Shown piece after piece: positions 1 to 64,000 of a stretch of 64,000 bases of DNA. The notes beneath the pieces were generated by a model. The model searched no databases and had not been told where the DNA came from. It saw nothing but the letters and a program-made list of their open reading frames with translations. The position numbers and the translations under genes were made by a program. Source of the stretch: Polaromonas sp. (lineage in GTDB: Bacteria > Pseudomonadota > Gammaproteobacteria > Burkholderiales > Burkholderiaceae_C); the NCBI GenBank assembly GCA_030683705.1, contig JAUXPP010000057.1, positions 1 through 64,000 on the forward strand, read 5' to 3'. Numbering within the stretch: the first letter of the stretch is position 1; each line of letters opens with the position of its first letter.

Positions 1-1
1 C

Positions 2-82
2 TTGCCGGTCAGCGCCGTTTTGGTGGTCGCGGCGCGGCGCGTGCGCGCCAGTTATGTCACCAGCGAGCTCTACCTCGGATGA
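2..82 (+). CDS. C-terminal fragment of upstream gene, possibly AI-2E/PerM-family transporter (truncated at window edge)
   Basis: Open frame LPVSAVLVVAARRVRASYVTSELYLG* whose stop overlaps the hda start (ATGA); family guess from C-terminus and usual hda context. Confidence 0.4.
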   Translation: MPVSAVLVVAARRVRASYVTSELYLG

Positions 83-750
83 AGCAGATCCCGCTGGCCA
101 TCGGCATCGAAGCGGCGAACAGCTTCGACAACTTCCTGCCGGGCGCGAACGCGCTGGCGCTGGCGCACCTGCAGGCGCTCGGGCCGCAGTCGGCGCCGGT
201 TTACCTTTGGGGGCCGAGCGGCAGTGGCAAGACCCATTTGCTGCAGGCGCTGGTGCTGCAGTACCAGCAGCAGGGCGCGCAGGCCGGCTGGTTCAACGCC
301 GAAGACCCTGCGCCGTGGATGTTCGACGAGAGCTGGTCGCTGATCGTGATCGACCGCTGCGACGAGCTCCAGCCCGACCCGCAGCACGCCGCGTTCACGC
401 TGTTCGTCGAAGCCACGACCCGCGGTGTGCCGATCGTCGCCGCCGGCCGATTGCCGCCGGTCGACCTGCCGCTGCGTGAAGACCTGCGCACGCGCCTCGG
501 CTGGGGCCACGTGTTCGCGCTGCAGCCGCTGAACGAGACCGAGATGCGTGCCGCGCTGCGCCGCGAGGCCGATCGGCGCGGCGTGTTTCTGTCGGACGAG
601 GTGATGGGCTACCTGCTGACCCGCTTCGCACGCGACCTGAAACACCTGATGGCGCAGCTCGACCGGCTCGATGAATTCGCGCTCGCGAACAAGCGTGCCA
701 TCACGGTGCCGCTGCTCAAGCAAATGCTGATCGAAGAGGGTGGCGCATGA
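79..750 (+). CDS. hda: DnaA regulatory inactivator Hda
   Basis: DnaA-like AAA+ with WGPSGSGKTHLLQA Walker A, short Hda-type length. Confidence 0.93.
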   Translation: MKQIPLAIGIEAANSFDNFLPGANALALAHLQALGPQSAPVYLWGPSGSGKTHLLQALVLQYQQQGAQAGWFNAEDPAPWMFDESWSLIVIDRCDELQPDPQHAAFTLFVEATTRGVPIVAAGRLPPVDLPLREDLRTRLGWGHVFALQPLNETEMRAALRREADRRGVFLSDEVMGYLLTRFARDLKHLMAQLDRLDEFALANKRAITVPLLKQMLIEEGGA

Positions 751-1433
751 GTTCTGAGCCGGGCCGCAACCTGTGTTTGTTCGACCTCGACGACACGCTG
801 CTGCCCCTCGACTCCGACCACGCCTGGGGCGAGTTCATGCTGCGGCTCGGCTGGGTCGACGCCGCCGAGTTCAAACGCCGTAACGACGCGTTCTACGCAC
901 AGTACAAAGACGGCGCACTCGACATCCACGCCTACATCGAATTTGCCAGCGGGCCGCTGCGCGCGCGCGGGCCCGAAGCGGCGGCGCAGGCCCACCGGCA
1001 GTTCATGCAGGAAGTGATCGTTCCGAACCTGCGGCCGGCGGCGCTGCAACTGGTGCGTTCGCACCAGACGCGCGGCGACCTGCTGGCCCTTGTCACCGCC
1101 ACCAACGACTTCATCACCGCGCCGATCGCGCAGGCCCTGGGCATCGCCGAACTGATCGCCGTCCGGCTGGAACGCGGGCCCGGGGGTACCATCACGGGCC
1201 GCATCGACGGCACGCCGAGCTACCGCGAAGGCAAGGTGCTGCGGGTGCAGGCATGGCTGGCCGAGCGTGATTGCAGCTGGCAGAGCTTCGAGCGCATCAG
1301 CGTCTACAGCGACTCCGTCAACGACCTCGCCCTGCTGGAGCGCGCGACCGACGCGGTGGCGACCAACCCGACGCCCGCCCTCGAAGCCGTGGCCACCGAG
1401 CGCGGCTGGCGCGTCCTGAAACTGTTCGAGTGA
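747..1433 (+). CDS. HAD-IB family hydrolase
   Basis: LFDLDDTLLPLDSD motif I, YSDSVNDLALLE motif; overlaps hda stop. Confidence 0.9.
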   Translation: MSSEPGRNLCLFDLDDTLLPLDSDHAWGEFMLRLGWVDAAEFKRRNDAFYAQYKDGALDIHAYIEFASGPLRARGPEAAAQAHRQFMQEVIVPNLRPAALQLVRSHQTRGDLLALVTATNDFITAPIAQALGIAELIAVRLERGPGGTITGRIDGTPSYREGKVLRVQAWLAERDCSWQSFERISVYSDSVNDLALLERATDAVATNPTPALEAVATERGWRVLKLFE

Positions 1434-1443
1434 ACACAAGCGA

Positions 1444-3027
1444 ATGATCAAAAAATTCATCGACAAGCTGCTGGGCAAGACCACCAAGGCCGAGCCTGCA
1501 AAAACGGCGGCCGGCAAGCGTGTCGAGGTGCCCAAGAGCGAGCACGGCATCGACCCGTCGCTGGTGGACGAACGTGCCGTCAAGGTTGTCAGCACGCTGG
1601 CTGAGGCCGGCTTCGAGGCCTACATCGTCGGCGGTGCGGTGCGCGACCTGCTGGTGGGGCTGCGGACGAAGGACTTCGACGTGGCGACCAACGCCACGCC
1701 CGAGCAGGTCAAGGGCCTGTTACGGCGCGCCTTCATCATCGGCCGGCGCTTTCGCATCGTGCATGTCATTTACGGCCGCGGCCGCGAACATGAAGTGATC
1801 GAGGTTTCGACCTTCCGCGCGCACCTCGACGCCAGCCTGGCCGAGCAGGTCGGCGGCAACGAGCGCACCAGCAAGAGCGAACTGGCCGGCATGAAACACG
1901 CGGTGGACGCCTCCGGCCGGGTGTTGCGCGACAACGTCTGGGGCCCGATGGAAGAAGACGCCGCGCGGCGCGACTTCACCATCAACGCCATGTATTACGA
2001 CCCGGAGACGCAGATCGTCGTCGACTACCACCACGGCATCCGCGACGCCAAGAAAAAAATCATCCGCATGATCGGCGACCCGGCCACGCGTTACCGCGAA
2101 GACCCGGTGCGCATCATCCGCGCCGTGCGTTTTTCGGCCAAGCTCAGCGCGCTGGGCTTCAAGTTCGAGGACAAGACGGCCGCGCCGCTGAAATCCATGA
2201 AGGGCCTGCTGGCCGACGTGCCGCAGTCGCGCCTGTTCGACGAGATGCTCAAGCTGTTGCAGACCGGCCACTCGCTGGCCAGCATCGAGCAACTGAAGTT
2301 CCTGGGCCTGAACACCGGCATCTACCCCTTGCTGGATGTGGTGGTGGATACGTCCGAAGAACCCTTTTTGCAACTGGCGTTGCTCGATACCGACCGCCGT
2401 GTCGGTGAAGGCAAGCCGGTCGCGCCCAGCTTTCTGCTGTCCTGTGTGCTCTGGGCCGATGTGCGCGAAGGCTGGGCCCGGCGCCTGAGCCGCGGCGAGC
2501 ACACCATGCCGGCGCTGCAGGACGCGATCGACGATGCCTTCAACGCCAAAATCGGCGATGTGTCGGGCCGCGGCAAGCTGGGCACCGACATGCGCGAGAT
2601 CTGGACCATGCAGCCGCGCTTCGAGAAACGCACCGGCAGCTCGCCCTATTCGCTGCTGGACCAGCCGCGCTTCCGGGCCGGCTTCGACTTCCTGCGCCTG
2701 CGCGCGCAGACCGGCGAGGTCGAGATGGAACTGGCCGAGTGGTGGGAAAAGTTCAGCACCGCCTACGACGACGAGCGCCACGAGATGATCGAGCAGGCGC
2801 GCCTGGCGCAGGCGCAAAAACCCCAGGCGCCGCGCACCCGCGTCAAGCGCGTGGAGAGCGACGCAGCGCGCGGCGTGGACGGCAGCCAGCTGGCGGCACC
2901 TTTCCCCGAGTTTGGCGAGTCCGGCGAGCCGGCGCCTGCCAAAAAACGCCGGCGCCGCCGCAAGCCGGCCAACCGCGAAGGCGGTGCGCAGCCCGCCAGC
3001 CCGCCGTCCGACAGCGCCGAACACTGA
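1444..3027 (+). CDS. pcnB: Poly(A) polymerase / polynucleotide adenylyltransferase
   Basis: YIVGGAVRDLLVGLRTKDFDVATNATPEQV, Arg/Lys-rich C-terminal tail. Confidence 0.96.
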   Translation: MIKKFIDKLLGKTTKAEPAKTAAGKRVEVPKSEHGIDPSLVDERAVKVVSTLAEAGFEAYIVGGAVRDLLVGLRTKDFDVATNATPEQVKGLLRRAFIIGRRFRIVHVIYGRGREHEVIEVSTFRAHLDASLAEQVGGNERTSKSELAGMKHAVDASGRVLRDNVWGPMEEDAARRDFTINAMYYDPETQIVVDYHHGIRDAKKKIIRMIGDPATRYREDPVRIIRAVRFSAKLSALGFKFEDKTAAPLKSMKGLLADVPQSRLFDEMLKLLQTGHSLASIEQLKFLGLNTGIYPLLDVVVDTSEEPFLQLALLDTDRRVGEGKPVAPSFLLSCVLWADVREGWARRLSRGEHTMPALQDAIDDAFNAKIGDVSGRGKLGTDMREIWTMQPRFEKRTGSSPYSLLDQPRFRAGFDFLRLRAQTGEVEMELAEWWEKFSTAYDDERHEMIEQARLAQAQKPQAPRTRVKRVESDAARGVDGSQLAAPFPEFGESGEPAPAKKRRRRRKPANREGGAQPASPPSDSAEH

Positions 3028-3036
3028 GGCTTCGCC

Positions 3037-3552
3037 ATGCCGGCTGGTGCATCCGGGAAAGAGACCACGCCGCAGGTCACCGCTTATGTGGCGCTGGGCG
3101 CCAACCTCGGTGATGCAGAAGCCACGGTGCGGCAGGCGATGGACGCGCTGGACCGCCTGCCGCTGAGCCGTGTGCTGCGGCGCTCCAGCCTGTACCGCAC
3201 CGCGCCCGTGGCCCGCGATTGCGCCGGCCGGGCGGACGGACCCGACTACATCAATGCCGTGGTGGCCCTGGACACGCGCCTGCCGGCGCTGGACTTGCTG
3301 GACCGCTTGCAGGCGCTGGAGCTGGCGGCGGGGCGTGAGCGGCCTTACCCGGATGCCCCGCGCACCCTGGACCTGGATCTGTTGTTGTACGGCGATGCCC
3401 GGATCGATTCACCGTGCCTGAGCGTGCCGCACCCGCGCATGATGCAGCGCGCCTTTGTGCTGGTGCCGCTGGCGGAGATTGCGCCCGGCCTGGTATCTGA
3501 AGCGCAGTTGCGCGCGGTGGCAAATCAGGCCATCACACGTGTCGATGCCTGA
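3037..3552 (+). CDS. folK: 6-hydroxymethyl-7,8-dihydropterin pyrophosphokinase
   Basis: YVALGANLGD, APRTLDLDLLLYGD, PHPRMMQRAFVLVPLAEIAP. Confidence 0.96.
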   Translation: MPAGASGKETTPQVTAYVALGANLGDAEATVRQAMDALDRLPLSRVLRRSSLYRTAPVARDCAGRADGPDYINAVVALDTRLPALDLLDRLQALELAAGRERPYPDAPRTLDLDLLLYGDARIDSPCLSVPHPRMMQRAFVLVPLAEIAPGLVSEAQLRAVANQAITRVDA

Positions 3553-3563
3553 GCGTTGAAGGC

Positions 3564-4214
3564 CTAGGGCGCGAGGCGCTCGCGCAGCCAGCCGCCGCCG
3601 TCCTGCAGCGTGTAGCGCAGGCGGTCATGCAGCCGGCTTTTGCGTCCCTGCCAGAATTGCCAGTTGTCGGGCTGGAGCCGGTAGCCGCCCCAGTGCGGCG
3701 GGCGTGGCGGCTGCAACAGGAATTTCGCGCCGTATTTCGCGGCATTGGCCACCAGCACACTCCGGCCGGAGATCACCTCGCTCTGCGGGCTGGCCCAGGC
3801 GCCTATGCGTGAGTCCAGCGGACGGCTGTGGAAGTAGGCATCGCTTTCTTCTGCCGAGACCTTTTCCACCACACCTTCGATACGCACCACCCGCTCGAGC
3901 TCGACCCAGTGAAACTGCAGGGCGGCAAAGGCATTGGCGGCCAGTTCGCGGCCCTTGCGGCTGTCGTAGTTGGTGTACCAGACGATGCCGCGCGCGTCGT
4001 AGCCCTTGACCAGCACCACGCGGGTGGAAGGGCGCCCATTGCCGGCCACCGTCGCCAGGGTCATGGCGTTGGGCTCGGGCACCTTGGCCGCAATCGCCTC
4101 CTTGAGCCACTGGTCGAACTGCTGCAGCGGGTCGGCCTGCGAGGCCTCTTCATTGAGTTCGGCGCGTTCGTAACTTTTGCGCAGGTCGGCGATGGATGTA
4201 GTGGGCTCGGACAT
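3564..4214 (-). CDS. pdxH: Pyridoxamine 5'-phosphate oxidase
   Basis: [41 protein letters not shown]-terminus; start chosen at internal Met of longer ORF. Confidence 0.95.
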
Positions 4215-4245
4215 GGGGCCAGTATAGTGAGGCAAGCACCATCCC

Positions 4246-4833
4246 ATGTCCCCATCGTCACCTTCCCCTTCCCCATCCTCCGCCGGCCCGCTGCCGGTGG
4301 TGATCGTGCTGGCGGCCGGCCGTGGCGAGCGCTTTGCCGCCTCCGGCGGCGCAACCCACAAACTCGCGGCGCTGCTGGCCGGCCAGCCGGTGCTCGGGCA
4401 TGTGCTGGCCGCGGTGCGCGCCAGCGGCCTGCCGCACCATGTCGTGCAGGCCGATGCCTCGCGGCCGGGCATGGGCGACTCGATTGCTGCCGGCGTGCGC
4501 GCCACCCCTGGCGCAGCGGGCTGGCTGATCCTGCCGGCCGACCTGCCGCTGGTGCGCGGCGACACGCTGCGCGCCGTAGCCGCGGCGCTGGGGCCGCAGG
4601 CGGTGGCGGTCCCTATGTACCGGGGTGAGCGCGGCCACCCGGTCGGGTTCCCGGCGGCCTGCCGTGATGGCTTGCTGGCTTTGAAGGGAAATCAGGGTGC
4701 AGCGCCCGTCCTGCGTGCGTACCAAGCTATGAATTCAATAGCACTTGTGGAGACTGACGACGTCGGCATCGTCACCGATGTCGACACCGTCGAGGACCTG
4801 GCGCGCGCCGAAGCGCTGCTGGCAGCGCGCTAG
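4246..4833 (+). CDS. MobA/MocA-like nucleotidyltransferase
   Basis: [59 protein letters not shown]; contains an embedded repeat (see findings). Confidence 0.87.
4700..4742 (+). repeat. GCTAT-N7-ATAGC repeat, in-frame in MobA-like gene
   Basis: cagcgcccgtcctgcgtgcgtaccaaGCTATgaattcaATAGC; left flank matches the 34370-34413 copy at 25 of 31 positions. Confidence 0.87.
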
Positions 4834-5348
4834 CTTCTTGAAATGACGGCGCAAGCCAGCCGCGGCCCGGCGTTGCCGGTCGGCTGGGTGCGGTAGTCGT
4901 CGGGGTCGCGGTGCACGATCAGCCCCTTGCCGACGATGTCGGTGATGCCGCTGCCGACGCTGATGCTGGACGACTCGAAGCTGAAACGCGCCACGCCGCC
5001 GGCGTCGGCCTTCAGGCTGGGCAGGTCGCCGGTGTGGTGCATGCCCGTGGCGTGGCTGCCGTGTGGCGCACCCGTGGGATTGAAGTGGCCGCCGGTGCTC
5101 ATGCCGTCGCCGCTGGAGCAGTCGCCTTTTTCGTGGACGTGAAAGCCGTGCTCGGCATTGGGCTTGAGGCCACGCACCTCGCCGCTGACCAGCACCTTGC
5201 CGCCGGCCTGCACAAAGCTGGCGTTGCCGCTGGTGCTGTTGCCGGTGGTGGGCTGCAACTGGGCGCCGGCCCGCGGGCCGCCGGACGGACTGGCGCAGGC
5301 AGCCAGCAGGGCAGTGGCCGCAGCCATCAAAAGCAGTTTGGAAGCCAT
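4830..5348 (-). CDS. sodC: Cu/Zn superoxide dismutase, lipoprotein signal
   Basis: GFHVHEKGDCSSGDGMSTGGHFNPTGAPHG, GNAGPRLACAVI; lipobox LLAAC. Confidence 0.94.
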   Translation of the reverse strand: MASKLLLMAAATALLAACASPSGGPRAGAQLQPTTGNSTSGNASFVQAGGKVLVSGEVRGLKPNAEHGFHVHEKGDCSSGDGMSTGGHFNPTGAPHGSHATGMHHTGDLPSLKADAGGVARFSFESSSISVGSGITDIVGKGLIVHRDPDDYRTQPTGNAGPRLACAVISRS

Positions 5349-5398
5349 GGGAGTCTCCTGGTTGAAAAAGCGGGAAGAAGCTACTCTAAGGCCGCGCC

Positions 5399-6019
5399 TC
5401 AGGCCTCGGAAGTAGGACGGGGAGCCAAGTTGAGCAGCCTGGCCAGGGCGGCGTCCGAAATGCCATGGTGGTGCAGGCTCTCCAGCGTTTGCCGGGCGTA
5501 GTCGTGGGTGCTGCCATACCGTCCGCAAGCCACGGAAAAGATCTCGCGGTAACGCGCTTCGCTGAGTTCGCCGGTGAAATTCGGGCTGCGGCGCGACAGG
5601 GTGAAGGCCAGGGCCTGGACCGGTCCCTTGTCGGTGTTGCAGCGCAAGAGGCGCGGGTCATACACCCCGGTCACCATTTCGCGCAGCCAGAGCCGGGCGA
5701 CCACCTCGGGCACCTCGTGGCGCGGCACGCGGTACACCACGCCGTGGCAACTGCCGCCCGACAGCAGCGCGAACACCAGGCCAGGGCACTCGGGCGTGCC
5801 GCGGTTGATGCGGCTCCACATCTTGAGCGCCCGGTGCCAGCCATGCACCCTGGCGCGCCGCTGTTCGCTGAAGTCGAAATCGGGTCGCCAGATCAGCGAG
5901 GCATAGCCGAATATCCAGAGGTCCTCGCGGCCGCCCCAATGGTGCAGAAACCGCTCCAGCATGGGGGCGGGATCGCGCAGGGTTAACAGGCCGTTTGGCA
6001 GGTGAGTGTCCACACGCAC
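5399..6019 (-). CDS. Gamma-glutamylcyclotransferase (ChaC-like)
   Basis: DLWIFGYASLIWRPDFDFSEQRRARVHGWHRALKMWS, RGTPECPGLVFALLSGG. Confidence 0.9.
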   Translation of the reverse strand: MRVDTHLPNGLLTLRDPAPMLERFLHHWGGREDLWIFGYASLIWRPDFDFSEQRRARVHGWHRALKMWSRINRGTPECPGLVFALLSGGSCHGVVYRVPRHEVPEVVARLWLREMVTGVYDPRLLRCNTDKGPVQALAFTLSRRSPNFTGELSEARYREIFSVACGRYGSTHDYARQTLESLHHHGISDAALARLLNLAPRPTSEA

Positions 6020-6102
6020 ACTTTACAATGCCCCTGAAATTTGCGCATCCCGCAAGTGCGCCACGCCTTCCCCGACCCCTACATCCCCCGGAGATTTTCT
6101 GC

Positions 6103-6666
6103 ATGTTTTCACAATCGGACGATGAGCAGCAGGGCTGGGTACTGGGCCTGTTGGCTGGTCTCATCGCGCTGGTGATGGCCCTGGTGCTGGGGCTGGCCCT
6201 GAGCCGCGCCGCGGCCCCGCGGCCGGTCCTGCCGCCTCCGGCCCCAGCGCCTGCACCGGCTGCTGTGCCTGCGCCGGTGGCTGCCACGCCTGCCGGCCTG
6301 CCGGCTTCGGCAGCGCTGGCGGCCCAGGCGCTCTCCGACGCCGCCAGCATCACGGTCGAATACGGCGTGGTGAAGTTTTACTTTGCGTCCGGCGAGGCCG
6401 AACTGGCGGCCGGCGCTGCCGACGCCTTGGTCGATGTGATCAAGGGTGCGCGCGGCGGCAAAAAGGTGCTGATCTCCGGTTTTCATGATGCCAAAGGCAA
6501 TGCAGCGCGCAATGCCGAACTGGCCAGGCAGCGCGCGCTGGCGGTGCGTGAAGCCCTGATTGCTGCCGGCGTGCCGGACAGCCAGATCCGCCTCGACAAG
6601 CCCGCACAAACCGCAGGCACGGGCAGCGATGCCGAAGCACGCCGGGTGGAGATCGCGCTGCAGTGA
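6103..6666 (+). CDS. OmpA-family C-terminal domain protein, single TM
   Basis: N-terminal TM, Pro/Ala linker, VKFYFASGEAEL.. GKNVLISGFHDAKG.. NAELARQRALAVREALIAAGV. Confidence 0.8.
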   Translation: MFSQSDDEQQGWVLGLLAGLIALVMALVLGLALSRAAAPRPVLPPPAPAPAPAAVPAPVAATPAGLPASAALAAQALSDAASITVEYGVVKFYFASGEAELAAGAADALVDVIKGARGGKKVLISGFHDAKGNAARNAELARQRALAVREALIAAGVPDSQIRLDKPAQTAGTGSDAEARRVEIALQ

Positions 6667-6774
6667 TCCACCGGCGGCTGGTAACCGCCTTGTACCCGTG
6701 GCTGTGCAAGGACTTGGTAACGAAGTAGGATGGGCGACGTAATTAAGTTACCACCGAACACCCAGAAACCTTCC

Positions 6775-8595
6775 ATGACCCTCCATCCCGTCGTCGCCCA
6801 GGTGACCGAAAAAATACGCCAGCGCAGCCGCGCCACCCGCAGCGCCTACCTGCAGCGGCTTGAGACCACGGCGACCCGCGCCATCAGCGTGGACCGCATG
6901 GGTTGCGGCAACATCGCCCACGCGGTGGCCGGCATGCCGCTGGACGACCGCTTCAAGGTCGTCACCGAGCGTGCACCGAACATCGGCATCGTGACTGCGT
7001 ACAACGACATGTTGTCGGCGCACACCCCGCTGCAGCCTTACCCGGACCTGATCAAGTGGGAAGCGCGCCTGCATGGCGCCACCGCGCAGGTGGCCGGCGG
7101 CGTGCCGGCCATGTGTGACGGCGTTACCCAGGGCACGAGCGGCATGGAGCTCAGCCTGTTCAGCCGCGACGTGATCGCCATGGCCACGGCGGTGTCGCTG
7201 AGCCATGACATGTTCGACGCCGCGCTGATGCTGGGTGTCTGCGACAAGATCGTGCCCGGCTTGTTGATAGGCGCGCTGCACTTCGGCCACCTGCCCATGG
7301 TGTTTGTGCCGGCAGGTCCGATGCCGTCGGGCCTGCCGAACAAGGAAAAAGCCCGTGTGCGTGAACTCGCGGCGCAGGGCCTGGTCGGCCGCGACGGCCT
7401 GCTCGATGCCGAGCTCAAGAGTTACCACAGCCCCGGCACCTGCACTTTTTACGGCACCGCCAACAGCAACCAGATGCTGCTCGAAGCCATGGGTCTGCAT
7501 GTGCCCGGCACCGCTTTTGTCAACCCGGGCGATATGCTGCGCGACGAGCTCACGCGCGAGGCCGCGCGCACCGTGCTGGGGATTGTCAAGTCGTCGAAAC
7601 GCTTTTCACCTATCGGCAGGATCGTCGATGAAAAAGCCATCGTCAACGCCATGGTCGCGCTGCTGGCCACCGGCGGCTCGACCAACCACCTGATCCACTG
7701 GGTGGCGGTGGCGCGTTCGGCCGGCATCCTGATCGACTGGAACGATTTTTCCGACCTGTCCGATGTGGTGCCCCTGCTCACGCATGTGTATCCCAACGGC
7801 AGCGCCGACGTGAACCAGTTCCAGGCGGCGGGTGGCACCGGGTTTGTCATTCGCGAACTGCTGGACGCCGGCTTCATGCATGAAGACGTGCTGACGGTGC
7901 GCGCCGGCGGCATCCGCGAATACACCCGCGAGCCCGACATGCGCGACGGCAAGCTGGCCTGGCACGAGATGGGGGCGAGCAAGGACCAGGACATCGTCCG
8001 GCCGGCCAGTGCGCCCTTCAGCGCCAGCGGCGGTCTCAAGTTGCTGCAGGGCCAACTCGGCCGCAGCGTGATCAAGGTCTCGGCGGTGCCGGACGACCGC
8101 CACGTGATCGAGGCACCGGCGCGTGTCTTCGATTCGCAGGAGGGCCTGCACCTGGCCTTCCAGGCTGGCGAGCTGGACCGCGACGTCATCTGCGTGGTGC
8201 GCTGGCAAGGGCCTCAGGCCAACGGCATGCCCGAGTTGCACAAACTCACGCCGCCGCTGGCGGTGTTGCAGGGCAAGGGCTTTCGCGTGGCGCTGGTGAC
8301 CGACGGCCGCATGAGCGGTGCGTCGGGCAAGGTGCCGGCGGCCATCCATGTCTCGCCCGAGGCGGCGGCCGGTGGCCCGCTGGCGAAAGTGCGCGACGGC
8401 GATGTGATCCTGCTCGATGCCATCAAGGGCATACTGGAGATCCAGGTGCCGGCCGCCGAATGGGCCGCGCGCGAGACCGCGCTGATGCCCGAAGCCCTGC
8501 GCGCCGCCAACGGGGTGGGCATGGGGCGTGAGCTGTTTGCGGGCATGCGGCGCCATGCGCTGACCGCTGAAGAAGGAGCTTTGTCGTGGATGTGA
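6775..8595 (+). CDS. edd: Phosphogluconate dehydratase
   Basis: [41 protein letters not shown]; followed directly by eda. Confidence 0.96.
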
Positions 8596-9239
8596 AACTC
8601 GATCTCGACCGGCCGCTGACATCCCTGCAGGTGATGCAGGACGCGCCGGTGATCCCGGTGATTGTGTTGACGGATGTTGCGCACGCCGTGCCGCTGGCCC
8701 GCGCGCTGGTGGCTGGCGGCATCCGCATGCTCGAAGTGACGCTGCGCACACCGCAGGCGCTGGCCTGTATCGAGGCCATCGCGCGTGATGTGCCCGAGGC
8801 GGTGGTCGGCGCCGGCACCGCGCGCAGTGCAGCCGACGTGCAGGCCTGCGCCATGGCCGGCGCGCGTTTTATCGTGAGCCCGGGCTACACCCATGCCGTC
8901 GGCACGGCCTGCCGCGATGCGCACCTGCCGCTGCTGCCCGGCGTGGCCACCGGCAGCGAGATCATGGCGGCGCAGGAAGACGGTTACACCGAACTCAAGT
9001 TTTTCCCGGCCCTGCAGGCCGGCGGCCTGGCCATGCTCAAGGCCTGGGGCGGACCCTTCGGTGATGTGAGCTTCTGCCCCACGGGCGGCATCACCGCGTC
9101 CAATGCGGCGGAGTTCCTGGCGCTGGCCAACGTCGCCTGCGTCGGCGGCTCCTGGCTGGTGCCGGCCGATGCGCTGGCGCGCGGCGACTGGGCCCGGGTC
9201 ACGGACCTGGCGCGGCAGGCGGCGGGCTTGCCGAGATAG
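8586..9239 (+). CDS. eda: KDPG/KHG aldolase
   Basis: [53 protein letters not shown]. Confidence 0.95.
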
Positions 9240-9280
9240 CCTGGTTTCATGTGCCAAAGGGGCTTGATTCCTTTTGGTGA

Positions 9281-9309
9281 CGTGCGTGAGAAGCTATCGA
9301 ATTTGTAGC
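9281..9309 (+). repeat. Degenerate copy of GCTAT-N7-ATAGC repeat family
   Basis: cgtgcgtgagaaGCTATcgaatttGTAGC. Confidence 0.5.
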
Positions 9310-9370
9310 AAATTCATGGGCTTGCTGGCAGCCCGGACTGGATCCGGGAACCATGCCCGATGACCGCCGC

Positions 9371-9394
9371 CGTTCGGGTTGAGCTTGTCGAAGC
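9371..9394 (+). repeat. Single copy of CGTTCGGGTTGAGCTTGTCGAAG intergenic repeat
   Basis: Sequence read directly; resembles a common proteobacterial dispersed intergenic repeat (from memory). Confidence 0.4.
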
Positions 9395-9432
9395 CGTTTT
9401 CTCCTTCAAGCCTTTGAGTTCGTGAATGCCTG

Positions 9433-10320
9433 CTGGCCGGGGGTTGCCCGGCGGCAACTCACTTTTCTTTGTCTCGCCAAAGAAAAGTAAGCAAAAGAAA
9501 GGCGACCCTGCTGTCTGCGTCCCCTCTCCGCTGGCGCTGCGAGGGGAAACCTGCGGTGCTCGGTCCAGCCGGGGTCGAGCTCGAACTCGCCTTCGGCTCA
9601 GACAATCGCTCGCCCTGATCCGTCCGGCCCAGCGCTCCTCGGCGCATACAGAAGGGTGGGGGACAACCAATGCGGGGACAAAAGTCCGGAGCAAGAGAAG
9701 CGCGCAGCGCTTCTCTTGCGGGAATCCCAAGAGGCCGTCATGTGTGCACGCGAGCGCAGCGCACGCGGCCAGGGCGGGGGGTTGGGAGTGGGGAGTTCAG
9801 CCCTGCTGTCAGTCGCAAACTCGAGTGCTGTAGCTTGCCAACAAGCCGGGGGTTGCCCGGCGGCAAGTAACTTTCTTTTGCTTCGCCAAAAGAAAGTCAC
9901 CAAAGAAAAGGCGACCCTGCTGTCTGCGTCCCTCCTTCGCTGGCGCTGCGGAGGGCAACCTGCGGTGCTCGGTCCAGTCGGGGTCGAGCTCGACTCGCTT
10001 CGCTCAAAATCGCTCGCCCTGATCCGTCTGGACCTCCGCTCCTCGGCGCATACAGAAGGGGTGGGGGAGAAACCAATGCGGGACAAAGGGAACAAAAGTC
10101 CGGAGTGCAGGAAGCGCGCAGAGCTTCCTGCACGGGAATCTCAACAGACCGTCATGTTTGCACGCGAGCGCAGCACACGCGGCCACATGAAGTTCCCCTC
10201 CATCGCCCAGCGGGGCGAGGGAGGGGCTAGGGGAGGGAGTGGAGAGTTCGGTCCTGCTGTCTATTGCATACCCGGGTGCTGTAGCTTGCCTGCAAGCCGG
10301 GGCCTGCCCCGTCGGGTGAC
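9433..10320 (+). repeat. Tandem structured repeat: two near-complete units (~9433-9840, ~9841-10292) plus a truncated third start
   Basis: Shared blocks gccgggggttgcccggcggcaa, ggcgaccctgctgtctgcgtcc, cgctggcgctgc, acctgcggtgctcggtcca, tcctcggcgcatacagaagg, gtgctgtagcttgcc; hairpins with compensatory changes. Confidence 0.93.
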
Positions 10321-10342
10321 GTCATGCAAAAGTTTTAATCAA

Positions 10343-10756
10343 TCACCGCAGGCCCGCACCACCCACATCACCCTTGCGCTCAATCAATTCGATCTTGTAC
10401 CCATCCGGATCAGTCACAAACGCAATCACGGTGGTCCCGCCCTTGACCGGGCCGGCTTCACGCGTCACGTTGCCGCCGGCGGCCTTGATCTTTTCACAGG
10501 CCGCATAGGCATCGGGCACGCCCAGCGCGATGTGGCCATACGCCGTACCCATCTCATAACTCTCGGTGCCCCAGTTCCAGGTCAGTTCGATCTCGGCCTG
10601 GCCCGGGTTGCCGCCGTCGTAGCCGACAAAGGCCAGGCTGTATTTGTACTCGGGATTCTCCGAGGTGCGCAGCAGGGTCATGCCCAGCACCTGGGTGTAG
10701 AAGTCGATGGAGCGTTGCAGGTTGCCAACGCGCAGCATGGTGTGCAGCAGTCTCAT
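10343..10756 (-). CDS. gloA: Lactoylglutathione lyase
   Basis: [60 protein letters not shown]. Confidence 0.96.
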
Positions 10757-10941
10757 GGGGTTCACTTTCTCGACGGAAGGAGCATCTGTGTGTTCATGAT
10801 TGTGCTGCAATTTCCAACACCTGTTGCTTTGTACTGACATGGCGGGCAAGCGACACTTTTGCTGTTTTTGCGGTCGCGATGTCCGGTGCGCAGCGGTTCG
10901 GCCTGCATAATCGACGGCAATAAAAACTGTACGCGTTCTTC

Positions 10942-11691
10942 ATGTCCCTGCCTTCCCAGAACGACCATCCGCAGGACTGGATGGTTCCCACCCGCTTGCT
11001 GGATCTCGATGATCCCAAGCTGAGAATCCAGGCGATGCGCATCACGCAGCTGGCGACCAGCGAGACCCAGAAAGCCATCCTGATTCACGACTTTGTCAAA
11101 GCCATGCCCTTCGGCTGCGTGGCCGGCTTCGACCATGTGACGGCGGCAGGCGTGCTCAAGGCAGGACGCGGTGACTGCCACACCAAGGGCACGCTGTTCG
11201 TGGCCCTGCTGCGTTCCGTCGGTGTGCCGGCAAGGCTTCGTTTCGTGACCCTGCCCAGCGCTTTCCTCAAGGGCATCATCGATGTGTCCAACGGCACCAT
11301 CACCCATGCCATCGGCGAGGTCTACCTGGACGGGCGCTGGCTGCAGACCGACACCTATGTGACCGACTCCCTGCTGGAAACCCGCGCCGTCGAACTGCTT
11401 GCCAGCCAGGACGGCCACGTGGGTTACGGCATCCATGTGCGCGGCAGCCATTTCTGGGACGGCCAGCACTCGGTGTATGCCCAGTACCACCTGTCGGACG
11501 CGACCAGCCTGCCGGTGAATGACTGGGGGGTGGCGCATGACCCCGAACACTTCTACCGCGATGCCGCGCACGAAGACTTGCAGCGCGGCTGGCTCACGCG
11601 CGTCAAGTGGCTGCTGGCGGCTGCGCTGGTGAACCGCCGGGTCGAGCAGATCCGGACCCAGTCCGGTCCGCTGTCGCGCCAGCCGGTTTGA
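10942..11691 (+). CDS. Transglutaminase-like domain protein
   Basis: GVLKAGRGDCHTKGTLFVALLRSVGVPARLRFV, THAIGEVYLDGRWLQTDTYV. Confidence 0.87.
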   Translation: MSLPSQNDHPQDWMVPTRLLDLDDPKLRIQAMRITQLATSETQKAILIHDFVKAMPFGCVAGFDHVTAAGVLKAGRGDCHTKGTLFVALLRSVGVPARLRFVTLPSAFLKGIIDVSNGTITHAIGEVYLDGRWLQTDTYVTDSLLETRAVELLASQDGHVGYGIHVRGSHFWDGQHSVYAQYHLSDATSLPVNDWGVAHDPEHFYRDAAHEDLQRGWLTRVKWLLAAALVNRRVEQIRTQSGPLSRQPV

Positions 11692-11714
11692 GCCGGGCGC
11701 GCTGCCCCGGTGTT

Positions 11715-12272
11715 TCAGCCGGCCTGGGCAGCGGCCACTTCAAACACCAGGCAGGTGGTCGTCGCGTGTGCGTACAGCTTGCCATCGGGCCCGACAATGC
11801 GTGCCTCGGCCGTCGCCAGTTGCCGGCCGCAATGGATCACCGTGCCGATGGCCCGCAGCGGCCCCGTCTTGTGTGAGGCAGCCCGCACAATGTTGACGCC
11901 CAGCTCGGCCGTGGTGTAGGCCCGGCCCGCCGGCATCAGGGTATGCACGGCGCAGCCCAGCGCCGAATCCAGCAGGGTGGCGTACCAGCCACCATGCACG
12001 GTGCCCAGCGGGTTGTAATGCTTGAGCTGTGGCGTGCCCTGAAACACCGCCTTGCCGGGCGCCACCTCGACCAGCGAAAAGTCCAGCGTGTCGGCAATGT
12101 GTGGAAAGGGCAGCGCGCCGGCCAGCATGGCCTGCATCACTTCCAGCCCGGTCTTGCCAGCCACCATCTCGGGGTGTGCCAGGCCGGGCTTGCCGCCGCC
12201 GGCCAGCATGCGCGCCACGACGGTCTCGCGTTCCTCATTCCACAAAGCCAGTGTTTCTTCAGGGTTCATCAT
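11715..12272 (-). CDS. PaaI-family thioesterase
   Basis: HYNPLGTVHGGWYATLLDSALGCAVHT hot-dog fold motif. Confidence 0.9.
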   Translation of the reverse strand: MMNPEETLALWNEERETVVARMLAGGGKPGLAHPEMVAGKTGLEVMQAMLAGALPFPHIADTLDFSLVEVAPGKAVFQGTPQLKHYNPLGTVHGGWYATLLDSALGCAVHTLMPAGRAYTTAELGVNIVRAASHKTGPLRAIGTVIHCGRQLATAEARIVGPDGKLYAHATTTCLVFEVAAAQAG

Positions 12273-12292
12273 TCAGCTCCTTTGATTGCATA

Positions 12293-12313
12293 TACAACAA
12301 TTGTAGCTACAAT
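12293..12313. promoter_or_regulatory. Candidate MarR-type operator in divergent promoter
   Basis: Perfect 14-bp palindrome ATTGTAGCTACAAT (12300-12313) overlapping TACAA-N3-TTGTA; between divergent thioesterase and marR starts. Confidence 0.65.
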
Positions 12314-12319
12314 CGAATC

Positions 12320-12805
12320 ATGAACGCTGTCACACCCGCTACATCCAGGCCAAGGCCGCCTGAACTCAGGCCGCAAGGCTGCACCAACCTCAAGCTGCGC
12401 CAGTTGATGCGCCGCGTGGCGCAGCACTACGACGCCGAGGTCGGCAAAACCGGGCTCAAGGGAACGCAGTATTCGCTGCTGTCTTATGTGTTCAAGCTCG
12501 GCCCCTTGCGCCCCGGCGACCTGGCGCGTGCGATGAAGGTCGATGCCTCGACCCTGACCCGCAACCTCAAGCCGCTGGTCGCCGCTGGCTGGCTGACGCT
12601 GGAGGCGGGCAGCGACGGCCGCAGCCGTCTCGTCAGCATCACCGACAGCGGACGTGAAAAACGCAGCGAGGCGCAGCGCCGCTGGCGCGTGGCGCAAGAG
12701 GGCATCAACCAGATCCTGGGTGTCGAGCAGGTGCTGGCCCTGCACGCGTTGATTGATGTATCGCTGGAGCGTTTGTCCCCCTTGCCTGGAGTTGATGATG
12801 AATAA
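12320..12805 (+). CDS. MarR-family transcriptional regulator
   Basis: LSYVFKLGPLRPGDLARAMKVDASTLTRNLKPLVAAGWL winged HTH. Confidence 0.93.
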   Translation: MNAVTPATSRPRPPELRPQGCTNLKLRQLMRRVAQHYDAEVGKTGLKGTQYSLLSYVFKLGPLRPGDLARAMKVDASTLTRNLKPLVAAGWLTLEAGSDGRSRLVSITDSGREKRSEAQRRWRVAQEGINQILGVEQVLALHALIDVSLERLSPLPGVDDE

Positions 12806-14045
12806 CGCAAAGACCGCGGCAGCGCCTGCTGCCAACAACAACAAGCTGCTGTGGCTGGTGCTTCTGGCTGCGGCTGGCACCTTTGCCCTGACCATGGGCG
12901 TGCGCCAGACCATGGGCCTGTTCCTGTCGGCGCTCAACACTTCCACCGCGCTGGGCATAGGCAGCATCAGCCTGGCGTTTGCCTTTGGCCAGCTCTGGTG
13001 GGGGCTGACCCAGCCCTTTGCCGGGGCTGTGGCCGACCGCATAGGCACCGGCCGCGTGATTTTTCTCGGTGTGCTGCTGGTGGCCATCGGCACCATCATC
13101 ACGCCGCTGATGACCAGCACGGCCGGGCTGATTTTTGCCATAGGGGTGTTGGCAGCGGGCGGCGCCGGCATGGCCGGCCCGTCGGTGCTGATGGCGGCGA
13201 CCGCGCGGCTGGTGCCGCTGGAAAAGCGCGGCTTTGCCAGTGGCATCGTTAATGCCGGCGGCTCTTTCGGCCAGTTCGCGATGGCGCCGATTGCGATTGG
13301 CCTGACCGCCGCCGTGGGCTGGGCCAGCGCCATGCAGTGGCTGGGTGTGATGCTGTTGCTGGCGCTGCCTGCGGTGCTGGTGCTCAAGGGAAATTCCAAA
13401 GCGATCGCTGCGCAGGCAGCCGCCGCGTCCGGCAAAAAAGCCCTGAGTGCACGCGAAGCCATCAGCCAGGCGCTGGCCACACCGAGTTACCGTTATCTCA
13501 GCCTGGGTTTTCTGGTTTGCGGCTTTCATGTGGCCTTTCTCGCGACCCACTTGCCGGGCGTGGTGGCCGCCTGCGGCCTGCCGCCCGAGATCGGCGGCTG
13601 GTCGCTGGCCATGATTGGCCTGTTCAACATTGTCGGCAGCCTGGCGATGGGCTGGGCCGTGGGCCGCTGGCGCATGAAGTCGCTGCTGGCGCTGCTGTAT
13701 GCGACGCGTGGTCTGGCGGTGCTGGTTTTCCTGTTCGCGCCGAAAACACCGGCCGTGATGCTGATCTTCGCGGCGGTGATGGGTGTCACCTTTTTGTCGA
13801 CCGTGCCGCCTACCGCCGGCCTGGTTGCCAAGATGTTCGGTACGGCCAACATGGCCATGCTGTTCGGCATCGTGATGCTGGCGCACCAGATCGGCGGTTT
13901 CTTCGGTGCTTATCTTGGCGGTTATGTGTTCGAAGCCACGGGTAGTTACGACTGGGTCTGGTACATCGACATCGTGCTGGCCGTGGGCGCGGCGCTGGTG
14001 AACCTGCCGATTCGCGAGGCGCGCATTGTGCGCGTCGCGGCATGA
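12798..14045 (+). CDS. MFS transporter
   Basis: 12-TM-like protein with GRVIFLGVLLVAIGT and GGPSVLMAATARLV-type segments; overlaps marR. Confidence 0.92.
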   Translation: MNNAKTAAAPAANNNKLLWLVLLAAAGTFALTMGVRQTMGLFLSALNTSTALGIGSISLAFAFGQLWWGLTQPFAGAVADRIGTGRVIFLGVLLVAIGTIITPLMTSTAGLIFAIGVLAAGGAGMAGPSVLMAATARLVPLEKRGFASGIVNAGGSFGQFAMAPIAIGLTAAVGWASAMQWLGVMLLLALPAVLVLKGNSKAIAAQAAAASGKKALSAREAISQALATPSYRYLSLGFLVCGFHVAFLATHLPGVVAACGLPPEIGGWSLAMIGLFNIVGSLAMGWAVGRWRMKSLLALLYATRGLAVLVFLFAPKTPAVMLIFAAVMGVTFLSTVPPTAGLVAKMFGTANMAMLFGIVMLAHQIGGFFGAYLGGYVFEATGSYDWVWYIDIVLAVGAALVNLPIREARIVRVAA

Positions 14046-15451
14046 CAAGCAGTGAGGTGGACCCTCGTACCCGTCTTCTTCTGGAAGCGCCGATTGCGCC
14101 TACGCTGCTGCGCCTGGCGGCCCCCAATGTGCTGGTGATGCTGGCGCAGGCCGGCGTGGGGCTGATCGAAACCTATTTTGTCGGCAAGCTGGGCACCGAC
14201 GCACTGGCCGGCATGGCACTGGTGTTTCCGGTGGTGATGCTGATGCAGATGACCTCTGCCGGTGCCATGGGCGGCGGCATCGCGTCCGCGATTGCGCGTG
14301 CGCTCGGGGCACGCCGAAAGGGCGATGCCGATGCCCTGGTGCTACATGCGCTGGTCATCGCTGCCGTGTTTGCGCTGGTCTTCACCGTGGCGGTCCTGGT
14401 CGGCGGGCGCTGGCTGTACACCCGCATGGGCGGCACCGGCGGCGCGCTGGAGGCGGCCATGGTGTATTCCAACTGGGTGTTTGCCGGCGCCGTGCTGGTC
14501 TGGGTGTTCAACACGCTGTCGGCCGTGATCCGCGGCACCGGCAACATGGCGGTACCGGCCAATGTCACGGTGCTGGGTGCGCTGGCGCTGCTGCCCTTGT
14601 CGCCCTTGCTGATCTTCGGCTGGGGCCCCTTGCCGGGGCTGGGCATCGCCGGCGGAGCCATCGCGCTGCTGGCCTTTTACCTGGTCGGCAGCCTGGTGCT
14701 GGCGGCCTACCTGTGGTCGCCGAAAAGCCTGCTGCGTCCCTCGTTCACGCACATCCGTTTTCGCTGGGCACTGTTCAAGGACATCCTGCGTGTCGGTCTG
14801 GTGGGTACCGTGTCCACCGTCGCCACCAACCTGGCCATCGTCATCACCACCGCGCTGGTCGGTGGTTTTGGCACGGCGGCGATTGCCGGGTATGGCACGG
14901 CCTCGCGGCTGGAGTATTTGCTGGTGCCGCTGGTGTTTGGTTTCGGCGCACCGCTGGTGGCCATGGTCGGCACCTGCATGGGTGCGGGCCAGCGCGAGCG
15001 CGCCTTGCGCGCCACCTGGATAGGCGCGGCCATGGCGTTTGCGATGACCGAAGCGATTGGCTTGTGGGCGGCTTTTTTTCCGCGCGCCTGGCTGTCACTG
15101 TTCAACAGCGACCCGGCCATGATCGAAGCGGGCAGCCTGTACTTGCGCGCCGTCGGGCCGGTCTACGGTTTCTTCGGTCTGGGACTGGTGCTCTACTTCG
15201 CGTCGCAAGGGGCAGGGCGCCTGCTCTGGCCGGTGATCGGCAACATCGCGCGCCTGGCCGTGGCCGTCACCGGCGGCTGGCTGGCCCTGCGCTGGAGCGG
15301 TGGACTCAGCGGTGTGTTCATCGCGCAAGGTGTGGCGCTGGTGATTTACGGCCTGGTCAATGCCTGGGCGATTGCCGGCGGTGCCTGGTTCGGTAGCGTG
15401 GGCTGGCCGCGCAGCATGGCGGGGCTGCTCAGGCGCTTGCCGCAGGCCTGA
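14042..15451 (+). CDS. MATE-family efflux transporter
   Basis: APIAPTLLRLAAPNVLVMLAQAGVGLIETYFVGKLGTDALAGMALVFPV. Confidence 0.93.
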   Translation: MTSSEVDPRTRLLLEAPIAPTLLRLAAPNVLVMLAQAGVGLIETYFVGKLGTDALAGMALVFPVVMLMQMTSAGAMGGGIASAIARALGARRKGDADALVLHALVIAAVFALVFTVAVLVGGRWLYTRMGGTGGALEAAMVYSNWVFAGAVLVWVFNTLSAVIRGTGNMAVPANVTVLGALALLPLSPLLIFGWGPLPGLGIAGGAIALLAFYLVGSLVLAAYLWSPKSLLRPSFTHIRFRWALFKDILRVGLVGTVSTVATNLAIVITTALVGGFGTAAIAGYGTASRLEYLLVPLVFGFGAPLVAMVGTCMGAGQRERALRATWIGAAMAFAMTEAIGLWAAFFPRAWLSLFNSDPAMIEAGSLYLRAVGPVYGFFGLGLVLYFASQGAGRLLWPVIGNIARLAVAVTGGWLALRWSGGLSGVFIAQGVALVIYGLVNAWAIAGGAWFGSVGWPRSMAGLLRRLPQA

Positions 15452-15474
15452 GTTTCACAGGTGAAATAGGCCTT

Positions 15475-15517
15475 CAGCCCTTACCTTACGGGCGCAAGCA
15501 GCTATGCATTTAATAGC
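15475..15517 (+). repeat. GCTAT-N7-ATAGC repeat, intergenic copy
   Basis: cagcccttaccttacgggcgcaagcaGCTATgcatttaATAGC. Confidence 0.85.
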
Positions 15518-15550
15518 ATTTCTCGCGGCCGAAAGCGTCTGACCTCCCGT

Positions 15551-15916
15551 TTACTTCTGCCCGCCGCTGGCCCTGGAAACATAGCGCGCCAGCGCGGCAA
15601 TCTGGTCTTCAGACAGGCTTGCCTTGTACGACGGCATGTTGCCCAAGCCGTCGCGCAGAGCCCTGGCCACGCGGTTGGCGTCCGGCTTGATCTCATCGAG
15701 CACCGGGCCCACCGCGCCTTCGGCACCCGCGTCTTTGAGCGTGTGGCAGACAGCGCATGCTGGCACGGCGGTGGTGAACAGCTTCTTGCCCAAGAGCATC
15801 TGGGCTGCGTCGTCGGCTGCGTGGGAGGGGAGGGCAAGCAGCGCGCTGACCAGCAGAAGCGCCATCGGCGCGACCGAGCTAAAGCGCAAGCGCTGACGGG
15901 AAAAGTGGAGGTTCAT
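15551..15916 (-). CDS. c-type cytochrome, candidate SorB-like electron acceptor
   Basis: Signal peptide, CAVCH haem motif, GNMPSYKASLSEDQIAALARYVSRAS. Confidence 0.88.
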   Translation of the reverse strand: MNLHFSRQRLRFSSVAPMALLLVSALLALPSHAADDAAQMLLGKKLFTTAVPACAVCHTLKDAGAEGAVGPVLDEIKPDANRVARALRDGLGNMPSYKASLSEDQIAALARYVSRASGGQK

Positions 15917-15965
15917 GGGCGTGTGGAAGTGTAAAAAAGGTATGGGTGCACTCTGCTGTTCGGTG

Positions 15966-17174
15966 TCACGCGACGCTGACCTTGACCGCGTGGTCGGCCC
16001 AGCTAGTGTTGTTGTAGCCGCTCTGGTTTTCCCCCCGGTTTTCAGGTTGCACATTGCCGGCTGTGTCGGTCGCCCGGCTGGCCAGGACATGGTTGCCGGC
16101 AGGTAGCCGGGCCTGCAACACGAACTGGCGCCAGGCGTACTTGCCGAGGTCGGGTCCGACAAAGCGGGCGGCCTGCCAGGTCTTGCCACCGTCGAGTGAA
16201 ACCTCCACGCTCTTGACCGCATTCAGACCGCCAAAAGCCACGCCGTGGATCTGCGCCATGCCGGCCTTGAGTGCGCCGCTGTCCGGACTGGGCGAGTTGA
16301 TCCAGGATTTGACGGTCATCTCCTGCACCGACGGCTGGCTCGGGTCGCCCTTGCCGCCGGGAGGCGTCACGCGGTAGCCGTGCGACATGATATTTGCGTC
16401 GCTTTCCTGCGCGGTAAAGGCGAGCTGCTTGATGTACTTGATGTTGTTGACGCCGGTGTAGCCCGGCACGATCAGGCGCAACGGCCCGCCGTGGGCCAGC
16501 GAGATCGGCGCGCCATTCATCTCCCACGCCAACAGGGCGTCGGCCATCGCCGCAGCGGGAACCGAACGCTCGACAATGATGGTTCTCGGGTCTATGCCGT
16601 CGGGCAACTTCTCGCCGCCCGTACCCGTCATGTAGCGCATGCCCGCCGTGACGCCACCCAGGGCCTCGGCCACGGCGCGCACCGGCACCCCGCTCCAGAC
16701 CACGCAGCCGGCGGCGCCCACCGTCCACGGCGTGCCGCTGGGCTTGCTCGGAAAGAAGCCGCGGCCGTTGCCGGAACACTGCAGCACCATCGCCACGGTG
16801 TCGATGCCCATGGATTTGAGCTCGCGCACGCTGAGCTTGCGCGGGTTCTTCACGCCTTCCACAGTGACCTCCCAGGCGTCCCGGTCGGCAACGATGGAAG
16901 CATCGGGTGCGGGCAGGTTGTTTCGGATGTACAACTGCTCGGCCGGAGTGATCACGCTGGTGCCGAAAGCGCCACGTTTGGTTTCGATGGTGGTGCTGCT
17001 GTGAACGATGACGCTGGCCGGGTCTTTCCAGCTCACATAAGGCGGCAAGGGTTTTGCCGGCGCAGCCTGCGCGATGGCGCCGCGCGTCCAGGTGGCCAGT
17101 CCGGCAGCGGCGAGCGCGCCGGCACTACGGGTCAGGAGGTGGCGGCGCGGCAATGAGGTGGGTGCATCAATCAT
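15966..17174 (-). CDS. Molybdopterin sulfite oxidase, SorA-like
   Basis: Tat-like RRHLLTRSAG; LQCSGNGRGFF; GGPLRLIVPGYTGVNNIKYIKQL; MTVKSWINSPSPDSG. Confidence 0.9.
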   Translation of the reverse strand: MIDAPTSLPRRHLLTRSAGALAAAGLATWTRGAIAQAAPAKPLPPYVSWKDPASVIVHSSTTIETKRGAFGTSVITPAEQLYIRNNLPAPDASIVADRDAWEVTVEGVKNPRKLSVRELKSMGIDTVAMVLQCSGNGRGFFPSKPSGTPWTVGAAGCVVWSGVPVRAVAEALGGVTAGMRYMTGTGGEKLPDGIDPRTIIVERSVPAAAMADALLAWEMNGAPISLAHGGPLRLIVPGYTGVNNIKYIKQLAFTAQESDANIMSHGYRVTPPGGKGDPSQPSVQEMTVKSWINSPSPDSGALKAGMAQIHGVAFGGLNAVKSVEVSLDGGKTWQAARFVGPDLGKYAWRQFVLQARLPAGNHVLASRATDTAGNVQPENRGENQSGYNNTSWADHAVKVSVA

Positions 17175-17251
17175 GTCTGTCTCCGGGGTGCTTGGTTGAA
17201 GGGGGATCGAAATCGGGTGGGGTTACGGGACTGGAAAAAATTCGAGAGATG

Positions 17252-17845
17252 TCAGGCGGCGGGCTTGCCAAAGGTGGCTTGCGCCACAGCCAGCGCTTTT
17301 TTCTTTTGCGCCACCATCACCAGCGGCTTGCCCTCGCGCGAGCGCAGCACCTGCCAATACACATTTCCCCACCAGCCGGCATCGTCTTGCAGCGCCACGG
17401 GCTGGTCGAACGCAAAGACAGTCACCATGCCGCCTTTTTCAAAAAAAGTGGTCAGGTGGTAGACCAGGTGGCCTTCGATGTCGCAGGGCCGCATGAGCTG
17501 CGGGTAGCCGGGGATAGCCTGCTTGCCGTCCTGGTTCTTCCCCAGGCCCAGATGCTCCAGAATTTTTCGGCCTTCCATGAAGTTACCGCGCAGTGTGCGC
17601 TCGTAGTACTCGTGTTCAATGGCGCCGCGCACCAGCTCTGGCGGGCGCATGGCAAACACCGCGCCAGCGCCGCTGCCTGTGAACAGCAACGCAGCCAGCC
17701 CGCGCTGGAAGCCGCGCCGCGAAAGCAGAGGTGCGCTTTTCCTGAAGAGATGCGCAGGCGGCTGACCGGGGTCGAAGGCCAGCGCCAGCTCGGCGCGCGC
17801 CCGCAGGTCGAAAGCCTCGTCTTGGAACTCAGGAAAATCTTTCAT
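17252..17845 (-). CDS. Single-TM protein downstream of ECF sigma (DUF3379-like, possible anti-sigma partner)
   Basis: AHLFRKSAPLLSRRGFQRGLAALLFTGSGAGAVFA..; one nt from sigma stop. Confidence 0.55.
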   Translation of the reverse strand: MKDFPEFQDEAFDLRARAELALAFDPGQPPAHLFRKSAPLLSRRGFQRGLAALLFTGSGAGAVFAMRPPELVRGAIEHEYYERTLRGNFMEGRKILEHLGLGKNQDGKQAIPGYPQLMRPCDIEGHLVYHLTTFFEKGGMVTVFAFDQPVALQDDAGWWGNVYWQVLRSREGKPLVMVAQKKKALAVAQATFGKPAA

Positions 17846-17846
17846 C

Positions 17847-18383
17847 TCAGGTTTTCCTCAAGGGGAAGACGGTGGTGGCAGGCACAGGCGACGGCTCGGG
17901 GCGGGAGCCGTCCAGCGCGGACTTGAGCGCCGCGCGGGCGCGCGCCAGGCGCGACAGCACCGTACCGGGCGCAATATCCAGCGCTTCGGCCATTTGCGCG
18001 GTAGGCATGTCGTCAAAATAAAACAGCACCAGCACCTCGCGGTGAATCGGTGCAATGCGGGTCAGCGCCTTGACCACATCGAGCTGGTCGTCCAGGCCAG
18101 GGTCGGGCGAAGGCAGCTCGGCGGCTTCGTCGTCGTTGTCAAACGATTGCGGCCCTGGCACCAGGTGCCGCAAGGCATGGCGCCGCATGATGCGAAAGAG
18201 CCAGGCGCGTGCCAGCTCGGGCTGACGCAACTGGCTGCGGTATTTCCAGGCACTGGTGAAGCAGTCCTGCACCACGTCCTCGGCGACCGCCCGCGAGCCG
18301 GTCAAGGCCCATGCGCTGCGCATGAGGAAGCGATAGTGTTCACTCACCCATTGGTTGTAGCGGGACTCGGCCGTCTGGATCAT
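17847..18383 (-). CDS. ECF-type RNA polymerase sigma factor
   Basis: RSAWALTGSRAVAEDVVQDCFTSAWKY; APIHREVLVLFYFDDMPTAQMAEALDIAPGTVLSRLARARAAL. Confidence 0.92.
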   Translation of the reverse strand: MIQTAESRYNQWVSEHYRFLMRSAWALTGSRAVAEDVVQDCFTSAWKYRSQLRQPELARAWLFRIMRRHALRHLVPGPQSFDNDDEAAELPSPDPGLDDQLDVVKALTRIAPIHREVLVLFYFDDMPTAQMAEALDIAPGTVLSRLARARAALKSALDGSRPEPSPVPATTVFPLRKT

Positions 18384-18435
18384 GTGTATAAGAGCAGCCA
18401 GACTGCCGTCTCATTCCATCGGTTCCCAATTTTCT

Positions 18436-18579
18436 TCATGAGTACTTACCCGCAGAGCCGGAGTCGCCTGCGGGCTTGATCGCGCAAGTGGCTTGCTTGA
18501 TGAAGTGCAGCAGCGCGGGCGTGGGCTGCTTGCCGTGGTGAACCACATGTCGACTCAAAGAAAGTAAATCCAAAAAGTT
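18436..18579 (-). pseudogene. Possible LysR-family regulator C-terminal remnant
   Basis: Minus-strand stop-to-stop frame NFLDLLSLSRHVVHHGKQPTPALLHFIKQATCAIKPAGDSGSAGKYS*, no start codon or DNA-binding domain. Confidence 0.3.
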
Positions 18580-18684
18580 TTACCGTGTTTGGAATAAACC
18601 GGTGGGTGGTTCCGTCTACCCAGTGTCAGGCAGATATTTCAGCCTGCCACCGAGTTCAAAACCTAACTTCACCAGGAGCTTTCC

Positions 18685-19119
18685 ATGTTCAAAACCCTCT
18701 CTCTGACCGCTTGCGCTGCCGCCATCCTGTTTTCCGCCACTGGCGCCATGGCTGCCCCGGCTGATGACGCCAAGACCCACTTCCAGGCCATCGGCTCCGG
18801 CGATCTGGCCGTCGTGATGCGTGGTTATGCCGACAATGCCCAGTTCAACTGGGTCGGTGGTCCGCTGGACGGCACTTACTCCAACGCGGATGCCATTCGC
18901 GGCGTGTGGGAAAAATTCACCAAATCGCAGGGCCCGCTGAAGGTCAGCGTCGACAAGCTGGAAGAGTCTGCCAATACCAGCGGCTCGACGGTGTCTGCCA
19001 ATGTGCAGTTCGAAGGCAAGGCACCCATCAAGGTTCGCTACGTGCTGACCTTCCGCCAGGGCAAGATTGTCAGCGAAACCTGGCAGATCGACCCCAAGCT
19101 GTCGGTTGCTGCGTATTGA
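18685..19119 (+). CDS. Exported NTF2/SnoaL-like protein
   Basis: Signal peptide then DDAKTHFQAIGSGDLAVVMRGYADNAQFNWVGGPLDGTYSNADAIRGVWEKF. Confidence 0.78.
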   Translation: MFKTLSLTACAAAILFSATGAMAAPADDAKTHFQAIGSGDLAVVMRGYADNAQFNWVGGPLDGTYSNADAIRGVWEKFTKSQGPLKVSVDKLEESANTSGSTVSANVQFEGKAPIKVRYVLTFRQGKIVSETWQIDPKLSVAAY

Positions 19120-19155
19120 TCGCCAACCCGCCACACACTTTTATTGGAGAACAGC

Positions 19156-19539
19156 ATGAAAATCCCGCTTTTCCTGGCAACCCTTGCCATCAGTGCAGCC
19201 TCCATGGCTGTCAGCGTGTCTGCCGTTGCGGCCGATGCACCCGCCAAAATGTCGGGCGGTGCACTGGTCGCGGCCAACGGCATGACGCTCTACACCTTTG
19301 ACGCCGACAAGGCCGGCAGCGGAAAAAGCGTTTGCAATGGCCCCTGCGCTGGTCTGTGGCCGCCCCTGATGGCAGCTGCTGATCAGCCCTCTGGCGAGTA
19401 CAGTGTGGTGACGCGCGACGATGGCGCGCGACAGCTAGCCTACAAGGGAAAGCCACTGTATTTTTACAAGGCTGACCAGAAAGCGGGCGACCGCACGGGT
19501 GACAACTTCAAGGACGTCTGGCACATCATCAAGGAATGA
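19156..19539 (+). CDS. COG4315-type exported protein (secreted repeat of unknown function)
   Basis: GMTLYTFDADKAGSGKSVCNGPCAGLWPPLMA, YKGKPLYFYKADQKAGDRTGD. Confidence 0.85.
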   Translation: MKIPLFLATLAISAASMAVSVSAVAADAPAKMSGGALVAANGMTLYTFDADKAGSGKSVCNGPCAGLWPPLMAAADQPSGEYSVVTRDDGARQLAYKGKPLYFYKADQKAGDRTGDNFKDVWHIIKE

Positions 19540-19579
19540 TGGGTTAACGTTCAGTCCGGCAAGTCAACCAGGCAGCAGT

Positions 19580-20104
19580 GTGCAAAACGACAGCTACTCC
19601 GAGAACGACGACGATCATCTGCTGACCTGGGTGCCACGCCTGCGCCGTTACGCGCGGGCGCTGGTAGGCAACCGTGAGGACGCCGATGACCTGGTGCAAG
19701 ACACGCTGGAGCGGGCGCTGGCCAAATCGGCGCTCTGGCGCGGGGTCTCGGACATGCGGGCTTGGCTTTTCGGCATGATGCACAACCTGCATGTGGACGG
19801 TGTCCGGCGGCCCAAGCTGCACACCGTGGTTCTGGATGACGACACCCCCGAGGTGCCGGTCGCAGCGACCCAGGGCGAAAGTCTTGCTGTCATGGATCTG
19901 CAGGCCGCGCTGGAGAAGTTGCCGGTAGAACAAAGGGAGATTATTTTGCTGATTGCGCTGGAAGACATGAGCTATGCCGAAGTGGCCACTGCCCTGGGTA
20001 TTCCCATCGGCTCGGTGATGTCGCGCCTGTCGCGCGGGCGTGAGCGGCTGCGTTCCCTGATGGAAGGCCGACTTGAACCTGTGCGCCTCAAAGTCGTCAA
20101 ATGA
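19580..20104 (+). CDS. ECF-type sigma factor (start uncertain; GTG 19580 proposed, ORF open from 19499)
   Basis: RLRRYARALVGNREDADDLVQDTLERALAKSALW; AALEKLPVEQREIILLIALEDMSYAEVATALGIPIGSVMSRLSRGRERL. Confidence 0.88.
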   Translation: MQNDSYSENDDDHLLTWVPRLRRYARALVGNREDADDLVQDTLERALAKSALWRGVSDMRAWLFGMMHNLHVDGVRRPKLHTVVLDDDTPEVPVAATQGESLAVMDLQAALEKLPVEQREIILLIALEDMSYAEVATALGIPIGSVMSRLSRGRERLRSLMEGRLEPVRLKVVK

Positions 20105-20114
20105 ATAGACCGTC

Positions 20115-20966
20115 ATGAACCCTGTCATTCCCCCCCCAACGCCCGTCACCGAAGCTGAATTGCAAGCTTACGTGGATCGTCAACTCACGCCGGAGCGCCA
20201 GCGCGAGATCGAAGCGTATCTGGCCCGGCGTCCCGAAGAGGCGCAGCGCGTCGAGAGCTATCTGGCGCAAAAGCGCGAACTGCGCGCACTCTTCAATCCG
20301 GTACTCGAAGAACCCCTGCCGCAACGGCTCCGGCGGGCGGCCACGCCCCGCACGCCGTGGTACCTGCAGCGCATGGCGGCCGGTATCGCAATTGCCGTGA
20401 TCAGCGGCGCTGCGGGCTGGGGACTGCGCGGCGAATCCGGCACTCAGCCTGGAACCGCATCATTCGCCCAGCGCACACCGAGTGCCATCACGATGGCCTC
20501 GGCCACCGGTTTTGCGCAGCGGGCAGCCGTTGCGCACGCGGTCTACAGTCCGGATGTGCGGCGTGCCGTTGAAGTGGGTGCAGACCAGGAAGATCAGCTC
20601 GTGGCGTGGTTGTCCAAGCGCATGGGCGCGACCATGAAACCGCCCCATCTGCAAACTGTGGGTTACGCACTGGATGGCGGTCGGCTCTTGCCGGGTGGCA
20701 AAGGGCCGGTGGCGCAGTTCATGTACCACGACAGCGCCGGTGCCAAGCTCACGCTGTATGTATCGCGTGAGGTGGCCGAGGCCGGCGCCAGTGCTCAGGG
20801 CGCAAAAAATCAGGACACCGCCTTCCGCTTTGCCCAGGAAGGCAGCGTCAATGTGTTTTATTGGGTCGATGGCGCGTTCGGCTACGCCATTTCGGCCGAC
20901 GCCGACAAGGCTGAGCTGGCTCGCGTCTCCGGCGAGGTGTATCGGCAACTTGCCCGCGAGCGCTGA
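20115..20966 (+). CDS. Anti-sigma factor, membrane-anchored
   Basis: N-terminal VTEAELQAYVDRQLTPERQREIEAYLARRPEEAQRV, central TM; follows sigma. Confidence 0.85.
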   Translation: MNPVIPPPTPVTEAELQAYVDRQLTPERQREIEAYLARRPEEAQRVESYLAQKRELRALFNPVLEEPLPQRLRRAATPRTPWYLQRMAAGIAIAVISGAAGWGLRGESGTQPGTASFAQRTPSAITMASATGFAQRAAVAHAVYSPDVRRAVEVGADQEDQLVAWLSKRMGATMKPPHLQTVGYALDGGRLLPGGKGPVAQFMYHDSAGAKLTLYVSREVAEAGASAQGAKNQDTAFRFAQEGSVNVFYWVDGAFGYAISADADKAELARVSGEVYRQLARER

Positions 20967-20999
20967 GCGCAGGCATCGGCCAGCGCCGCCCCTTTCCTG

Positions 21000-21028
21000 A
21001 AAAAACCTGCGGCATTTTCCGCCGCAGG
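21000..21028 (-). terminator. Candidate intrinsic terminator reading on minus strand
   Basis: On minus: CCTGCGGC-ggaaaat-GCCGCAGG followed by TTTTTT. Confidence 0.45.
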
Positions 21029-21096
21029 GAATGAAACGCTGCTTTGGCGGCTCTTATCCCTGTAATTTCCACGATCAACCCCCCAAAGGCTTACCG

Positions 21097-22503
21097 ATGA
21101 ATGAAGAACTGAACGATGCACGCCGCGATTTCATGAAAATCGCGGTAGCGCTACCCGCTGTCGCGGCTGCACCCTGGGTCCTGGCCCAGAGCCCTTCGGC
21201 AGCGCCTGCCGCTGTAGCGGCGTCCACAGCGCCCGACATCGCCGCCGTGGACCGCGTTTTCATCACCAACGAAGACTCGAACACCATCAGCGTGATCAAC
21301 CCGATGAGCAACACGGTGGACAGCACCATCAACCTGACCAGTTTTGACGAGGACGCACGGCCACCATTTCGCTTCGTCACTGGCGGCGTCATGCCCACCC
21401 ATGCCGCGATGATCCACAAGCCGCTGTACCACGGTTGCATTGACGCGCATGGCGCGGTGCCCAACCCGGACGGCACGCTGCTGGCAACCGCGGGTCGTGG
21501 CAGCAGCAATATCTACCTGATTGATGCGGTGAACCGGCGTGTGCTCGGCAACGCCATCAACCCGCAGGCAGGCCCGACCACCAACCCGGAGCGTCTGTCT
21601 AGCGGAATTTTGCTCGGACGCGAGCCGCATGAGCCCACCTTTACGCGCAACGGCAAGGAGCTGTGGGTGACCCTGCGCGGCGAAGACCGGATTGCCATTC
21701 TCGACGTCGAGCAGGCGCTCAAGCAAGTGACTGGCGCGCCGTCCAATGCAGTCCGCGCCTATGTGCCAACGATCAATGGTCCGGCCCAGGTCTGGTTTTC
21801 GAAAGACGGTCTGCTGGCCTTTGTGATCAGTCAAAAGACGGCTCAGCTCGAAATTCTGCAGGTCAATCCCGATGCGAAGGGCCATTCGCGGCCCAAACGC
21901 CTGCGCCTGGTGGACCTGAGCCTGCAGGACAAGCCGGCCTTTACCCCGTTTCAAAAACTCTCGCCCGATGGCAGCCAGATGTGGCTGTCGCACAAGCTGG
22001 CCGATGCGGTGTCGCTTGTCTCCGTCAAAGACCCAGGCACTGTGCTGGCCACCATGCCATTGGGTGAGATGGCGCGACCGAATCACCTGGAGTTTGTGGA
22101 CAATGCGCGCGGCCAGGTGGCCTACATGAGCCTGGCGCGGGTGGACGACGGTGGGCCCAATGGTGCCGCCTCCAGCCGCCTGGCCATCATCGACCGCTCG
22201 GTCCCGCTGGCGCAGCAGAAGGTGGTCGGCATGGTGTACACCGGAGGCCGCGAGGCGCACGGTCTGTGGACCAACCCGGCCAACAACCTGCTGTACGTGG
22301 CTCATGAGCAGGACGAGTTGCCCGGCACGCCCAACGCCGGTCAGGTCGTGTGCTCGGCGTTTGATGTCTCCACGCCGCTGCAGCCGAAACTCATCACGCA
22401 GATTCCACTCGGCTCGCTCAAGCTGCCATCTGGTGAGTTGCGCAACAAGAAAAGCATCAACCTGGTGTACGTGCGGCCCGGCACCCCGGGGCAGACCGCA
22501 TGA
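21097..22503 (+). CDS. Tat-type exported YncE-like beta-propeller protein
   Basis: ARRDFMKIAVALPAVAAAPWVLAQ; VDRVFITNEDSNTISVINPMSNTVDSTINL repeats. Confidence 0.75.
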   Translation: MNEELNDARRDFMKIAVALPAVAAAPWVLAQSPSAAPAAVAASTAPDIAAVDRVFITNEDSNTISVINPMSNTVDSTINLTSFDEDARPPFRFVTGGVMPTHAAMIHKPLYHGCIDAHGAVPNPDGTLLATAGRGSSNIYLIDAVNRRVLGNAINPQAGPTTNPERLSSGILLGREPHEPTFTRNGKELWVTLRGEDRIAILDVEQALKQVTGAPSNAVRAYVPTINGPAQVWFSKDGLLAFVISQKTAQLEILQVNPDAKGHSRPKRLRLVDLSLQDKPAFTPFQKLSPDGSQMWLSHKLADAVSLVSVKDPGTVLATMPLGEMARPNHLEFVDNARGQVAYMSLARVDDGGPNGAASSRLAIIDRSVPLAQQKVVGMVYTGGREAHGLWTNPANNLLYVAHEQDELPGTPNAGQVVCSAFDVSTPLQPKLITQIPLGSLKLPSGELRNKKSINLVYVRPGTPGQTA

Positions 22504-22865
22504 CCGGCCACAGCGCGCACCGCGCGCCCGGCGCCGCCGCCGCAGGGCGCAACAGCTTTGAGTCCGGCATGGACGCCGGCATGGCCCGCATGATGCAGGA
22601 CATGCATGACCCAGGCTACACCGGTCAGCCGGATGCGGACTTTCTGGCGATGATGATTCCCCACCACGAAGGCGCGGTGGACATGGCGCGGCTGGTGCTG
22701 ATCCATGGGCGTGACCCCTTGGTGCGGCAGATTGCCGAAGAGATCATCGCAAGTCAAACGGTTGAAATTGCGGCCATGCGCGGGCGGATGGCGGTGTTGA
22801 AAAGCGGACCGAATCCCGAGCCGGGCGGCTATCCAGCGCTGGGCGCGGTTCGGGGCGGCGGATGA
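22500..22865 (+). CDS. DUF305-domain protein
   Basis: DADFLAMMIPHHEGAVDMARLVLIHGRDPLVRQIAEEIIASQTVEIAAMRGRM; overlaps previous stop. Confidence 0.88.
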   Translation: MTGHSAHRAPGAAAAGRNSFESGMDAGMARMMQDMHDPGYTGQPDADFLAMMIPHHEGAVDMARLVLIHGRDPLVRQIAEEIIASQTVEIAAMRGRMAVLKSGPNPEPGGYPALGAVRGGG

Positions 22866-22902
22866 TTTTCCGGCATGGTCGGGATCGCGTCTGTCGCCCG
22901 GG

Positions 22903-23697
22903 CTATACCGCGACGGTGTAGTTCAGCGCCATACGCCCGCCATCGACCACCACGATCTCGCCGGTGATGTAGCTGGCCGCGTCGCTGACCAGGTAAGCCA
23001 CGGTGTCGGCAATTTCCGAGGGCTGGCCCAGCCGTTTCATCGGCGTGCGGCTCATGATCTTGGCCTTGGCCTCATCGCTGGTCAGCACCGCTTTGGCCGC
23101 CAGCTCGGTGGCAATCGTGCCGGGCGCCACGGCGTTGACGCGTATGCCCTTGTCGGCCAGCGCCAGCGCCATCACACGGGTCAGCTGGTTGATGCCGCCC
23201 TTGCTGACGTTGTAGCTGGCAATCGTCGGGATGGCGAGCACGCCGTTGACCGAACTCATGTTGACGATGTTGCCGCCGCCCGATGTGGCCATCACGCGCG
23301 CCACGGCCTGGCCCATCAGGAAGCTGCCCTTGATGTTGACGCGCAGTACCGCGTCGAAGTCGGCTTCGCTCACGTCCAGAAATTCCGCCGCCCGGAAGAT
23401 GCCCGCGTTGTTGACCAGCACGTCGATGCGGCCGTGGGCCTGCACTGTGCGGGTCACCACAGTATCGACCTGGGCTTTGTCGCCGACATCGCAATGGATG
23501 TAGAGTGCGCCGAGTTCGGCGGCCAGCGCTTCACCGGGCGCGTCGGCCATGTCGGCGATCACGACCTGCGCGCCCTCGCGGGCGAAGCGCCTGGCGCAGG
23601 CTTCACCGATGCCTTGCGCGCCGCCGGTGACGATGCAGATCCGGCCTTTCAGGCCAAACGAAATATCTGAGGAGGGTGACAGTGAAACAGGGCTCAT
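22903..23697 (-). CDS. SDR-family oxidoreductase
   Basis: [39 protein letters not shown]. Confidence 0.93.
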
Positions 23698-24335
23698 GCC
23701 CTTATCGTACCAGTGCAAGCAGCTATGAATTTCATAGCGTTTTCGGTGACATCGGTGGCCGTCATGCCGGGTGCGTACAAGGCCGAGCCGATGCCGAAAC
23801 CGCTGGCGCCGGCCGCGCGGTAACTTGCCATGTTGCCGGCAGTGATGCCACCCACGGGCAGCAGCAGGGTCTGCGCCGGCAGCACCGCGCGCAGTGCTTT
23901 CACCACCGCTGGCGTGATCATCTCGGCCGGGAACAGCTTGAGCCCGGTCGCCCCCAGCTTCAGCGCGGCAAAGGCCTCGCTGGCCGTCATCACGCCGGGC
24001 AGACAGACCATGCCCAGGCGAACCGCCTCCCGCACGACATCCGCATCAAAGTTGGGCGAGACCACGAGTTGCCCGTCGGCAGCGTGCACGTTCCGCACAT
24101 CGTCCGTGCTCAGCACCGTGCCCGCGCCGACCAGGGCAGCGGGCAGGGCTGCGGCCATGGCTTCTATGCTTTGCAGCGGCTGCGGAGAATTGAGCGGGAC
24201 TTCGATCAGCGTCCAGCCGACGCCCAGCAGCGCGTGGCCGACGGACAAGGCTTCATCGGGCCGCAGGCCGCGCAGGATGCCGACCAGCGGCAGAGCTTGC
24301 AGGGCGGCGGCAAATTTGTCGTGAGGTGTGTTCAT
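23694..24335 (-). CDS. dgoA: 2-dehydro-3-deoxy-6-phosphogalactonate aldolase
   Basis: [43 protein letters not shown]; next to dgoK. Confidence 0.93.
23711..23738 (+). repeat. GCTAT-N7-ATAGC repeat overlapping dgoA 3' end
   Basis: cagtgcaagcaGCTATgaatttcATAGC; encodes NAMKFIAAC of DgoA on minus strand. Confidence 0.85.
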
Positions 24336-25237
24336 GCCTGTTTATCCCAGCTTGGGTGAATGGTTTGGGCCAGCGCCCACAGGCCGCGCCAGCTCGCCTC
24401 GGCGCCGACAGCTTGCACAGAGGTGCGGCGCTGGGCCAGCGCGCGTTGGTAGCGCTCGGTCAGCAGCTCCGAACCGACGACCACGACTTGCGCGCCGGTG
24501 TCCAGCGGCTGCGTGCGTATCTCCTCGCCAATCACCAGGCCCGAGAGGTAACTCGGCAGGCGGGATGCGGCCATGCGCCCGAACAGCGACAGCGTGCGCA
24601 CGCTGAAAGCGGTTTGCAGCAGGCTGCTGCCGCGCAGTGCCAGCGCCACGCCTTCGTCGAAGGCGGCCCAGTCCACCTCACCGTCGGCCTCGGGCAGGCT
24701 GCGCGCCAGCAGCGACTGCTGGCGCAGCAAGGCGTAGAACTCACCGGTCATGCTGGTGGAGAAATTGTCGATCCGGCCGCCGCGCACATGGACCCACTTG
24801 CTGTGGGTGCCGGGCAGCACCAGCAGGCCGTCCTGCAGGCCCAGCAGTTGCAGGGCGCCGAACACCTGGGTCTCCTCGCCGCGCATCACGTCCGGGATGC
24901 CCTCATGTTCGCAGCTCAGCCCTGGCACGATGGCAATGCGCCCGGCCTTGACCCAGGCCAGTTGCGAGGCAACTTCGTCAAAGCCTGCCGGGCAGGCGCA
25001 ATAGTGAGCCTCCAGCCAGCCCTGTTTGCTGCCGGCCATGCCGGAGATCAGGCAAAAAGTGCCCGCCGGTGCCATCCAGTGACCGAAACAGTCGTCGAAA
25101 ACGGACGCGAAGTTGCCCGGCGCCACGCTGAGGATGCCGCGCGCGAAAGAGCGCTCTTTCAGCACGCGCCCCTGGCTGTCCAGCAAGGCGCCGCGCAGGG
25201 ACGAGGTGCCCCAGTCGACGGCCAGCAGCTGTTTCAT
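24332..25237 (-). CDS. dgoK: 2-dehydro-3-deoxygalactonokinase
   Basis: LLAVDWGTSSLRGALLDSQGRVL, LVLPGTHSKWVHVRGGRIDNFSTSMTGEFYALL. Confidence 0.95.
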   Translation of the reverse strand: MKQLLAVDWGTSSLRGALLDSQGRVLKERSFARGILSVAPGNFASVFDDCFGHWMAPAGTFCLISGMAGSKQGWLEAHYCACPAGFDEVASQLAWVKAGRIAIVPGLSCEHEGIPDVMRGEETQVFGALQLLGLQDGLLVLPGTHSKWVHVRGGRIDNFSTSMTGEFYALLRQQSLLARSLPEADGEVDWAAFDEGVALALRGSSLLQTAFSVRTLSLFGRMAASRLPSYLSGLVIGEEIRTQPLDTGAQVVVVGSELLTERYQRALAQRRTSVQAVGAEASWRGLWALAQTIHPSWDKQA

Positions 25238-25269
25238 CGCCTGGCTGCCTTGGGCCTGCCCGGGAAGGC

Positions 25270-27021
25270 TCAATGGTTGTCCCGCGGCACAAAGGCGCCG
25301 CGCTTGCCGACCAGGAAGTCCAGGTCCACGCCCTGGTCGGCCTGCAGCACATGGTCGACATACAGCTTCCAGTAACCCGAGGACAGCGGCGGCGGCGGTG
25401 CGGTCCACAGGCTCAGGCGGCGCGCCAGCTCCTCGTCGCTGATCAGCAACTGCAGGCGGCGCTCGGGCACATTGAGTTCAATCATGTCGCCATTCTGGAC
25501 GACGGCCAGCGGCCCGCCAGCGGCGGCTTCGGGCGCAGTGTGCAGCACCACGGTGCCGTAGGCGGTGCCGCTCATGCGTGCGTCGCTGATGCGCACCATG
25601 TCGGTGATGCCCTTGCGCAGCACCTTGGGCGGCAACGGCATGTTGCCGACCTCGGCCATGCCGGGGTAACCCTTGGGGCCGCAATTCTTGAGCACCATGA
25701 CGCAGGTTTCGTCGATGTCCAGGCTGTCGTCGTCGATGCGTGCGTGGAAGTCCTCGATGTTCTCGAACACCACCGCGCGCCCGGTGTGCACCATCAGCGC
25801 CGGCGTGGCGGCGCTGGGCTTGATGACCGCGCCGCGCGGCGACAGGTTGCCGCGCAGCACGGCGATGCCGGCCTTGTCCTTGAACGGTGTGGCCAGCGGC
25901 CGGATCACCTCGGTGTTGTAGTTCTGCGCATCGGCAATGTTCTCGCCTATGGTTTTTCCATTGGCGGTGATGGCGCCGGTGTGCAGGTGCTGCGCGATTT
26001 CCTTCATGACCACCGGCAGGCCGCCGGCGTAACAAAAGTCTTCCATCAGGAATTTTCCCGAGGGCTGCAGGTTGACCAGGCAGGGCAGCTCGCTGGCGAG
26101 GCGATCAAAGTCGTCGACCGTCAGCTTGACGCCGATGCGCCCGGCCATCGCGATCAAATGGATCACCGCGTTGGTCGAGCCGCCGATGGCAGCCAGGGTC
26201 TTGATGGCGTTTTCAAAGGCTTCACGCGTGAGGATTTTCGAAAGTACCAGGTCTTCGTGCACCATCTCGACCGCGCGGCGACCGGCCATGCGCGCCAGCA
26301 CATTGCGCCGGCCATCGACCGCAGGGTAGGCCGCGTTGCCTGGCAGGCCGATGCCCAGCGCTTCGACCATGCTGGCCATGGTGGAGGCCGTGCCCATGGT
26401 CATGCAGTGGCCGTGACTGCGGTGCATGCAAGATTCGGCTTCGAAGAAATCGGCGAGTTTGAGCGTGCCGGCGCGGACCTGCTCGCTCATGCTCCAGACG
26501 CCGGTGCCCGAGCCGAGTTCCTGGCCGCGCCACTTGCCGCTGAGCATGGGGCCGCCACTGACACCCACGGTGGGGAGGTCCACGCTGGCCGCACCCATGA
26601 CCAGCGAGGGCGTGGTCTTGTCGCAGCCCATCAGCAGCACCACGCCGTCGATCGGGTTGCCGCGAATGCTTTCTTCCACGTCCATGCTGGCCAGGTTGCG
26701 GTACAGCATGGCGGTGGGACGCAACAGGGTTTCACCCAGCGACATCACCGGGAACTCCAGCGGGAAGCCGCCCGCTTCATAGACGCCGATCTTGACCTGT
26801 TCGGCAATCGTGCGGAAGTGTGAGTTGCAGGGGGTCAGTTCGCTGAAGGTGTTGCAGATGCCGATGACCGGGCGGCCGTCGAACTGGTCATGCGGCACGC
26901 CTTTGCCCTTGACCCAGCTGCGGTAGGCGAAGCCGTCGCGGTCCTGGCGGCCGAACCATTGCTGGCTGCGGAGTTCTGAAGGTTTCTTTTTGGGTTTGCC
27001 GGTCGGTGTTTCATCGCTCAT
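25270..27021 (-). CDS. IlvD/Edd-family sugar-acid dehydratase
   Basis: RPVIGICNTFSELTPCNSHFRTIAEQVKIGVYEAGGFPLEFPVMSLGE; MGCDKTTPSLVMGAASVDLPT. Confidence 0.94.
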   Translation of the reverse strand: MSDETPTGKPKKKPSELRSQQWFGRQDRDGFAYRSWVKGKGVPHDQFDGRPVIGICNTFSELTPCNSHFRTIAEQVKIGVYEAGGFPLEFPVMSLGETLLRPTAMLYRNLASMDVEESIRGNPIDGVVLLMGCDKTTPSLVMGAASVDLPTVGVSGGPMLSGKWRGQELGSGTGVWSMSEQVRAGTLKLADFFEAESCMHRSHGHCMTMGTASTMASMVEALGIGLPGNAAYPAVDGRRNVLARMAGRRAVEMVHEDLVLSKILTREAFENAIKTLAAIGGSTNAVIHLIAMAGRIGVKLTVDDFDRLASELPCLVNLQPSGKFLMEDFCYAGGLPVVMKEIAQHLHTGAITANGKTIGENIADAQNYNTEVIRPLATPFKDKAGIAVLRGNLSPRGAVIKPSAATPALMVHTGRAVVFENIEDFHARIDDDSLDIDETCVMVLKNCGPKGYPGMAEVGNMPLPPKVLRKGITDMVRISDARMSGTAYGTVVLHTAPEAAAGGPLAVVQNGDMIELNVPERRLQLLISDEELARRLSLWTAPPPPLSSGYWKLYVDHVLQADQGVDLDFLVGKRGAFVPRDNH

Positions 27022-27088
27022 AGGGAAAATCCTTAATTTGTAAACGTATTATCGTCATACCATTGCGCCGCAAATCCTAGTAATAACC

Positions 27089-27832
27089 ATGATTAAGAAC
27101 GTCCACGGAAATACAGTCGACCATCTCGGCGAAGCCATCGTCGCGGGGCGGTATGCCGTGGGCGCCTCGATTCCGCCCGAGCCGGTGTTGTGCCAGGAAC
27201 TTGGGGTCAGCCGCACCGTGGTGCGCGAGGCCGTGAAGTCGCTGATTGCCAAGGGCCTGATGACCACTGGCCCCAAGGTCGGCACCCGCGTCCTGTCCGA
27301 AGACCACTGGAACTGGTTCGACCCCGACGTGATCATCTGGCAGTCCAAGGCCGGGCTGACGCCGGAGTTCCTGCGCGACCTGCAGGACCTGCGGCGTGTG
27401 GTCGAGCCCGCGGCGATGCGGCTGGCGGCCGAGCGCGCCACTGTCCAGGACATTGCCGAAGTCGAGGCTGCCTACGCCGGCATGAAACACGCGGTCGAAC
27501 ATGGTGGCGATTATGTGACCCACGACCTGCGCTTTCACCAGGGTTTGCTGCGGGCCAGCCGCAACCGCATGCTGGTGCAGATGAGCAAGGCGCTGGGCGC
27601 GCTGCTTCGCACCAGCTTCGAAATTTCCACACGGCGCAAGGATGGACCGGTGCATTCGCTGCCGCTGCACCGCGCGGTGCTCGATGCGGTGATTGCGCAC
27701 CGGCCGGACGAGGCCGAAATCGCCATTCGTGTGCTGATCGACGGCGCCAAGGAAGACATCGAGGAAGTGCTGGCCTCGCGCCGCCGCCTTCCTGTACTGA
27801 GCAGCCCGGCGCGGCAGCTCAAGGCCGCCTGA
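27089..27832 (+). CDS. FadR-subfamily GntR transcriptional regulator
   Basis: HLGEAIVAGRYAVGASIPPEPVLCQELGVSRTVVREAVKSLIAKGLMTTGPKVGTRV. Confidence 0.94.
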   Translation: MIKNVHGNTVDHLGEAIVAGRYAVGASIPPEPVLCQELGVSRTVVREAVKSLIAKGLMTTGPKVGTRVLSEDHWNWFDPDVIIWQSKAGLTPEFLRDLQDLRRVVEPAAMRLAAERATVQDIAEVEAAYAGMKHAVEHGGDYVTHDLRFHQGLLRASRNRMLVQMSKALGALLRTSFEISTRRKDGPVHSLPLHRAVLDAVIAHRPDEAEIAIRVLIDGAKEDIEEVLASRRRLPVLSSPARQLKAA

Positions 27833-27861
27833 ACACAACGCGGGACACGAGGAAACGCCAA

Positions 27862-28419
27862 GTGCAAAAAGCTGTCGATACATCGATTTACTGGTTCTAC
27901 AAGCTGCTGGAGCTGCTGGTGGTGTTCTGCATGGTGTCCATGGTCATCATGGTCTTCGGCAATGTGGTGCTGCGTTATGCCTTCAATTCCGGCATCTCGG
28001 TGTCCGACGAGATGTCGCGTTACTTCTTCATCTGGCTGACCTACATCGGCGCGATGCTGGCCATGCACGAAGGCGGGCACCTGGGGGTGGACACGCTGGT
28101 CAAGCACTTGCCTATCCTCGGCAAGAAGGTCTGCCTGTTCCTCAGCGAGGCCCTGATGCTGTTTTGCAACGTGCTGTTTTTCATGGGCACTTTCAAGATG
28201 CACGAGTTGCAGGTCACCAATGTCTCGCCGGTGGTCGGCATCTCCATGATCTGGATTTACGGCATCGGCTACATCGTCAGCGTGGTGATGGCCATCATCA
28301 ACCTCAACGTGCTGTTCCGGCTGGTCACGGGCCGCATCACCGAGGACGAACTGGTGCAGGTGATCGAAACCGAAGGCATGCACGACGTGGAGAAACAGAT
28401 GCAAGGGACCAAAGCATGA
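27862..28419 (+). CDS. dctQ: TRAP transporter small permease (DctQ)
   Basis: GTG start; FGNVVLRYAFNSGISVSDEMSRYFFIWLTYIGAMLAMHEGGHLGVDTL. Confidence 0.92.
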   Translation: MQKAVDTSIYWFYKLLELLVVFCMVSMVIMVFGNVVLRYAFNSGISVSDEMSRYFFIWLTYIGAMLAMHEGGHLGVDTLVKHLPILGKKVCLFLSEALMLFCNVLFFMGTFKMHELQVTNVSPVVGISMIWIYGIGYIVSVVMAIINLNVLFRLVTGRITEDELVQVIETEGMHDVEKQMQGTKA

Positions 28420-28454
28420 GGGCTCTGAACTCACCGTTTAATGTGCGCCGCGCA

Positions 28455-28525
28455 GGGCCGCCCCAAGCAAGCACGGCCCCCTCGGGGGGCAGCGCAGTAC
28501 GCGCAGCGACAAGCGTGGGGGCCAT
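28455..28525 (+). repeat. GTGGGGGCCAT-type repeat, copy A
   Basis: gggccgccccaagcaagcacggccccctcggggggcagcgcagtacgcgcagcgacaagcgtgggggcca. Confidence 0.93.
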
Positions 28526-28538
28526 GCAATTTTTCGCC

Positions 28539-28609
28539 GGGCCGCCCCAAGAAAAATTAGCCCCCTCGGGGGGCAGCGCAGTACGCGAAGCGACAAGCGT
28601 GGGGGCCAT
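28539..28609 (+). repeat. GTGGGGGCCAT-type repeat, copy B (84-bp period)
   Basis: gggccgccccaagaaaaattagccccctcggggggcagcgcagtacgcgaagcgacaagcgtgggggccat. Confidence 0.93.
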
Positions 28610-28615
28610 CTTGTC

Positions 28616-29914
28616 ATGACCGTCACTGTATTTATTTTGAGCCTGCTGGCGGCCATGGCCATCGGCATGCCGATCGCCTATGCGCTGCTGGTCTGCGGCG
28701 TGACACTGATGGCTTACCTCGCCGCCACCAGCGGCCTGGTGACTTTTGACAGCCAGATCCTGGCCCAGCGTTTTGTCGACGGCGCCGACAATTTCCCGCT
28801 GCTGGCCGTGCCCTTCTTCCTGCTGGCCGGGGAGTTCATGAACGCCGGCGGCATCAGCCGGCGCATTGTCAACCTGGCGATGGCCTGGGTCGGGCATTAC
28901 CGCGGCGGCCTCGGTTACGTCACGGTGATCGCCGCGGTGATCATGGCCTCGCTGTCGGGCTCGGCGATTGCCGACACGGCTGCGCTGGCTGCCTTGCTGA
29001 TTCCCATGATGCGGGCCGCCGGCTACAACGTCGGCCGCGCCTCCGGTCTGATCGCCTCGGGCGGCATCATCGCGCCGGTGATCCCGCCGTCCATCGGCCT
29101 GATCATTTTCGGCGTCGCCGGCAATGTGTCCATCACCAAGCTGTTTCTCGCCGGCATCGTTCCGGGCCTGCTCATGGGCCTGGCCATTGGCCTGACCTGG
29201 TGGTGGGTGGCCCGCAAGGAAAACGTGCCACCGGCGCCCAAGCTGTCCATGGCCGGCCGTCTCCACATCACGGCGGAGGGCGGCTTTGCGCTGACCCTGC
29301 CCATCGTCATCATCGGCGGCATGAAGTTCGGCATTTTCACGCCGACCGAGGCTGCCGTGGTTGCCGCGGTCTACAGCTTTGTGGTCGGCATGTTCATCTA
29401 CCGCGAGCTCAAGTGGTCGGCGCTCTACGGCCTGATCCTGTCGGCCGGCAAGACCACGGCCGTGGTGATGTTCCTGGTGGCCGCCGCCATGGTCAGCGCC
29501 TGGCTGATCACCGTGGCCAACATCCCGACGGAAGTGGCCGGGCTGATGGCGCCCTTCATGGACAACAAGATGCTGCTGATGGTGGTGATGATGGTGCTGG
29601 TCGTGATCGTCGGCACCGCGCTGGACTTCACGCCAACGGTGCTGATCCTGACGCCGGTGCTGATGCCGGTGGTGCTCAAGGCCGGCATCGACCCGGTGTA
29701 CTTCGGCATCATGTTCATCATGAACAACGCCATCGGCCTGATCACGCCGCCGGTGGGCACGGTGCTCAACGTGGTCTGCGGCGTCGCCAAAATCAGCATG
29801 GACACCGCGTTCAAGGGCGTGCTGCCCTTTTTGCTGGCGCAGCTGGGCGTATTGGCCCTTCTGATTGCTTTTCCCGCCATCGTCACCGAGCCGCTGAAGT
29901 GGCTGATGCGGTGA
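28616..29914 (+). CDS. dctM: TRAP transporter large permease (DctM)
   Basis: Multi-TM; AVPFFLLAGEFMNAGGISRRIVNLA, ASGGIIAPVIPPSIGLIIFG. Confidence 0.96.
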   Translation: MTVTVFILSLLAAMAIGMPIAYALLVCGVTLMAYLAATSGLVTFDSQILAQRFVDGADNFPLLAVPFFLLAGEFMNAGGISRRIVNLAMAWVGHYRGGLGYVTVIAAVIMASLSGSAIADTAALAALLIPMMRAAGYNVGRASGLIASGGIIAPVIPPSIGLIIFGVAGNVSITKLFLAGIVPGLLMGLAIGLTWWWVARKENVPPAPKLSMAGRLHITAEGGFALTLPIVIIGGMKFGIFTPTEAAVVAAVYSFVVGMFIYRELKWSALYGLILSAGKTTAVVMFLVAAAMVSAWLITVANIPTEVAGLMAPFMDNKMLLMVVMMVLVVIVGTALDFTPTVLILTPVLMPVVLKAGIDPVYFGIMFIMNNAIGLITPPVGTVLNVVCGVAKISMDTAFKGVLPFLLAQLGVLALLIAFPAIVTEPLKWLMR

Positions 29915-29957
29915 TTTCCCTTTCCCAACCCCTGTCGTTTATATAAAGGAGACAACC

Positions 29958-30962
29958 ATGTTCAAACGCAGAACCCTCGCCCTGGCAGCCGCCGCCTTGC
30001 TGGTCGCAACTTCGAGCTTCGCGCAGTTCGCCGACCGCACCATCAAGTTCACCAACGGGGTGAACGAGGACCACCCGGTCGGCGTCGGCGTCAAGAAGAT
30101 GCAGGAAGTGCTGGCCGCCAAAACCGGCGGCAAGATGAAGATCAATGCCTTCTGGGGCGGCGCTGCAGGCGGCGACCTGCCGGCCACGCAGGCGCTGCGC
30201 GCCGGCACCCAGGAGATGGTTTGCACCTCCAGCTCGCCGCTGGTCGGCATCGTCAAGGAACTCGGCGCCTTCGACCTGCCTTTCCTGTTTGCCAACGAGA
30301 AGGAAGCCGACGCGGTGCTCGACGGCCCGGCCGGTGCCTATTTCAACAAGAAGCTGGAAGAAGCCGGCCTGATCAACCTGGCCTACTGGGAGAACGGTTT
30401 CCGCAACCTGACCAACAGCAAGCGGCCGGTCGCCAGGGCGGAAGACTTTGACGGCGTCAAGGTCCGCGTGATGCAGAACAACATCTTCATCGACACTTTC
30501 AAAACCCTGGGCACCAACGCCGTTCCCATGGCTTTCGGCGAGGTGTTCACCGCGCTGGAAACCAAGACCATCGACGGCCAGGAAAATCCCTTCGTGACCA
30601 TCGAGACTTCCAAGTTCAACGAAGTGCAGAAGTACCTCAGCGTCACGCGCCACGCCTACACACCGTTCCTGATTCTCTACAGCAAAAAGCTCTGGGACCA
30701 GCTGAACCCGCAGGAGCAGGCGGTGCTGCGTGAAGCCGCGATGGAAGGCCAGAAGGTCCAGCGCGCTGCCAACCGCGCGCTCAATGAGAAGTCCCTGACC
30801 AGCCTGAAGGCCAAAGGCATGCAGGTCAACGAAGTCAGTGCGGCCGAGCAGAAACGCATGTTCGACAAGGTCAAGCCGGTGTATGACAAAAACATCCCGA
30901 CGATTGGCGCCGAGCCCGTCAAGATGGTGATGGACGCGCTGAAAAAGGCGCGCGGCGGCTGA
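29958..30962 (+). CDS. dctP: TRAP transporter solute-binding subunit (DctP)
   Basis: Signal peptide; NEDHPVGVGVKKMQEVLAAKTGGKM, KRPVARAEDFDGVKVRVMQN, ETKTIDGQENPF. Confidence 0.96.
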   Translation: MFKRRTLALAAAALLVATSSFAQFADRTIKFTNGVNEDHPVGVGVKKMQEVLAAKTGGKMKINAFWGGAAGGDLPATQALRAGTQEMVCTSSSPLVGIVKELGAFDLPFLFANEKEADAVLDGPAGAYFNKKLEEAGLINLAYWENGFRNLTNSKRPVARAEDFDGVKVRVMQNNIFIDTFKTLGTNAVPMAFGEVFTALETKTIDGQENPFVTIETSKFNEVQKYLSVTRHAYTPFLILYSKKLWDQLNPQEQAVLREAAMEGQKVQRAANRALNEKSLTSLKAKGMQVNEVSAAEQKRMFDKVKPVYDKNIPTIGAEPVKMVMDALKKARGG

Positions 30963-30989
30963 TCCGGGCCAGACCCGCAGCGATCGCAC

Positions 30990-31024
30990 AAGGCCGCAAG
31001 GGTTTACTCTTGCGGCCTTTTTTA
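30990..31024 (+). terminator. Rho-independent terminator after dctP
   Basis: AAGGCCGCAAG-ggtttact-CTTGCGGCCTT plus T-run; 11-bp perfect stem. Confidence 0.92.
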
Positions 31025-31035
31025 CGGAGCCACCC

Positions 31036-32247
31036 TTGAAAATCACCAAAGTTGAGACCCTGAGGCTGGGCGAGTTTCCCAACATCATCTGGGTCCGCAT
31101 ATATACCGACGAAGGTTTGGTCGGCCTGGGCGAAACCTTCATGGGTGCGCAGGCGGTGGAAGCCTACATCCATGAATGGGCCGGCCCCAAGCTGCTGGGC
31201 AAGGACCCGCTGGCCATCGAGGCGCGCAACCGCGAACTCACCGGTTACCTGGGCTGGCGCGGCTCCGGCGTGGAGACGCGCGGCAATTCCGCCGTCGACA
31301 TCGCGCTGTGGGACATTTTCGGCAAGGCGGCCCACATGCCGCTGTACACCGCGCTGGGCGGCAAGAGCCGCGACAGCATACGCATTTACAACACCTGCGC
31401 CGGCTACCAGTATGTGCGCAGCACCGTGAACCAGAACACCGCCAACTGGGGCATCGGCGAGGCGAAAAAGGCCAACGCCGGGCCCTACGAAGACCTCGAG
31501 GGTTTTCTTCACCATGCCGACGAACTGGCCGAATCGCTGTTGTCCGAAGGCGTGACCGCCATGAAGATCTGGCCCTTCGATCCGGCGGCCGAAAAAAGCG
31601 ACGGGCAGTACATCAGCAACGCGGACCTGGACCTGGCGCTGGAGCCCTTCCGCAAGATACGCAATGCCGTGGGCGAACAGATGGACATCATGGTCGAGTT
31701 CCATAGCCTGTGGCGCTTGCCGATGGCGCAGAAAATCGCGCGCGCGCTCAAGCCCTTCAACACCTTCTGGCACGAGGACGCGATCCGCATGGATTCGCTG
31801 GACCTGCTCAGGCAATATGCGAAAGACTGCGACGCGCTGATCTGCGCCAGCGAGACCCTCAGCTACAAGTGGGGCTTCAAGGACTACCTGCAGACCGGCG
31901 TGGCCGGTGTCGCCATGCTGGACCTGAGCTGGTGCGGCGGCCTGAGCGAGGCCCGCAAGATCGCCGCCATGGCCGATGCCTGGCAGTTGCCGGTCGCGCC
32001 GCACGACTGCACCGGGCCGGTGGTCTGGGCGGCCTCCAGCCACCTCTCGCTGCATGCACCGAATGCGCTGATCCAGGAAAGCGTGCGCGCCTTCTACACC
32101 GGCTGGTACAAGGAACTGGTCACCGAACTGCCCATCGTCACGAAAGGCATGCTCAGCCTCAACGGCAAGCCCGGGCTGGGCCTGGAACTGCTGCCCGATT
32201 TGCACCTGCGCGCCGATGCCACCCTGCGCACCTGCCTGCCGACCTGA
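31036..32247 (+). CDS. Enolase-superfamily (mandelate racemase/muconate lactonizing) enzyme
   Basis: [48 protein letters not shown]. Confidence 0.92.
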
Positions 32248-32270
32248 CACTCGCCAAAAATGGAGACTCC

Positions 32271-33383
32271 ATGAAAATCACGACCGTCCGCCCCTTCATC
32301 CTGCATGTGCCGGTGACCGGTTCGCAGATTGCTGACAGCACGCACAGCATCACCCACTGGGGCGTGGTGGGCGCGCAGATCGACACCGATAACGGGCTCA
32401 GCGGTTACGGCTTTACCGGCACCCATGCGCACCTGCCCAGTGACCAGCTGATCACGCGCTGCATTGAAACCTGCCACGCGCCCCTGTTGATCGGCGAGGA
32501 TGCGGGCGACATCAACCGCCTGTGGAAAAAGCTGGCGCGCAACCCGGCCTTGCAGTGGGTGGGGCGTGCCGGCATCACCACGCTGTCGCATGCCGCCATC
32601 GACCTGGCGCTGTGGGATTTGAAAGCCAAGGCGGCGCAGCAGCCGCTGTGGAAATTGCTGGGGGGCCAGGTGCGCGACAAGGTGCGTGCCTACAACACCG
32701 ACATCGGCTGGCTCAGCATTGCGGACGACAAGCTGGTGCAAGGCGCACAGCGCGCGGTGGCCCAGGGTTTTACCGGCATCAAGATCAAGGTCGGCTCCAC
32801 CGTCGAGCGCGACCTGCGGCGCCTGGCGGCGGTGCGCCAAGCCATCGGCCCGGACGTCACGCTGGCGATCGACGGCAACGGCAAGTGGGACCTGCCGACC
32901 TGCCAGCGCTTTTGCCGCGCCGCGCAGGACGCGGATGTGTTCTGGTTCGAGGAGCCGCTGTGGTACGACGACGTGAAGGGCCATGCGCAACTGGCACGCG
33001 CCACCACCATCCCGGTCGCGCTCGGCGAGCAGCTCTACACGGTCGATGCGTTTTCAGAATTTTTTGCGCAGCAGGCCATCCACTGGGTGCAGCCCGACGT
33101 GACGCGTATGGCCGGTCTGACCGAGGTGCTGCGCGTCTGTGAGACCGCGCACGCCTTTCGCCTGCCGGTGGCGCCGCACGCGGGCGACATGAGCCAGGTG
33201 CATGTGCACCTGTCGTACGCGCACCCGGCCTGCGAGGTGCTCGAGTTCATTCCGTGGATCAAGGACTGCTTCACCGACCCGGCCGAGGTGGTGGACGGTT
33301 ATTTCCGGCGGCCCGAGCTGCCCGGCGCAGGCACCACGCCGACGGACGCCGCCTGGACGCAGTTCCGGCAGGCGACCGCCTGA
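32271..33383 (+). CDS. Enolase-superfamily sugar-acid dehydratase
   Basis: [67 protein letters not shown]. Confidence 0.92.
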
Positions 33384-33426
33384 GCCGGCGCGGAATGTCT
33401 CCACGCGAAGGGCAAAATAGGCGCTC

Positions 33427-33948
33427 ATGAATTCCGATATTTTTGTGGTCATGGGGGTCAGCGGCTGCGGCAAAAGCACCGTGGGCGCGCGGCTGGCCGA
33501 AGCCCTGAAGCTGCCTTTTCTGGAAGGTGATGTGTTGCACCCCGAAAGCAATGTGGCCCGCATGGCGGCTGGCGTTGCGCTCAGCGATGAAGACCGGGAG
33601 GGCTGGTTGCAGGCGCTGGCCGAACGCCTGCGGCAGGCGCATGTCGCAGGCCAGGGCCTGGTGCTCTCGTGTTCTGCGCTCAAGCGCGCCTACCGCGACA
33701 TCCTGCGCAGCGGCGCACCCGGCCTGCGTTTTATTTACCTGCACGGTGACCATGGCTTGCTGGCGGCACGCATGGCCGCGCGCACCGGCCACTACATGCC
33801 GCTGTCGCTGCTGGACAGCCAGCTTGCCACGCTGGAGCCGCCCGGTGTGGACGAAAATGCGCTGGGCTTCGAGGTCGCCAGCCGGCCTGAAGATATCGTC
33901 GCCGCCGTGCTGGCCGCCCGGCGCCCAACTGGCGTCAGCGCCTCCTGA
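33427..33948 (+). CDS. gntK: Gluconokinase
   Basis: VVMGVSGCGKSTVGARLAE, FLEGDVLHPESNVARMAAG, LVLSCSALKRAYRDILR. Confidence 0.95.
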   Translation: MNSDIFVVMGVSGCGKSTVGARLAEALKLPFLEGDVLHPESNVARMAAGVALSDEDREGWLQALAERLRQAHVAGQGLVLSCSALKRAYRDILRSGAPGLRFIYLHGDHGLLAARMAARTGHYMPLSLLDSQLATLEPPGVDENALGFEVASRPEDIVAAVLAARRPTGVSAS

Positions 33949-33975
33949 ACTGCTTTTTACTTTCCTGGACCGACC

Positions 33976-34359
33976 ATGACCCATTTCACCAAAGTCATCC
34001 TCTACACCGATACCGATGGTCGCGCGAAATTTCGCGAGGAGGCGCTTGCGCTGAGCGAAGGCTCGCCGCAAGCCATGCTGTCGCCGCTGGCGCCGTCCAC
34101 CGGCTACCAGTTGCGCCACAGCCCGGTGGGTTTTCGCAGCCAGTTTCACTGCACACCGAAGCCGCAGTGGGTGTTCATCCTGGGCGGGCAGATGGAAATC
34201 GGCCTGCAGGGCGGGGTGTCGCGGGTGTTTGGCCCGGGCGAACATTTCTACTCTGCCGATGTGTTGCCCGAAGGCGCCACCTTCGACGCGGCGATACACG
34301 GCCACTGGAGCCGCCAGGCCGGGCCGGACCCGCTGGTGACCCTGTTCCTGCAGGGTTGA
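33976..34359 (+). CDS. Cupin-domain protein
   Basis: QFHCTPKPQWVFILGGQMEIGLQGGVSRVFGPGEHFYSADV. Confidence 0.78.
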   Translation: MTHFTKVILYTDTDGRAKFREEALALSEGSPQAMLSPLAPSTGYQLRHSPVGFRSQFHCTPKPQWVFILGGQMEIGLQGGVSRVFGPGEHFYSADVLPEGATFDAAIHGHWSRQAGPDPLVTLFLQG

Positions 34360-34369
34360 GTCGCAGGTT

Positions 34370-34413
34370 GCTATTGAATTGATAGCTGCTTGCGCACGCC
34401 GGACAGGCGCTGG
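34370..34413 (-). repeat. GCTAT-N7-ATAGC repeat, intergenic, most complete-looking copy
   Basis: Minus: ccagcgcctgtccggcgtgcgcaagcaGCTATcaattcaATAGC. Confidence 0.88.
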
Positions 34414-34435
34414 CGGCCAAAAAAGGCTTGAAGCT

Positions 34436-35242
34436 TCAGCGTGGCTGCATGTCGCCCGAGAGCAGCACGGTGCGCCCTGGGGCGCCTGCGAGCACAGCGC
34501 CCACCAGTGCAGCGGCCACATCCGCAGCGGCAATCGCGCGGTAGTTGGCAGGTGTCAGCGGCCTGAGCAGGCGCATGGCGGTCGCCGCAAACTTTTCCGC
34601 GGCGCGTTGTGGCTGACCCAGGGAACTGCGGTCCCCGCTCAGCAGTGAGGGGCGTGCCAGCACCAGCGTGTCATAGCCGAGCTGGCCGGCGGCCTCTTCC
34701 ATCTCGCCCTTGACGCGGTTGTAAAACACGCTGGAGTTGGCACTGGCGCCCATGGCGCTGACGATGCCCAGCCGGCGCGCACCGGCGGCGCGCGCAGAAC
34801 GGGCCACGGCCAGCACCGCATCGAAATCGACAGCGTGGAAAGCGCTCTGGCTGCCCGCCACCTTGATGGTGGTGCCGAGCGCGATGAACACATCGTCCAC
34901 CGCGGGAGCTTCAAATGTGGCGAAGTCCACGCTGAGGTGGACTTGCAGTTTGGGATGGGTGATCCCGGGTTGGCGGCGGCCCACGCAGTGGACCGCTGAC
35001 CAGGTTTTATCGGCCAGTAAACGAGCCAGAATTTCCCGACCGACCAGACCCGTTGCCCCGGCCACCAGCGCCACCCGAGCGTCCGCCACCACCACCGCCG
35101 CCGGCAGGGCGTCCGCCGCCGCGGTAGTTGCCGCGGTTGCCGCCCGTGGGCTGGCCGGAGGAAGGGAAGCCGGAAGAGACGTGGCTGGTGGGTTGGGCGT
35201 CGCCGCGTTCCTGGGGTTCGCGCTGACGTGGGGGTTGGTCAT
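34436..35242 (-). CDS. NAD(P)-binding Rossmann-fold oxidoreductase/epimerase (start uncertain)
   Basis: [53 protein letters not shown]; 5' part overlaps helicase 3' end. Confidence 0.82.
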
Positions 35243-36704
35243 TGGAGTTCCTCGCGTGCTGTTGTGCAGGCTGTCCACCATAACCGGAATTCTGGCGCGG
35301 CTGGCCGCCCTGGGGCTGGCTGCGGCCACCATTGCCGCCACCGCCGTTGCGGCCGCGACCGTTGCCGCCGCCATTGCCACCACCACCGCCACCGGCGTTG
35401 CCGCCACGGGCAGTCTGGGGCTTGTTCTCGCGGATACGCGTCATCATTTCGCTGCGGGCGGCCTTGGCGGCGGCCTGCATCACGTCACGGCTGGGCGGCT
35501 TGCCGATGCCGCCCCAGATGGTCTGGCGGCCCATGGCCAGCGGCTCGGCTTTTTCGCCAGGCTCGGCTTCAAAACCGGGCACGATGACTTTTTCGATGTT
35601 CTGCTTGGTGAAACGCTCGATGTCCTGCATGAAGCCTTCTTCGTCCAGGCAGACCAGGCTCACCGCCTCGCCGCTGTTGCCGGCGCGGCCGGTGCGGCCG
35701 ATGCGGTGCACGTAGTCTTCGCTGACGTTGGGGATTTCATAGTTCACGACGTGTGGCAACTCGTCGATGTCGATGCCGCGGGCAGCGATGTCGGTGGCCA
35801 CCAGGGCGCGGATGCTGCCGCTCTTGAAATCCTGCAGCGCCTGGGTGCGCGCGGTCTGGCTCTTGTTGCCGTGCAACGCCATCGCCGGGATGCCGTTTTT
35901 GGTCAGGTGTTCAGCCACATTGTTGGCGCCGAACTTGGTGCGTGTGAACACCAGCACCTGGCTCCAGTTGTGCTCGTTGATGATGTGGGTGAGCAGCGCT
36001 TTTTTCTTGCCGCGGCCGACCGGGTGGATGGTCTGCGTGATGCGCTGCACCGTGGTGTTGCGCGGCGTGACCTGGATGCTTTGCGGGTTTTTCAGCAGGC
36101 CGTTGGCCAGCTCGCGAATTTCGTCGCTGAAGGTGGCGGAAAACAGCAGCGACTGCTTCTGCTTGGGCACCAGCGCCAGCACCTTCTTGATGTCGTGGAT
36201 GAAGCCCATGTCCAGCATGCGGTCGGCTTCGTCGAGCACCAGGATCTGCACCTGGCCGAGGTCCAGCGTGCCCTGGCTCGCGTGGTCCAGCAGGCGGCCG
36301 GGGGTGGCCACCAGGATGTCGACGCCGCGGCGCAGTTTTTCGATCTGCGCGCCCATGCCGACACCGCCGAACATCACCATGGAGGAGAGTTCGAGGTATT
36401 TGCCGTAGACGCGGACGCTTTCCTCGACCTGGGCGGCGAGTTCGCGGGTCGGGGTCATGATCAGGCAGCGAACGGCATTGACGCCGCGCTTGTTTTTCAG
36501 CGAAGGCTCGCTCGACAGGCGCTGCAGCATGGGCAGCACAAAGGCCGCCGTCTTGCCGGTGCCGGTCTGGGCGCCGCCCAGCAGGTCGCCGCCTGCAAGC
36601 ACGGCGGGAATCGCCTGGGCCTGGATGGGGGTGGGGGTGTCATAGCCCTGCTCAAGCACGGCTTTAAGAATGGCCGGAGCCAGATTCAGATTTTCAAAGG
36701 TCAT
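35007..36704 (-). CDS. DEAD-box RNA helicase, RhlE-like, with RGG/G-rich tail
   Basis: [60 protein letters not shown]; Gly/Asn/Arg low-complexity C-terminus. Confidence 0.95.
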
Positions 36705-36991
36705 TTTTTTGCACTGCTGGAGTGCTCAGGATCGGCCTGTGGGAGCTTGTGGGCATCCCGCCAGTCAAAGGCAGATTGGGGTCAGGAGTTTGGGCCAAAA
36801 ACACCCTGAATCGTTGCCGAAACTGTCACAGAGGTGTGCCCGAATGTCGCAGGCAACTGGAGCGAGCAACGTGGGTATTGTCGCACGGAACGATAATCGG
36901 GGGATTGCCGCAAAAAATCCCTGAAAATCCGGGGCTGGCTTGCGCTCACGCCCGCCTGTTTGTTTTCCCTCATTTTTAGAAGTTGATCCTG

Positions 36992-38653
<1,662 letters not shown>

Positions 38654-38655
38654 TT

Positions 38656-38763
38656 GACCCCCACGCTCGTCACTTCGTGCGCCTGCGGCGATGCGCTGCC
38701 CCTTGAACGAAGAAAAGGGGCGCATTTTCCCCGGGGTGGCCCGGCGGAAAAACCATGCCCCAT
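38656..38763 (-). repeat. GTGGGGGCCAT-type repeat, divergent inverted copy C
   Basis: Minus strand: ggcatggtttttccgccgggccaccccggggaaaatgcgcccc..ggggcagcgca..gaagtgacgagcgtgggggtca aligns with 28525-28609. Confidence 0.85.
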
Positions 38764-38811
38764 TTCCCGATCTGTTCGGCCTGAACTTGGCCAAAAATTC
38801 CCTCGCTAACG

Positions 38812-39354
38812 ATGACTGACGAAGAAGTTCTTGCTGCGACCCGGCAGTGGCTGGAAAAAGCCGTGATCGGGCTGAACCTGTGCCCGTTCGCCAAGGCGGT
38901 GTACGTCAAGAACCAGGTGCGGCTGGTGGTCAGCAAGGCGCGCCATGCGGATGACCTGCTGGAGGAACTCGACCGTGAGCTGGATCTGCTGGTGGCGACA
39001 CCGGCGGAAGAAGTCGACACCACGCTGCTGATTCATCCGACGTTGTTTGAAGACTTTCTCGACTTCAACGACTTCATGGAGATCGCCGAGGGTGTGGTCG
39101 ATGAGCATGGGCTCGAAGGTGTGGTGCAACTCGCCAGCTTTCACCCGAAGTTCCAGTTCGAAGGCACCGAGCCTGACGACCTCGGCAACTACACCAACCG
39201 CGCGCCGTTTGCGATCCTGCATCTGCTGCGCGAAGAAAGCGTCGAGCGTGCGGTGCAGGCTTACCCGGATGCCGAGGGCATTTTCGAGCGCAATATCGAC
39301 ACACTTAATCAATTAGGCTTAGCCGGCTGGCGTGCCTTGCACGGCAAAGGCTGA
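38812..39354 (+). CDS. DUF1415-domain protein
   Basis: WLEKAVIGLNLCPFAKAVYVKNQVR, LASFHPKFQFEGTEPDDLGNYTNRAPFAILHLLREESV. Confidence 0.9.
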   Translation: MTDEEVLAATRQWLEKAVIGLNLCPFAKAVYVKNQVRLVVSKARHADDLLEELDRELDLLVATPAEEVDTTLLIHPTLFEDFLDFNDFMEIAEGVVDEHGLEGVVQLASFHPKFQFEGTEPDDLGNYTNRAPFAILHLLREESVERAVQAYPDAEGIFERNIDTLNQLGLAGWRALHGKG

Positions 39355-39407
39355 ATTAGCAACACCTTGCTTGACGGCGCGCATCCCGTCCTATAAAACC
39401 GGCGGTC

Positions 39408-40898
39408 ATGCCCAACACCGCCCACAGTTCTTCCCACCCCCTGCTGAGCGGCCATCCCCATTTCGCGGGCTTGTCGGGCCGGACGCAGGCTGGCCGGGCC
39501 GCTGGCGTGGAGAGCGAGTTTTCCTTTACCGTGCCGGCCGCGCTGGACCTGCTGGCTGAGATGGAGGGCAGCGGCACGCTGGCGCAGCATCATGCCGACA
39601 GCGACGCCGCCGGTGCAAGCGAACCCCCCATGGTGCAGTTGCGTGCGCAACTGAAGGCGGCGTCCCGTAGCCGTGGCCAGGCACTGGCCATTGACGTGGT
39701 GGCCTTGCTGATGGCGCAGATGGCGCAGGATCACCGCCTGCTTCCGGCGGTGCGCCAGGCGATCGCGGGCGCCGAGCCGGCCTACCTCGACCTGGCGCTG
39801 TCGGACCCGCGCTTCTTCAGCACCCGCCATCATCCTGCCCGGCGCCTGCTCGATGTGGTCACGGCCAGAAGCCAGGCTTTCTCCAGTGAGCAGGCCCCCG
39901 CCTATGCCGGCTTCCTGCAGGACCTTCGGGAGTCGCTGGCCTTTTTGCTGGAGGGTGCGCCGGCCTGTGATGCGGCACATTTCGCGAGCACGCTGGCCTG
40001 GTTTGAACAGCAGCAAGGGCGCAGGCTGGCCGCCGATCCCGGTCATGGACGTGCGGTGCAAAGCTTGCTGCGCGCCGAGGAGCGCAACCTGCTCGCCGAC
40101 CGGCTGAGCGCCGAACTGCGCGCGCGGCCCGAATTCGGCACACTCAATTTTGTCATTGCCGATTTTCTGACGGGTCCGTGGGCGCAGGTCATGGCCCAGG
40201 AGAAGCTCGCGCTGGCCGCGGGCGACCCTGCGGACGGGAAACCGCCATTCAGCGGCGTGTTGCAGGACCTGCTCTGGAGCCTGGAGCCCGAACCTTCAGC
40301 GCCGCACCGCAAACGGTTGCTGCGGGTGATTCCCCGCATCCTCGCGACCCTGCGCGCGGGACTGGTGTTCATCGACTATCCGCTGGCGCAGTCGAAACCG
40401 TTTTTTGACGAACTGATGGCAATTCACGAGCATGCGTTGAAGCGGGCGTTCCGGCCTCTCCCCGAGCCGGTCCGGGTTACCCGGTCGCCAGAGCCGGACT
40501 TCCTGCCCAGCGAACCCTGGCTGGCGCCGGCCGAGGTCAGGCAATCGGGATTCCTCGACGTGGACATCAGCACGGGGGCAGACCACGCTGCACCGCCGGC
40601 ACAGCCGCCAGCCGATGCGGACGGCCCGGACCTGGTCGCGCAGCTTACGCTGGGCACCTGGGTCGAGTTGCTGCGCGAGGGCACGGTACTGCGCGCCCAG
40701 TTGACCTGGGCGAGCCCGCACCACACGCTGTTCATGTTTTCCAGCGCAGGCGGCCGCACCCATTCGATGACCCGGCGCGCGCTGTTGCGCCTGCAGCAAC
40801 TGGGTGCGCTCAAGGCGGTGGCCGCCAGCAGCATGGTCGAACAGGCCTTCGACAAGGCTGCGCGCGCGGCCATGCGCGACGCGGACCGGCAAAGCTAG
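39408..40898 (+). CDS. DUF1631-family protein
   Basis: LNFVIADFLTGPWAQVMAQE, C-terminal LGTWVELLREGTVLRAQLTWASPHHTLFMFSSAGGRTHSMTRRAL. Confidence 0.8.
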   Translation: MPNTAHSSSHPLLSGHPHFAGLSGRTQAGRAAGVESEFSFTVPAALDLLAEMEGSGTLAQHHADSDAAGASEPPMVQLRAQLKAASRSRGQALAIDVVALLMAQMAQDHRLLPAVRQAIAGAEPAYLDLALSDPRFFSTRHHPARRLLDVVTARSQAFSSEQAPAYAGFLQDLRESLAFLLEGAPACDAAHFASTLAWFEQQQGRRLAADPGHGRAVQSLLRAEERNLLADRLSAELRARPEFGTLNFVIADFLTGPWAQVMAQEKLALAAGDPADGKPPFSGVLQDLLWSLEPEPSAPHRKRLLRVIPRILATLRAGLVFIDYPLAQSKPFFDELMAIHEHALKRAFRPLPEPVRVTRSPEPDFLPSEPWLAPAEVRQSGFLDVDISTGADHAAPPAQPPADADGPDLVAQLTLGTWVELLREGTVLRAQLTWASPHHTLFMFSSAGGRTHSMTRRALLRLQQLGALKAVAASSMVEQAFDKAARAAMRDADRQS

Positions 40899-41015
40899 GC
40901 TGGAAGGGACCGCGGGCTTCGCGGTGCGCCGCCCGCCGGGGCGCCACTGCCACAGGGCCTGCCGTCTGGAAAGATCACAAACCATGCTCGCGCTGCCGCG
41001 CGGTTTTCCACACGA

Positions 41016-42350
41016 TCAGGGTGTGCTGCCGTCCGTGCGCAGGAGTTTTTTCCTGACCAGGTGGATGTTGCTGCGCAGTGCGTACAGCTCGTCGGTATAG
41101 GACAGTGGCACGCTGATTTTTTCGGCATGCGCCTCCAGCGCGTCGAGTTCGGCCAGCAGGGCCTTGCCGCCGTCCGTGCCCTCGATGCGGTTCTCGATGT
41201 CGCGGAGCTGGCCGTACCACTTGAAGATGCGCGAACGCACGCGGAACTCGTACAGCGGCGGCACGATGCGCGACAGCGGCAGCATGATCGCGATGATGAT
41301 GCCCAGCACCAGCCACATGCGTTCGACCAGGTTGGCGACCCAGAAGGGCAGGTAACGCTGCAGCAGGGGCGCATCGTTCTTGATCGCGCGCTCAGCCTCC
41401 TTGGAAATGGGCAGCTCGCTGTTGTCGCGATTGGGAAACTCCCGCGCCACCTTGAACCAGCCCGCCGGTCCGTGAATGACATTGCCGGCTTGCGCCAACA
41501 GCTGCACCAGCGCCGGATGGGTGCTGCTTCGGGCAATCAGCGAGGTTGTGGTCGCCACCAGGCTGACATCTTCGGGCGGAATATCGCGCGCCAGGTCGAC
41601 CACGCCTTGCGGCAGGCGCGCCGTGCTCAGGAAGGTGAAACGTTTGGAGTAGGCCTCGCTCTGCGGGAAGTTCATGAGCTTGACCCCCGGCGTCTGCAGC
41701 AGCATCTGCACCATCAACGATTCGGGCGCCGAGGCAAACACAATGGCATCGAGTTCGCCGCCGAGGAAGGCAACCGTGGCTGGGGTTTGATCCAGCGTGG
41801 TGATGGTCAGGCTGCTGGCCTCAATCCGGTTGCTTTCGAGCAGCTTGCCCATCAGGCTGGGTATGCCGCTGCCGTCGGTGCCCAGGTTGATGCGCAGGCC
41901 CTGCAATTGAACCAATGAATTCAGGGTGCCGATCTTCCCGCCTTTTCGCGCCGTATCCTCGTGATAAAAAAGCCACAGCGGCTCGACAAACAGGCTGCCC
42001 AGGGAGGTCAGGGTTTCTTCATCTTCCGCGCTGTAAATGCTGGTGCCGCCCTGCACAAAACCGAGGTCGGCCTTGCCTTCGCGCAGCAGTTGCAGGTTGT
42101 GCGCCGACCCCTGCGAGGGCAGCAGCACCACCTCGATGCCGTCGCCCGCCAGGATTTTGGCGTAGCGTTTGCCGAACTCTTCATAGGCGCTTTGCGCCGG
42201 GCCGGTGGCCAGCGTGACGCGTTTGGGCGGGTTCGGGTCCAGCCACCAGTAGGCCAGCAACAGCAGCGTCACGGTCAGCACGATGAAGGGCCCGGCCGAC
42301 GCCCACAGGTCGCGCAGTGACAGCAGGGTGTAGCGTATGGTTTTGGGCAT
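41016..42350 (-). CDS. TAXI-family solute-binding protein, N- and C-terminal TM segments
   Basis: RVTLATGPAQSAYEEFGKRYAKILAGDGIEVVLLPSQGSAHNLQLLREGKADLGFVQGG. Confidence 0.9.
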   Translation of the reverse strand: MPKTIRYTLLSLRDLWASAGPFIVLTVTLLLLAYWWLDPNPPKRVTLATGPAQSAYEEFGKRYAKILAGDGIEVVLLPSQGSAHNLQLLREGKADLGFVQGGTSIYSAEDEETLTSLGSLFVEPLWLFYHEDTARKGGKIGTLNSLVQLQGLRINLGTDGSGIPSLMGKLLESNRIEASSLTITTLDQTPATVAFLGGELDAIVFASAPESLMVQMLLQTPGVKLMNFPQSEAYSKRFTFLSTARLPQGVVDLARDIPPEDVSLVATTTSLIARSSTHPALVQLLAQAGNVIHGPAGWFKVAREFPNRDNSELPISKEAERAIKNDAPLLQRYLPFWVANLVERMWLVLGIIIAIMLPLSRIVPPLYEFRVRSRIFKWYGQLRDIENRIEGTDGGKALLAELDALEAHAEKISVPLSYTDELYALRSNIHLVRKKLLRTDGSTP

Positions 42351-42430
42351 GCCGGCACCTTAACATGGCGCCGCAACGGCCCGAAGGGCGCCACCGATTC
42401 AGCATGAAAAAAGCTTGCAGACCCCTATCT

Positions 42431-42460
42431 ACAAGCGTAGCCAGCTACTATTTTTATAGC
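42431..42460 (+). repeat. Degenerate copy of GCTAT-N7-ATAGC repeat
   Basis: acaagcgtagccaGCTACtatttttATAGC. Confidence 0.6.
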
Positions 42461-42461
42461 G

Positions 42462-43469
42462 TCATGAGCCGCCGTGCAGGAACACCAGCACCGCATTGAG
42501 CAGGTAGGTGGCCAGCAGGCCGACGCTGACCCAGCTCGCAAAACGCAAGACCCGGCCCTGTGGCCGCATCACCAGGCCGATCATCACCAGCCCGCTCATG
42601 ACCACGGCGGCGACAGCCGTGCCCGCATGCACGGGCGCGGCCTCGGCAAGCAGGGGGCCAGGTGTGTAAAACAGGTCGTCGATCGCCAGGATGGTCACGT
42701 TGAACAGGTTGCTGCCGAGCAGGTTGCCGATGGCCATGTCGAGCGCGCGCAGGCGCAGGGCCGACAGCGTGACCGCGATTTCGGGCAGCGTGGTCACCAG
42801 CGCCATGAACAGCGTGCCGACAAAACTTCGGCTCCAGCCCATGGCCTGGGCCAGCTGGTCGGCGAGGGCGGGCAGCCAACTGCCGGCCGCCAGCACCACC
42901 AGCGCCGCCAGCCCGAAGCGGATCCACTGCTGTCTCAGGGGCGGCGCCGGGCCGGAACTCGCACCGGCGGCGGGTTTGGACCGCAGCGATTGCTCGTGTG
43001 CGAAGACGCTGCGCAGCGCCAGCAGGTAAAGCGCCAGCAACACCGGGCTGTACAGACCCAGGTGCAGCATGGCCGGCGTGGCGGCGGGCAGCAGCAGGCT
43101 CATGGCGACAAAGCCCAGCATCACCACACCAAAGGCGGCGGACAGCAGGTGCGCCGCGCTGGCATGGCGGTAGATCGGCTGGCGCGGCTGAAGGGCATCG
43201 ATCACCACCAGGAACACCAGGTTGAACACGCAGGCCCCGAGCGCGTTGCCCACGGCCAGGTTGGGCGCACCGATGATGGTGACGGCGCTGATGCCCGAGG
43301 CCAGTTCGGGCAGCGAGGTCACCGTGGCCAGCAGCGCCAGGCCCATCCAGCCGCCGGTGAGCCCGGTGGCTTTGGCGATCTGGTCGGCGCTCTGGCACAA
43401 CACGTAGCCCGCGCCGGCGATCAGCAGTGCGCACAGCAGGAATTGCGGTACCAGCACGATCAGACTCAT
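42462..43469 (-). CDS. Sodium:calcium antiporter (CaCA family)
   Basis: GWMGLALLATVTSLPELASGISAVTIIGAPNLAVGNALGACVFN and second FVGTLFMALVTTLPEIAVTLSA..GNLLGSNLFN. Confidence 0.93.
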   Translation of the reverse strand: MSLIVLVPQFLLCALLIAGAGYVLCQSADQIAKATGLTGGWMGLALLATVTSLPELASGISAVTIIGAPNLAVGNALGACVFNLVFLVVIDALQPRQPIYRHASAAHLLSAAFGVVMLGFVAMSLLLPAATPAMLHLGLYSPVLLALYLLALRSVFAHEQSLRSKPAAGASSGPAPPLRQQWIRFGLAALVVLAAGSWLPALADQLAQAMGWSRSFVGTLFMALVTTLPEIAVTLSALRLRALDMAIGNLLGSNLFNVTILAIDDLFYTPGPLLAEAAPVHAGTAVAAVVMSGLVMIGLVMRPQGRVLRFASWVSVGLLATYLLNAVLVFLHGGS

Positions 43470-46165
43470 GCGGCCGGTTTCTGGCGCAGGCGCACGAAAA
43501 ATTTGCGCAGTTCCTCGGCCCAGAGCACGCTGCTGGCCAGCAGCAACAAGGGCAGCAGGGAAGCGGGCGCCAGCGGCACGGTGTAAAACAGGGTGTTCAT
43601 GAACGGCGCATACAGCACCAGCAGTTGCAGCGCGATGCTCAGGACCAGGCCGCCCAGCAGCCACGGGTTTTTCAGCAGGCCGAGCCGGAATGCCGAGCGG
43701 GTCGCCGACTGGCAGTTGAGCACGTTGAACCACTGGCACATCGCCAGCACGGTGAAGGTTTCGGTGCGCACCAGCTCGATCGGCAGGCCCTGGCCCAGCC
43801 GCCAGACGAACCAGCCGAAGGTGACCAGCACGGCGGTGGCCGACATCAGCAGCACCCGGCCCAGCATGGCGCGGTCCACCAGAGGATCGTTGCGCGGCAC
43901 CGGCGTGCGTTTCATCTCGTCGCCGTCGGCCGGGTCCATCACCAGGTTCACCGTCAGCGTGCCCTCGGTCACGATGTTGATCCACAGGATCTGCACCGCC
44001 GCCAGCGGCAGCGGGTAACCGGCCAGCAGGGCCAGCAGCAGTACCACGACCTCGTCGATGGAGGTGGCGAACAGGTAGAGGATGACTTTTTTCAGGTTGC
44101 CGTACACCACGCGCCCCTGCTCGACCGCGCCGACGATGGTGGCGAAGTTGTCGTCGGTGATGATGATCTTGGCCGCACTTTTGGCCACCTCGGTGCCGGT
44201 GATGCCCATGGCCACGCCGACATCGGCACGCGCCAGCGCCGGCGCGTCGTTGACGCCGTCACCGGTCATTGCCACCACCTCGCCATGCGCCTGCAGGGCT
44301 TCGACGATGCGCAGCTTCTGCGCCGGATGCACCCGCGCAAACACCGAGATGTGGTCCAGCCCGTCGCGCAGGTCCGCCTCGTTCATGTGTTCGAGTTCGG
44401 CGCCGTCCACCGCGCGGTCCCCGTCGCGCGCGATGCCGAGTTCTCGCGCAATCGCCAGGCCGGTGAGTTTGTGGTCGCCGGTCACCATGACGGGCCGGAT
44501 GCCGGCTGCGCGGCATTCGGCGACGGCGGCCTTGACCTCTTCGCGCGGCGGGTCGATCTGCCCGGCCAGGCCCAGCAGGCGGGCGCGCCCGGCCAGCGCG
44601 TCGAAACCGGCCTCGGGGTCCAGCATGTCGTCGTCCACCACGGCAAAGGCCAGCACCCGCAGCGCGCGTGCGGCCATCGCGTCGGCGGCGACGCGGGCCG
44701 CGTGGATCACGGCGGTTCCGTCGGCCGCGCACAGACGCAGGATGACTTCGGGCGCGCCCTTGATGAACACGCGTCGGGGTGCGCCCGCGAAGCGGTGGCG
44801 CGTGGCCATCATCCGCGTGTCGGCATCGAAGGGCAATTCGGCCTCGCGCGGCGCCTCGCGGGCCAGTTGCTCCAGGTCGAGGCCCGCCTTGGCGGCCAGC
44901 ACTTTCAGCGCCCCTTCGGTCGGGTCGCCCAGCACCGACCACTGGGTACGCGTCTCTTCCGGCGGCAGCAGTTGCGCGTCGTTGCACAGCGCGGCTGCCT
45001 GCAGCAGCGGCTGCAGGGCCGCGTCACCGGAACTCAGCCGGCCCTCGGGGGCGTAGCCGCTGCCGCTGACGGCCACTTCCAGCCCGCCGGGCAGCCACAG
45101 GGCGCTGACCGTCATTTCGTTGCGCGTCAGGGTGCCGGTCTTGTCGGTGCAGATCACGGTGGTCGAGCCCAGGGTCTCGACCGCCGACAGGCGGCGGATG
45201 ATGGCGCCGCGCCCGGCCATGCGCTGCATGCCGACCGCCAGCGCGATGGTCATGGCCACCGGCAGGCCCTCGGGCACCATGGACACCATCTGGCTGATGG
45301 CCACCATCAGCACATCGGCCAGCGGCAGGGCCCGGAACATGCCGAGCGCGACCACCGCGACAAAAAGCACCAGCGCGGCGACGACCAGCGAGCGGCCAAA
45401 CTGCGCGATGCGTTGCTCCAGCGGCGTCTCGGGGTCGGCGGCGGTTTCGGTCATGCCGGCGATGCGGCCCACTTCGGTGTGGCTGCCGGTGGCCACGACT
45501 ACCGCCCGTGCGCGGCCGGCGGTGGCATAGGTGCCGGAGAACAGCATGTTGCGGCGGTCCGCCAGCCCGGTGGACTCGGACAGCGGCGTGACTGCCTTGC
45601 TCACGGGAACCGACTCGCCGGTCAGGGCGGCCTCGGCAACCTGCAACTGCGCCTCTTCGATCAGCCTGGCATCGGCACCCACCGCGTCGCCGGCCGCCAG
45701 CAGCAGCAGGTCGCCGGGCACCAGCTCACGCGCTTCGACCAGTGCCTCCTGCCCGTCGCGCAGCACCCGCACCCGCAGCGCGGCGAGCCGGCGCAGCGAG
45801 GCCATCGAGCGTTCTGCGCGGCCCTCCTGGAAGGTGCCGACCACGGCATTGACCAGCACCACGGCCAGGATGACCACCGCGTCGCCGTAATGCGCCATGG
45901 CAACCGCCAGCACCGCGGCGGCAAACAGGATGTAGATCAGCGGGCTCTTGAACTGGCGCGCAAACACAGCCAGCATGGAACGGCGTTGCGCTTCGGGCAG
46001 GGCATTGGCGCCTTCGCGCGCGCGGCGCGTGTTCACCTCGCTGGCGCTGAGCCCCAATGCGGGGTCGCAGTTCAGTTGCGCGAGAACCGCGCTGGCAGGC
46101 AAGGCATGCCACAGCGGCGGCGCGGGCCGGGGCCTGCTGGGTGGGGAGGGGGTCTTGGCGGGCAT
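43466..46165 (-). CDS. P-type cation-transporting ATPase (Ca2+-ATPase-like)
   Basis: ICTDKTGTLT, VPEGLPVAMTIALA, MTGDGVNDAPALARADVGVAMG; overlaps antiporter. Confidence 0.93.
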   Translation of the reverse strand: MPAKTPSPPSRPRPAPPLWHALPASAVLAQLNCDPALGLSASEVNTRRAREGANALPEAQRRSMLAVFARQFKSPLIYILFAAAVLAVAMAHYGDAVVILAVVLVNAVVGTFQEGRAERSMASLRRLAALRVRVLRDGQEALVEARELVPGDLLLLAAGDAVGADARLIEEAQLQVAEAALTGESVPVSKAVTPLSESTGLADRRNMLFSGTYATAGRARAVVVATGSHTEVGRIAGMTETAADPETPLEQRIAQFGRSLVVAALVLFVAVVALGMFRALPLADVLMVAISQMVSMVPEGLPVAMTIALAVGMQRMAGRGAIIRRLSAVETLGSTTVICTDKTGTLTRNEMTVSALWLPGGLEVAVSGSGYAPEGRLSSGDAALQPLLQAAALCNDAQLLPPEETRTQWSVLGDPTEGALKVLAAKAGLDLEQLAREAPREAELPFDADTRMMATRHRFAGAPRRVFIKGAPEVILRLCAADGTAVIHAARVAADAMAARALRVLAFAVVDDDMLDPEAGFDALAGRARLLGLAGQIDPPREEVKAAVAECRAAGIRPVMVTGDHKLTGLAIARELGIARDGDRAVDGAELEHMNEADLRDGLDHISVFARVHPAQKLRIVEALQAHGEVVAMTGDGVNDAPALARADVGVAMGITGTEVAKSAAKIIITDDNFATIVGAVEQGRVVYGNLKKVILYLFATSIDEVVVLLLALLAGYPLPLAAVQILWINIVTEGTLTVNLVMDPADGDEMKRTPVPRNDPLVDRAMLGRVLLMSATAVLVTFGWFVWRLGQGLPIELVRTETFTVLAMCQWFNVLNCQSATRSAFRLGLLKNPWLLGGLVLSIALQLLVLYAPFMNTLFYTVPLAPASLLPLLLLASSVLWAEELRKFFVRLRQKPAA

Positions 46166-46355
46166 GGCTGAACAGGTGGATCCTGTCAGGTTAGCGCAGA
46201 ACCGGCGGCGTCCGCCATCGCGCCGCGCCCGCGCACCGCATGATGCCGCGCCGCTTGCGTTAGATCAAGCCCCGGGCATCGTCACTGAGCCGGCGGCACA
46301 CCCGTGTGATCAAACGGCCATCCGTCCTGAAGGCGCGGTCTGCGGCCACGCGCTG

Positions 46356-46754
46356 TCAGGTGTTGACCAACCACGGCTGCAGGAAGGCAAACCAGCCGCC
46401 GACCAGGTACAGCGCCACACTGAGGCCGTACACCCGCGCCGAGATCTTGCGGGTGCGCAGGCAGGCATGGCGCAGCGCGGGATCGGTGGGACAGGGCGCA
46501 AACCGGTTGCGCCACTGCAGTGCACCGCTGAACGCCAGCATGGCACCAGCGATGCCGAAGACCGGCGCCTTGTACTCGCTGAGCCAGACCAGGCCGGGCA
46601 CCACAGACACCAGCGTGGACAGGGCGGCGCCCGCGCCCAGCGCCACCAGCAGCGCCGGCAGCGCGCAGCAGACCAGCGTGCCGGAACTCGCGAACAGCGC
46701 CACCCAGGACGACCAGGCGGCGCCTTGTCCGCCATCGACGGCGTCCTGCGTCAC
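46356..46754 (-). CDS. Small membrane protein, MerT-like CC motif
   Basis: ASSGTLVCCALPALLVALGAGAAL; coupled to HMA protein. Confidence 0.65.
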   Translation of the reverse strand: MTQDAVDGGQGAAWSSWVALFASSGTLVCCALPALLVALGAGAALSTLVSVVPGLVWLSEYKAPVFGIAGAMLAFSGALQWRNRFAPCPTDPALRHACLRTRKISARVYGLSVALYLVGGWFAFLQPWLVNT

Positions 46755-47089
46755 TTGGCCGCCTTCATCTGCGCCCGGATCTCGGCAACCGACTGGGGCA
46801 CGGTTTCCAGTTTTGTGACGTCGTAACCGGCTTCCTTGATCTCATGGCGGATGGCTTCGCGGTCCAGGGTTTGGCCCTCTTTGGCTTCCACGGCGACGAT
46901 TTTTTTCTTCAGGTCCACCAGCACCGCCTTGGTGGCAGGCATGCCGGAGAGGCGCTTTTCAATGCCTTGCGCGCAAAAGGCGCAGACCATGCCATTGACG
47001 CTGGCCTTGATGCTTTCTGTGGCCCATACGCCGGAAGAAAAAGCGGCAGCCAGGGTGAGGGCGAGAAATTTGGGAGTGAGTGAGTTCAT
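46751..47089 (-). CDS. Heavy-metal-associated (HMA) domain periplasmic protein
   Basis: Signal peptide, NGMVCAFCAQGIEKRLSGMPATKAVLVDLKKKIVAVEAKEGQTL. Confidence 0.88.
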   Translation of the reverse strand: MNSLTPKFLALTLAAAFSSGVWATESIKASVNGMVCAFCAQGIEKRLSGMPATKAVLVDLKKKIVAVEAKEGQTLDREAIRHEIKEAGYDVTKLETVPQSVAEIRAQMKAAK

Positions 47090-47133
47090 GGTGAATGCCT
47101 TGAAAAAAGTGGGTGGATAACCGGGGTGGATGT

Positions 47134-47790
47134 TCAGAAGATGTACATGAAGTTGAAGCGCCCCTGCTTCATGTTGTTGACACCGACTTCGACAAAATAG
47201 CGCTTGTGGATCAAACGCAGCATGGGCGTGATCTCTGTTTTTTCCGAGAGGCCGCGCATGCGCCGCGCTTCGACGATGAACCAGGGCTGGACCTCGTCGT
47301 AGTCCACTTCATAAAACGAAAAGCCGGTGCGTACCGAGGCGAAATCATGGTTGACGCCCGGGGCGCGGTACAGCCTCAAGGAGCCGGACAGATACAGGCG
47401 CGTGGTTTCATAGTCGGCCGAGATGCCGGGCGCCAGCATGGTTTTGCTGTCCGTGAAGTTGTTGCCTGTGAGCTGGCCGGCGCCGGCGACAAACCACAGG
47501 TTGGCCTGCGAATGTTCGCCGTTGACGCGGTGCACCAGCCGGGTGTAAGTCAATTCGGCAAACTCGCGGGTCAGGCGTTTGTCGTCCGAACGCATGTACA
47601 CCCCGCCGACACCGAAGGCGTCGCGCGGCGTCAGCGCATGGTTGACCCAGGCCTCGCGCCAATTGGGGCTGAAGTCGCCCATGGCCATGGTGCTGTCCTT
47701 GAAGCCCATGGGGCCGGCGTGCGCGGTGGCCACGCCGGCCATCAGCCAGGCCATCAGGGCCGGCCGCCACCTTCTCGGAATTTTTCTCAT
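47134..47790 (-). CDS. Predicted outer-membrane beta-barrel protein of unknown function
   Basis: Signal peptide, alternating strands, C-terminal ..RFNFMYIF aromatic end. Confidence 0.6.
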   Translation of the reverse strand: MRKIPRRWRPALMAWLMAGVATAHAGPMGFKDSTMAMGDFSPNWREAWVNHALTPRDAFGVGGVYMRSDDKRLTREFAELTYTRLVHRVNGEHSQANLWFVAGAGQLTGNNFTDSKTMLAPGISADYETTRLYLSGSLRLYRAPGVNHDFASVRTGFSFYEVDYDEVQPWFIVEARRMRGLSEKTEITPMLRLIHKRYFVEVGVNNMKQGRFNFMYIF

Positions 47791-47876
47791 CTGATCTCCA
47801 TCAATGCAGGCAGCGTCAGCGCTGCCGATGTCGAAGCGTCCACCGAAACACGGCGGACGCACCTTGGGCATGGAGA

Positions 47877-48245
47877 TCAGGAAATGGGGGGTTTGAGCCG
47901 GGTGCCGCCGTCAGCGCTGCTGAAGGGATGTCCGCCGGACGGCGATTGGCCCGCGGGCGTGAACGCACCCATGGCGCCCGAGGGCCAACTGAAAGACGCC
48001 AGCGCCAGGCACAGCTGGCAGGTGTCGCAGTCATTGCAATGTCCGGCCGTTGTTGCCGGGTCGTCGGCTGCTCCGGCCGCGGCCCCGGCGTGCATGGGGC
48101 AATCTTCCGGCATGGCGGCCGATGCCTTGCCTTCGGCCTGGACCTGCAGCGTCTGCTGCGACGCCATGTCCACCGCCATGGCATTGCCCACCCAGCCGCG
48201 CACCGGCAGCAGGGTGATCATCAGGGCGAGCAGCAGATAACGCAT
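47877..48245 (-). CDS. Small Cys/His-rich membrane/periplasmic protein, paralogue of 53506-53925
   Basis: MRYLLLALMITLLPVRGWVGNAMAVDMA.. HCNDCDTCQLC .. KPPIS. Confidence 0.7.
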   Translation of the reverse strand: MRYLLLALMITLLPVRGWVGNAMAVDMASQQTLQVQAEGKASAAMPEDCPMHAGAAAGAADDPATTAGHCNDCDTCQLCLALASFSWPSGAMGAFTPAGQSPSGGHPFSSADGGTRLKPPIS

Positions 48246-48319
48246 GGATGGATGATACGGGGCAGGCGCGAAAAGTTCACCGCCACGCCGGAAAAGGCGT
48301 GGCGGCCCGGGGGACATGC

Positions 48320-48607
48320 CTAGTTGGCCGGCGCTATCGACATCACCGTGTAAGCCCCGTTGACCTTGTCAGCGGTGAAGCTGACCTTGTCGCCGGCCTT
48401 GACCCCGTCGAGCAGGGCCTTGTCCTTGACCTGGAACACCATGCTCATGGGCGGCATGTCCAGGTTCTTGATCTCGCCGTGTTTGAGGGTGATCTTGCCG
48501 GCGTCCTTGTCGACCTTGCGGACCTCGGCCTCGGAAACAGGCAGGCTGGCCTGCGCGAACGCGGCCGAGCTCATGAGGGCGGCGAGCAGGGGTGCGAAGT
48601 ATTTCAT
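48320..48607 (-). CDS. CusF-like periplasmic copper-binding protein
   Basis: GEVRKVDKDAGKITLKHGEIKNLDMPPMSMVFQVKD. Confidence 0.92.
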   Translation of the reverse strand: MKYFAPLLAALMSSAAFAQASLPVSEAEVRKVDKDAGKITLKHGEIKNLDMPPMSMVFQVKDKALLDGVKAGDKVSFTADKVNGAYTVMSIAPAN

Positions 48608-48624
48608 GGGGACATCCTTCCGGT

Positions 48625-49092
48625 TCATGTGCGGTGATAACTTTGATAGACACGGGTGCCGCCGCTGCGGCTGATGAGCACCACGTCATACGGGTCCTTG
48701 CGCTTGCCGTACTCGGGGCCGTCCATGCCGGGCGAGCCGACCGGCATGCCGGGCACCGACAGGCCGACAGCAACAGGCTTTTCCTTCAGCAGGCGGTGCA
48801 CCTCGCGCGCCGGCACATGGCCTTCGATGGCGTAGCCACCGACCAGTGCAGTGTGGCAGGAGCCCAGCTTGTCGGGCACGCCCAGCCGCTTGCGGGCGGC
48901 GCTGTTGCCGCTGTCGTGCACCTTGACGTCGAAACCGTTGGCTTCCATGTGGATCACCCAGTCCTTGCAGCAACCGCAGTTGGGGTCTTTCCAGACTTCG
49001 ACCTGTGGCCGTGCCTGGGCCATCAGCGCGGGCGCCAGCATTGACGAGCCGGCGAGGCTGGCGAGGGCTTGAACAAAAAATCTTCTTTGCAT
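48625..49092 (-). CDS. DUF411 metal-binding protein
   Basis: VEVWKDPNCGCCKDWVIHMEANGFDVKVHDSG, LGSCHTALVGGYAIEGHVPAREVHRLL. Confidence 0.93.
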   Translation of the reverse strand: MQRRFFVQALASLAGSSMLAPALMAQARPQVEVWKDPNCGCCKDWVIHMEANGFDVKVHDSGNSAARKRLGVPDKLGSCHTALVGGYAIEGHVPAREVHRLLKEKPVAVGLSVPGMPVGSPGMDGPEYGKRKDPYDVVLISRSGGTRVYQSYHRT

Positions 49093-49112
49093 GATTTCTC
49101 CTGGCGTGATGT

Positions 49113-49613
49113 TTAACGGGATGCCGCGGCGACGCTGATCTTGCCGACCATGCCGGCCTGGTAGTGGCCGGCGATCAGGCAGGCAAAGTCGAATTCGCCG
49201 GGGCGGTTGAAGGTCCAGATGAGGGTGCCGGTTTTTCCGGCGCTGACGTGCGCCATGTAAGGCTCGTCGTGCTCCATGGCGGGGAATTTCAGCATCATGG
49301 CGGCGTGTTCATCGAGCTCTTTTTTGGTGCCGATCACCAATTCGTGCAACAGTTTGCCCTTGTTGCGGATCACAAAACGCACGGTCTCGCCCTGCTTGAA
49401 GCTCAGCTTGTCGGGTGTGAAGCGCATGTTGTCGTCCATGGTCAGGTTGACGGTGCGGGTGACAGATCTGACGTCACCGGCGATGCCCCATTCTTTCTGC
49501 TCCTTGGTGACTGCAGCCGATTTGTGCGTTTTCGGGTCGTCTCCATGCGCCAGGCTCAATGTGGAGAATCCCGCGAGCAGCACCGCGGCGAGGACAGGGT
49601 GTAATTTTTTCAT
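49113..49613 (-). CDS. Cupredoxin-family copper-binding protein
   Basis: MRFTPDKLSFKQGETVRFVIRNKGKLLHELVIG, FDFACLIAGHYQAGMVGKISV. Confidence 0.92.
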   Translation of the reverse strand: MKKLHPVLAAVLLAGFSTLSLAHGDDPKTHKSAAVTKEQKEWGIAGDVRSVTRTVNLTMDDNMRFTPDKLSFKQGETVRFVIRNKGKLLHELVIGTKKELDEHAAMMLKFPAMEHDEPYMAHVSAGKTGTLIWTFNRPGEFDFACLIAGHYQAGMVGKISVAAASR

Positions 49614-49630
49614 GAAGGTGTCTCTTTCAA

Positions 49631-50218
49631 TCAGTGCTTGTGAAGGGGGGTGGCGGCCGGGGCTGCGCTGGCGGCAGGCCCGGCATAACCGCGCAATTGC
49701 GCATAACGGGTGATCTGCGCAGGTGTCAGCAGTGCGGTTTGCTGCAGATGGGTGTCCAGGTGCGACTTGCGCAGCAGGGCCTGCAGCCGACCTATGTTGT
49801 CGGTGAGGGCCGCCAGCCGGGTAGCGTCGATCTGGCGCGACGCAAACGCCTGATCCAGCGCACGTTCGGCCTGCACCAGTTGCGCGCCCAGGTCGCTGGC
49901 CTCGGCTTTGTGGCGGGTCATCAGCGTTTCACTGGCCTGCTTCTGCTCGGCGTTCAGTCCGAGTTGCGCGGCCAGCTCCAGCGTGTGCATGGGACCGGGG
50001 TAGCCATTGAGTTCGGCGGCTTTCGCCAGCTCCATGCCCTTGCCGGCCAGCAGGTCGGCGGTCTGGGCAGGCGAGAGGGCCTTGATCTCGCGTGTCTGCT
50101 GGCCTGCATAAGGGCTGGCGCTGTGTGAAGGTGCGTGGATGTGTTGAGCAAATGCGCCTCCAGCCCCCATCAGGCAAGCACAAGCAGCTATCAATTTGAG
50201 AGCGAATCGGTTTGTCAT
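49631..50218 (-). CDS. Exported Spy/CpxP- or YfdX-like metal-stress protein (family uncertain)
   Basis: Signal peptide; LGLNAEQKQASETLMTRHKAEASDLGAQLVQAERALDQAFASRQIDATRLAALTDNIGRLQALLRKSHL. Confidence 0.65.
   Translation of the reverse strand: MTNRFALKLIAACACLMGAGGAFAQHIHAPSHSASPYAGQQTREIKALSPAQTADLLAGKGMELAKAAELNGYPGPMHTLELAAQLGLNAEQKQASETLMTRHKAEASDLGAQLVQAERALDQAFASRQIDATRLAALTDNIGRLQALLRKSHLDTHLQQTALLTPAQITRYAQLRGYAGPAASAAPAATPLHKH
50160..50203 (+). repeat. GCTAT-N7-ATAGC repeat (one arm degenerate) inside signal-peptide coding region
   Basis: ccagcccccatcaggcaagcacaagcaGCTATcaatttgAGAGC. Confidence 0.8.
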
Positions 50219-50232
50219 GATTGTCCTTTCAG

Positions 50233-51651
50233 TCAGTGGCCGGCATGGCCGGAAGGTTTGCGGATCTGCACTTCGGTCACGGGGCCCGCTGCGGCCGCCG
50301 GCATGGCCTGGCTGCCTGGGCGCGGCCGCGCCGGGTCGGGCAGCGCGCCGGTCCATTCGTAGGCGACGGTGCCGGCCGGGTGCTTGTACCAGCCCGGGTC
50401 CCTGTAGTCGCCGGGTTTCTGGTTTTTGCGCACCTTGAGCATGCTGAACATGCCGCCCATTTCGACAGGACCGAAGGGGCCGGTGCCGGTCATCATGGGT
50501 GCGGTGTTCTCCGGGATTTCCATCTCCATCTCGCCCATGTCGGCCATGCCGCGCTCGCCCATGACCATGTAGTCGGGCACGGCCTTCTGCAGCTTCTTGA
50601 TCAGGCCGCGGTGATCCACACCTATCATGGTCGGCACATCGTGGCCCATGGCGTTCATGGTGTGGTGGCTCTTGTGGCAGTGGAAGGCCCAGTCGCCTTC
50701 CTCGTCGGCCAGAAACTCGATCTGCCGCATCTGGCCCACCGCCACATCGGTGGTGACCTCGTACCAGCGTGTCGATTTCGGGGTGGGACCGCCGTCGGTG
50801 CCGGTGACCAAAAACTCATGGCCGTGCAGGTGGATGGGGTGGTTGGTCATGGTCAGGTTGCCCATGCGTATGCGCACCTTGTCGCCCTGGCGCACGTTGA
50901 GCGTGTCTATGCCCGGGAAGATGCGGCTGTTCCACGACCACAGGTTGAAGTCCAGCATGGTCATGATTTTTGGCGTCATGCTGCCGGGGGCTATGTCGTA
51001 GGCGTTGAGCAAAAACACGAAGTCGCGGTCCACCTCGGCTATCAGCGGGTGTTTCGCTTTGGGATGGGTGATCCAGAAACCCATCATGCCCATGGCCATT
51101 TGTGTCATTTCGTCGGCGTGCGGGTGGTACATGAAGGTGCCGGGCCGCCGTGCGACAAACTCGTAGACAAAGGTCTTGCCGACCGGGATGGCCGGCTGGG
51201 TCAGGCCCGAGACCCCGTCCATGCCATTGGGCAGGCGCTGGCCGTGCCAATGGATGCTGGTATGTTCAGGCAGCTTGTTGGTGACAAAAATACGCACCCG
51301 GTCGCCTTCCACCACCTCGATGGTCGGACCGGGGCTCTGTCCGTTGTAGCCCCACATGTTGGCCTTGAAGCCGGGCGTCATTTCGCGCACCACCGGTTCG
51401 GCCACCAGGTGAAATTCCTTGACACCGTTGTTCATGCGCCAGGGCAGGGTCCAGCCGTTGAGCGTGACCACCGGCTTGTAGGGCCGGCCGGTGTTGGGGA
51501 TGAGCGGCGGCATGGTGTCGGGCTTGCCCTGCAGCACCGGCTCGGGCAGTGCAGCCATGGCGACGCGGCTGACCGCGCTGGCTGCCACGGCTGTCGCCGT
51601 GGCAGCAGCAGCGCCGGCAAAAAATCGTCTGCGTTCGTTGTTGATGCTCAT
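50233..51651 (-). CDS. Copper-resistance multicopper oxidase (CopA-type), Tat signal
   Basis: RRRFFAGAAAATA; SIHWHGQRLPNGMDG, YHPHADEM, HPIHLHGHEFLVTG, FHCHKSHHTMNAMGHD. Confidence 0.93.
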   Translation of the reverse strand: MSINNERRRFFAGAAAATATAVAASAVSRVAMAALPEPVLQGKPDTMPPLIPNTGRPYKPVVTLNGWTLPWRMNNGVKEFHLVAEPVVREMTPGFKANMWGYNGQSPGPTIEVVEGDRVRIFVTNKLPEHTSIHWHGQRLPNGMDGVSGLTQPAIPVGKTFVYEFVARRPGTFMYHPHADEMTQMAMGMMGFWITHPKAKHPLIAEVDRDFVFLLNAYDIAPGSMTPKIMTMLDFNLWSWNSRIFPGIDTLNVRQGDKVRIRMGNLTMTNHPIHLHGHEFLVTGTDGGPTPKSTRWYEVTTDVAVGQMRQIEFLADEEGDWAFHCHKSHHTMNAMGHDVPTMIGVDHRGLIKKLQKAVPDYMVMGERGMADMGEMEMEIPENTAPMMTGTGPFGPVEMGGMFSMLKVRKNQKPGDYRDPGWYKHPAGTVAYEWTGALPDPARPRPGSQAMPAAAAGPVTEVQIRKPSGHAGH

Positions 51652-51652
51652 A

Positions 51653-53071
51653 TCAATGTCCTTTGGCGTCGCTGCCGCTGGCAGCAGCGCCGGCGGCCAG
51701 GGGCGCCATGCCGGCGGAAGTCCCTGTCAGTGTGGTTTGCAGGTCGGTATCGGCGAGCCAGAAGTCGCGCTGCGCTTCTATGCTGGCGTTGACCGCCGCG
51801 ATGGATGTGCGGGTGTCGGCCAGCAGGTCGAACACGCTGCTGAGCATGCCGTTGTAGCGCAGCAGCAACTCGTTGTTGATGAACTTGCGCAGCGGCACGA
51901 CTTCATCGCGGTAGTGCAGCGCCAGGTCATGCGCCGTGCGCCAGGCGTGGTAACTTTCGCGCGCCTCGGAGCGGGCCTGGATGGCGGTTTCGCGCACGCG
52001 CGCCACTGACTGCATGTACTGGCCCTGCGCGCGCGCATTGCTGGCGCCGCCCCAGTCGAAGATGGGCAGCGGCAGCTCCAGCTCCCAGCCGCGCTTGATC
52101 TCCTTGTCACCCGTCGCATTGTCGAAGGTGGTGTTGCGCGAATATTTGGCATCGAGCGCGTTGATGAAGCCGGTGCTGCGGGTCAGGCCCATCGAGTCGG
52201 CGACGTAGCCTGCCTGCGCCATGCTGGCGCGCACGTCGAGGCGATCACGCAGCGCGCTGGCCTCGATGTCCGGCATGTCGGCGATGGTTTTGGGCAGGTC
52301 CGGCAAGCGCTCGCTGAGCCTGAACTGCGTCTGCGTGCCCCACAAACCCATCAGGCGTATGAGTTTTTCGCGCGCGGCAAACGCCGCGTTCTGGCTGCGT
52401 GCCAGCTGCGCCGCGGCATCGGCGACAAACGCCTGTTCGCGCGCCTGGTTCAGCTTGCTCCAGTTGCCCACACGGGCCAGGCGCCGCGCCAGCTCACCGC
52501 TGGCCTCGGCGGCCTCCTTGGCGTCTTTCATGTAGCTCGCCGTCTGCTGCGCGGCGACGGCGTTGATCCAGGCCTTGCGTGTGTCGGCGGCGAGTTTGAC
52601 CACCTCCTGCGCCGCCTGAAGTTTGGCCACCTCATGCTGCTGGCTCTGGTACCTGGCGCGCCAGGGCAGGGTCAGCAGGCCGATGACATTGAAGCCGATG
52701 CCGCGCTCGATTTCCACCTTGCGGCCTTCGACAAAACGGCCAATCGAGAAATGCGGGTTGGGCAGCGTGCCGGCGCGCACACGATCGGCATCGCTGATGC
52801 CCAATGAGGCCATGGAAGCGTGGATGCCCGGGTTGTTCAGCAGTGCAATCCGGACTGCTGATTCAGCGCTCAGGGGCTCGGCCAGCAGCCGGGTCACCGC
52901 CTCGCGGGTCTCCGCGCTGTCGCCACGCCCGACCGGCGCGTTGATGCCCGCGGTTTTGCCCGCGGTCAGGGTGTTGACGTCCGTCTGGTTGCCGTCGGGC
53001 GACAGGCTGGCGCAGCCAGCCAGCGTCGCGGCTGCCAGCAGCGCCGTTGCGGATTTGGGAAATGACAACAT
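51653..53071 (-). CDS. TolC/CusC-family outer-membrane efflux lipoprotein
   Basis: LAGCASLS lipobox; EPLSAESAVRIALLNNPGIHASMASLGISDADRVRAGTLPNPHFSIG. Confidence 0.9.
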   Translation of the reverse strand: MLSFPKSATALLAAATLAGCASLSPDGNQTDVNTLTAGKTAGINAPVGRGDSAETREAVTRLLAEPLSAESAVRIALLNNPGIHASMASLGISDADRVRAGTLPNPHFSIGRFVEGRKVEIERGIGFNVIGLLTLPWRARYQSQQHEVAKLQAAQEVVKLAADTRKAWINAVAAQQTASYMKDAKEAAEASGELARRLARVGNWSKLNQAREQAFVADAAAQLARSQNAAFAAREKLIRLMGLWGTQTQFRLSERLPDLPKTIADMPDIEASALRDRLDVRASMAQAGYVADSMGLTRSTGFINALDAKYSRNTTFDNATGDKEIKRGWELELPLPIFDWGGASNARAQGQYMQSVARVRETAIQARSEARESYHAWRTAHDLALHYRDEVVPLRKFINNELLLRYNGMLSSVFDLLADTRTSIAAVNASIEAQRDFWLADTDLQTTLTGTSAGMAPLAAGAAASGSDAKGH

Positions 53072-53079
53072 GGTGAAGC

Positions 53080-53394
53080 TCAATGTTTGTGGGGATGGGC
53101 CGCTGCAGGCGGTGCAGCCTCTGGCCTGGCCGCAGGGGCCGCTGGCGCTGCCTGCTGTTGCTCCCACTTGAGGATGTCGACGTGGCCGCGCGTGAACCGG
53201 CCGACCTCGTTGTTGGCTTTTTTCCAGTCCTCACGAGCGGCTTCCACGCCGGTGGGCAGGTCGGCAAACACGGAGCGGTAGCTCACCGCCGGCACGGGTA
53301 CCGCGGGATCGGCGGGCTGCAAGGCCGGTGCGCCCTGGGCATGGGCGTTGCCCAGCGGCAGGAGCAGCATGCAAAAAAGGAAACGGATGGTCAC
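53080..53394 (-). CDS. Small exported protein of unknown function (GTG start proposed)
   Basis: RFLFCMLLLPLGNAHAQ..VSYRSVFADLPTGVEAAREDWKKANNEVGRFTRGHVDILKWEQQQA. Confidence 0.65.
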   Translation of the reverse strand: MTIRFLFCMLLLPLGNAHAQGAPALQPADPAVPVPAVSYRSVFADLPTGVEAAREDWKKANNEVGRFTRGHVDILKWEQQQAAPAAPAARPEAAPPAAAHPHKH

Positions 53395-53505
53395 AAAAAT
53401 CTCCTGACGGACAAGCGGGGCGATCAAAAAATCGCGCGAATCCGGCAAGAAAGGCAGGCAAGCCCGTGCCGGATGGCAAGTACAGGCCCAGTTCGGGCCT
53501 GGAAG

Positions 53506-53925
53506 TCAGGAGATGGGTGGTTTTTGACCGAGCGCGGCGGTGGCGCTGGCGAAGTGGGCAGCCGGCGAGCGCGGCAAAGCTGGTGCCGCCACCGCGGCAT
53601 GCAGGGCAGGAATCAGGGGTGACAGCGCGACGGTGTGGCAGGCCTGGCAAACCGTGCAGGACTCGCAATGCGCATCGGCCAGGGGAAGGCTTGCCCCGGC
53701 GCCATGGCCGGCGCAGTCGGGTGCCGGCGGTTCAACGTGTGACTCTATGGAAACATGGTCAAAATGGCCGCCAGCCCCCGTTCCATGCGCGTGAGATGCT
53801 ACCAATTCGGTAGCGTTCTGCATCTGTGCCGCCTTGGGTGCCGCCATTTCCGTGGCCATCACGTCGCCGACCCAGCCGCGTATCGGCAGCAGGGCGATCA
53901 TGAGGGCGAGGACCAGGTGGCGCAT
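53506..53925 (-). CDS. Small Cys/His-rich protein, paralogue of 47877-48245 with internal insertion
   Basis: MRHLVLALMIALLPIRGWVGDVMATEMA.. NATELVASHAHGTGAGGHF.. CESCTVCQACH .. KPPIS. Confidence 0.7.
   Translation of the reverse strand: MRHLVLALMIALLPIRGWVGDVMATEMAAPKAAQMQNATELVASHAHGTGAGGHFDHVSIESHVEPPAPDCAGHGAGASLPLADAHCESCTVCQACHTVALSPLIPALHAAVAAPALPRSPAAHFASATAALGQKPPIS
53772..53814 (+). repeat. GCTAC-N7-GTAGC variant of repeat family, in-frame in the Cys/His-rich protein
   Basis: cagcccccgttccatgcgcgtgagatGCTACcaattcgGTAGC. Confidence 0.78.
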
Positions 53926-53981
53926 AGGTGAATGATAAAGCCGGGCCGGGAAAGTTCCAATCCCCGCGTAGTCCGGCTGTT

Positions 53982-54365
53982 TTACTTCACCTGGAACCGT
54001 GCCGTGGCCGGCGGCTTGCCGGCCAGCGTCACCACCGCAATGCCCTTGGTGCCTTTGGCGACCGTGAACGCGCCCTTGGCTTCCAGCCTGTCGCCGGCCG
54101 GCAGCAGTTCGGCCTCGGTTTTGTCCCTGCCGTTGAGCAGGGTTACCTTGGCCCTGGCACCGTCCAGTTTCACCGCTTTGCCGTGGTCGCTGATGTAAAT
54201 CTGCAGCGCGTCGGGCCTGGCGACGATTTCGAAGTCGCCGGCCCGGGTTTCCACCACCACACCGCCGAATTTCGGATCGTGGCCATGGCTGTGCTCGCCG
54301 GCGGCCAGGGCGGCCGCGCCGGAGAGGGTCAGGAGGCTGGCAAGCAGGAATTTGTTGAACTTCAT
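53982..54365 (-). CDS. Small periplasmic protein, His-rich N-terminus
   Basis: Signal peptide then AAGEHSHGHDPKFGGVVVETRAGDFEIVARPDALQIYISDHGKAV. Confidence 0.75.
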   Translation of the reverse strand: MKFNKFLLASLLTLSGAAALAAGEHSHGHDPKFGGVVVETRAGDFEIVARPDALQIYISDHGKAVKLDGARAKVTLLNGRDKTEAELLPAGDRLEAKGAFTVAKGTKGIAVVTLAGKPPATARFQVK

Positions 54366-54403
54366 CGGAGACCTTTCAAAACAGACAAGGAGCAGAAAAC
54401 AAA

Positions 54404-57400
54404 CTAAAACGATTCGGTGCCTGCATCGGCCACCAGCGCCGCGATCGGCTTGCGGCCAAACAGCGCAACCATGGCCGGGGTCAAGAACGAGTCGAGCAGG
54501 GTCGAGCTGATCAGGCCCGAAAAAATCACCACCGCGACCGGGTGCAAAATTTCGGTCCCCGGCATGTCGGCCTCGAACAGGAGCGGCGCCAGCGCCAGCG
54601 CCGCCACCAGCGCCGTCATCAGCACCGGGGTGAGCCGCTCCTGCGAGCCGCGCAGCAGCATGGCATGGCCGAAGTTTTCGCCTTCAAAGGCGCACAGGTT
54701 GATGTAATGCGACACTTTCAGAATTCCGTTGCGGATGGCAATGCCTGCCAGGGTGATGAAACCCACCAGCGCCGCTACCGACAGCGGCTGGCCGGACAGC
54801 CACAAACCGAGCACCGCGCCGACCAGCGCCAGCGGTATGTTGGCCATGATGATGGCGGCCAGTACAGCGGACTTGTAGCGCGTGTAAAGAATCAAGAAGA
54901 TCAGCGCCACCGAGCCCAGCGACAGCAGTCCGATCAGGCGCGACGCTTCTTCCTGCGCCTGGAACTGGCCGCCTATCGTGATGAAGTAGCCCTCGGGCAG
55001 GGCGCTGGCGGCAATCGCCGCACGCATGTCCTCCACCACTTCGCTGAGCGCGCGGCCCTGGGTATTGGCCGAGAGCACGATGCGCCGGCGTCCGTCGTCG
55101 CGGCTGACCTGGTTCGGACCGTCCCCTTCCTCCACACTGGCGAGCTGGCTCAGCGCTACCCGCCCACCCGGTGTGTCCATCATCAGGTTTCGCAGGCCTT
55201 GCATACCGCGTGAGGCTTCCGGCAGGCGCAGCACCAGGTCGAAGCGGCGGCTGCCCTCGACGATTTGCGTGACTTTTTCGCCATCGATCAGCACCTGCAG
55301 CTGCTGCAGCAGTTTGGCCGGCGGCAGGCCCAGGCCCAGCGCGCGGTCATAGTCCACCTGGATCCTGATCTGCGGTGTCAGCACCTGTTTTTCGACCTCC
55401 AGGTCCACCACCCCTTCGATGCCGGCGAGCTTTTGCCGCAAGGCCTCGGCTTGCGTGCGCAGGGTGTCCAGGTCATCGCCAAAAATCTTGATGGCGATCT
55501 GCGAACGCACGCCCGACAACATGTGGTCGATGCGGTGGCTGATCGGCTGGCCGATGGCGATCGCTGCGGGCAGGCCGGATACGCGGCTGCGGATATCCGC
55601 ATACACCTCGTCCATGCTGCGCTCGCTGCGTTTGAGTTTCAGGTCCAGCTCCGACACATGCACACCTTCGGCGTGTTCGTCGAGCTCGGCCCGGCCCGAG
55701 CGGCGGCCCACATGTTCGACTTCGGGGACACCGGCCAGCGCCTTTTCAGCCATGCTGCCGATGCGCGCTGACTCGGTCAGGGTGGTGCCGGGGTTCAGTC
55801 GCAGACCGACCAGCGCCACGCCCTCGTTGAAGGGTGGCAAAAAGGTGGTGGGAAAAAACGGCACGGCCGCCATGGCCAGCAGCGCCGCCGTAGCGCCGGC
55901 CAGCAGCCAGGCGCGCGGCGCCTGCAACACCCGGTTCAGCGCCGCGGCGTAACGGGTTTTCACCCACAGCTGCACCCGTGTGTCGCCGTGGTCCAGTCCC
56001 TTGATGCGCGGCAGCAGGTAGTAGGCCATCACGGGTGTCAGCGTGACCGACACCAACATGGACGCCAGCAGCGACACGATGTAGGCGACCGCAAGCGGCT
56101 GCATCAGCCGGCCTTCGATACCGGGCAGGAAAAACAGCGGCAGCAGCACCAGCACAATGATGACCGTGGCGATCAGGATGCCGGAGCGCACCTCCAGCGT
56201 TGCTTTGGCGATCAGTTGCAGCGGGGCTATGCGCTGGGCTTCCGGCGCGGCGCGGTTCATTTTGAGGCGGCGCAGCACGTTCTCCACCCCGACCACGGCA
56301 TCGTCCACCAGCTCGCCGATGGCAATCGTCAGGCCGCCCAGCGTCATGGTGTTGATCGACAGGTCGAAGTAGCGGAACACCAGCACCGTGATCATCACCG
56401 ACACCGGAATTGCCGCCAGCGAAATCAGCGTGGTCCGGATGTTGAGCAGGAAGAAATACAGCACCACGGCCACCACCGCGGCCGCCGCGAGCAGCTTGCC
56501 GCGCAAGGTGTCCACCGAGGATTCGATGAAGGTGGCCTGGCGCATCGTGACCTTGGGCTCGCCCATGCCGGGCGGCATGCCCATCTTCAGTTCTGCAATG
56601 GCGGCTTCGACCTGCGCCGTCAGCTTCAGGGTGTCGGCATCGGGCTGTTTCTGGATGCCCAGGATCACGGCGGGCTGGCCATTGAGGCCTGCGTCGCCGC
56701 GTTTGATGGCCGGCGCAAAGCTCACCCTGGCGACCTGGTTGAGCTGGATCGGCCTGCCGTTCTGGAACGCCACCGGCAGGCGCTCCAGGTCCTGCAGCCG
56801 CGTGGTGCGGCCGATGTTGCGGATCAGGTATTCGCGTGAATTGAGCTCCAGAAAACCGCCGCTGGTGTTGCCAGAGAAACCCTTGAGCGCCGCTTCGATG
56901 GCTTCAAGATCCACCTTGAGTGCCGCCATCAGGGCGGTGTCGGGCTGCACCTGGTACTGGCGCACCTCGCCGCCTATCGGCACCACCTGGGCCACGCCGG
57001 GCAGGGTCAGCAGGCGCGGGCGCATCACGAAGTCGGCGTATTCACGCACCGCCATCGGGCTGATTTTTCCGGTGTCTATCGGCAGCGCCAGCAGCATGAT
57101 CTCGCCCATGATGGAACTGATGGGTCCCATGCCGACATGTGCCACATCCGGCGGCAACTGGTCGCGCGCCAGTTGCAGGCGTTCGCTCACCATCTGGCGC
57201 GCGCGGTAGATGTCGGTGGTCCAGTCGAAGGTGATGTAAACAAAGGACAGGCCGACGCTGGACACCGAACGGATGTTTTCCACGCCCGGAATGCCGCCCA
57301 TGGCGATTTCCAGCGGCGCGGTGATCAGCTGCTCGACTTCTTCGGGCGCCATGCCGCCGGCTTCGGCCTGCAGCGTGACGGTGGGCTTGTTCAGGTCGGG

Positions 57401-57517
57401 GAACACATCGACCGGCATCTTCACCAGCGTCAGTGCGCCGGCCAGCAGCAGCAGCACGGACAGCACCAGCACCATCAGGCGGTTGGACAGCGAGCCGTGT
57501 ATGAGTTTTTCAAACAT
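54404..57517 (-). CDS. Heavy-metal efflux RND permease (CusA/CzcA family)
   Basis: VLLLLAGALTLVKMPVDVFPDLNKPTVTLQAEAGGMAPEEVEQLIT; 12 TM; IGRSSGRAELDEHAEGVHVSE region. Confidence 0.96.
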   Translation of the reverse strand: MFEKLIHGSLSNRLMVLVLSVLLLLAGALTLVKMPVDVFPDLNKPTVTLQAEAGGMAPEEVEQLITAPLEIAMGGIPGVENIRSVSSVGLSFVYITFDWTTDIYRARQMVSERLQLARDQLPPDVAHVGMGPISSIMGEIMLLALPIDTGKISPMAVREYADFVMRPRLLTLPGVAQVVPIGGEVRQYQVQPDTALMAALKVDLEAIEAALKGFSGNTSGGFLELNSREYLIRNIGRTTRLQDLERLPVAFQNGRPIQLNQVARVSFAPAIKRGDAGLNGQPAVILGIQKQPDADTLKLTAQVEAAIAELKMGMPPGMGEPKVTMRQATFIESSVDTLRGKLLAAAAVVAVVLYFFLLNIRTTLISLAAIPVSVMITVLVFRYFDLSINTMTLGGLTIAIGELVDDAVVGVENVLRRLKMNRAAPEAQRIAPLQLIAKATLEVRSGILIATVIIVLVLLPLFFLPGIEGRLMQPLAVAYIVSLLASMLVSVTLTPVMAYYLLPRIKGLDHGDTRVQLWVKTRYAAALNRVLQAPRAWLLAGATAALLAMAAVPFFPTTFLPPFNEGVALVGLRLNPGTTLTESARIGSMAEKALAGVPEVEHVGRRSGRAELDEHAEGVHVSELDLKLKRSERSMDEVYADIRSRVSGLPAAIAIGQPISHRIDHMLSGVRSQIAIKIFGDDLDTLRTQAEALRQKLAGIEGVVDLEVEKQVLTPQIRIQVDYDRALGLGLPPAKLLQQLQVLIDGEKVTQIVEGSRRFDLVLRLPEASRGMQGLRNLMMDTPGGRVALSQLASVEEGDGPNQVSRDDGRRRIVLSANTQGRALSEVVEDMRAAIAASALPEGYFITIGGQFQAQEEASRLIGLLSLGSVALIFLILYTRYKSAVLAAIIMANIPLALVGAVLGLWLSGQPLSVAALVGFITLAGIAIRNGILKVSHYINLCAFEGENFGHAMLLRGSQERLTPVLMTALVAALALAPLLFEADMPGTEILHPVAVVIFSGLISSTLLDSFLTPAMVALFGRKPIAALVADAGTESF

Positions 57518-57533
57518 GTGGTGCGGCCCCGCG

Positions 57534-59213
57534 TCAGCGAACCTGGTTGACCAGCGGTGCGCCTTGCGTCACCACCCGGTCACCGGCTTTCAGGCCATCC
57601 ACCACCGCCACGGTGTTGCCGTCCAGCGGCAACACGCGCACGTTGCGTGGCTGGAACAGCTCGGCGCCGGTGTGCACCCACACCATGTCCTGGTTGCTGG
57701 CACTCTTGACCACGGCTCCGATGGGCACGGCAAAGCCCTTGACCTGGCTTTTTGTCTGCACGGTCACCTTGACCGGCTGGTGGATGGACAGCGGCACGGC
57801 CGTCCTGCCGGGCATGGTGCGGAACACCAGGGGAATCGCACCTTCGCGCAAGCTGCTGCCGGCGCCGACAAATTGCAGCGGCACGCTGGTGCCGGGCGCC
57901 GGGCTGGCGCTGGCCGAGGCGATGTTGGCGGCCAGCCCGGCATCAAAGGCGCTGGCTTCCACACTCATGCGCGAAGGATCGACGATTTCGAACAGCAAGT
58001 CGCCGGCAGCAACCACCTGGCCGGCCACCACGCCGGCGGCGGCCACCACCCCGGAAACGGGTGCCACCAGCGCTTCGGTGGCCGACACGCTGCCCGCGAC
58101 CGCGGCTGCACGCTGCTGCAGGCTGAGCACGTCGGACTGTGCGGCTTCCATGTCTTTTTGCGGCACCGTGCCTTCGAGCTGCCGCAGCCGCTCCACGCGC
58201 CGGCGCGCCAGCGCCAGGCTGGCGTTGAGTTCGGCGCTTTGCGCCTGCTGGTTGGCGCGTTCAATCGCGCTGCTGGAGGCGCGCACCACCGCGAGGACTT
58301 CTCCCTTGCGCACCGCCTGGCCGAGTTGCGGCAGGCCACGCGGGCCGGCTTCGATGCGCCCGGCCTGCGTCGGCTGCACCTTGCCCCCGGCGGGGCTGTC
58401 CAGCACCACCCGGCCTGTCAGTTCGACCGTGGTCGGCAGGGACGCCTCTTCGATACTGATGGTTCGCACGCCGAGTTGGCGCTGGCTGGCCTTGGGCAAA
58501 AACACGCCGCCATCGGCCAGGCGCCGTGGCGCGTTGCCGCCCGCGGCAGGGGCGGACTCGTTACCGTGGTCATGGCCCGGCCCTGCCTGCGCGTCCAGGG
58601 TGGCGGTTGCGCCCAGGCCCAGGGCGCAGGCGGCCATCAACATGCCGGCCAGGCTTTGGCGCCGGCGCTTTCGCCAGGCCGCAGCGGCGAGTGCCGCCAG
58701 CAGCAGGGCAGCGCCCGCGTACGCAGCCCAGCGCAGCCAGGGCCGCGTTGCGCCGGCAAAATCGCCTTCGGCATGCGGGTCGGTGATGACCAGGTCGCCG
58801 CCCAGCAGGTCGGTGTCCTGGCCAGCGGCGACGACAAAACTGACGGCCAGCGTTCCCGGTTGGCCCAGCACTTCGTGTTTGAAGCTGTAGCTGCCGTCCG
58901 GCAGGCGCAAGGCAGATCCTTTGGCTGGACCGGCCTCGACCTCGATGTTTGCATCGGTGACCGGCTCGTTGCTGGCATAGCGGTCCAGGTAAATTTTCAT
59001 CTCGCTGTTCTCGACCACGCCGACCAGCTCGAACAGGTCCGAGTGGCTGGTCACACGCGGTGAAGTGACCGCGCCGGCCGCCGCTGGCGCTTCGGCGCCG
59101 TGGTCTCCCGCCGCCCAGACCGTGGCAAATGCGTTCGACGCTATGAAAATAATAGCTGCCAGCGCTTGCCGGATAAGGGCTGGAAGCTTGTTTGGCTTGT
59201 CATTGGGGTTCAT
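57534..59213 (-). CDS. Heavy-metal efflux membrane-fusion protein (CusB/CzcB family) with extra N-terminal domain
   Basis: HlyD-like VELTGRVVLDSPAGGKVQPTQAGRIEAGPRGLPQLGQAVRKGEVLAVV; N-terminal domain + TM + GHDHGNE. Confidence 0.92.
   Translation of the reverse strand: MNPNDKPNKLPALIRQALAAIIFIASNAFATVWAAGDHGAEAPAAAGAVTSPRVTSHSDLFELVGVVENSEMKIYLDRYASNEPVTDANIEVEAGPAKGSALRLPDGSYSFKHEVLGQPGTLAVSFVVAAGQDTDLLGGDLVITDPHAEGDFAGATRPWLRWAAYAGAALLLAALAAAAWRKRRRQSLAGMLMAACALGLGATATLDAQAGPGHDHGNESAPAAGGNAPRRLADGGVFLPKASQRQLGVRTISIEEASLPTTVELTGRVVLDSPAGGKVQPTQAGRIEAGPRGLPQLGQAVRKGEVLAVVRASSSAIERANQQAQSAELNASLALARRRVERLRQLEGTVPQKDMEAAQSDVLSLQQRAAAVAGSVSATEALVAPVSGVVAAAGVVAGQVVAAGDLLFEIVDPSRMSVEASAFDAGLAANIASASASPAPGTSVPLQFVGAGSSLREGAIPLVFRTMPGRTAVPLSIHQPVKVTVQTKSQVKGFAVPIGAVVKSASNQDMVWVHTGAELFQPRNVRVLPLDGNTVAVVDGLKAGDRVVTQGAPLVNQVR
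59140..59183 (-). repeat. GCTAT-N7-ATAGC repeat inside CusB-like signal peptide
   Basis: Minus: ccagcccttatccggcaagcgctggcaGCTATtattttcATAGC. Confidence 0.85.
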
Positions 59214-60508
59214 GGGAGCAATCCAAGGGCTTGGTTCAATTGGGAAATGGCGCGCTGAAGGCCCACACGGGCGCGCGCCAGGGACAGGTCGGCTTCGAAC
59301 TTTTCGCTGTCGGCGCGCAGCCGGGTTGGCAGGTCGGACTCCCCCAGGCGGTAGGCCTTGGCCACCAGGACTTGCACCTCCTGCCCCAGGCGCGCGCGCT
59401 CGGCCATGCTGGCCTGCGTGCGGCGTGCGGCATCGAGTCCGGCCAGTGCCGATGCCAGCTCGGCCTGTAGCTGCCGCCGGGTAGCGTCCAGTTCGGCCTG
59501 CGCGGCGTCGAGTTCTGCGCGTGCCGCAGCGATACGCGGCGCATTGCGGCTGTCGGTGCCAAAGGGAATTTTCAGTGCCAGGCGCACGCTGTTCTCGCTC
59601 GCGGCGCCGAAGGCCGAGCGTTCGCGCGTGATGCCGACACCGACCGACATGGGGTCGCGCCTGTCGGTTTCGCTCAGTTCGAGCGCAGCTTGTGCCGCCT
59701 GGACCCGCGCCTGTGCGGCCTGTAACGCCGGGTGCTCGGGACCCATGAGCGGGTTGGCGGAAGGCAGCGCTTCGTCCAGCGACGGCACCGCGGCCAGACC
59801 GGTCAGGGCCAACCACTGGTTGTGCAGGCGGGTCAGGGCCTGCTGTGCCTGCTCCCGTCCACTGGCGGCCTGCTGGGCCAGGGACTGGGCCTGCAAGCCG
59901 TCGACGCGGGCACTGTCGCCGGCTTTCACGCGGCGCTCCACATCCTGTGCCAATGCCAGCGCTTCGCTGTATTTGCGTTCGGCCAGGTCGCGTTCGGTCA
60001 ATGCCACGGCCACGCTGGCGGCTGTTTCGCGCAGCTCTGCGGCGAGTTTCAGCCGAGCCAGCCCTTGCTGGGGCTCGAAGCCCAGGCGCAGGGCTGCCAG
60101 TTCCCGCTGGGTGGCAGCCCGCACGCCGGGGCTCCAGATCGGCAGTTCCAGTTCGGCTTCGTACTCGCGCAAGCCACCGTTGTTGTTGAAGCGGTCGCTG
60201 CGCTGCGCCAGCGCGGCGCTGGGCGAGCCGTTGATCCAGGAGGATGCCGCGCCTTCCCTGGCCTGCAATTGGGCGCGGCGGCTGTCCGCGCTGCGGGCCG
60301 CCGGGCTCAGGGCCCAGGCCGCGTCCAGTGCCTCGCGCAGGCCGGTGACGCCGGTGGGCGCTGCGCTGCCAGCCAGGGATGAAGCAGGGGGCGGCGGCGC
60401 CGGTTGCGCGCTGGCAAACGTGAGCGCGGCCGCCAGCAACAGCGATGAGCAGGCCATCCGCGACAAGCGGAAAGAGGAAAGATCAGGCAAGAGCGTTCTC
60501 CGAAGCAA
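59210..60508 (-). CDS. TolC-family outer-membrane efflux protein (CzcC-like); start uncertain
   Basis: LREALDAAWALSPAARSADSRRAQLQAREGAASSWINGSPSAAL.. repeated outer-membrane-factor pattern. Confidence 0.88.
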   Translation of the reverse strand: MLRRTLLPDLSSFRLSRMACSSLLLAAALTFASAQPAPPPPASSLAGSAAPTGVTGLREALDAAWALSPAARSADSRRAQLQAREGAASSWINGSPSAALAQRSDRFNNNGGLREYEAELELPIWSPGVRAATQRELAALRLGFEPQQGLARLKLAAELRETAASVAVALTERDLAERKYSEALALAQDVERRVKAGDSARVDGLQAQSLAQQAASGREQAQQALTRLHNQWLALTGLAAVPSLDEALPSANPLMGPEHPALQAAQARVQAAQAALELSETDRRDPMSVGVGITRERSAFGAASENSVRLALKIPFGTDSRNAPRIAAARAELDAAQAELDATRRQLQAELASALAGLDAARRTQASMAERARLGQEVQVLVAKAYRLGESDLPTRLRADSEKFEADLSLARARVGLQRAISQLNQALGLLP

Positions 60509-60576
60509 ATCAGGACTTCGGCGAACCTTTGCACTCAGGCCACTGGAAAAGAAAGACTTCTGAAGCGCCCGTCAGG

Positions 60577-60954
60577 TCAAAGGTTCACCACCGGTGGGGT
60601 GGTGCTGCTCCATTTGGGGCGTTCGATCTGGTCGGGTTGCGCGCGGCTGGCCCAGGCTTGCGGCGTGGGCAACGGCGCGCCCATGCCTGCATCGCTGAAG
60701 CGCAGGTCGGCCGCGCCCAGCATGCCGGTGGCGTGGCCGTGGCCGCAGTGGCTCAGGCTGCAGGTTTCGGAATGACCATGCTCATGCGTTGCGGCCGATG
60801 GCCCGGCCTCATGGGCACCCGCCCGTTGTGCCTCGGCGGCGTGGGCGGCGACGTGGCCCAGCTCCTGTGCGGCATCGGCGGCCGCGTGGGCATGGACGCC
60901 ACCCGACAGCAGCGCCAGCCAGGCAATCAGGAAGTGGCAAACAAGACGTTTCAC
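60577..60954 (-). CDS. Small His/Cys-containing exported protein (GTG start proposed)
   Basis: VKRLVCHFLIAWLALLSGGVHAHA.. THEHGHSETCSLSHCGHGHATG. Confidence 0.65.
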   Translation of the reverse strand: MKRLVCHFLIAWLALLSGGVHAHAAADAAQELGHVAAHAAEAQRAGAHEAGPSAATHEHGHSETCSLSHCGHGHATGMLGAADLRFSDAGMGAPLPTPQAWASRAQPDQIERPKWSSTTPPVVNL

Positions 60955-61025
60955 GGACCGTATGCTAACAGTCGGGAAAACCCCCGCGCGCCGCAAGGGA
61001 TGAGGCGGGGCAGACAAGCGGAGGT

Positions 61026-61646
61026 TCATGCGCGCAGTTCCTGTCGCGCCTGCTTGAACACCGAATAGCCGCCGCTGATCGCCAGGCTGGCCATGACGGC
61101 GGCGACCGCCAGATCCGGCCAGGCGCTGCCGGTGCCGAAGACGCCCAGGGCGGCCAGCATCACCGCGAGGTTGCCGATGGCGTCATTGCGCGAGCACAGC
61201 CAGACGCTGCGCATGTTGGCGTCACCCTCGCGGTACGCATACAGCAGGGATGCCACGCCGACATTGGCCAGCAGGGCCAGCAGGCCGATGCTGCCCATGG
61301 TCAGGGCTTCCGGCGTGCCGCCTTGCGTCGCCACCCACAGGGCGCGGCCCAGGACAAACAGGCCGAAAGCGAGCATGCTGGCGGCCTTCAGCAGGGCGGC
61401 ACGGGCGCGCCAGACCAGGCCCATGGACAGGACCGCGAGTGTCACCGCGTAGTTGGCTGCATCGCCGAAAAAATCGATGGCGTCGGCCAGCAAGGAGACC
61501 GATCCCGACTGGAAACCGGCGCCGATCTCGATGCCGAACATGGCCAGGTTGACGGCCAGCGCGATCCAGAGGATGCGGCGGTAACGCGGGCTGTTGGCCT
61601 GGACGGTGCTGGCTTGGGGGTCGTGGTCGCAGCAATGGGCAGACAT
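61026..61646 (-). CDS. Cation diffusion facilitator (CDF)-like transporter
   Basis: MSAHCCDHD; LWIALAVNLAMFGIEIGAGFQSGSVSLLADAIDFFGDAANYAVTLAVL; DANMRSVWLCSRNDAIGNLAVMLAA. Confidence 0.92.
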   Translation of the reverse strand: MSAHCCDHDPQASTVQANSPRYRRILWIALAVNLAMFGIEIGAGFQSGSVSLLADAIDFFGDAANYAVTLAVLSMGLVWRARAALLKAASMLAFGLFVLGRALWVATQGGTPEALTMGSIGLLALLANVGVASLLYAYREGDANMRSVWLCSRNDAIGNLAVMLAALGVFGTGSAWPDLAVAAVMASLAISGGYSVFKQARQELRA

Positions 61647-62386
61647 CAATGTGCCTCCTGAGGAGGAGCGCTGTGCAGCGATCCGCTGCGGATGTGCGCC
61701 ACCTTGCGGTTCATCCAGTGACGGATGATGCGCCGATACAGCCAACGTTTGAGGCCGCTGAGGTTGGCGCCGTAAATTGCGTAAAAGCTGTCGGGGTCGG
61801 CAAACACACCCAGGTCGCTGTTGATGCCCTCTTTCTGGATATACGTGTCGGTGCCTTGCCACTGCACGCCCGGTGCCTGCAAATTGGGCGTGGCGGCGCC
61901 AAATCCACAGAATGCGGCCTCGTCGGGAAACATGCGCTGCAGGCTGCCCAGATAGGCCGAGTCGAGAATGAAGCCTTCGAGATTGATCCAGCGGCCAGCC
62001 AGTTGTATCTCGACCCAGCTATGGATGATGCTGCGCGGCGCCAGCGCGTAGGCCAGCCCGGTGATGGCACCTTTCTGCAATGCCTTGTCGATGGTGAAGC
62101 CGTGAAAGCGGCATGGGATGCCAGCAGCGCGCAACAAGGCCATGAACAAGGTGGCCTTGGTGTTGCATTGACCGATGCCGTCGGCCAGCACGCGCGACGC
62201 GGGCAGGGTGTCATCTTCGTTGTAGCCAAAGCGGATCTCGTTGCGAACAAAGTCGTAGATGCTGCCGATGCGGTGGTACTCGTCCAGCGCCAGCCATCGT
62301 TTTTGCGCGATCAGCGTCTTTAGGGCCGGTTGGTGGTAGTCAAGCAGGGGCGTAGCGGCGGTGAGGGATGCGGAATTGCGGTTCAT
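61646..62386 (-). CDS. Transglutaminase-like domain protein
   Basis: ASRVLADGIGQCNTKATLFMALLRAAGIPCRFHGF, IIHSWVEIQLAGRWINLEG; stop overlaps CDF start. Confidence 0.88.
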   Translation of the reverse strand: MNRNSASLTAATPLLDYHQPALKTLIAQKRWLALDEYHRIGSIYDFVRNEIRFGYNEDDTLPASRVLADGIGQCNTKATLFMALLRAAGIPCRFHGFTIDKALQKGAITGLAYALAPRSIIHSWVEIQLAGRWINLEGFILDSAYLGSLQRMFPDEAAFCGFGAATPNLQAPGVQWQGTDTYIQKEGINSDLGVFADPDSFYAIYGANLSGLKRWLYRRIIRHWMNRKVAHIRSGSLHSAPPQEAH

Positions 62387-62414
62387 GAGGCATGTTCTCC
62401 AGTTCGATGGCATG

Positions 62415-62445
62415 ATTGGAAACCCTCAAGTCACTTCAAGGTCAA
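62415..62445 (-). promoter_or_regulatory. MerR-type promoter/operator driving the transglutaminase-CDF operon
   Basis: Minus: TTGACC-19 bp-TCCAAT with imperfect dyad ACCTTGAAGTGACTTGAGGGT (16 of 21 positions symmetric). Confidence 0.75.
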
Positions 62446-62448
62446 GCG

Positions 62449-62922
62449 ATGCCTTTACCAAGTCCCTCCAATCCAGGGGGTTACCAGATCGGCGAGGCCG
62501 CGCGGCAAAGCGGCGTCAGTCCTGCCAACATCCGTTTTTATGAGAAGGAAAACCTGCTCAGCCCCCATGGGCGGGGCGAGAACAGCTATCGTTTATATAG
62601 CGACGGTGATGTGCACCAGCTGCGTTTCATCCGCCTGTGCCGGGCCATGGACATGTCGCTGGACGAGGTGCGCACCCTGCTGGGGCTGGACCTGAACACC
62701 AGGACGGATTGCGCAGCTGCACGCGAGGCGCTGGACGGGCACCTGGGCCATGTGCGCGCGCGGCTGACGGAGCTGAAGTCGCTGGAAAAGGACCTGAAGG
62801 CCTTGCGCGACCGCTGCGACGGCAGCGACACCCACTGCCACATCATTGAGGCCCTGCACCAACTGGCGGATCAGCAAGGCGCGACAAAGGCGGTGTCGGC
62901 ACCGAGGAAAAGGCACGTTTAA
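62449..62922 (+). CDS. MerR-family metal-responsive regulator (CadR/PbrR-like)
   Basis: YQIGEAARQSGVSPANIRFYEKENLLSPHGRGENSYRLYSDGDVHQLRFIRLCRAMDMSLDEVRTLL; CDGSDTHCHIIEAL. Confidence 0.93.
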   Translation: MPLPSPSNPGGYQIGEAARQSGVSPANIRFYEKENLLSPHGRGENSYRLYSDGDVHQLRFIRLCRAMDMSLDEVRTLLGLDLNTRTDCAAAREALDGHLGHVRARLTELKSLEKDLKALRDRCDGSDTHCHIIEALHQLADQQGATKAVSAPRKRHV

Positions 62923-62988
62923 CCGGTGCGCCGCCGTTCGCCCCTGTCTATATGATCAATTGCCAAGCGCATCACTGAAGGAGTTGTC

Positions 62989-63606
62989 ATGGAATCCAAA
63001 TCGCATTGGGACGAGGTCTACAGCACCCGGTCGTCCGAGGCCGTGAGCTGGTACCAGCCGCACGCCACCCGGTCGCTGGAGATGATCCACGCCGTGGCCG
63101 CGGGCGAGTCGGCGCACATTGTCGATGTGGGCGGCGGCGCATCCAGCCTGGTGGACGACTTGCTGGCCGAGGGCATGACGAATGTGGGGGTGCTCGATAT
63201 TTCAGGGGCTGCGCTCGCGGTGGCGCGCCGCCGTCTGGGGCCGGAGCTGGCGTCGCGCGTGCGCTGGATGGAGGGCGATATCACCACCCTTGCGCTGGAA
63301 AAAGCCAGCATCGACATCTGGCACGACCGGGCGGTTTTCCACTTCCTCACGGACGCGGCGGACCGCGCGGCTTACGTGGCGCAGGTCCGTCATGCGGTCC
63401 GGCCGGGCGGCCATGTCATCGTGGCCGCGTTCGGACCCGACGGACCCCTCGAGTGCAGCGGCTTGCCGGTCGTCCGTTATGCACCGGATGCCCTGCATGC
63501 CCAGTTCGGCGGCGCATTCGAATTGATCGAGCATGTGAAGGAAGACCACCACACGCCTTCCGGGCTGGTGCAGCATTTTGTGTACTGCCACTGCGTGATG
63601 CACTGA
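62989..63606 (+). CDS. Class I SAM-dependent methyltransferase
   Basis: WDEVYSTRSSEAVSWYQPHATRSLEMI, AHIVDVGGGASSLVDDLLAEGMTNVGVLDISGAAL. Confidence 0.93.
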   Translation: MESKSHWDEVYSTRSSEAVSWYQPHATRSLEMIHAVAAGESAHIVDVGGGASSLVDDLLAEGMTNVGVLDISGAALAVARRRLGPELASRVRWMEGDITTLALEKASIDIWHDRAVFHFLTDAADRAAYVAQVRHAVRPGGHVIVAAFGPDGPLECSGLPVVRYAPDALHAQFGGAFELIEHVKEDHHTPSGLVQHFVYCHCVMH

Positions 63607-63641
63607 GCCTGCAGATCATGCGCGATTGCGGGTCCTAGAAC

Positions 63642-64000
63642 ATGAGAGCGCTGGCGCATCCCGGCGTGCTGGCCACCTTGCTGGCGGCGGCCCTCTTTGG
63701 CGCCGGCACGCCACTGGCCAAGTTGCTGCTCGCGCAGACCAGTCCCTGGTTGCTGGCTGCCTTGCTGTACCTGGGCTCAGGCGTGGGCCTGTTCGGTTTG
63801 CGGGTGCTGCGCAAGGCGCCATCGCTTGAACTCCCGCCTGGTCAGGGAAAGTGGCTGGCCGGCGCTGTGCTGGCCGGTGGCATGGCCGGTCCGGTGTTGC
63901 TGATGGTGGGGCTGTCCGGCATGCCGGCATCGAGTGCCTCATTGCTTCTGAATGCCGAGGGCGTGTTGACCGCCCTCATCGCCTGGTGTGTCTTTCGCGA
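63642..64000 (+). CDS. EamA/DMT-family transporter (truncated at window end)
   Basis: GVLATLLAAALFGAGTPLAKLLLAQTSPWLLAALLYLGSG; frame open to end. Confidence 0.88.
   Translation, partial: MRALAHPGVLATLLAAALFGAGTPLAKLLLAQTSPWLLAALLYLGSGVGLFGLRVLRKAPSLELPPGQGKWLAGAVLAGGMAGPVLLMVGLSGMPASSASLLLNAEGVLTALIAWCVFR

Follow-up and report, generated by a model that had tools for sequence, protein, structure and literature searches.

A dispersed structured repeat of Polaromonas with a putative triple-helix pseudoknot in its half-unit

The tandem repeat at the eda-gloA locus

The window analysed here is a stretch of 64,000 nt from a Polaromonas sp. contig (JAUXPP010000057.1, assembly GCA_030683705.1). 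At its eda-gloA locus it carries two tandem copies of a non-coding repeat, which agree in register at 81-90% identity with a spacing of 404-451 nt, and whose minus strand lies downstream of, and co-directional with, a glyoxalase-type gene (10343-10849). Repeat finding, blast searches of the own genome and alignment delimited unit 1 (9427-9835), composed of a half-unit, hairpin C and a right-hand module, and unit 2 (9836-10259); for both, the minus strand is taken as the functional strand. A sequence-only reading of this DNA had added a truncated third unit. Repeat finding did locate a spacer and a terminal-hairpin remnant near 10260-10318 (minus strand), and nothing more of the unit.

The same reading had described three hairpins, and their positions proved exact. 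The arms of hairpin A lie at 9461-9470/9479-9488 in unit 1 and 9870-9879/9888-9897 in unit 2. Those of hairpin B (9521-9546 and 9930-9955, minus strand) lie at 9521-9526/9541-9546 and 9930-9935/9950-9955, and those of hairpin C (9691-9719 and 10105-10133, no strand assigned) at 9691-9703/9707-9719 and 10105-10115/10123-10133. Compensatory variation between the two tandem copies was confirmed. Among the own-genome copies, by which B and C were annotated, each of the three hairpins exists in several alternative paired versions: hairpin B varies in a compensatory way there as well, and hairpin C has at least six different arm sequences, with pairing almost always perfect. The structure containing hairpin A extends beyond the hairpins, the unit continuing as a multi-helix domain. 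Missing from the earlier description were the purine tract 3' of hairpin A (9493-9500 and 9902-9909) and the five bases that follow it.

The right-hand modules (9733-9800 in unit 1, 10147-10259 in unit 2, no strand assigned) were defined by repeat finding and by comparison of the eda-gloA locus among relatives. At this locus the element is present in G025 and G448, G032 and G458 have only the right-hand module with no pseudoknot half-unit, and the element is missing from the gap in ten further relatives (50-172 bp) and in G023 (282 bp). The presence of the element thus varies within the genus, whether by gain or by loss.

The open reading frames across the element matched no Pfam family, as expected from the earlier statement that no protein explains the repeat, and a protein-coding reading was rejected. 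In the window, Rfam 15 gave no family above the gathering threshold, and a relaxed threshold returned only sub-threshold matches at chance level. A search of phage records for the element found nothing. Other small repeats were noticed nearby. A second dispersed palindrome, CCGTTCGGGTTGAGCTTGTCGAAGCC, lies at 9365-9400 of the window; at about 1850-2330 of locus L300 a GIY-YIG gene stands between inverted copies of a related palindrome, TTCGTCCTGAGCCTGTCGAAGGA, which suggests that palindromes of this kind are a GIY-YIG-associated repeat. Directly outside the element, upstream of many own-genome copies (e.g. L009, L011, L016 and L017), a hairpin, GTCATCCCGGACTTGATCCGGGATCC, recurs, and a small dispersed hairpin, GCTATTGAATTTATAGC, with its variants, occupies many Polaromonas intergenic gaps whether or not the element is present (eda-gloA, L151-L161).

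The pseudoknot core and covariation of a third strand

On its 3' side, hairpin A is followed by a second purine tract (R2), which mirrors the right arm (R1), and then by GGCGA. The loop of hairpin A ends in TCGCC, which is complementary to GGCGA, and an H-type pseudoknot can thus be drawn. The elements follow one another along the minus strand as S1a, Y2, Y1, S1b, 3 nt and R, where loop 1 is Y2 (UUUUCUUU and variants) and runs parallel to R, the purine strand of stem 2. Such an arrangement is the geometry of the major-groove U·A-U / C+·G-C triple helix in telomerase-type pseudoknots. Chance would give 0.02 occurrences of the core pattern in the window, where two are found. Covariation tests and covariance-model matches place the putative triple-helix pseudoknot cores on the minus strand at 9458-9505 in unit 1 (S1, 9501-9505/9474-9478; third strand Y2, 9493-9500; S2, 9479-9491/9458-9470, with the triplex part at 9479-9486/9463-9470) and at 9867-9914 in unit 2 (S1, 9910-9914/9883-9887; Y2, 9902-9909; S2, 9888-9900/9867-9879).

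Covariation was tested on 84 distinct ungapped 48-nt cores. S1 and S2 together formed 98.2% standard pairs, with 167 double changes against a shuffle mean of 48.8, where the shuffles ignore phylogeny and the counts, here and below, are therefore not probabilities. The earlier claim that structure rather than sequence is selected is borne out by these numbers. The two helices cross and both covary (S1 98.3% and S2 98.2% paired), as in an H-type pseudoknot, and every slid register failed (46-60%). For the third strand, Y2 set parallel to R was 99.1% consistent over four variable columns, with 85 double changes (shuffle mean 29). An antiparallel Watson-Crick pairing of Y2 with R was rejected, being 84.5% consistent with no double change. 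At the sequence level, loop 1 is thus parallel to the S2 purine strand and follows the U·A-U/C·G-C code.

A column scan of 81 Polaromonas half-units by an APC-corrected G-test placed the triple columns 185/200/215 among the strongest signals, reading U,U,A in 59-60 and C,C,G in 21 half-units. The top signals also included the terminal hairpin and the closing helix P1. The terminal hairpin (9436-9458 in unit 1; GTTGCC/GGCAAC, overlapping an alternative GCCGGG/CCCGGC) is the last element of the minus-strand fold and is supported by the covarying column pair 226/237 (UA:57 CG:16 AU:7) within helix 225-229/234-238; its counterpart in unit 2, by covariation and with coordinates checked, lies at 9845-9867 (minus strand). 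On the same strand, the first arm of P1 in unit 1 (9506-9519) was assigned from the covarying helix 42-45/163-166 of the half-unit alignment and by analogy with the minimum free energy (MFE) fold of unit 2, and its other arm (9643-9656, by covariation) is the inner end of the half-unit. In unit 2, covariation and the MFE fold place P1 at 9915-9928 and 10047-10061. Outside the core, the half-unit of about 220 nt thus contains the closing helix, hairpin B and a long rod, P2, whose variable arms surround conserved internal loops (approximately 9550-9645 by alignment and covariation, and approximately 9959-10050 by the MFE fold, minus strand).

R2 mirrored R1 in 75 of the 84 distinct cores, against a permutation mean of 21 and a maximum of 34. 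When R1 and R2 were left unconstrained in pattern searches of 61 genomes, the true matches were mirror pairs with new variants, and nearly all of 87 contexts obeyed the mirror rule. A scan of GTDB genomes with three purine positions free per arm gave 124 of 128 contexts with R2 as the mirror of R1 and none with R2 as a direct copy. Other families of the class keep the rule with different loop and downstream helices.

The mirror relation is decisive for an origin that the sequence-only reading had raised, inversion or gene conversion of arms. Gene conversion and arm inversion might shuffle variants between copies with no selection on structure, which would fit the limited set of arm variants common to the copies; because the copies share this set, recombination between them probably occurs. 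However, duplication yields direct symmetry and inversion reverse-complement symmetry, neither yields a mirror, and the rule is kept in 27 family-level groups with differing S1 and stem sequences. We find shuffling without structural selection scarcely credible, and the mirror symmetry, which inversion or duplication does not produce, is best read as the outcome of selection on a folded single strand. Conservation of the purine mirror might instead serve H-DNA, the intramolecular triplex that supercoiled duplex DNA can form; R1 and R2, 6 nt apart, do make up a homopurine mirror repeat. Yet the left arm and the S1 helix, dispensable for H-DNA, both covary strongly, and the pairing is asymmetric between the strands; we consider this explanation very improbable.

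This asymmetry identifies the folding strand. S2 contains 53 G·U pairs on the minus strand against one A·C, and since the G·U pairs would be mismatches on the plus strand, the minus strand is taken to fold. RNAalifold gave -38.5 for the minus strand and -21.2 for the plus strand, and the single-strand MFE z-score was about -2.5 for both window half-units.

In every Y2 variant found (TTTTCTTT, TTTCTTTT, TTCTTTTT, TTCTCTTT and CTTTCTTT) the cytosines are isolated, which would fit C+·G-C triples, in a sample that the searches themselves biased towards triplex-compatible stems by requiring a mostly purine arm. Counting against a triplex, a single nucleotide joins Y2 to the stem, yet the stem extends five pairs further; a crossing of the deep groove makes so short a link plausible. 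From the sequences compared, the folding constraint on the repeat appears well supported, and both the covariation of three strands and their polarity appear directly supported. We infer from them a physical triple helix in three dimensions.

Dispersal, paired half-units and genomic setting

The covariance-model search proposed in the sequence-only reading returned 92 core modules in the own 4.1 Mb Polaromonas genome, where blast gave 46 matches to the unit, the majority spanning about 9845-10248 of the window. Many copies stand at contig ends (e.g. C15, C44, C82 and C159), so the assembly breaks in the repeat and may understate the number of copies. Across Polaromonas genomes the count of pattern matches is patchy, from 0 to 74. 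The earlier remark that such repeats seem familiar from Comamonadaceae was right as to the family and too narrow: with a covariance model that pairs stem S2 only, 90 of 388 sampled Gammaproteobacteria genomes, representing 74 of 291 genera, had matches at E<=0.001. Outside Polaromonas, 42 of the 42 full-length cores checked satisfied all eight third-strand positions, among matches ranked by a model that was trained on such cores and rewards column consensus, not covariation. They span 27 family-level groups, including Pasteurellaceae, Aeromonas and Pseudomonas, and six groups hold two coexisting triple variants, each in register. S1 takes ten fully paired sequences in these cores (CGGCC/GGCCG, TGCCC/GGGCA, TGTCC/GGACA, TATCC/GGATA, CCTGC/GCAGG and others); the right-end core of L295 has no S1 in the fixed register. 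Text searches of the literature for the core sequences and related repeats, with thin coverage of subscription papers, found no description. The family has no Rfam entry, and we provisionally regard its structure as undescribed.

In most genomes examined, half-units come in back-to-back pairs whose 3' ends point outward, usually at a distance of 0.35-0.6 kb, in the manner of the inverted terminal units of MITEs; the window copy itself is head-to-tail. The named set holds roughly forty short pairs and five of more than 0.9 kb (counted by eye), and about one pair in eight brackets cargo. In L183, L215, L260, L307, L326 and L359, both half-units are complete as far as the closing helix, at whose inner end the unique gene-bearing sequence starts; in L324 and L236 one half-unit is degenerate or masked. 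The cargo includes a Shedu SduA gene (PADLOC E=2.5e-88) with a GIY-YIG gene (L359/L300), a bSEFIR/TIR protein (1e-47; L236), an MntA-like nucleotidyltransferase under the curated cut-off (L260) and unknown proteins of 237-261 aa; in so small a sample, defence genes are noted as present, not as enriched. The gene at L358 was excluded as cargo, two ordinary elements merely flanking it. That pairs sometimes bracket genes, including anti-phage defence genes, appears directly supported by these loci.

The pair centres contained no transposase apart from nested IS110 and IS30 copies, carried by L236 and L225. In L236, two identical inverted IS110-family copies lie within the pair (2895-6791), at least one of which interrupts the rod of a half-unit. 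Target-site duplications were sought at the flanks and none was found; the flanks are too diverged to define insertion junctions. Neither the own genome nor the other high-copy genomes (G004, G025, G031 and G032) contain TnpB; an IS605 omega-RNA reading was rejected for its absence from the own genome. Elsewhere in the genus, G003 and G023 have 15-16 TnpB domain matches and most other genomes none. A gene for a Y1/RAYT-type transposase of about 240 aa (G000:C1:19021-19302 and equivalents) occurs in every Polaromonas genome tested, with one or two Y1_Tnp genes per genome in all 16, independent of copy number, and a RAYT linkage is not favoured.

The ends might nevertheless act as single-stranded DNA for a Y1 transposase (IS200/IS605 or RAYT-like), the triplex being a DNA structure. 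The element recalls REPINs in its strand polarity, its structured ends and its inverted doublets; DNA, too, can adopt T·A-T and C+·G-C triplexes, and the gene is there in 16 of 16 genomes. However, copy number does not track it (G013 and G028 have a Y1_Tnp gene and zero pattern matches), in G025 and G004 it stands near none of the copies listed, and the half-units are several times longer than REPs. We rate this possibility as quite unlikely.

Convergent gaps made up 29 of 81 loci (36%) against a background of 48/315 (15%), and divergent gaps 7 of 81 (9%) against 72/315 (23%); in tandem gene contexts the folding strand was sense in 11 and antisense in 19, all figures being approximate with gene calls from a simple codon model. 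In the own genome, 13 of 21 scorable loci were convergent. The repeat could therefore serve its host, the fold, when transcribed by read-through from an adjacent gene, protecting mRNA 3' ends from 3'-5' exonucleases or separating convergent units, and a role at mRNA 3' ends has been proposed for BIMEs. The convergent enrichment, the position of the window copy behind the glyoxalase-type gene and the 3'-side location of both pseudoknot and terminal hairpin all speak for it, and protection of a 3' end by a triplex has a precedent in MALAT1 in animals (PMC11411715). Against it, the lack of a sense preference in tandem contexts is unexpected for a sense 3'-UTR element, which led us to reject that role as the sole function, and the patchy distribution and cargo bracketing require mobility anyway. 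A host-serving element of this type seems to us unlikely, if somewhat less so than single-stranded DNA ends.

Interpretation and comparison with known systems

By a modest margin over even chances, we favour the view of the repeat as a dispersed mobile element, non-autonomous and composed of a structured half-unit of about 220 nt, one strand of which is selected to fold. The minus strand would fold as RNA, or possibly as single-stranded DNA, into a P1-closed domain with the long rod and hairpin B, followed by the H-type pseudoknot and, at the 3' side, the terminal hairpin. Loop 1 would lie alongside the S2 purine strand in a run of some eight triples, U·A-U with isolated C+·G-C. Half-units normally stand in back-to-back pairs, 3' ends outward, round a short spacer or cargo genes, the head-to-tail tandem of the window being another arrangement. 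The folded ends would be the recognised feature, and putative machinery acting in trans would spread the element. We infer mobility, an enzyme behind it and transcription. More tentatively, the pairs may form a widespread class of bacterial cargo cassettes ending in self-folding RNAs, triple-helix pseudoknots that are recognised in trans as RNA, and may spread defence genes (Shedu, bSEFIR and MNT-type) among Gammaproteobacteria; we hold this to be possible and rather unlikely.

To our knowledge, few RNA triple helices occur in nature, and those known are mostly eukaryotic or of riboswitch size. In this repeat a triple helix apparently recurs in very many copies, and the three-strand covariation lets the Hoogsteen code be read from sequence. 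The family would offer a natural mutational series for triplex stability and a way to test how long structured intergenic repeats spread; its pairs would offer a possible route for the movement of defence genes.

Telomerase RNA, as it is established, resembles the predicted core in its H-type pseudoknot, in consecutive U·A-U triples and in the pyrimidines of loop 1, which run parallel to the stem 2 purine strand; the element differs in being a bacterial intergenic repeat, with isolated C·G-C triples and no association with a reverse transcriptase found. ENEs occur in eukaryotic transposable elements too. Like the predicted element, MALAT1/ENE places a U-rich tract in a triple helix at the 3' end of an RNA (PMC11411715), but it is eukaryotic, has a topology other than the pseudoknot and uses an A-rich 3' tail. 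The guanidine-III riboswitch, likewise bacterial and an H-type pseudoknot, has a major-groove triple helix in its P2 (PMC5696562), of the kind predicted here; unlike the element, which matched no Rfam family, it is a ligand-binding cis-regulator of mRNA with a short irregular triplex and without dispersed copies. The Beta-proteobacterial repeat element (BRE) of Bordetella, often a head-to-tail VNTR, is also a multi-copy intergenic repeat in Polaromonas, Acidovorax and Rhodoferax (PMC3110155); it is set apart by description only (75-91 bp, 69% GC) and may equal part of the element. Finally, whereas REPs are short palindromes of 20-40 nt, the half-unit of about 220 nt is a multi-helix domain with a pseudoknot, can bracket cargo and showed no RAYT linkage; with REP, BIME and REPIN sequences it shares dispersed intergenic palindromic units, inverted doublets and a place near gene 3' ends (PMC2817692).
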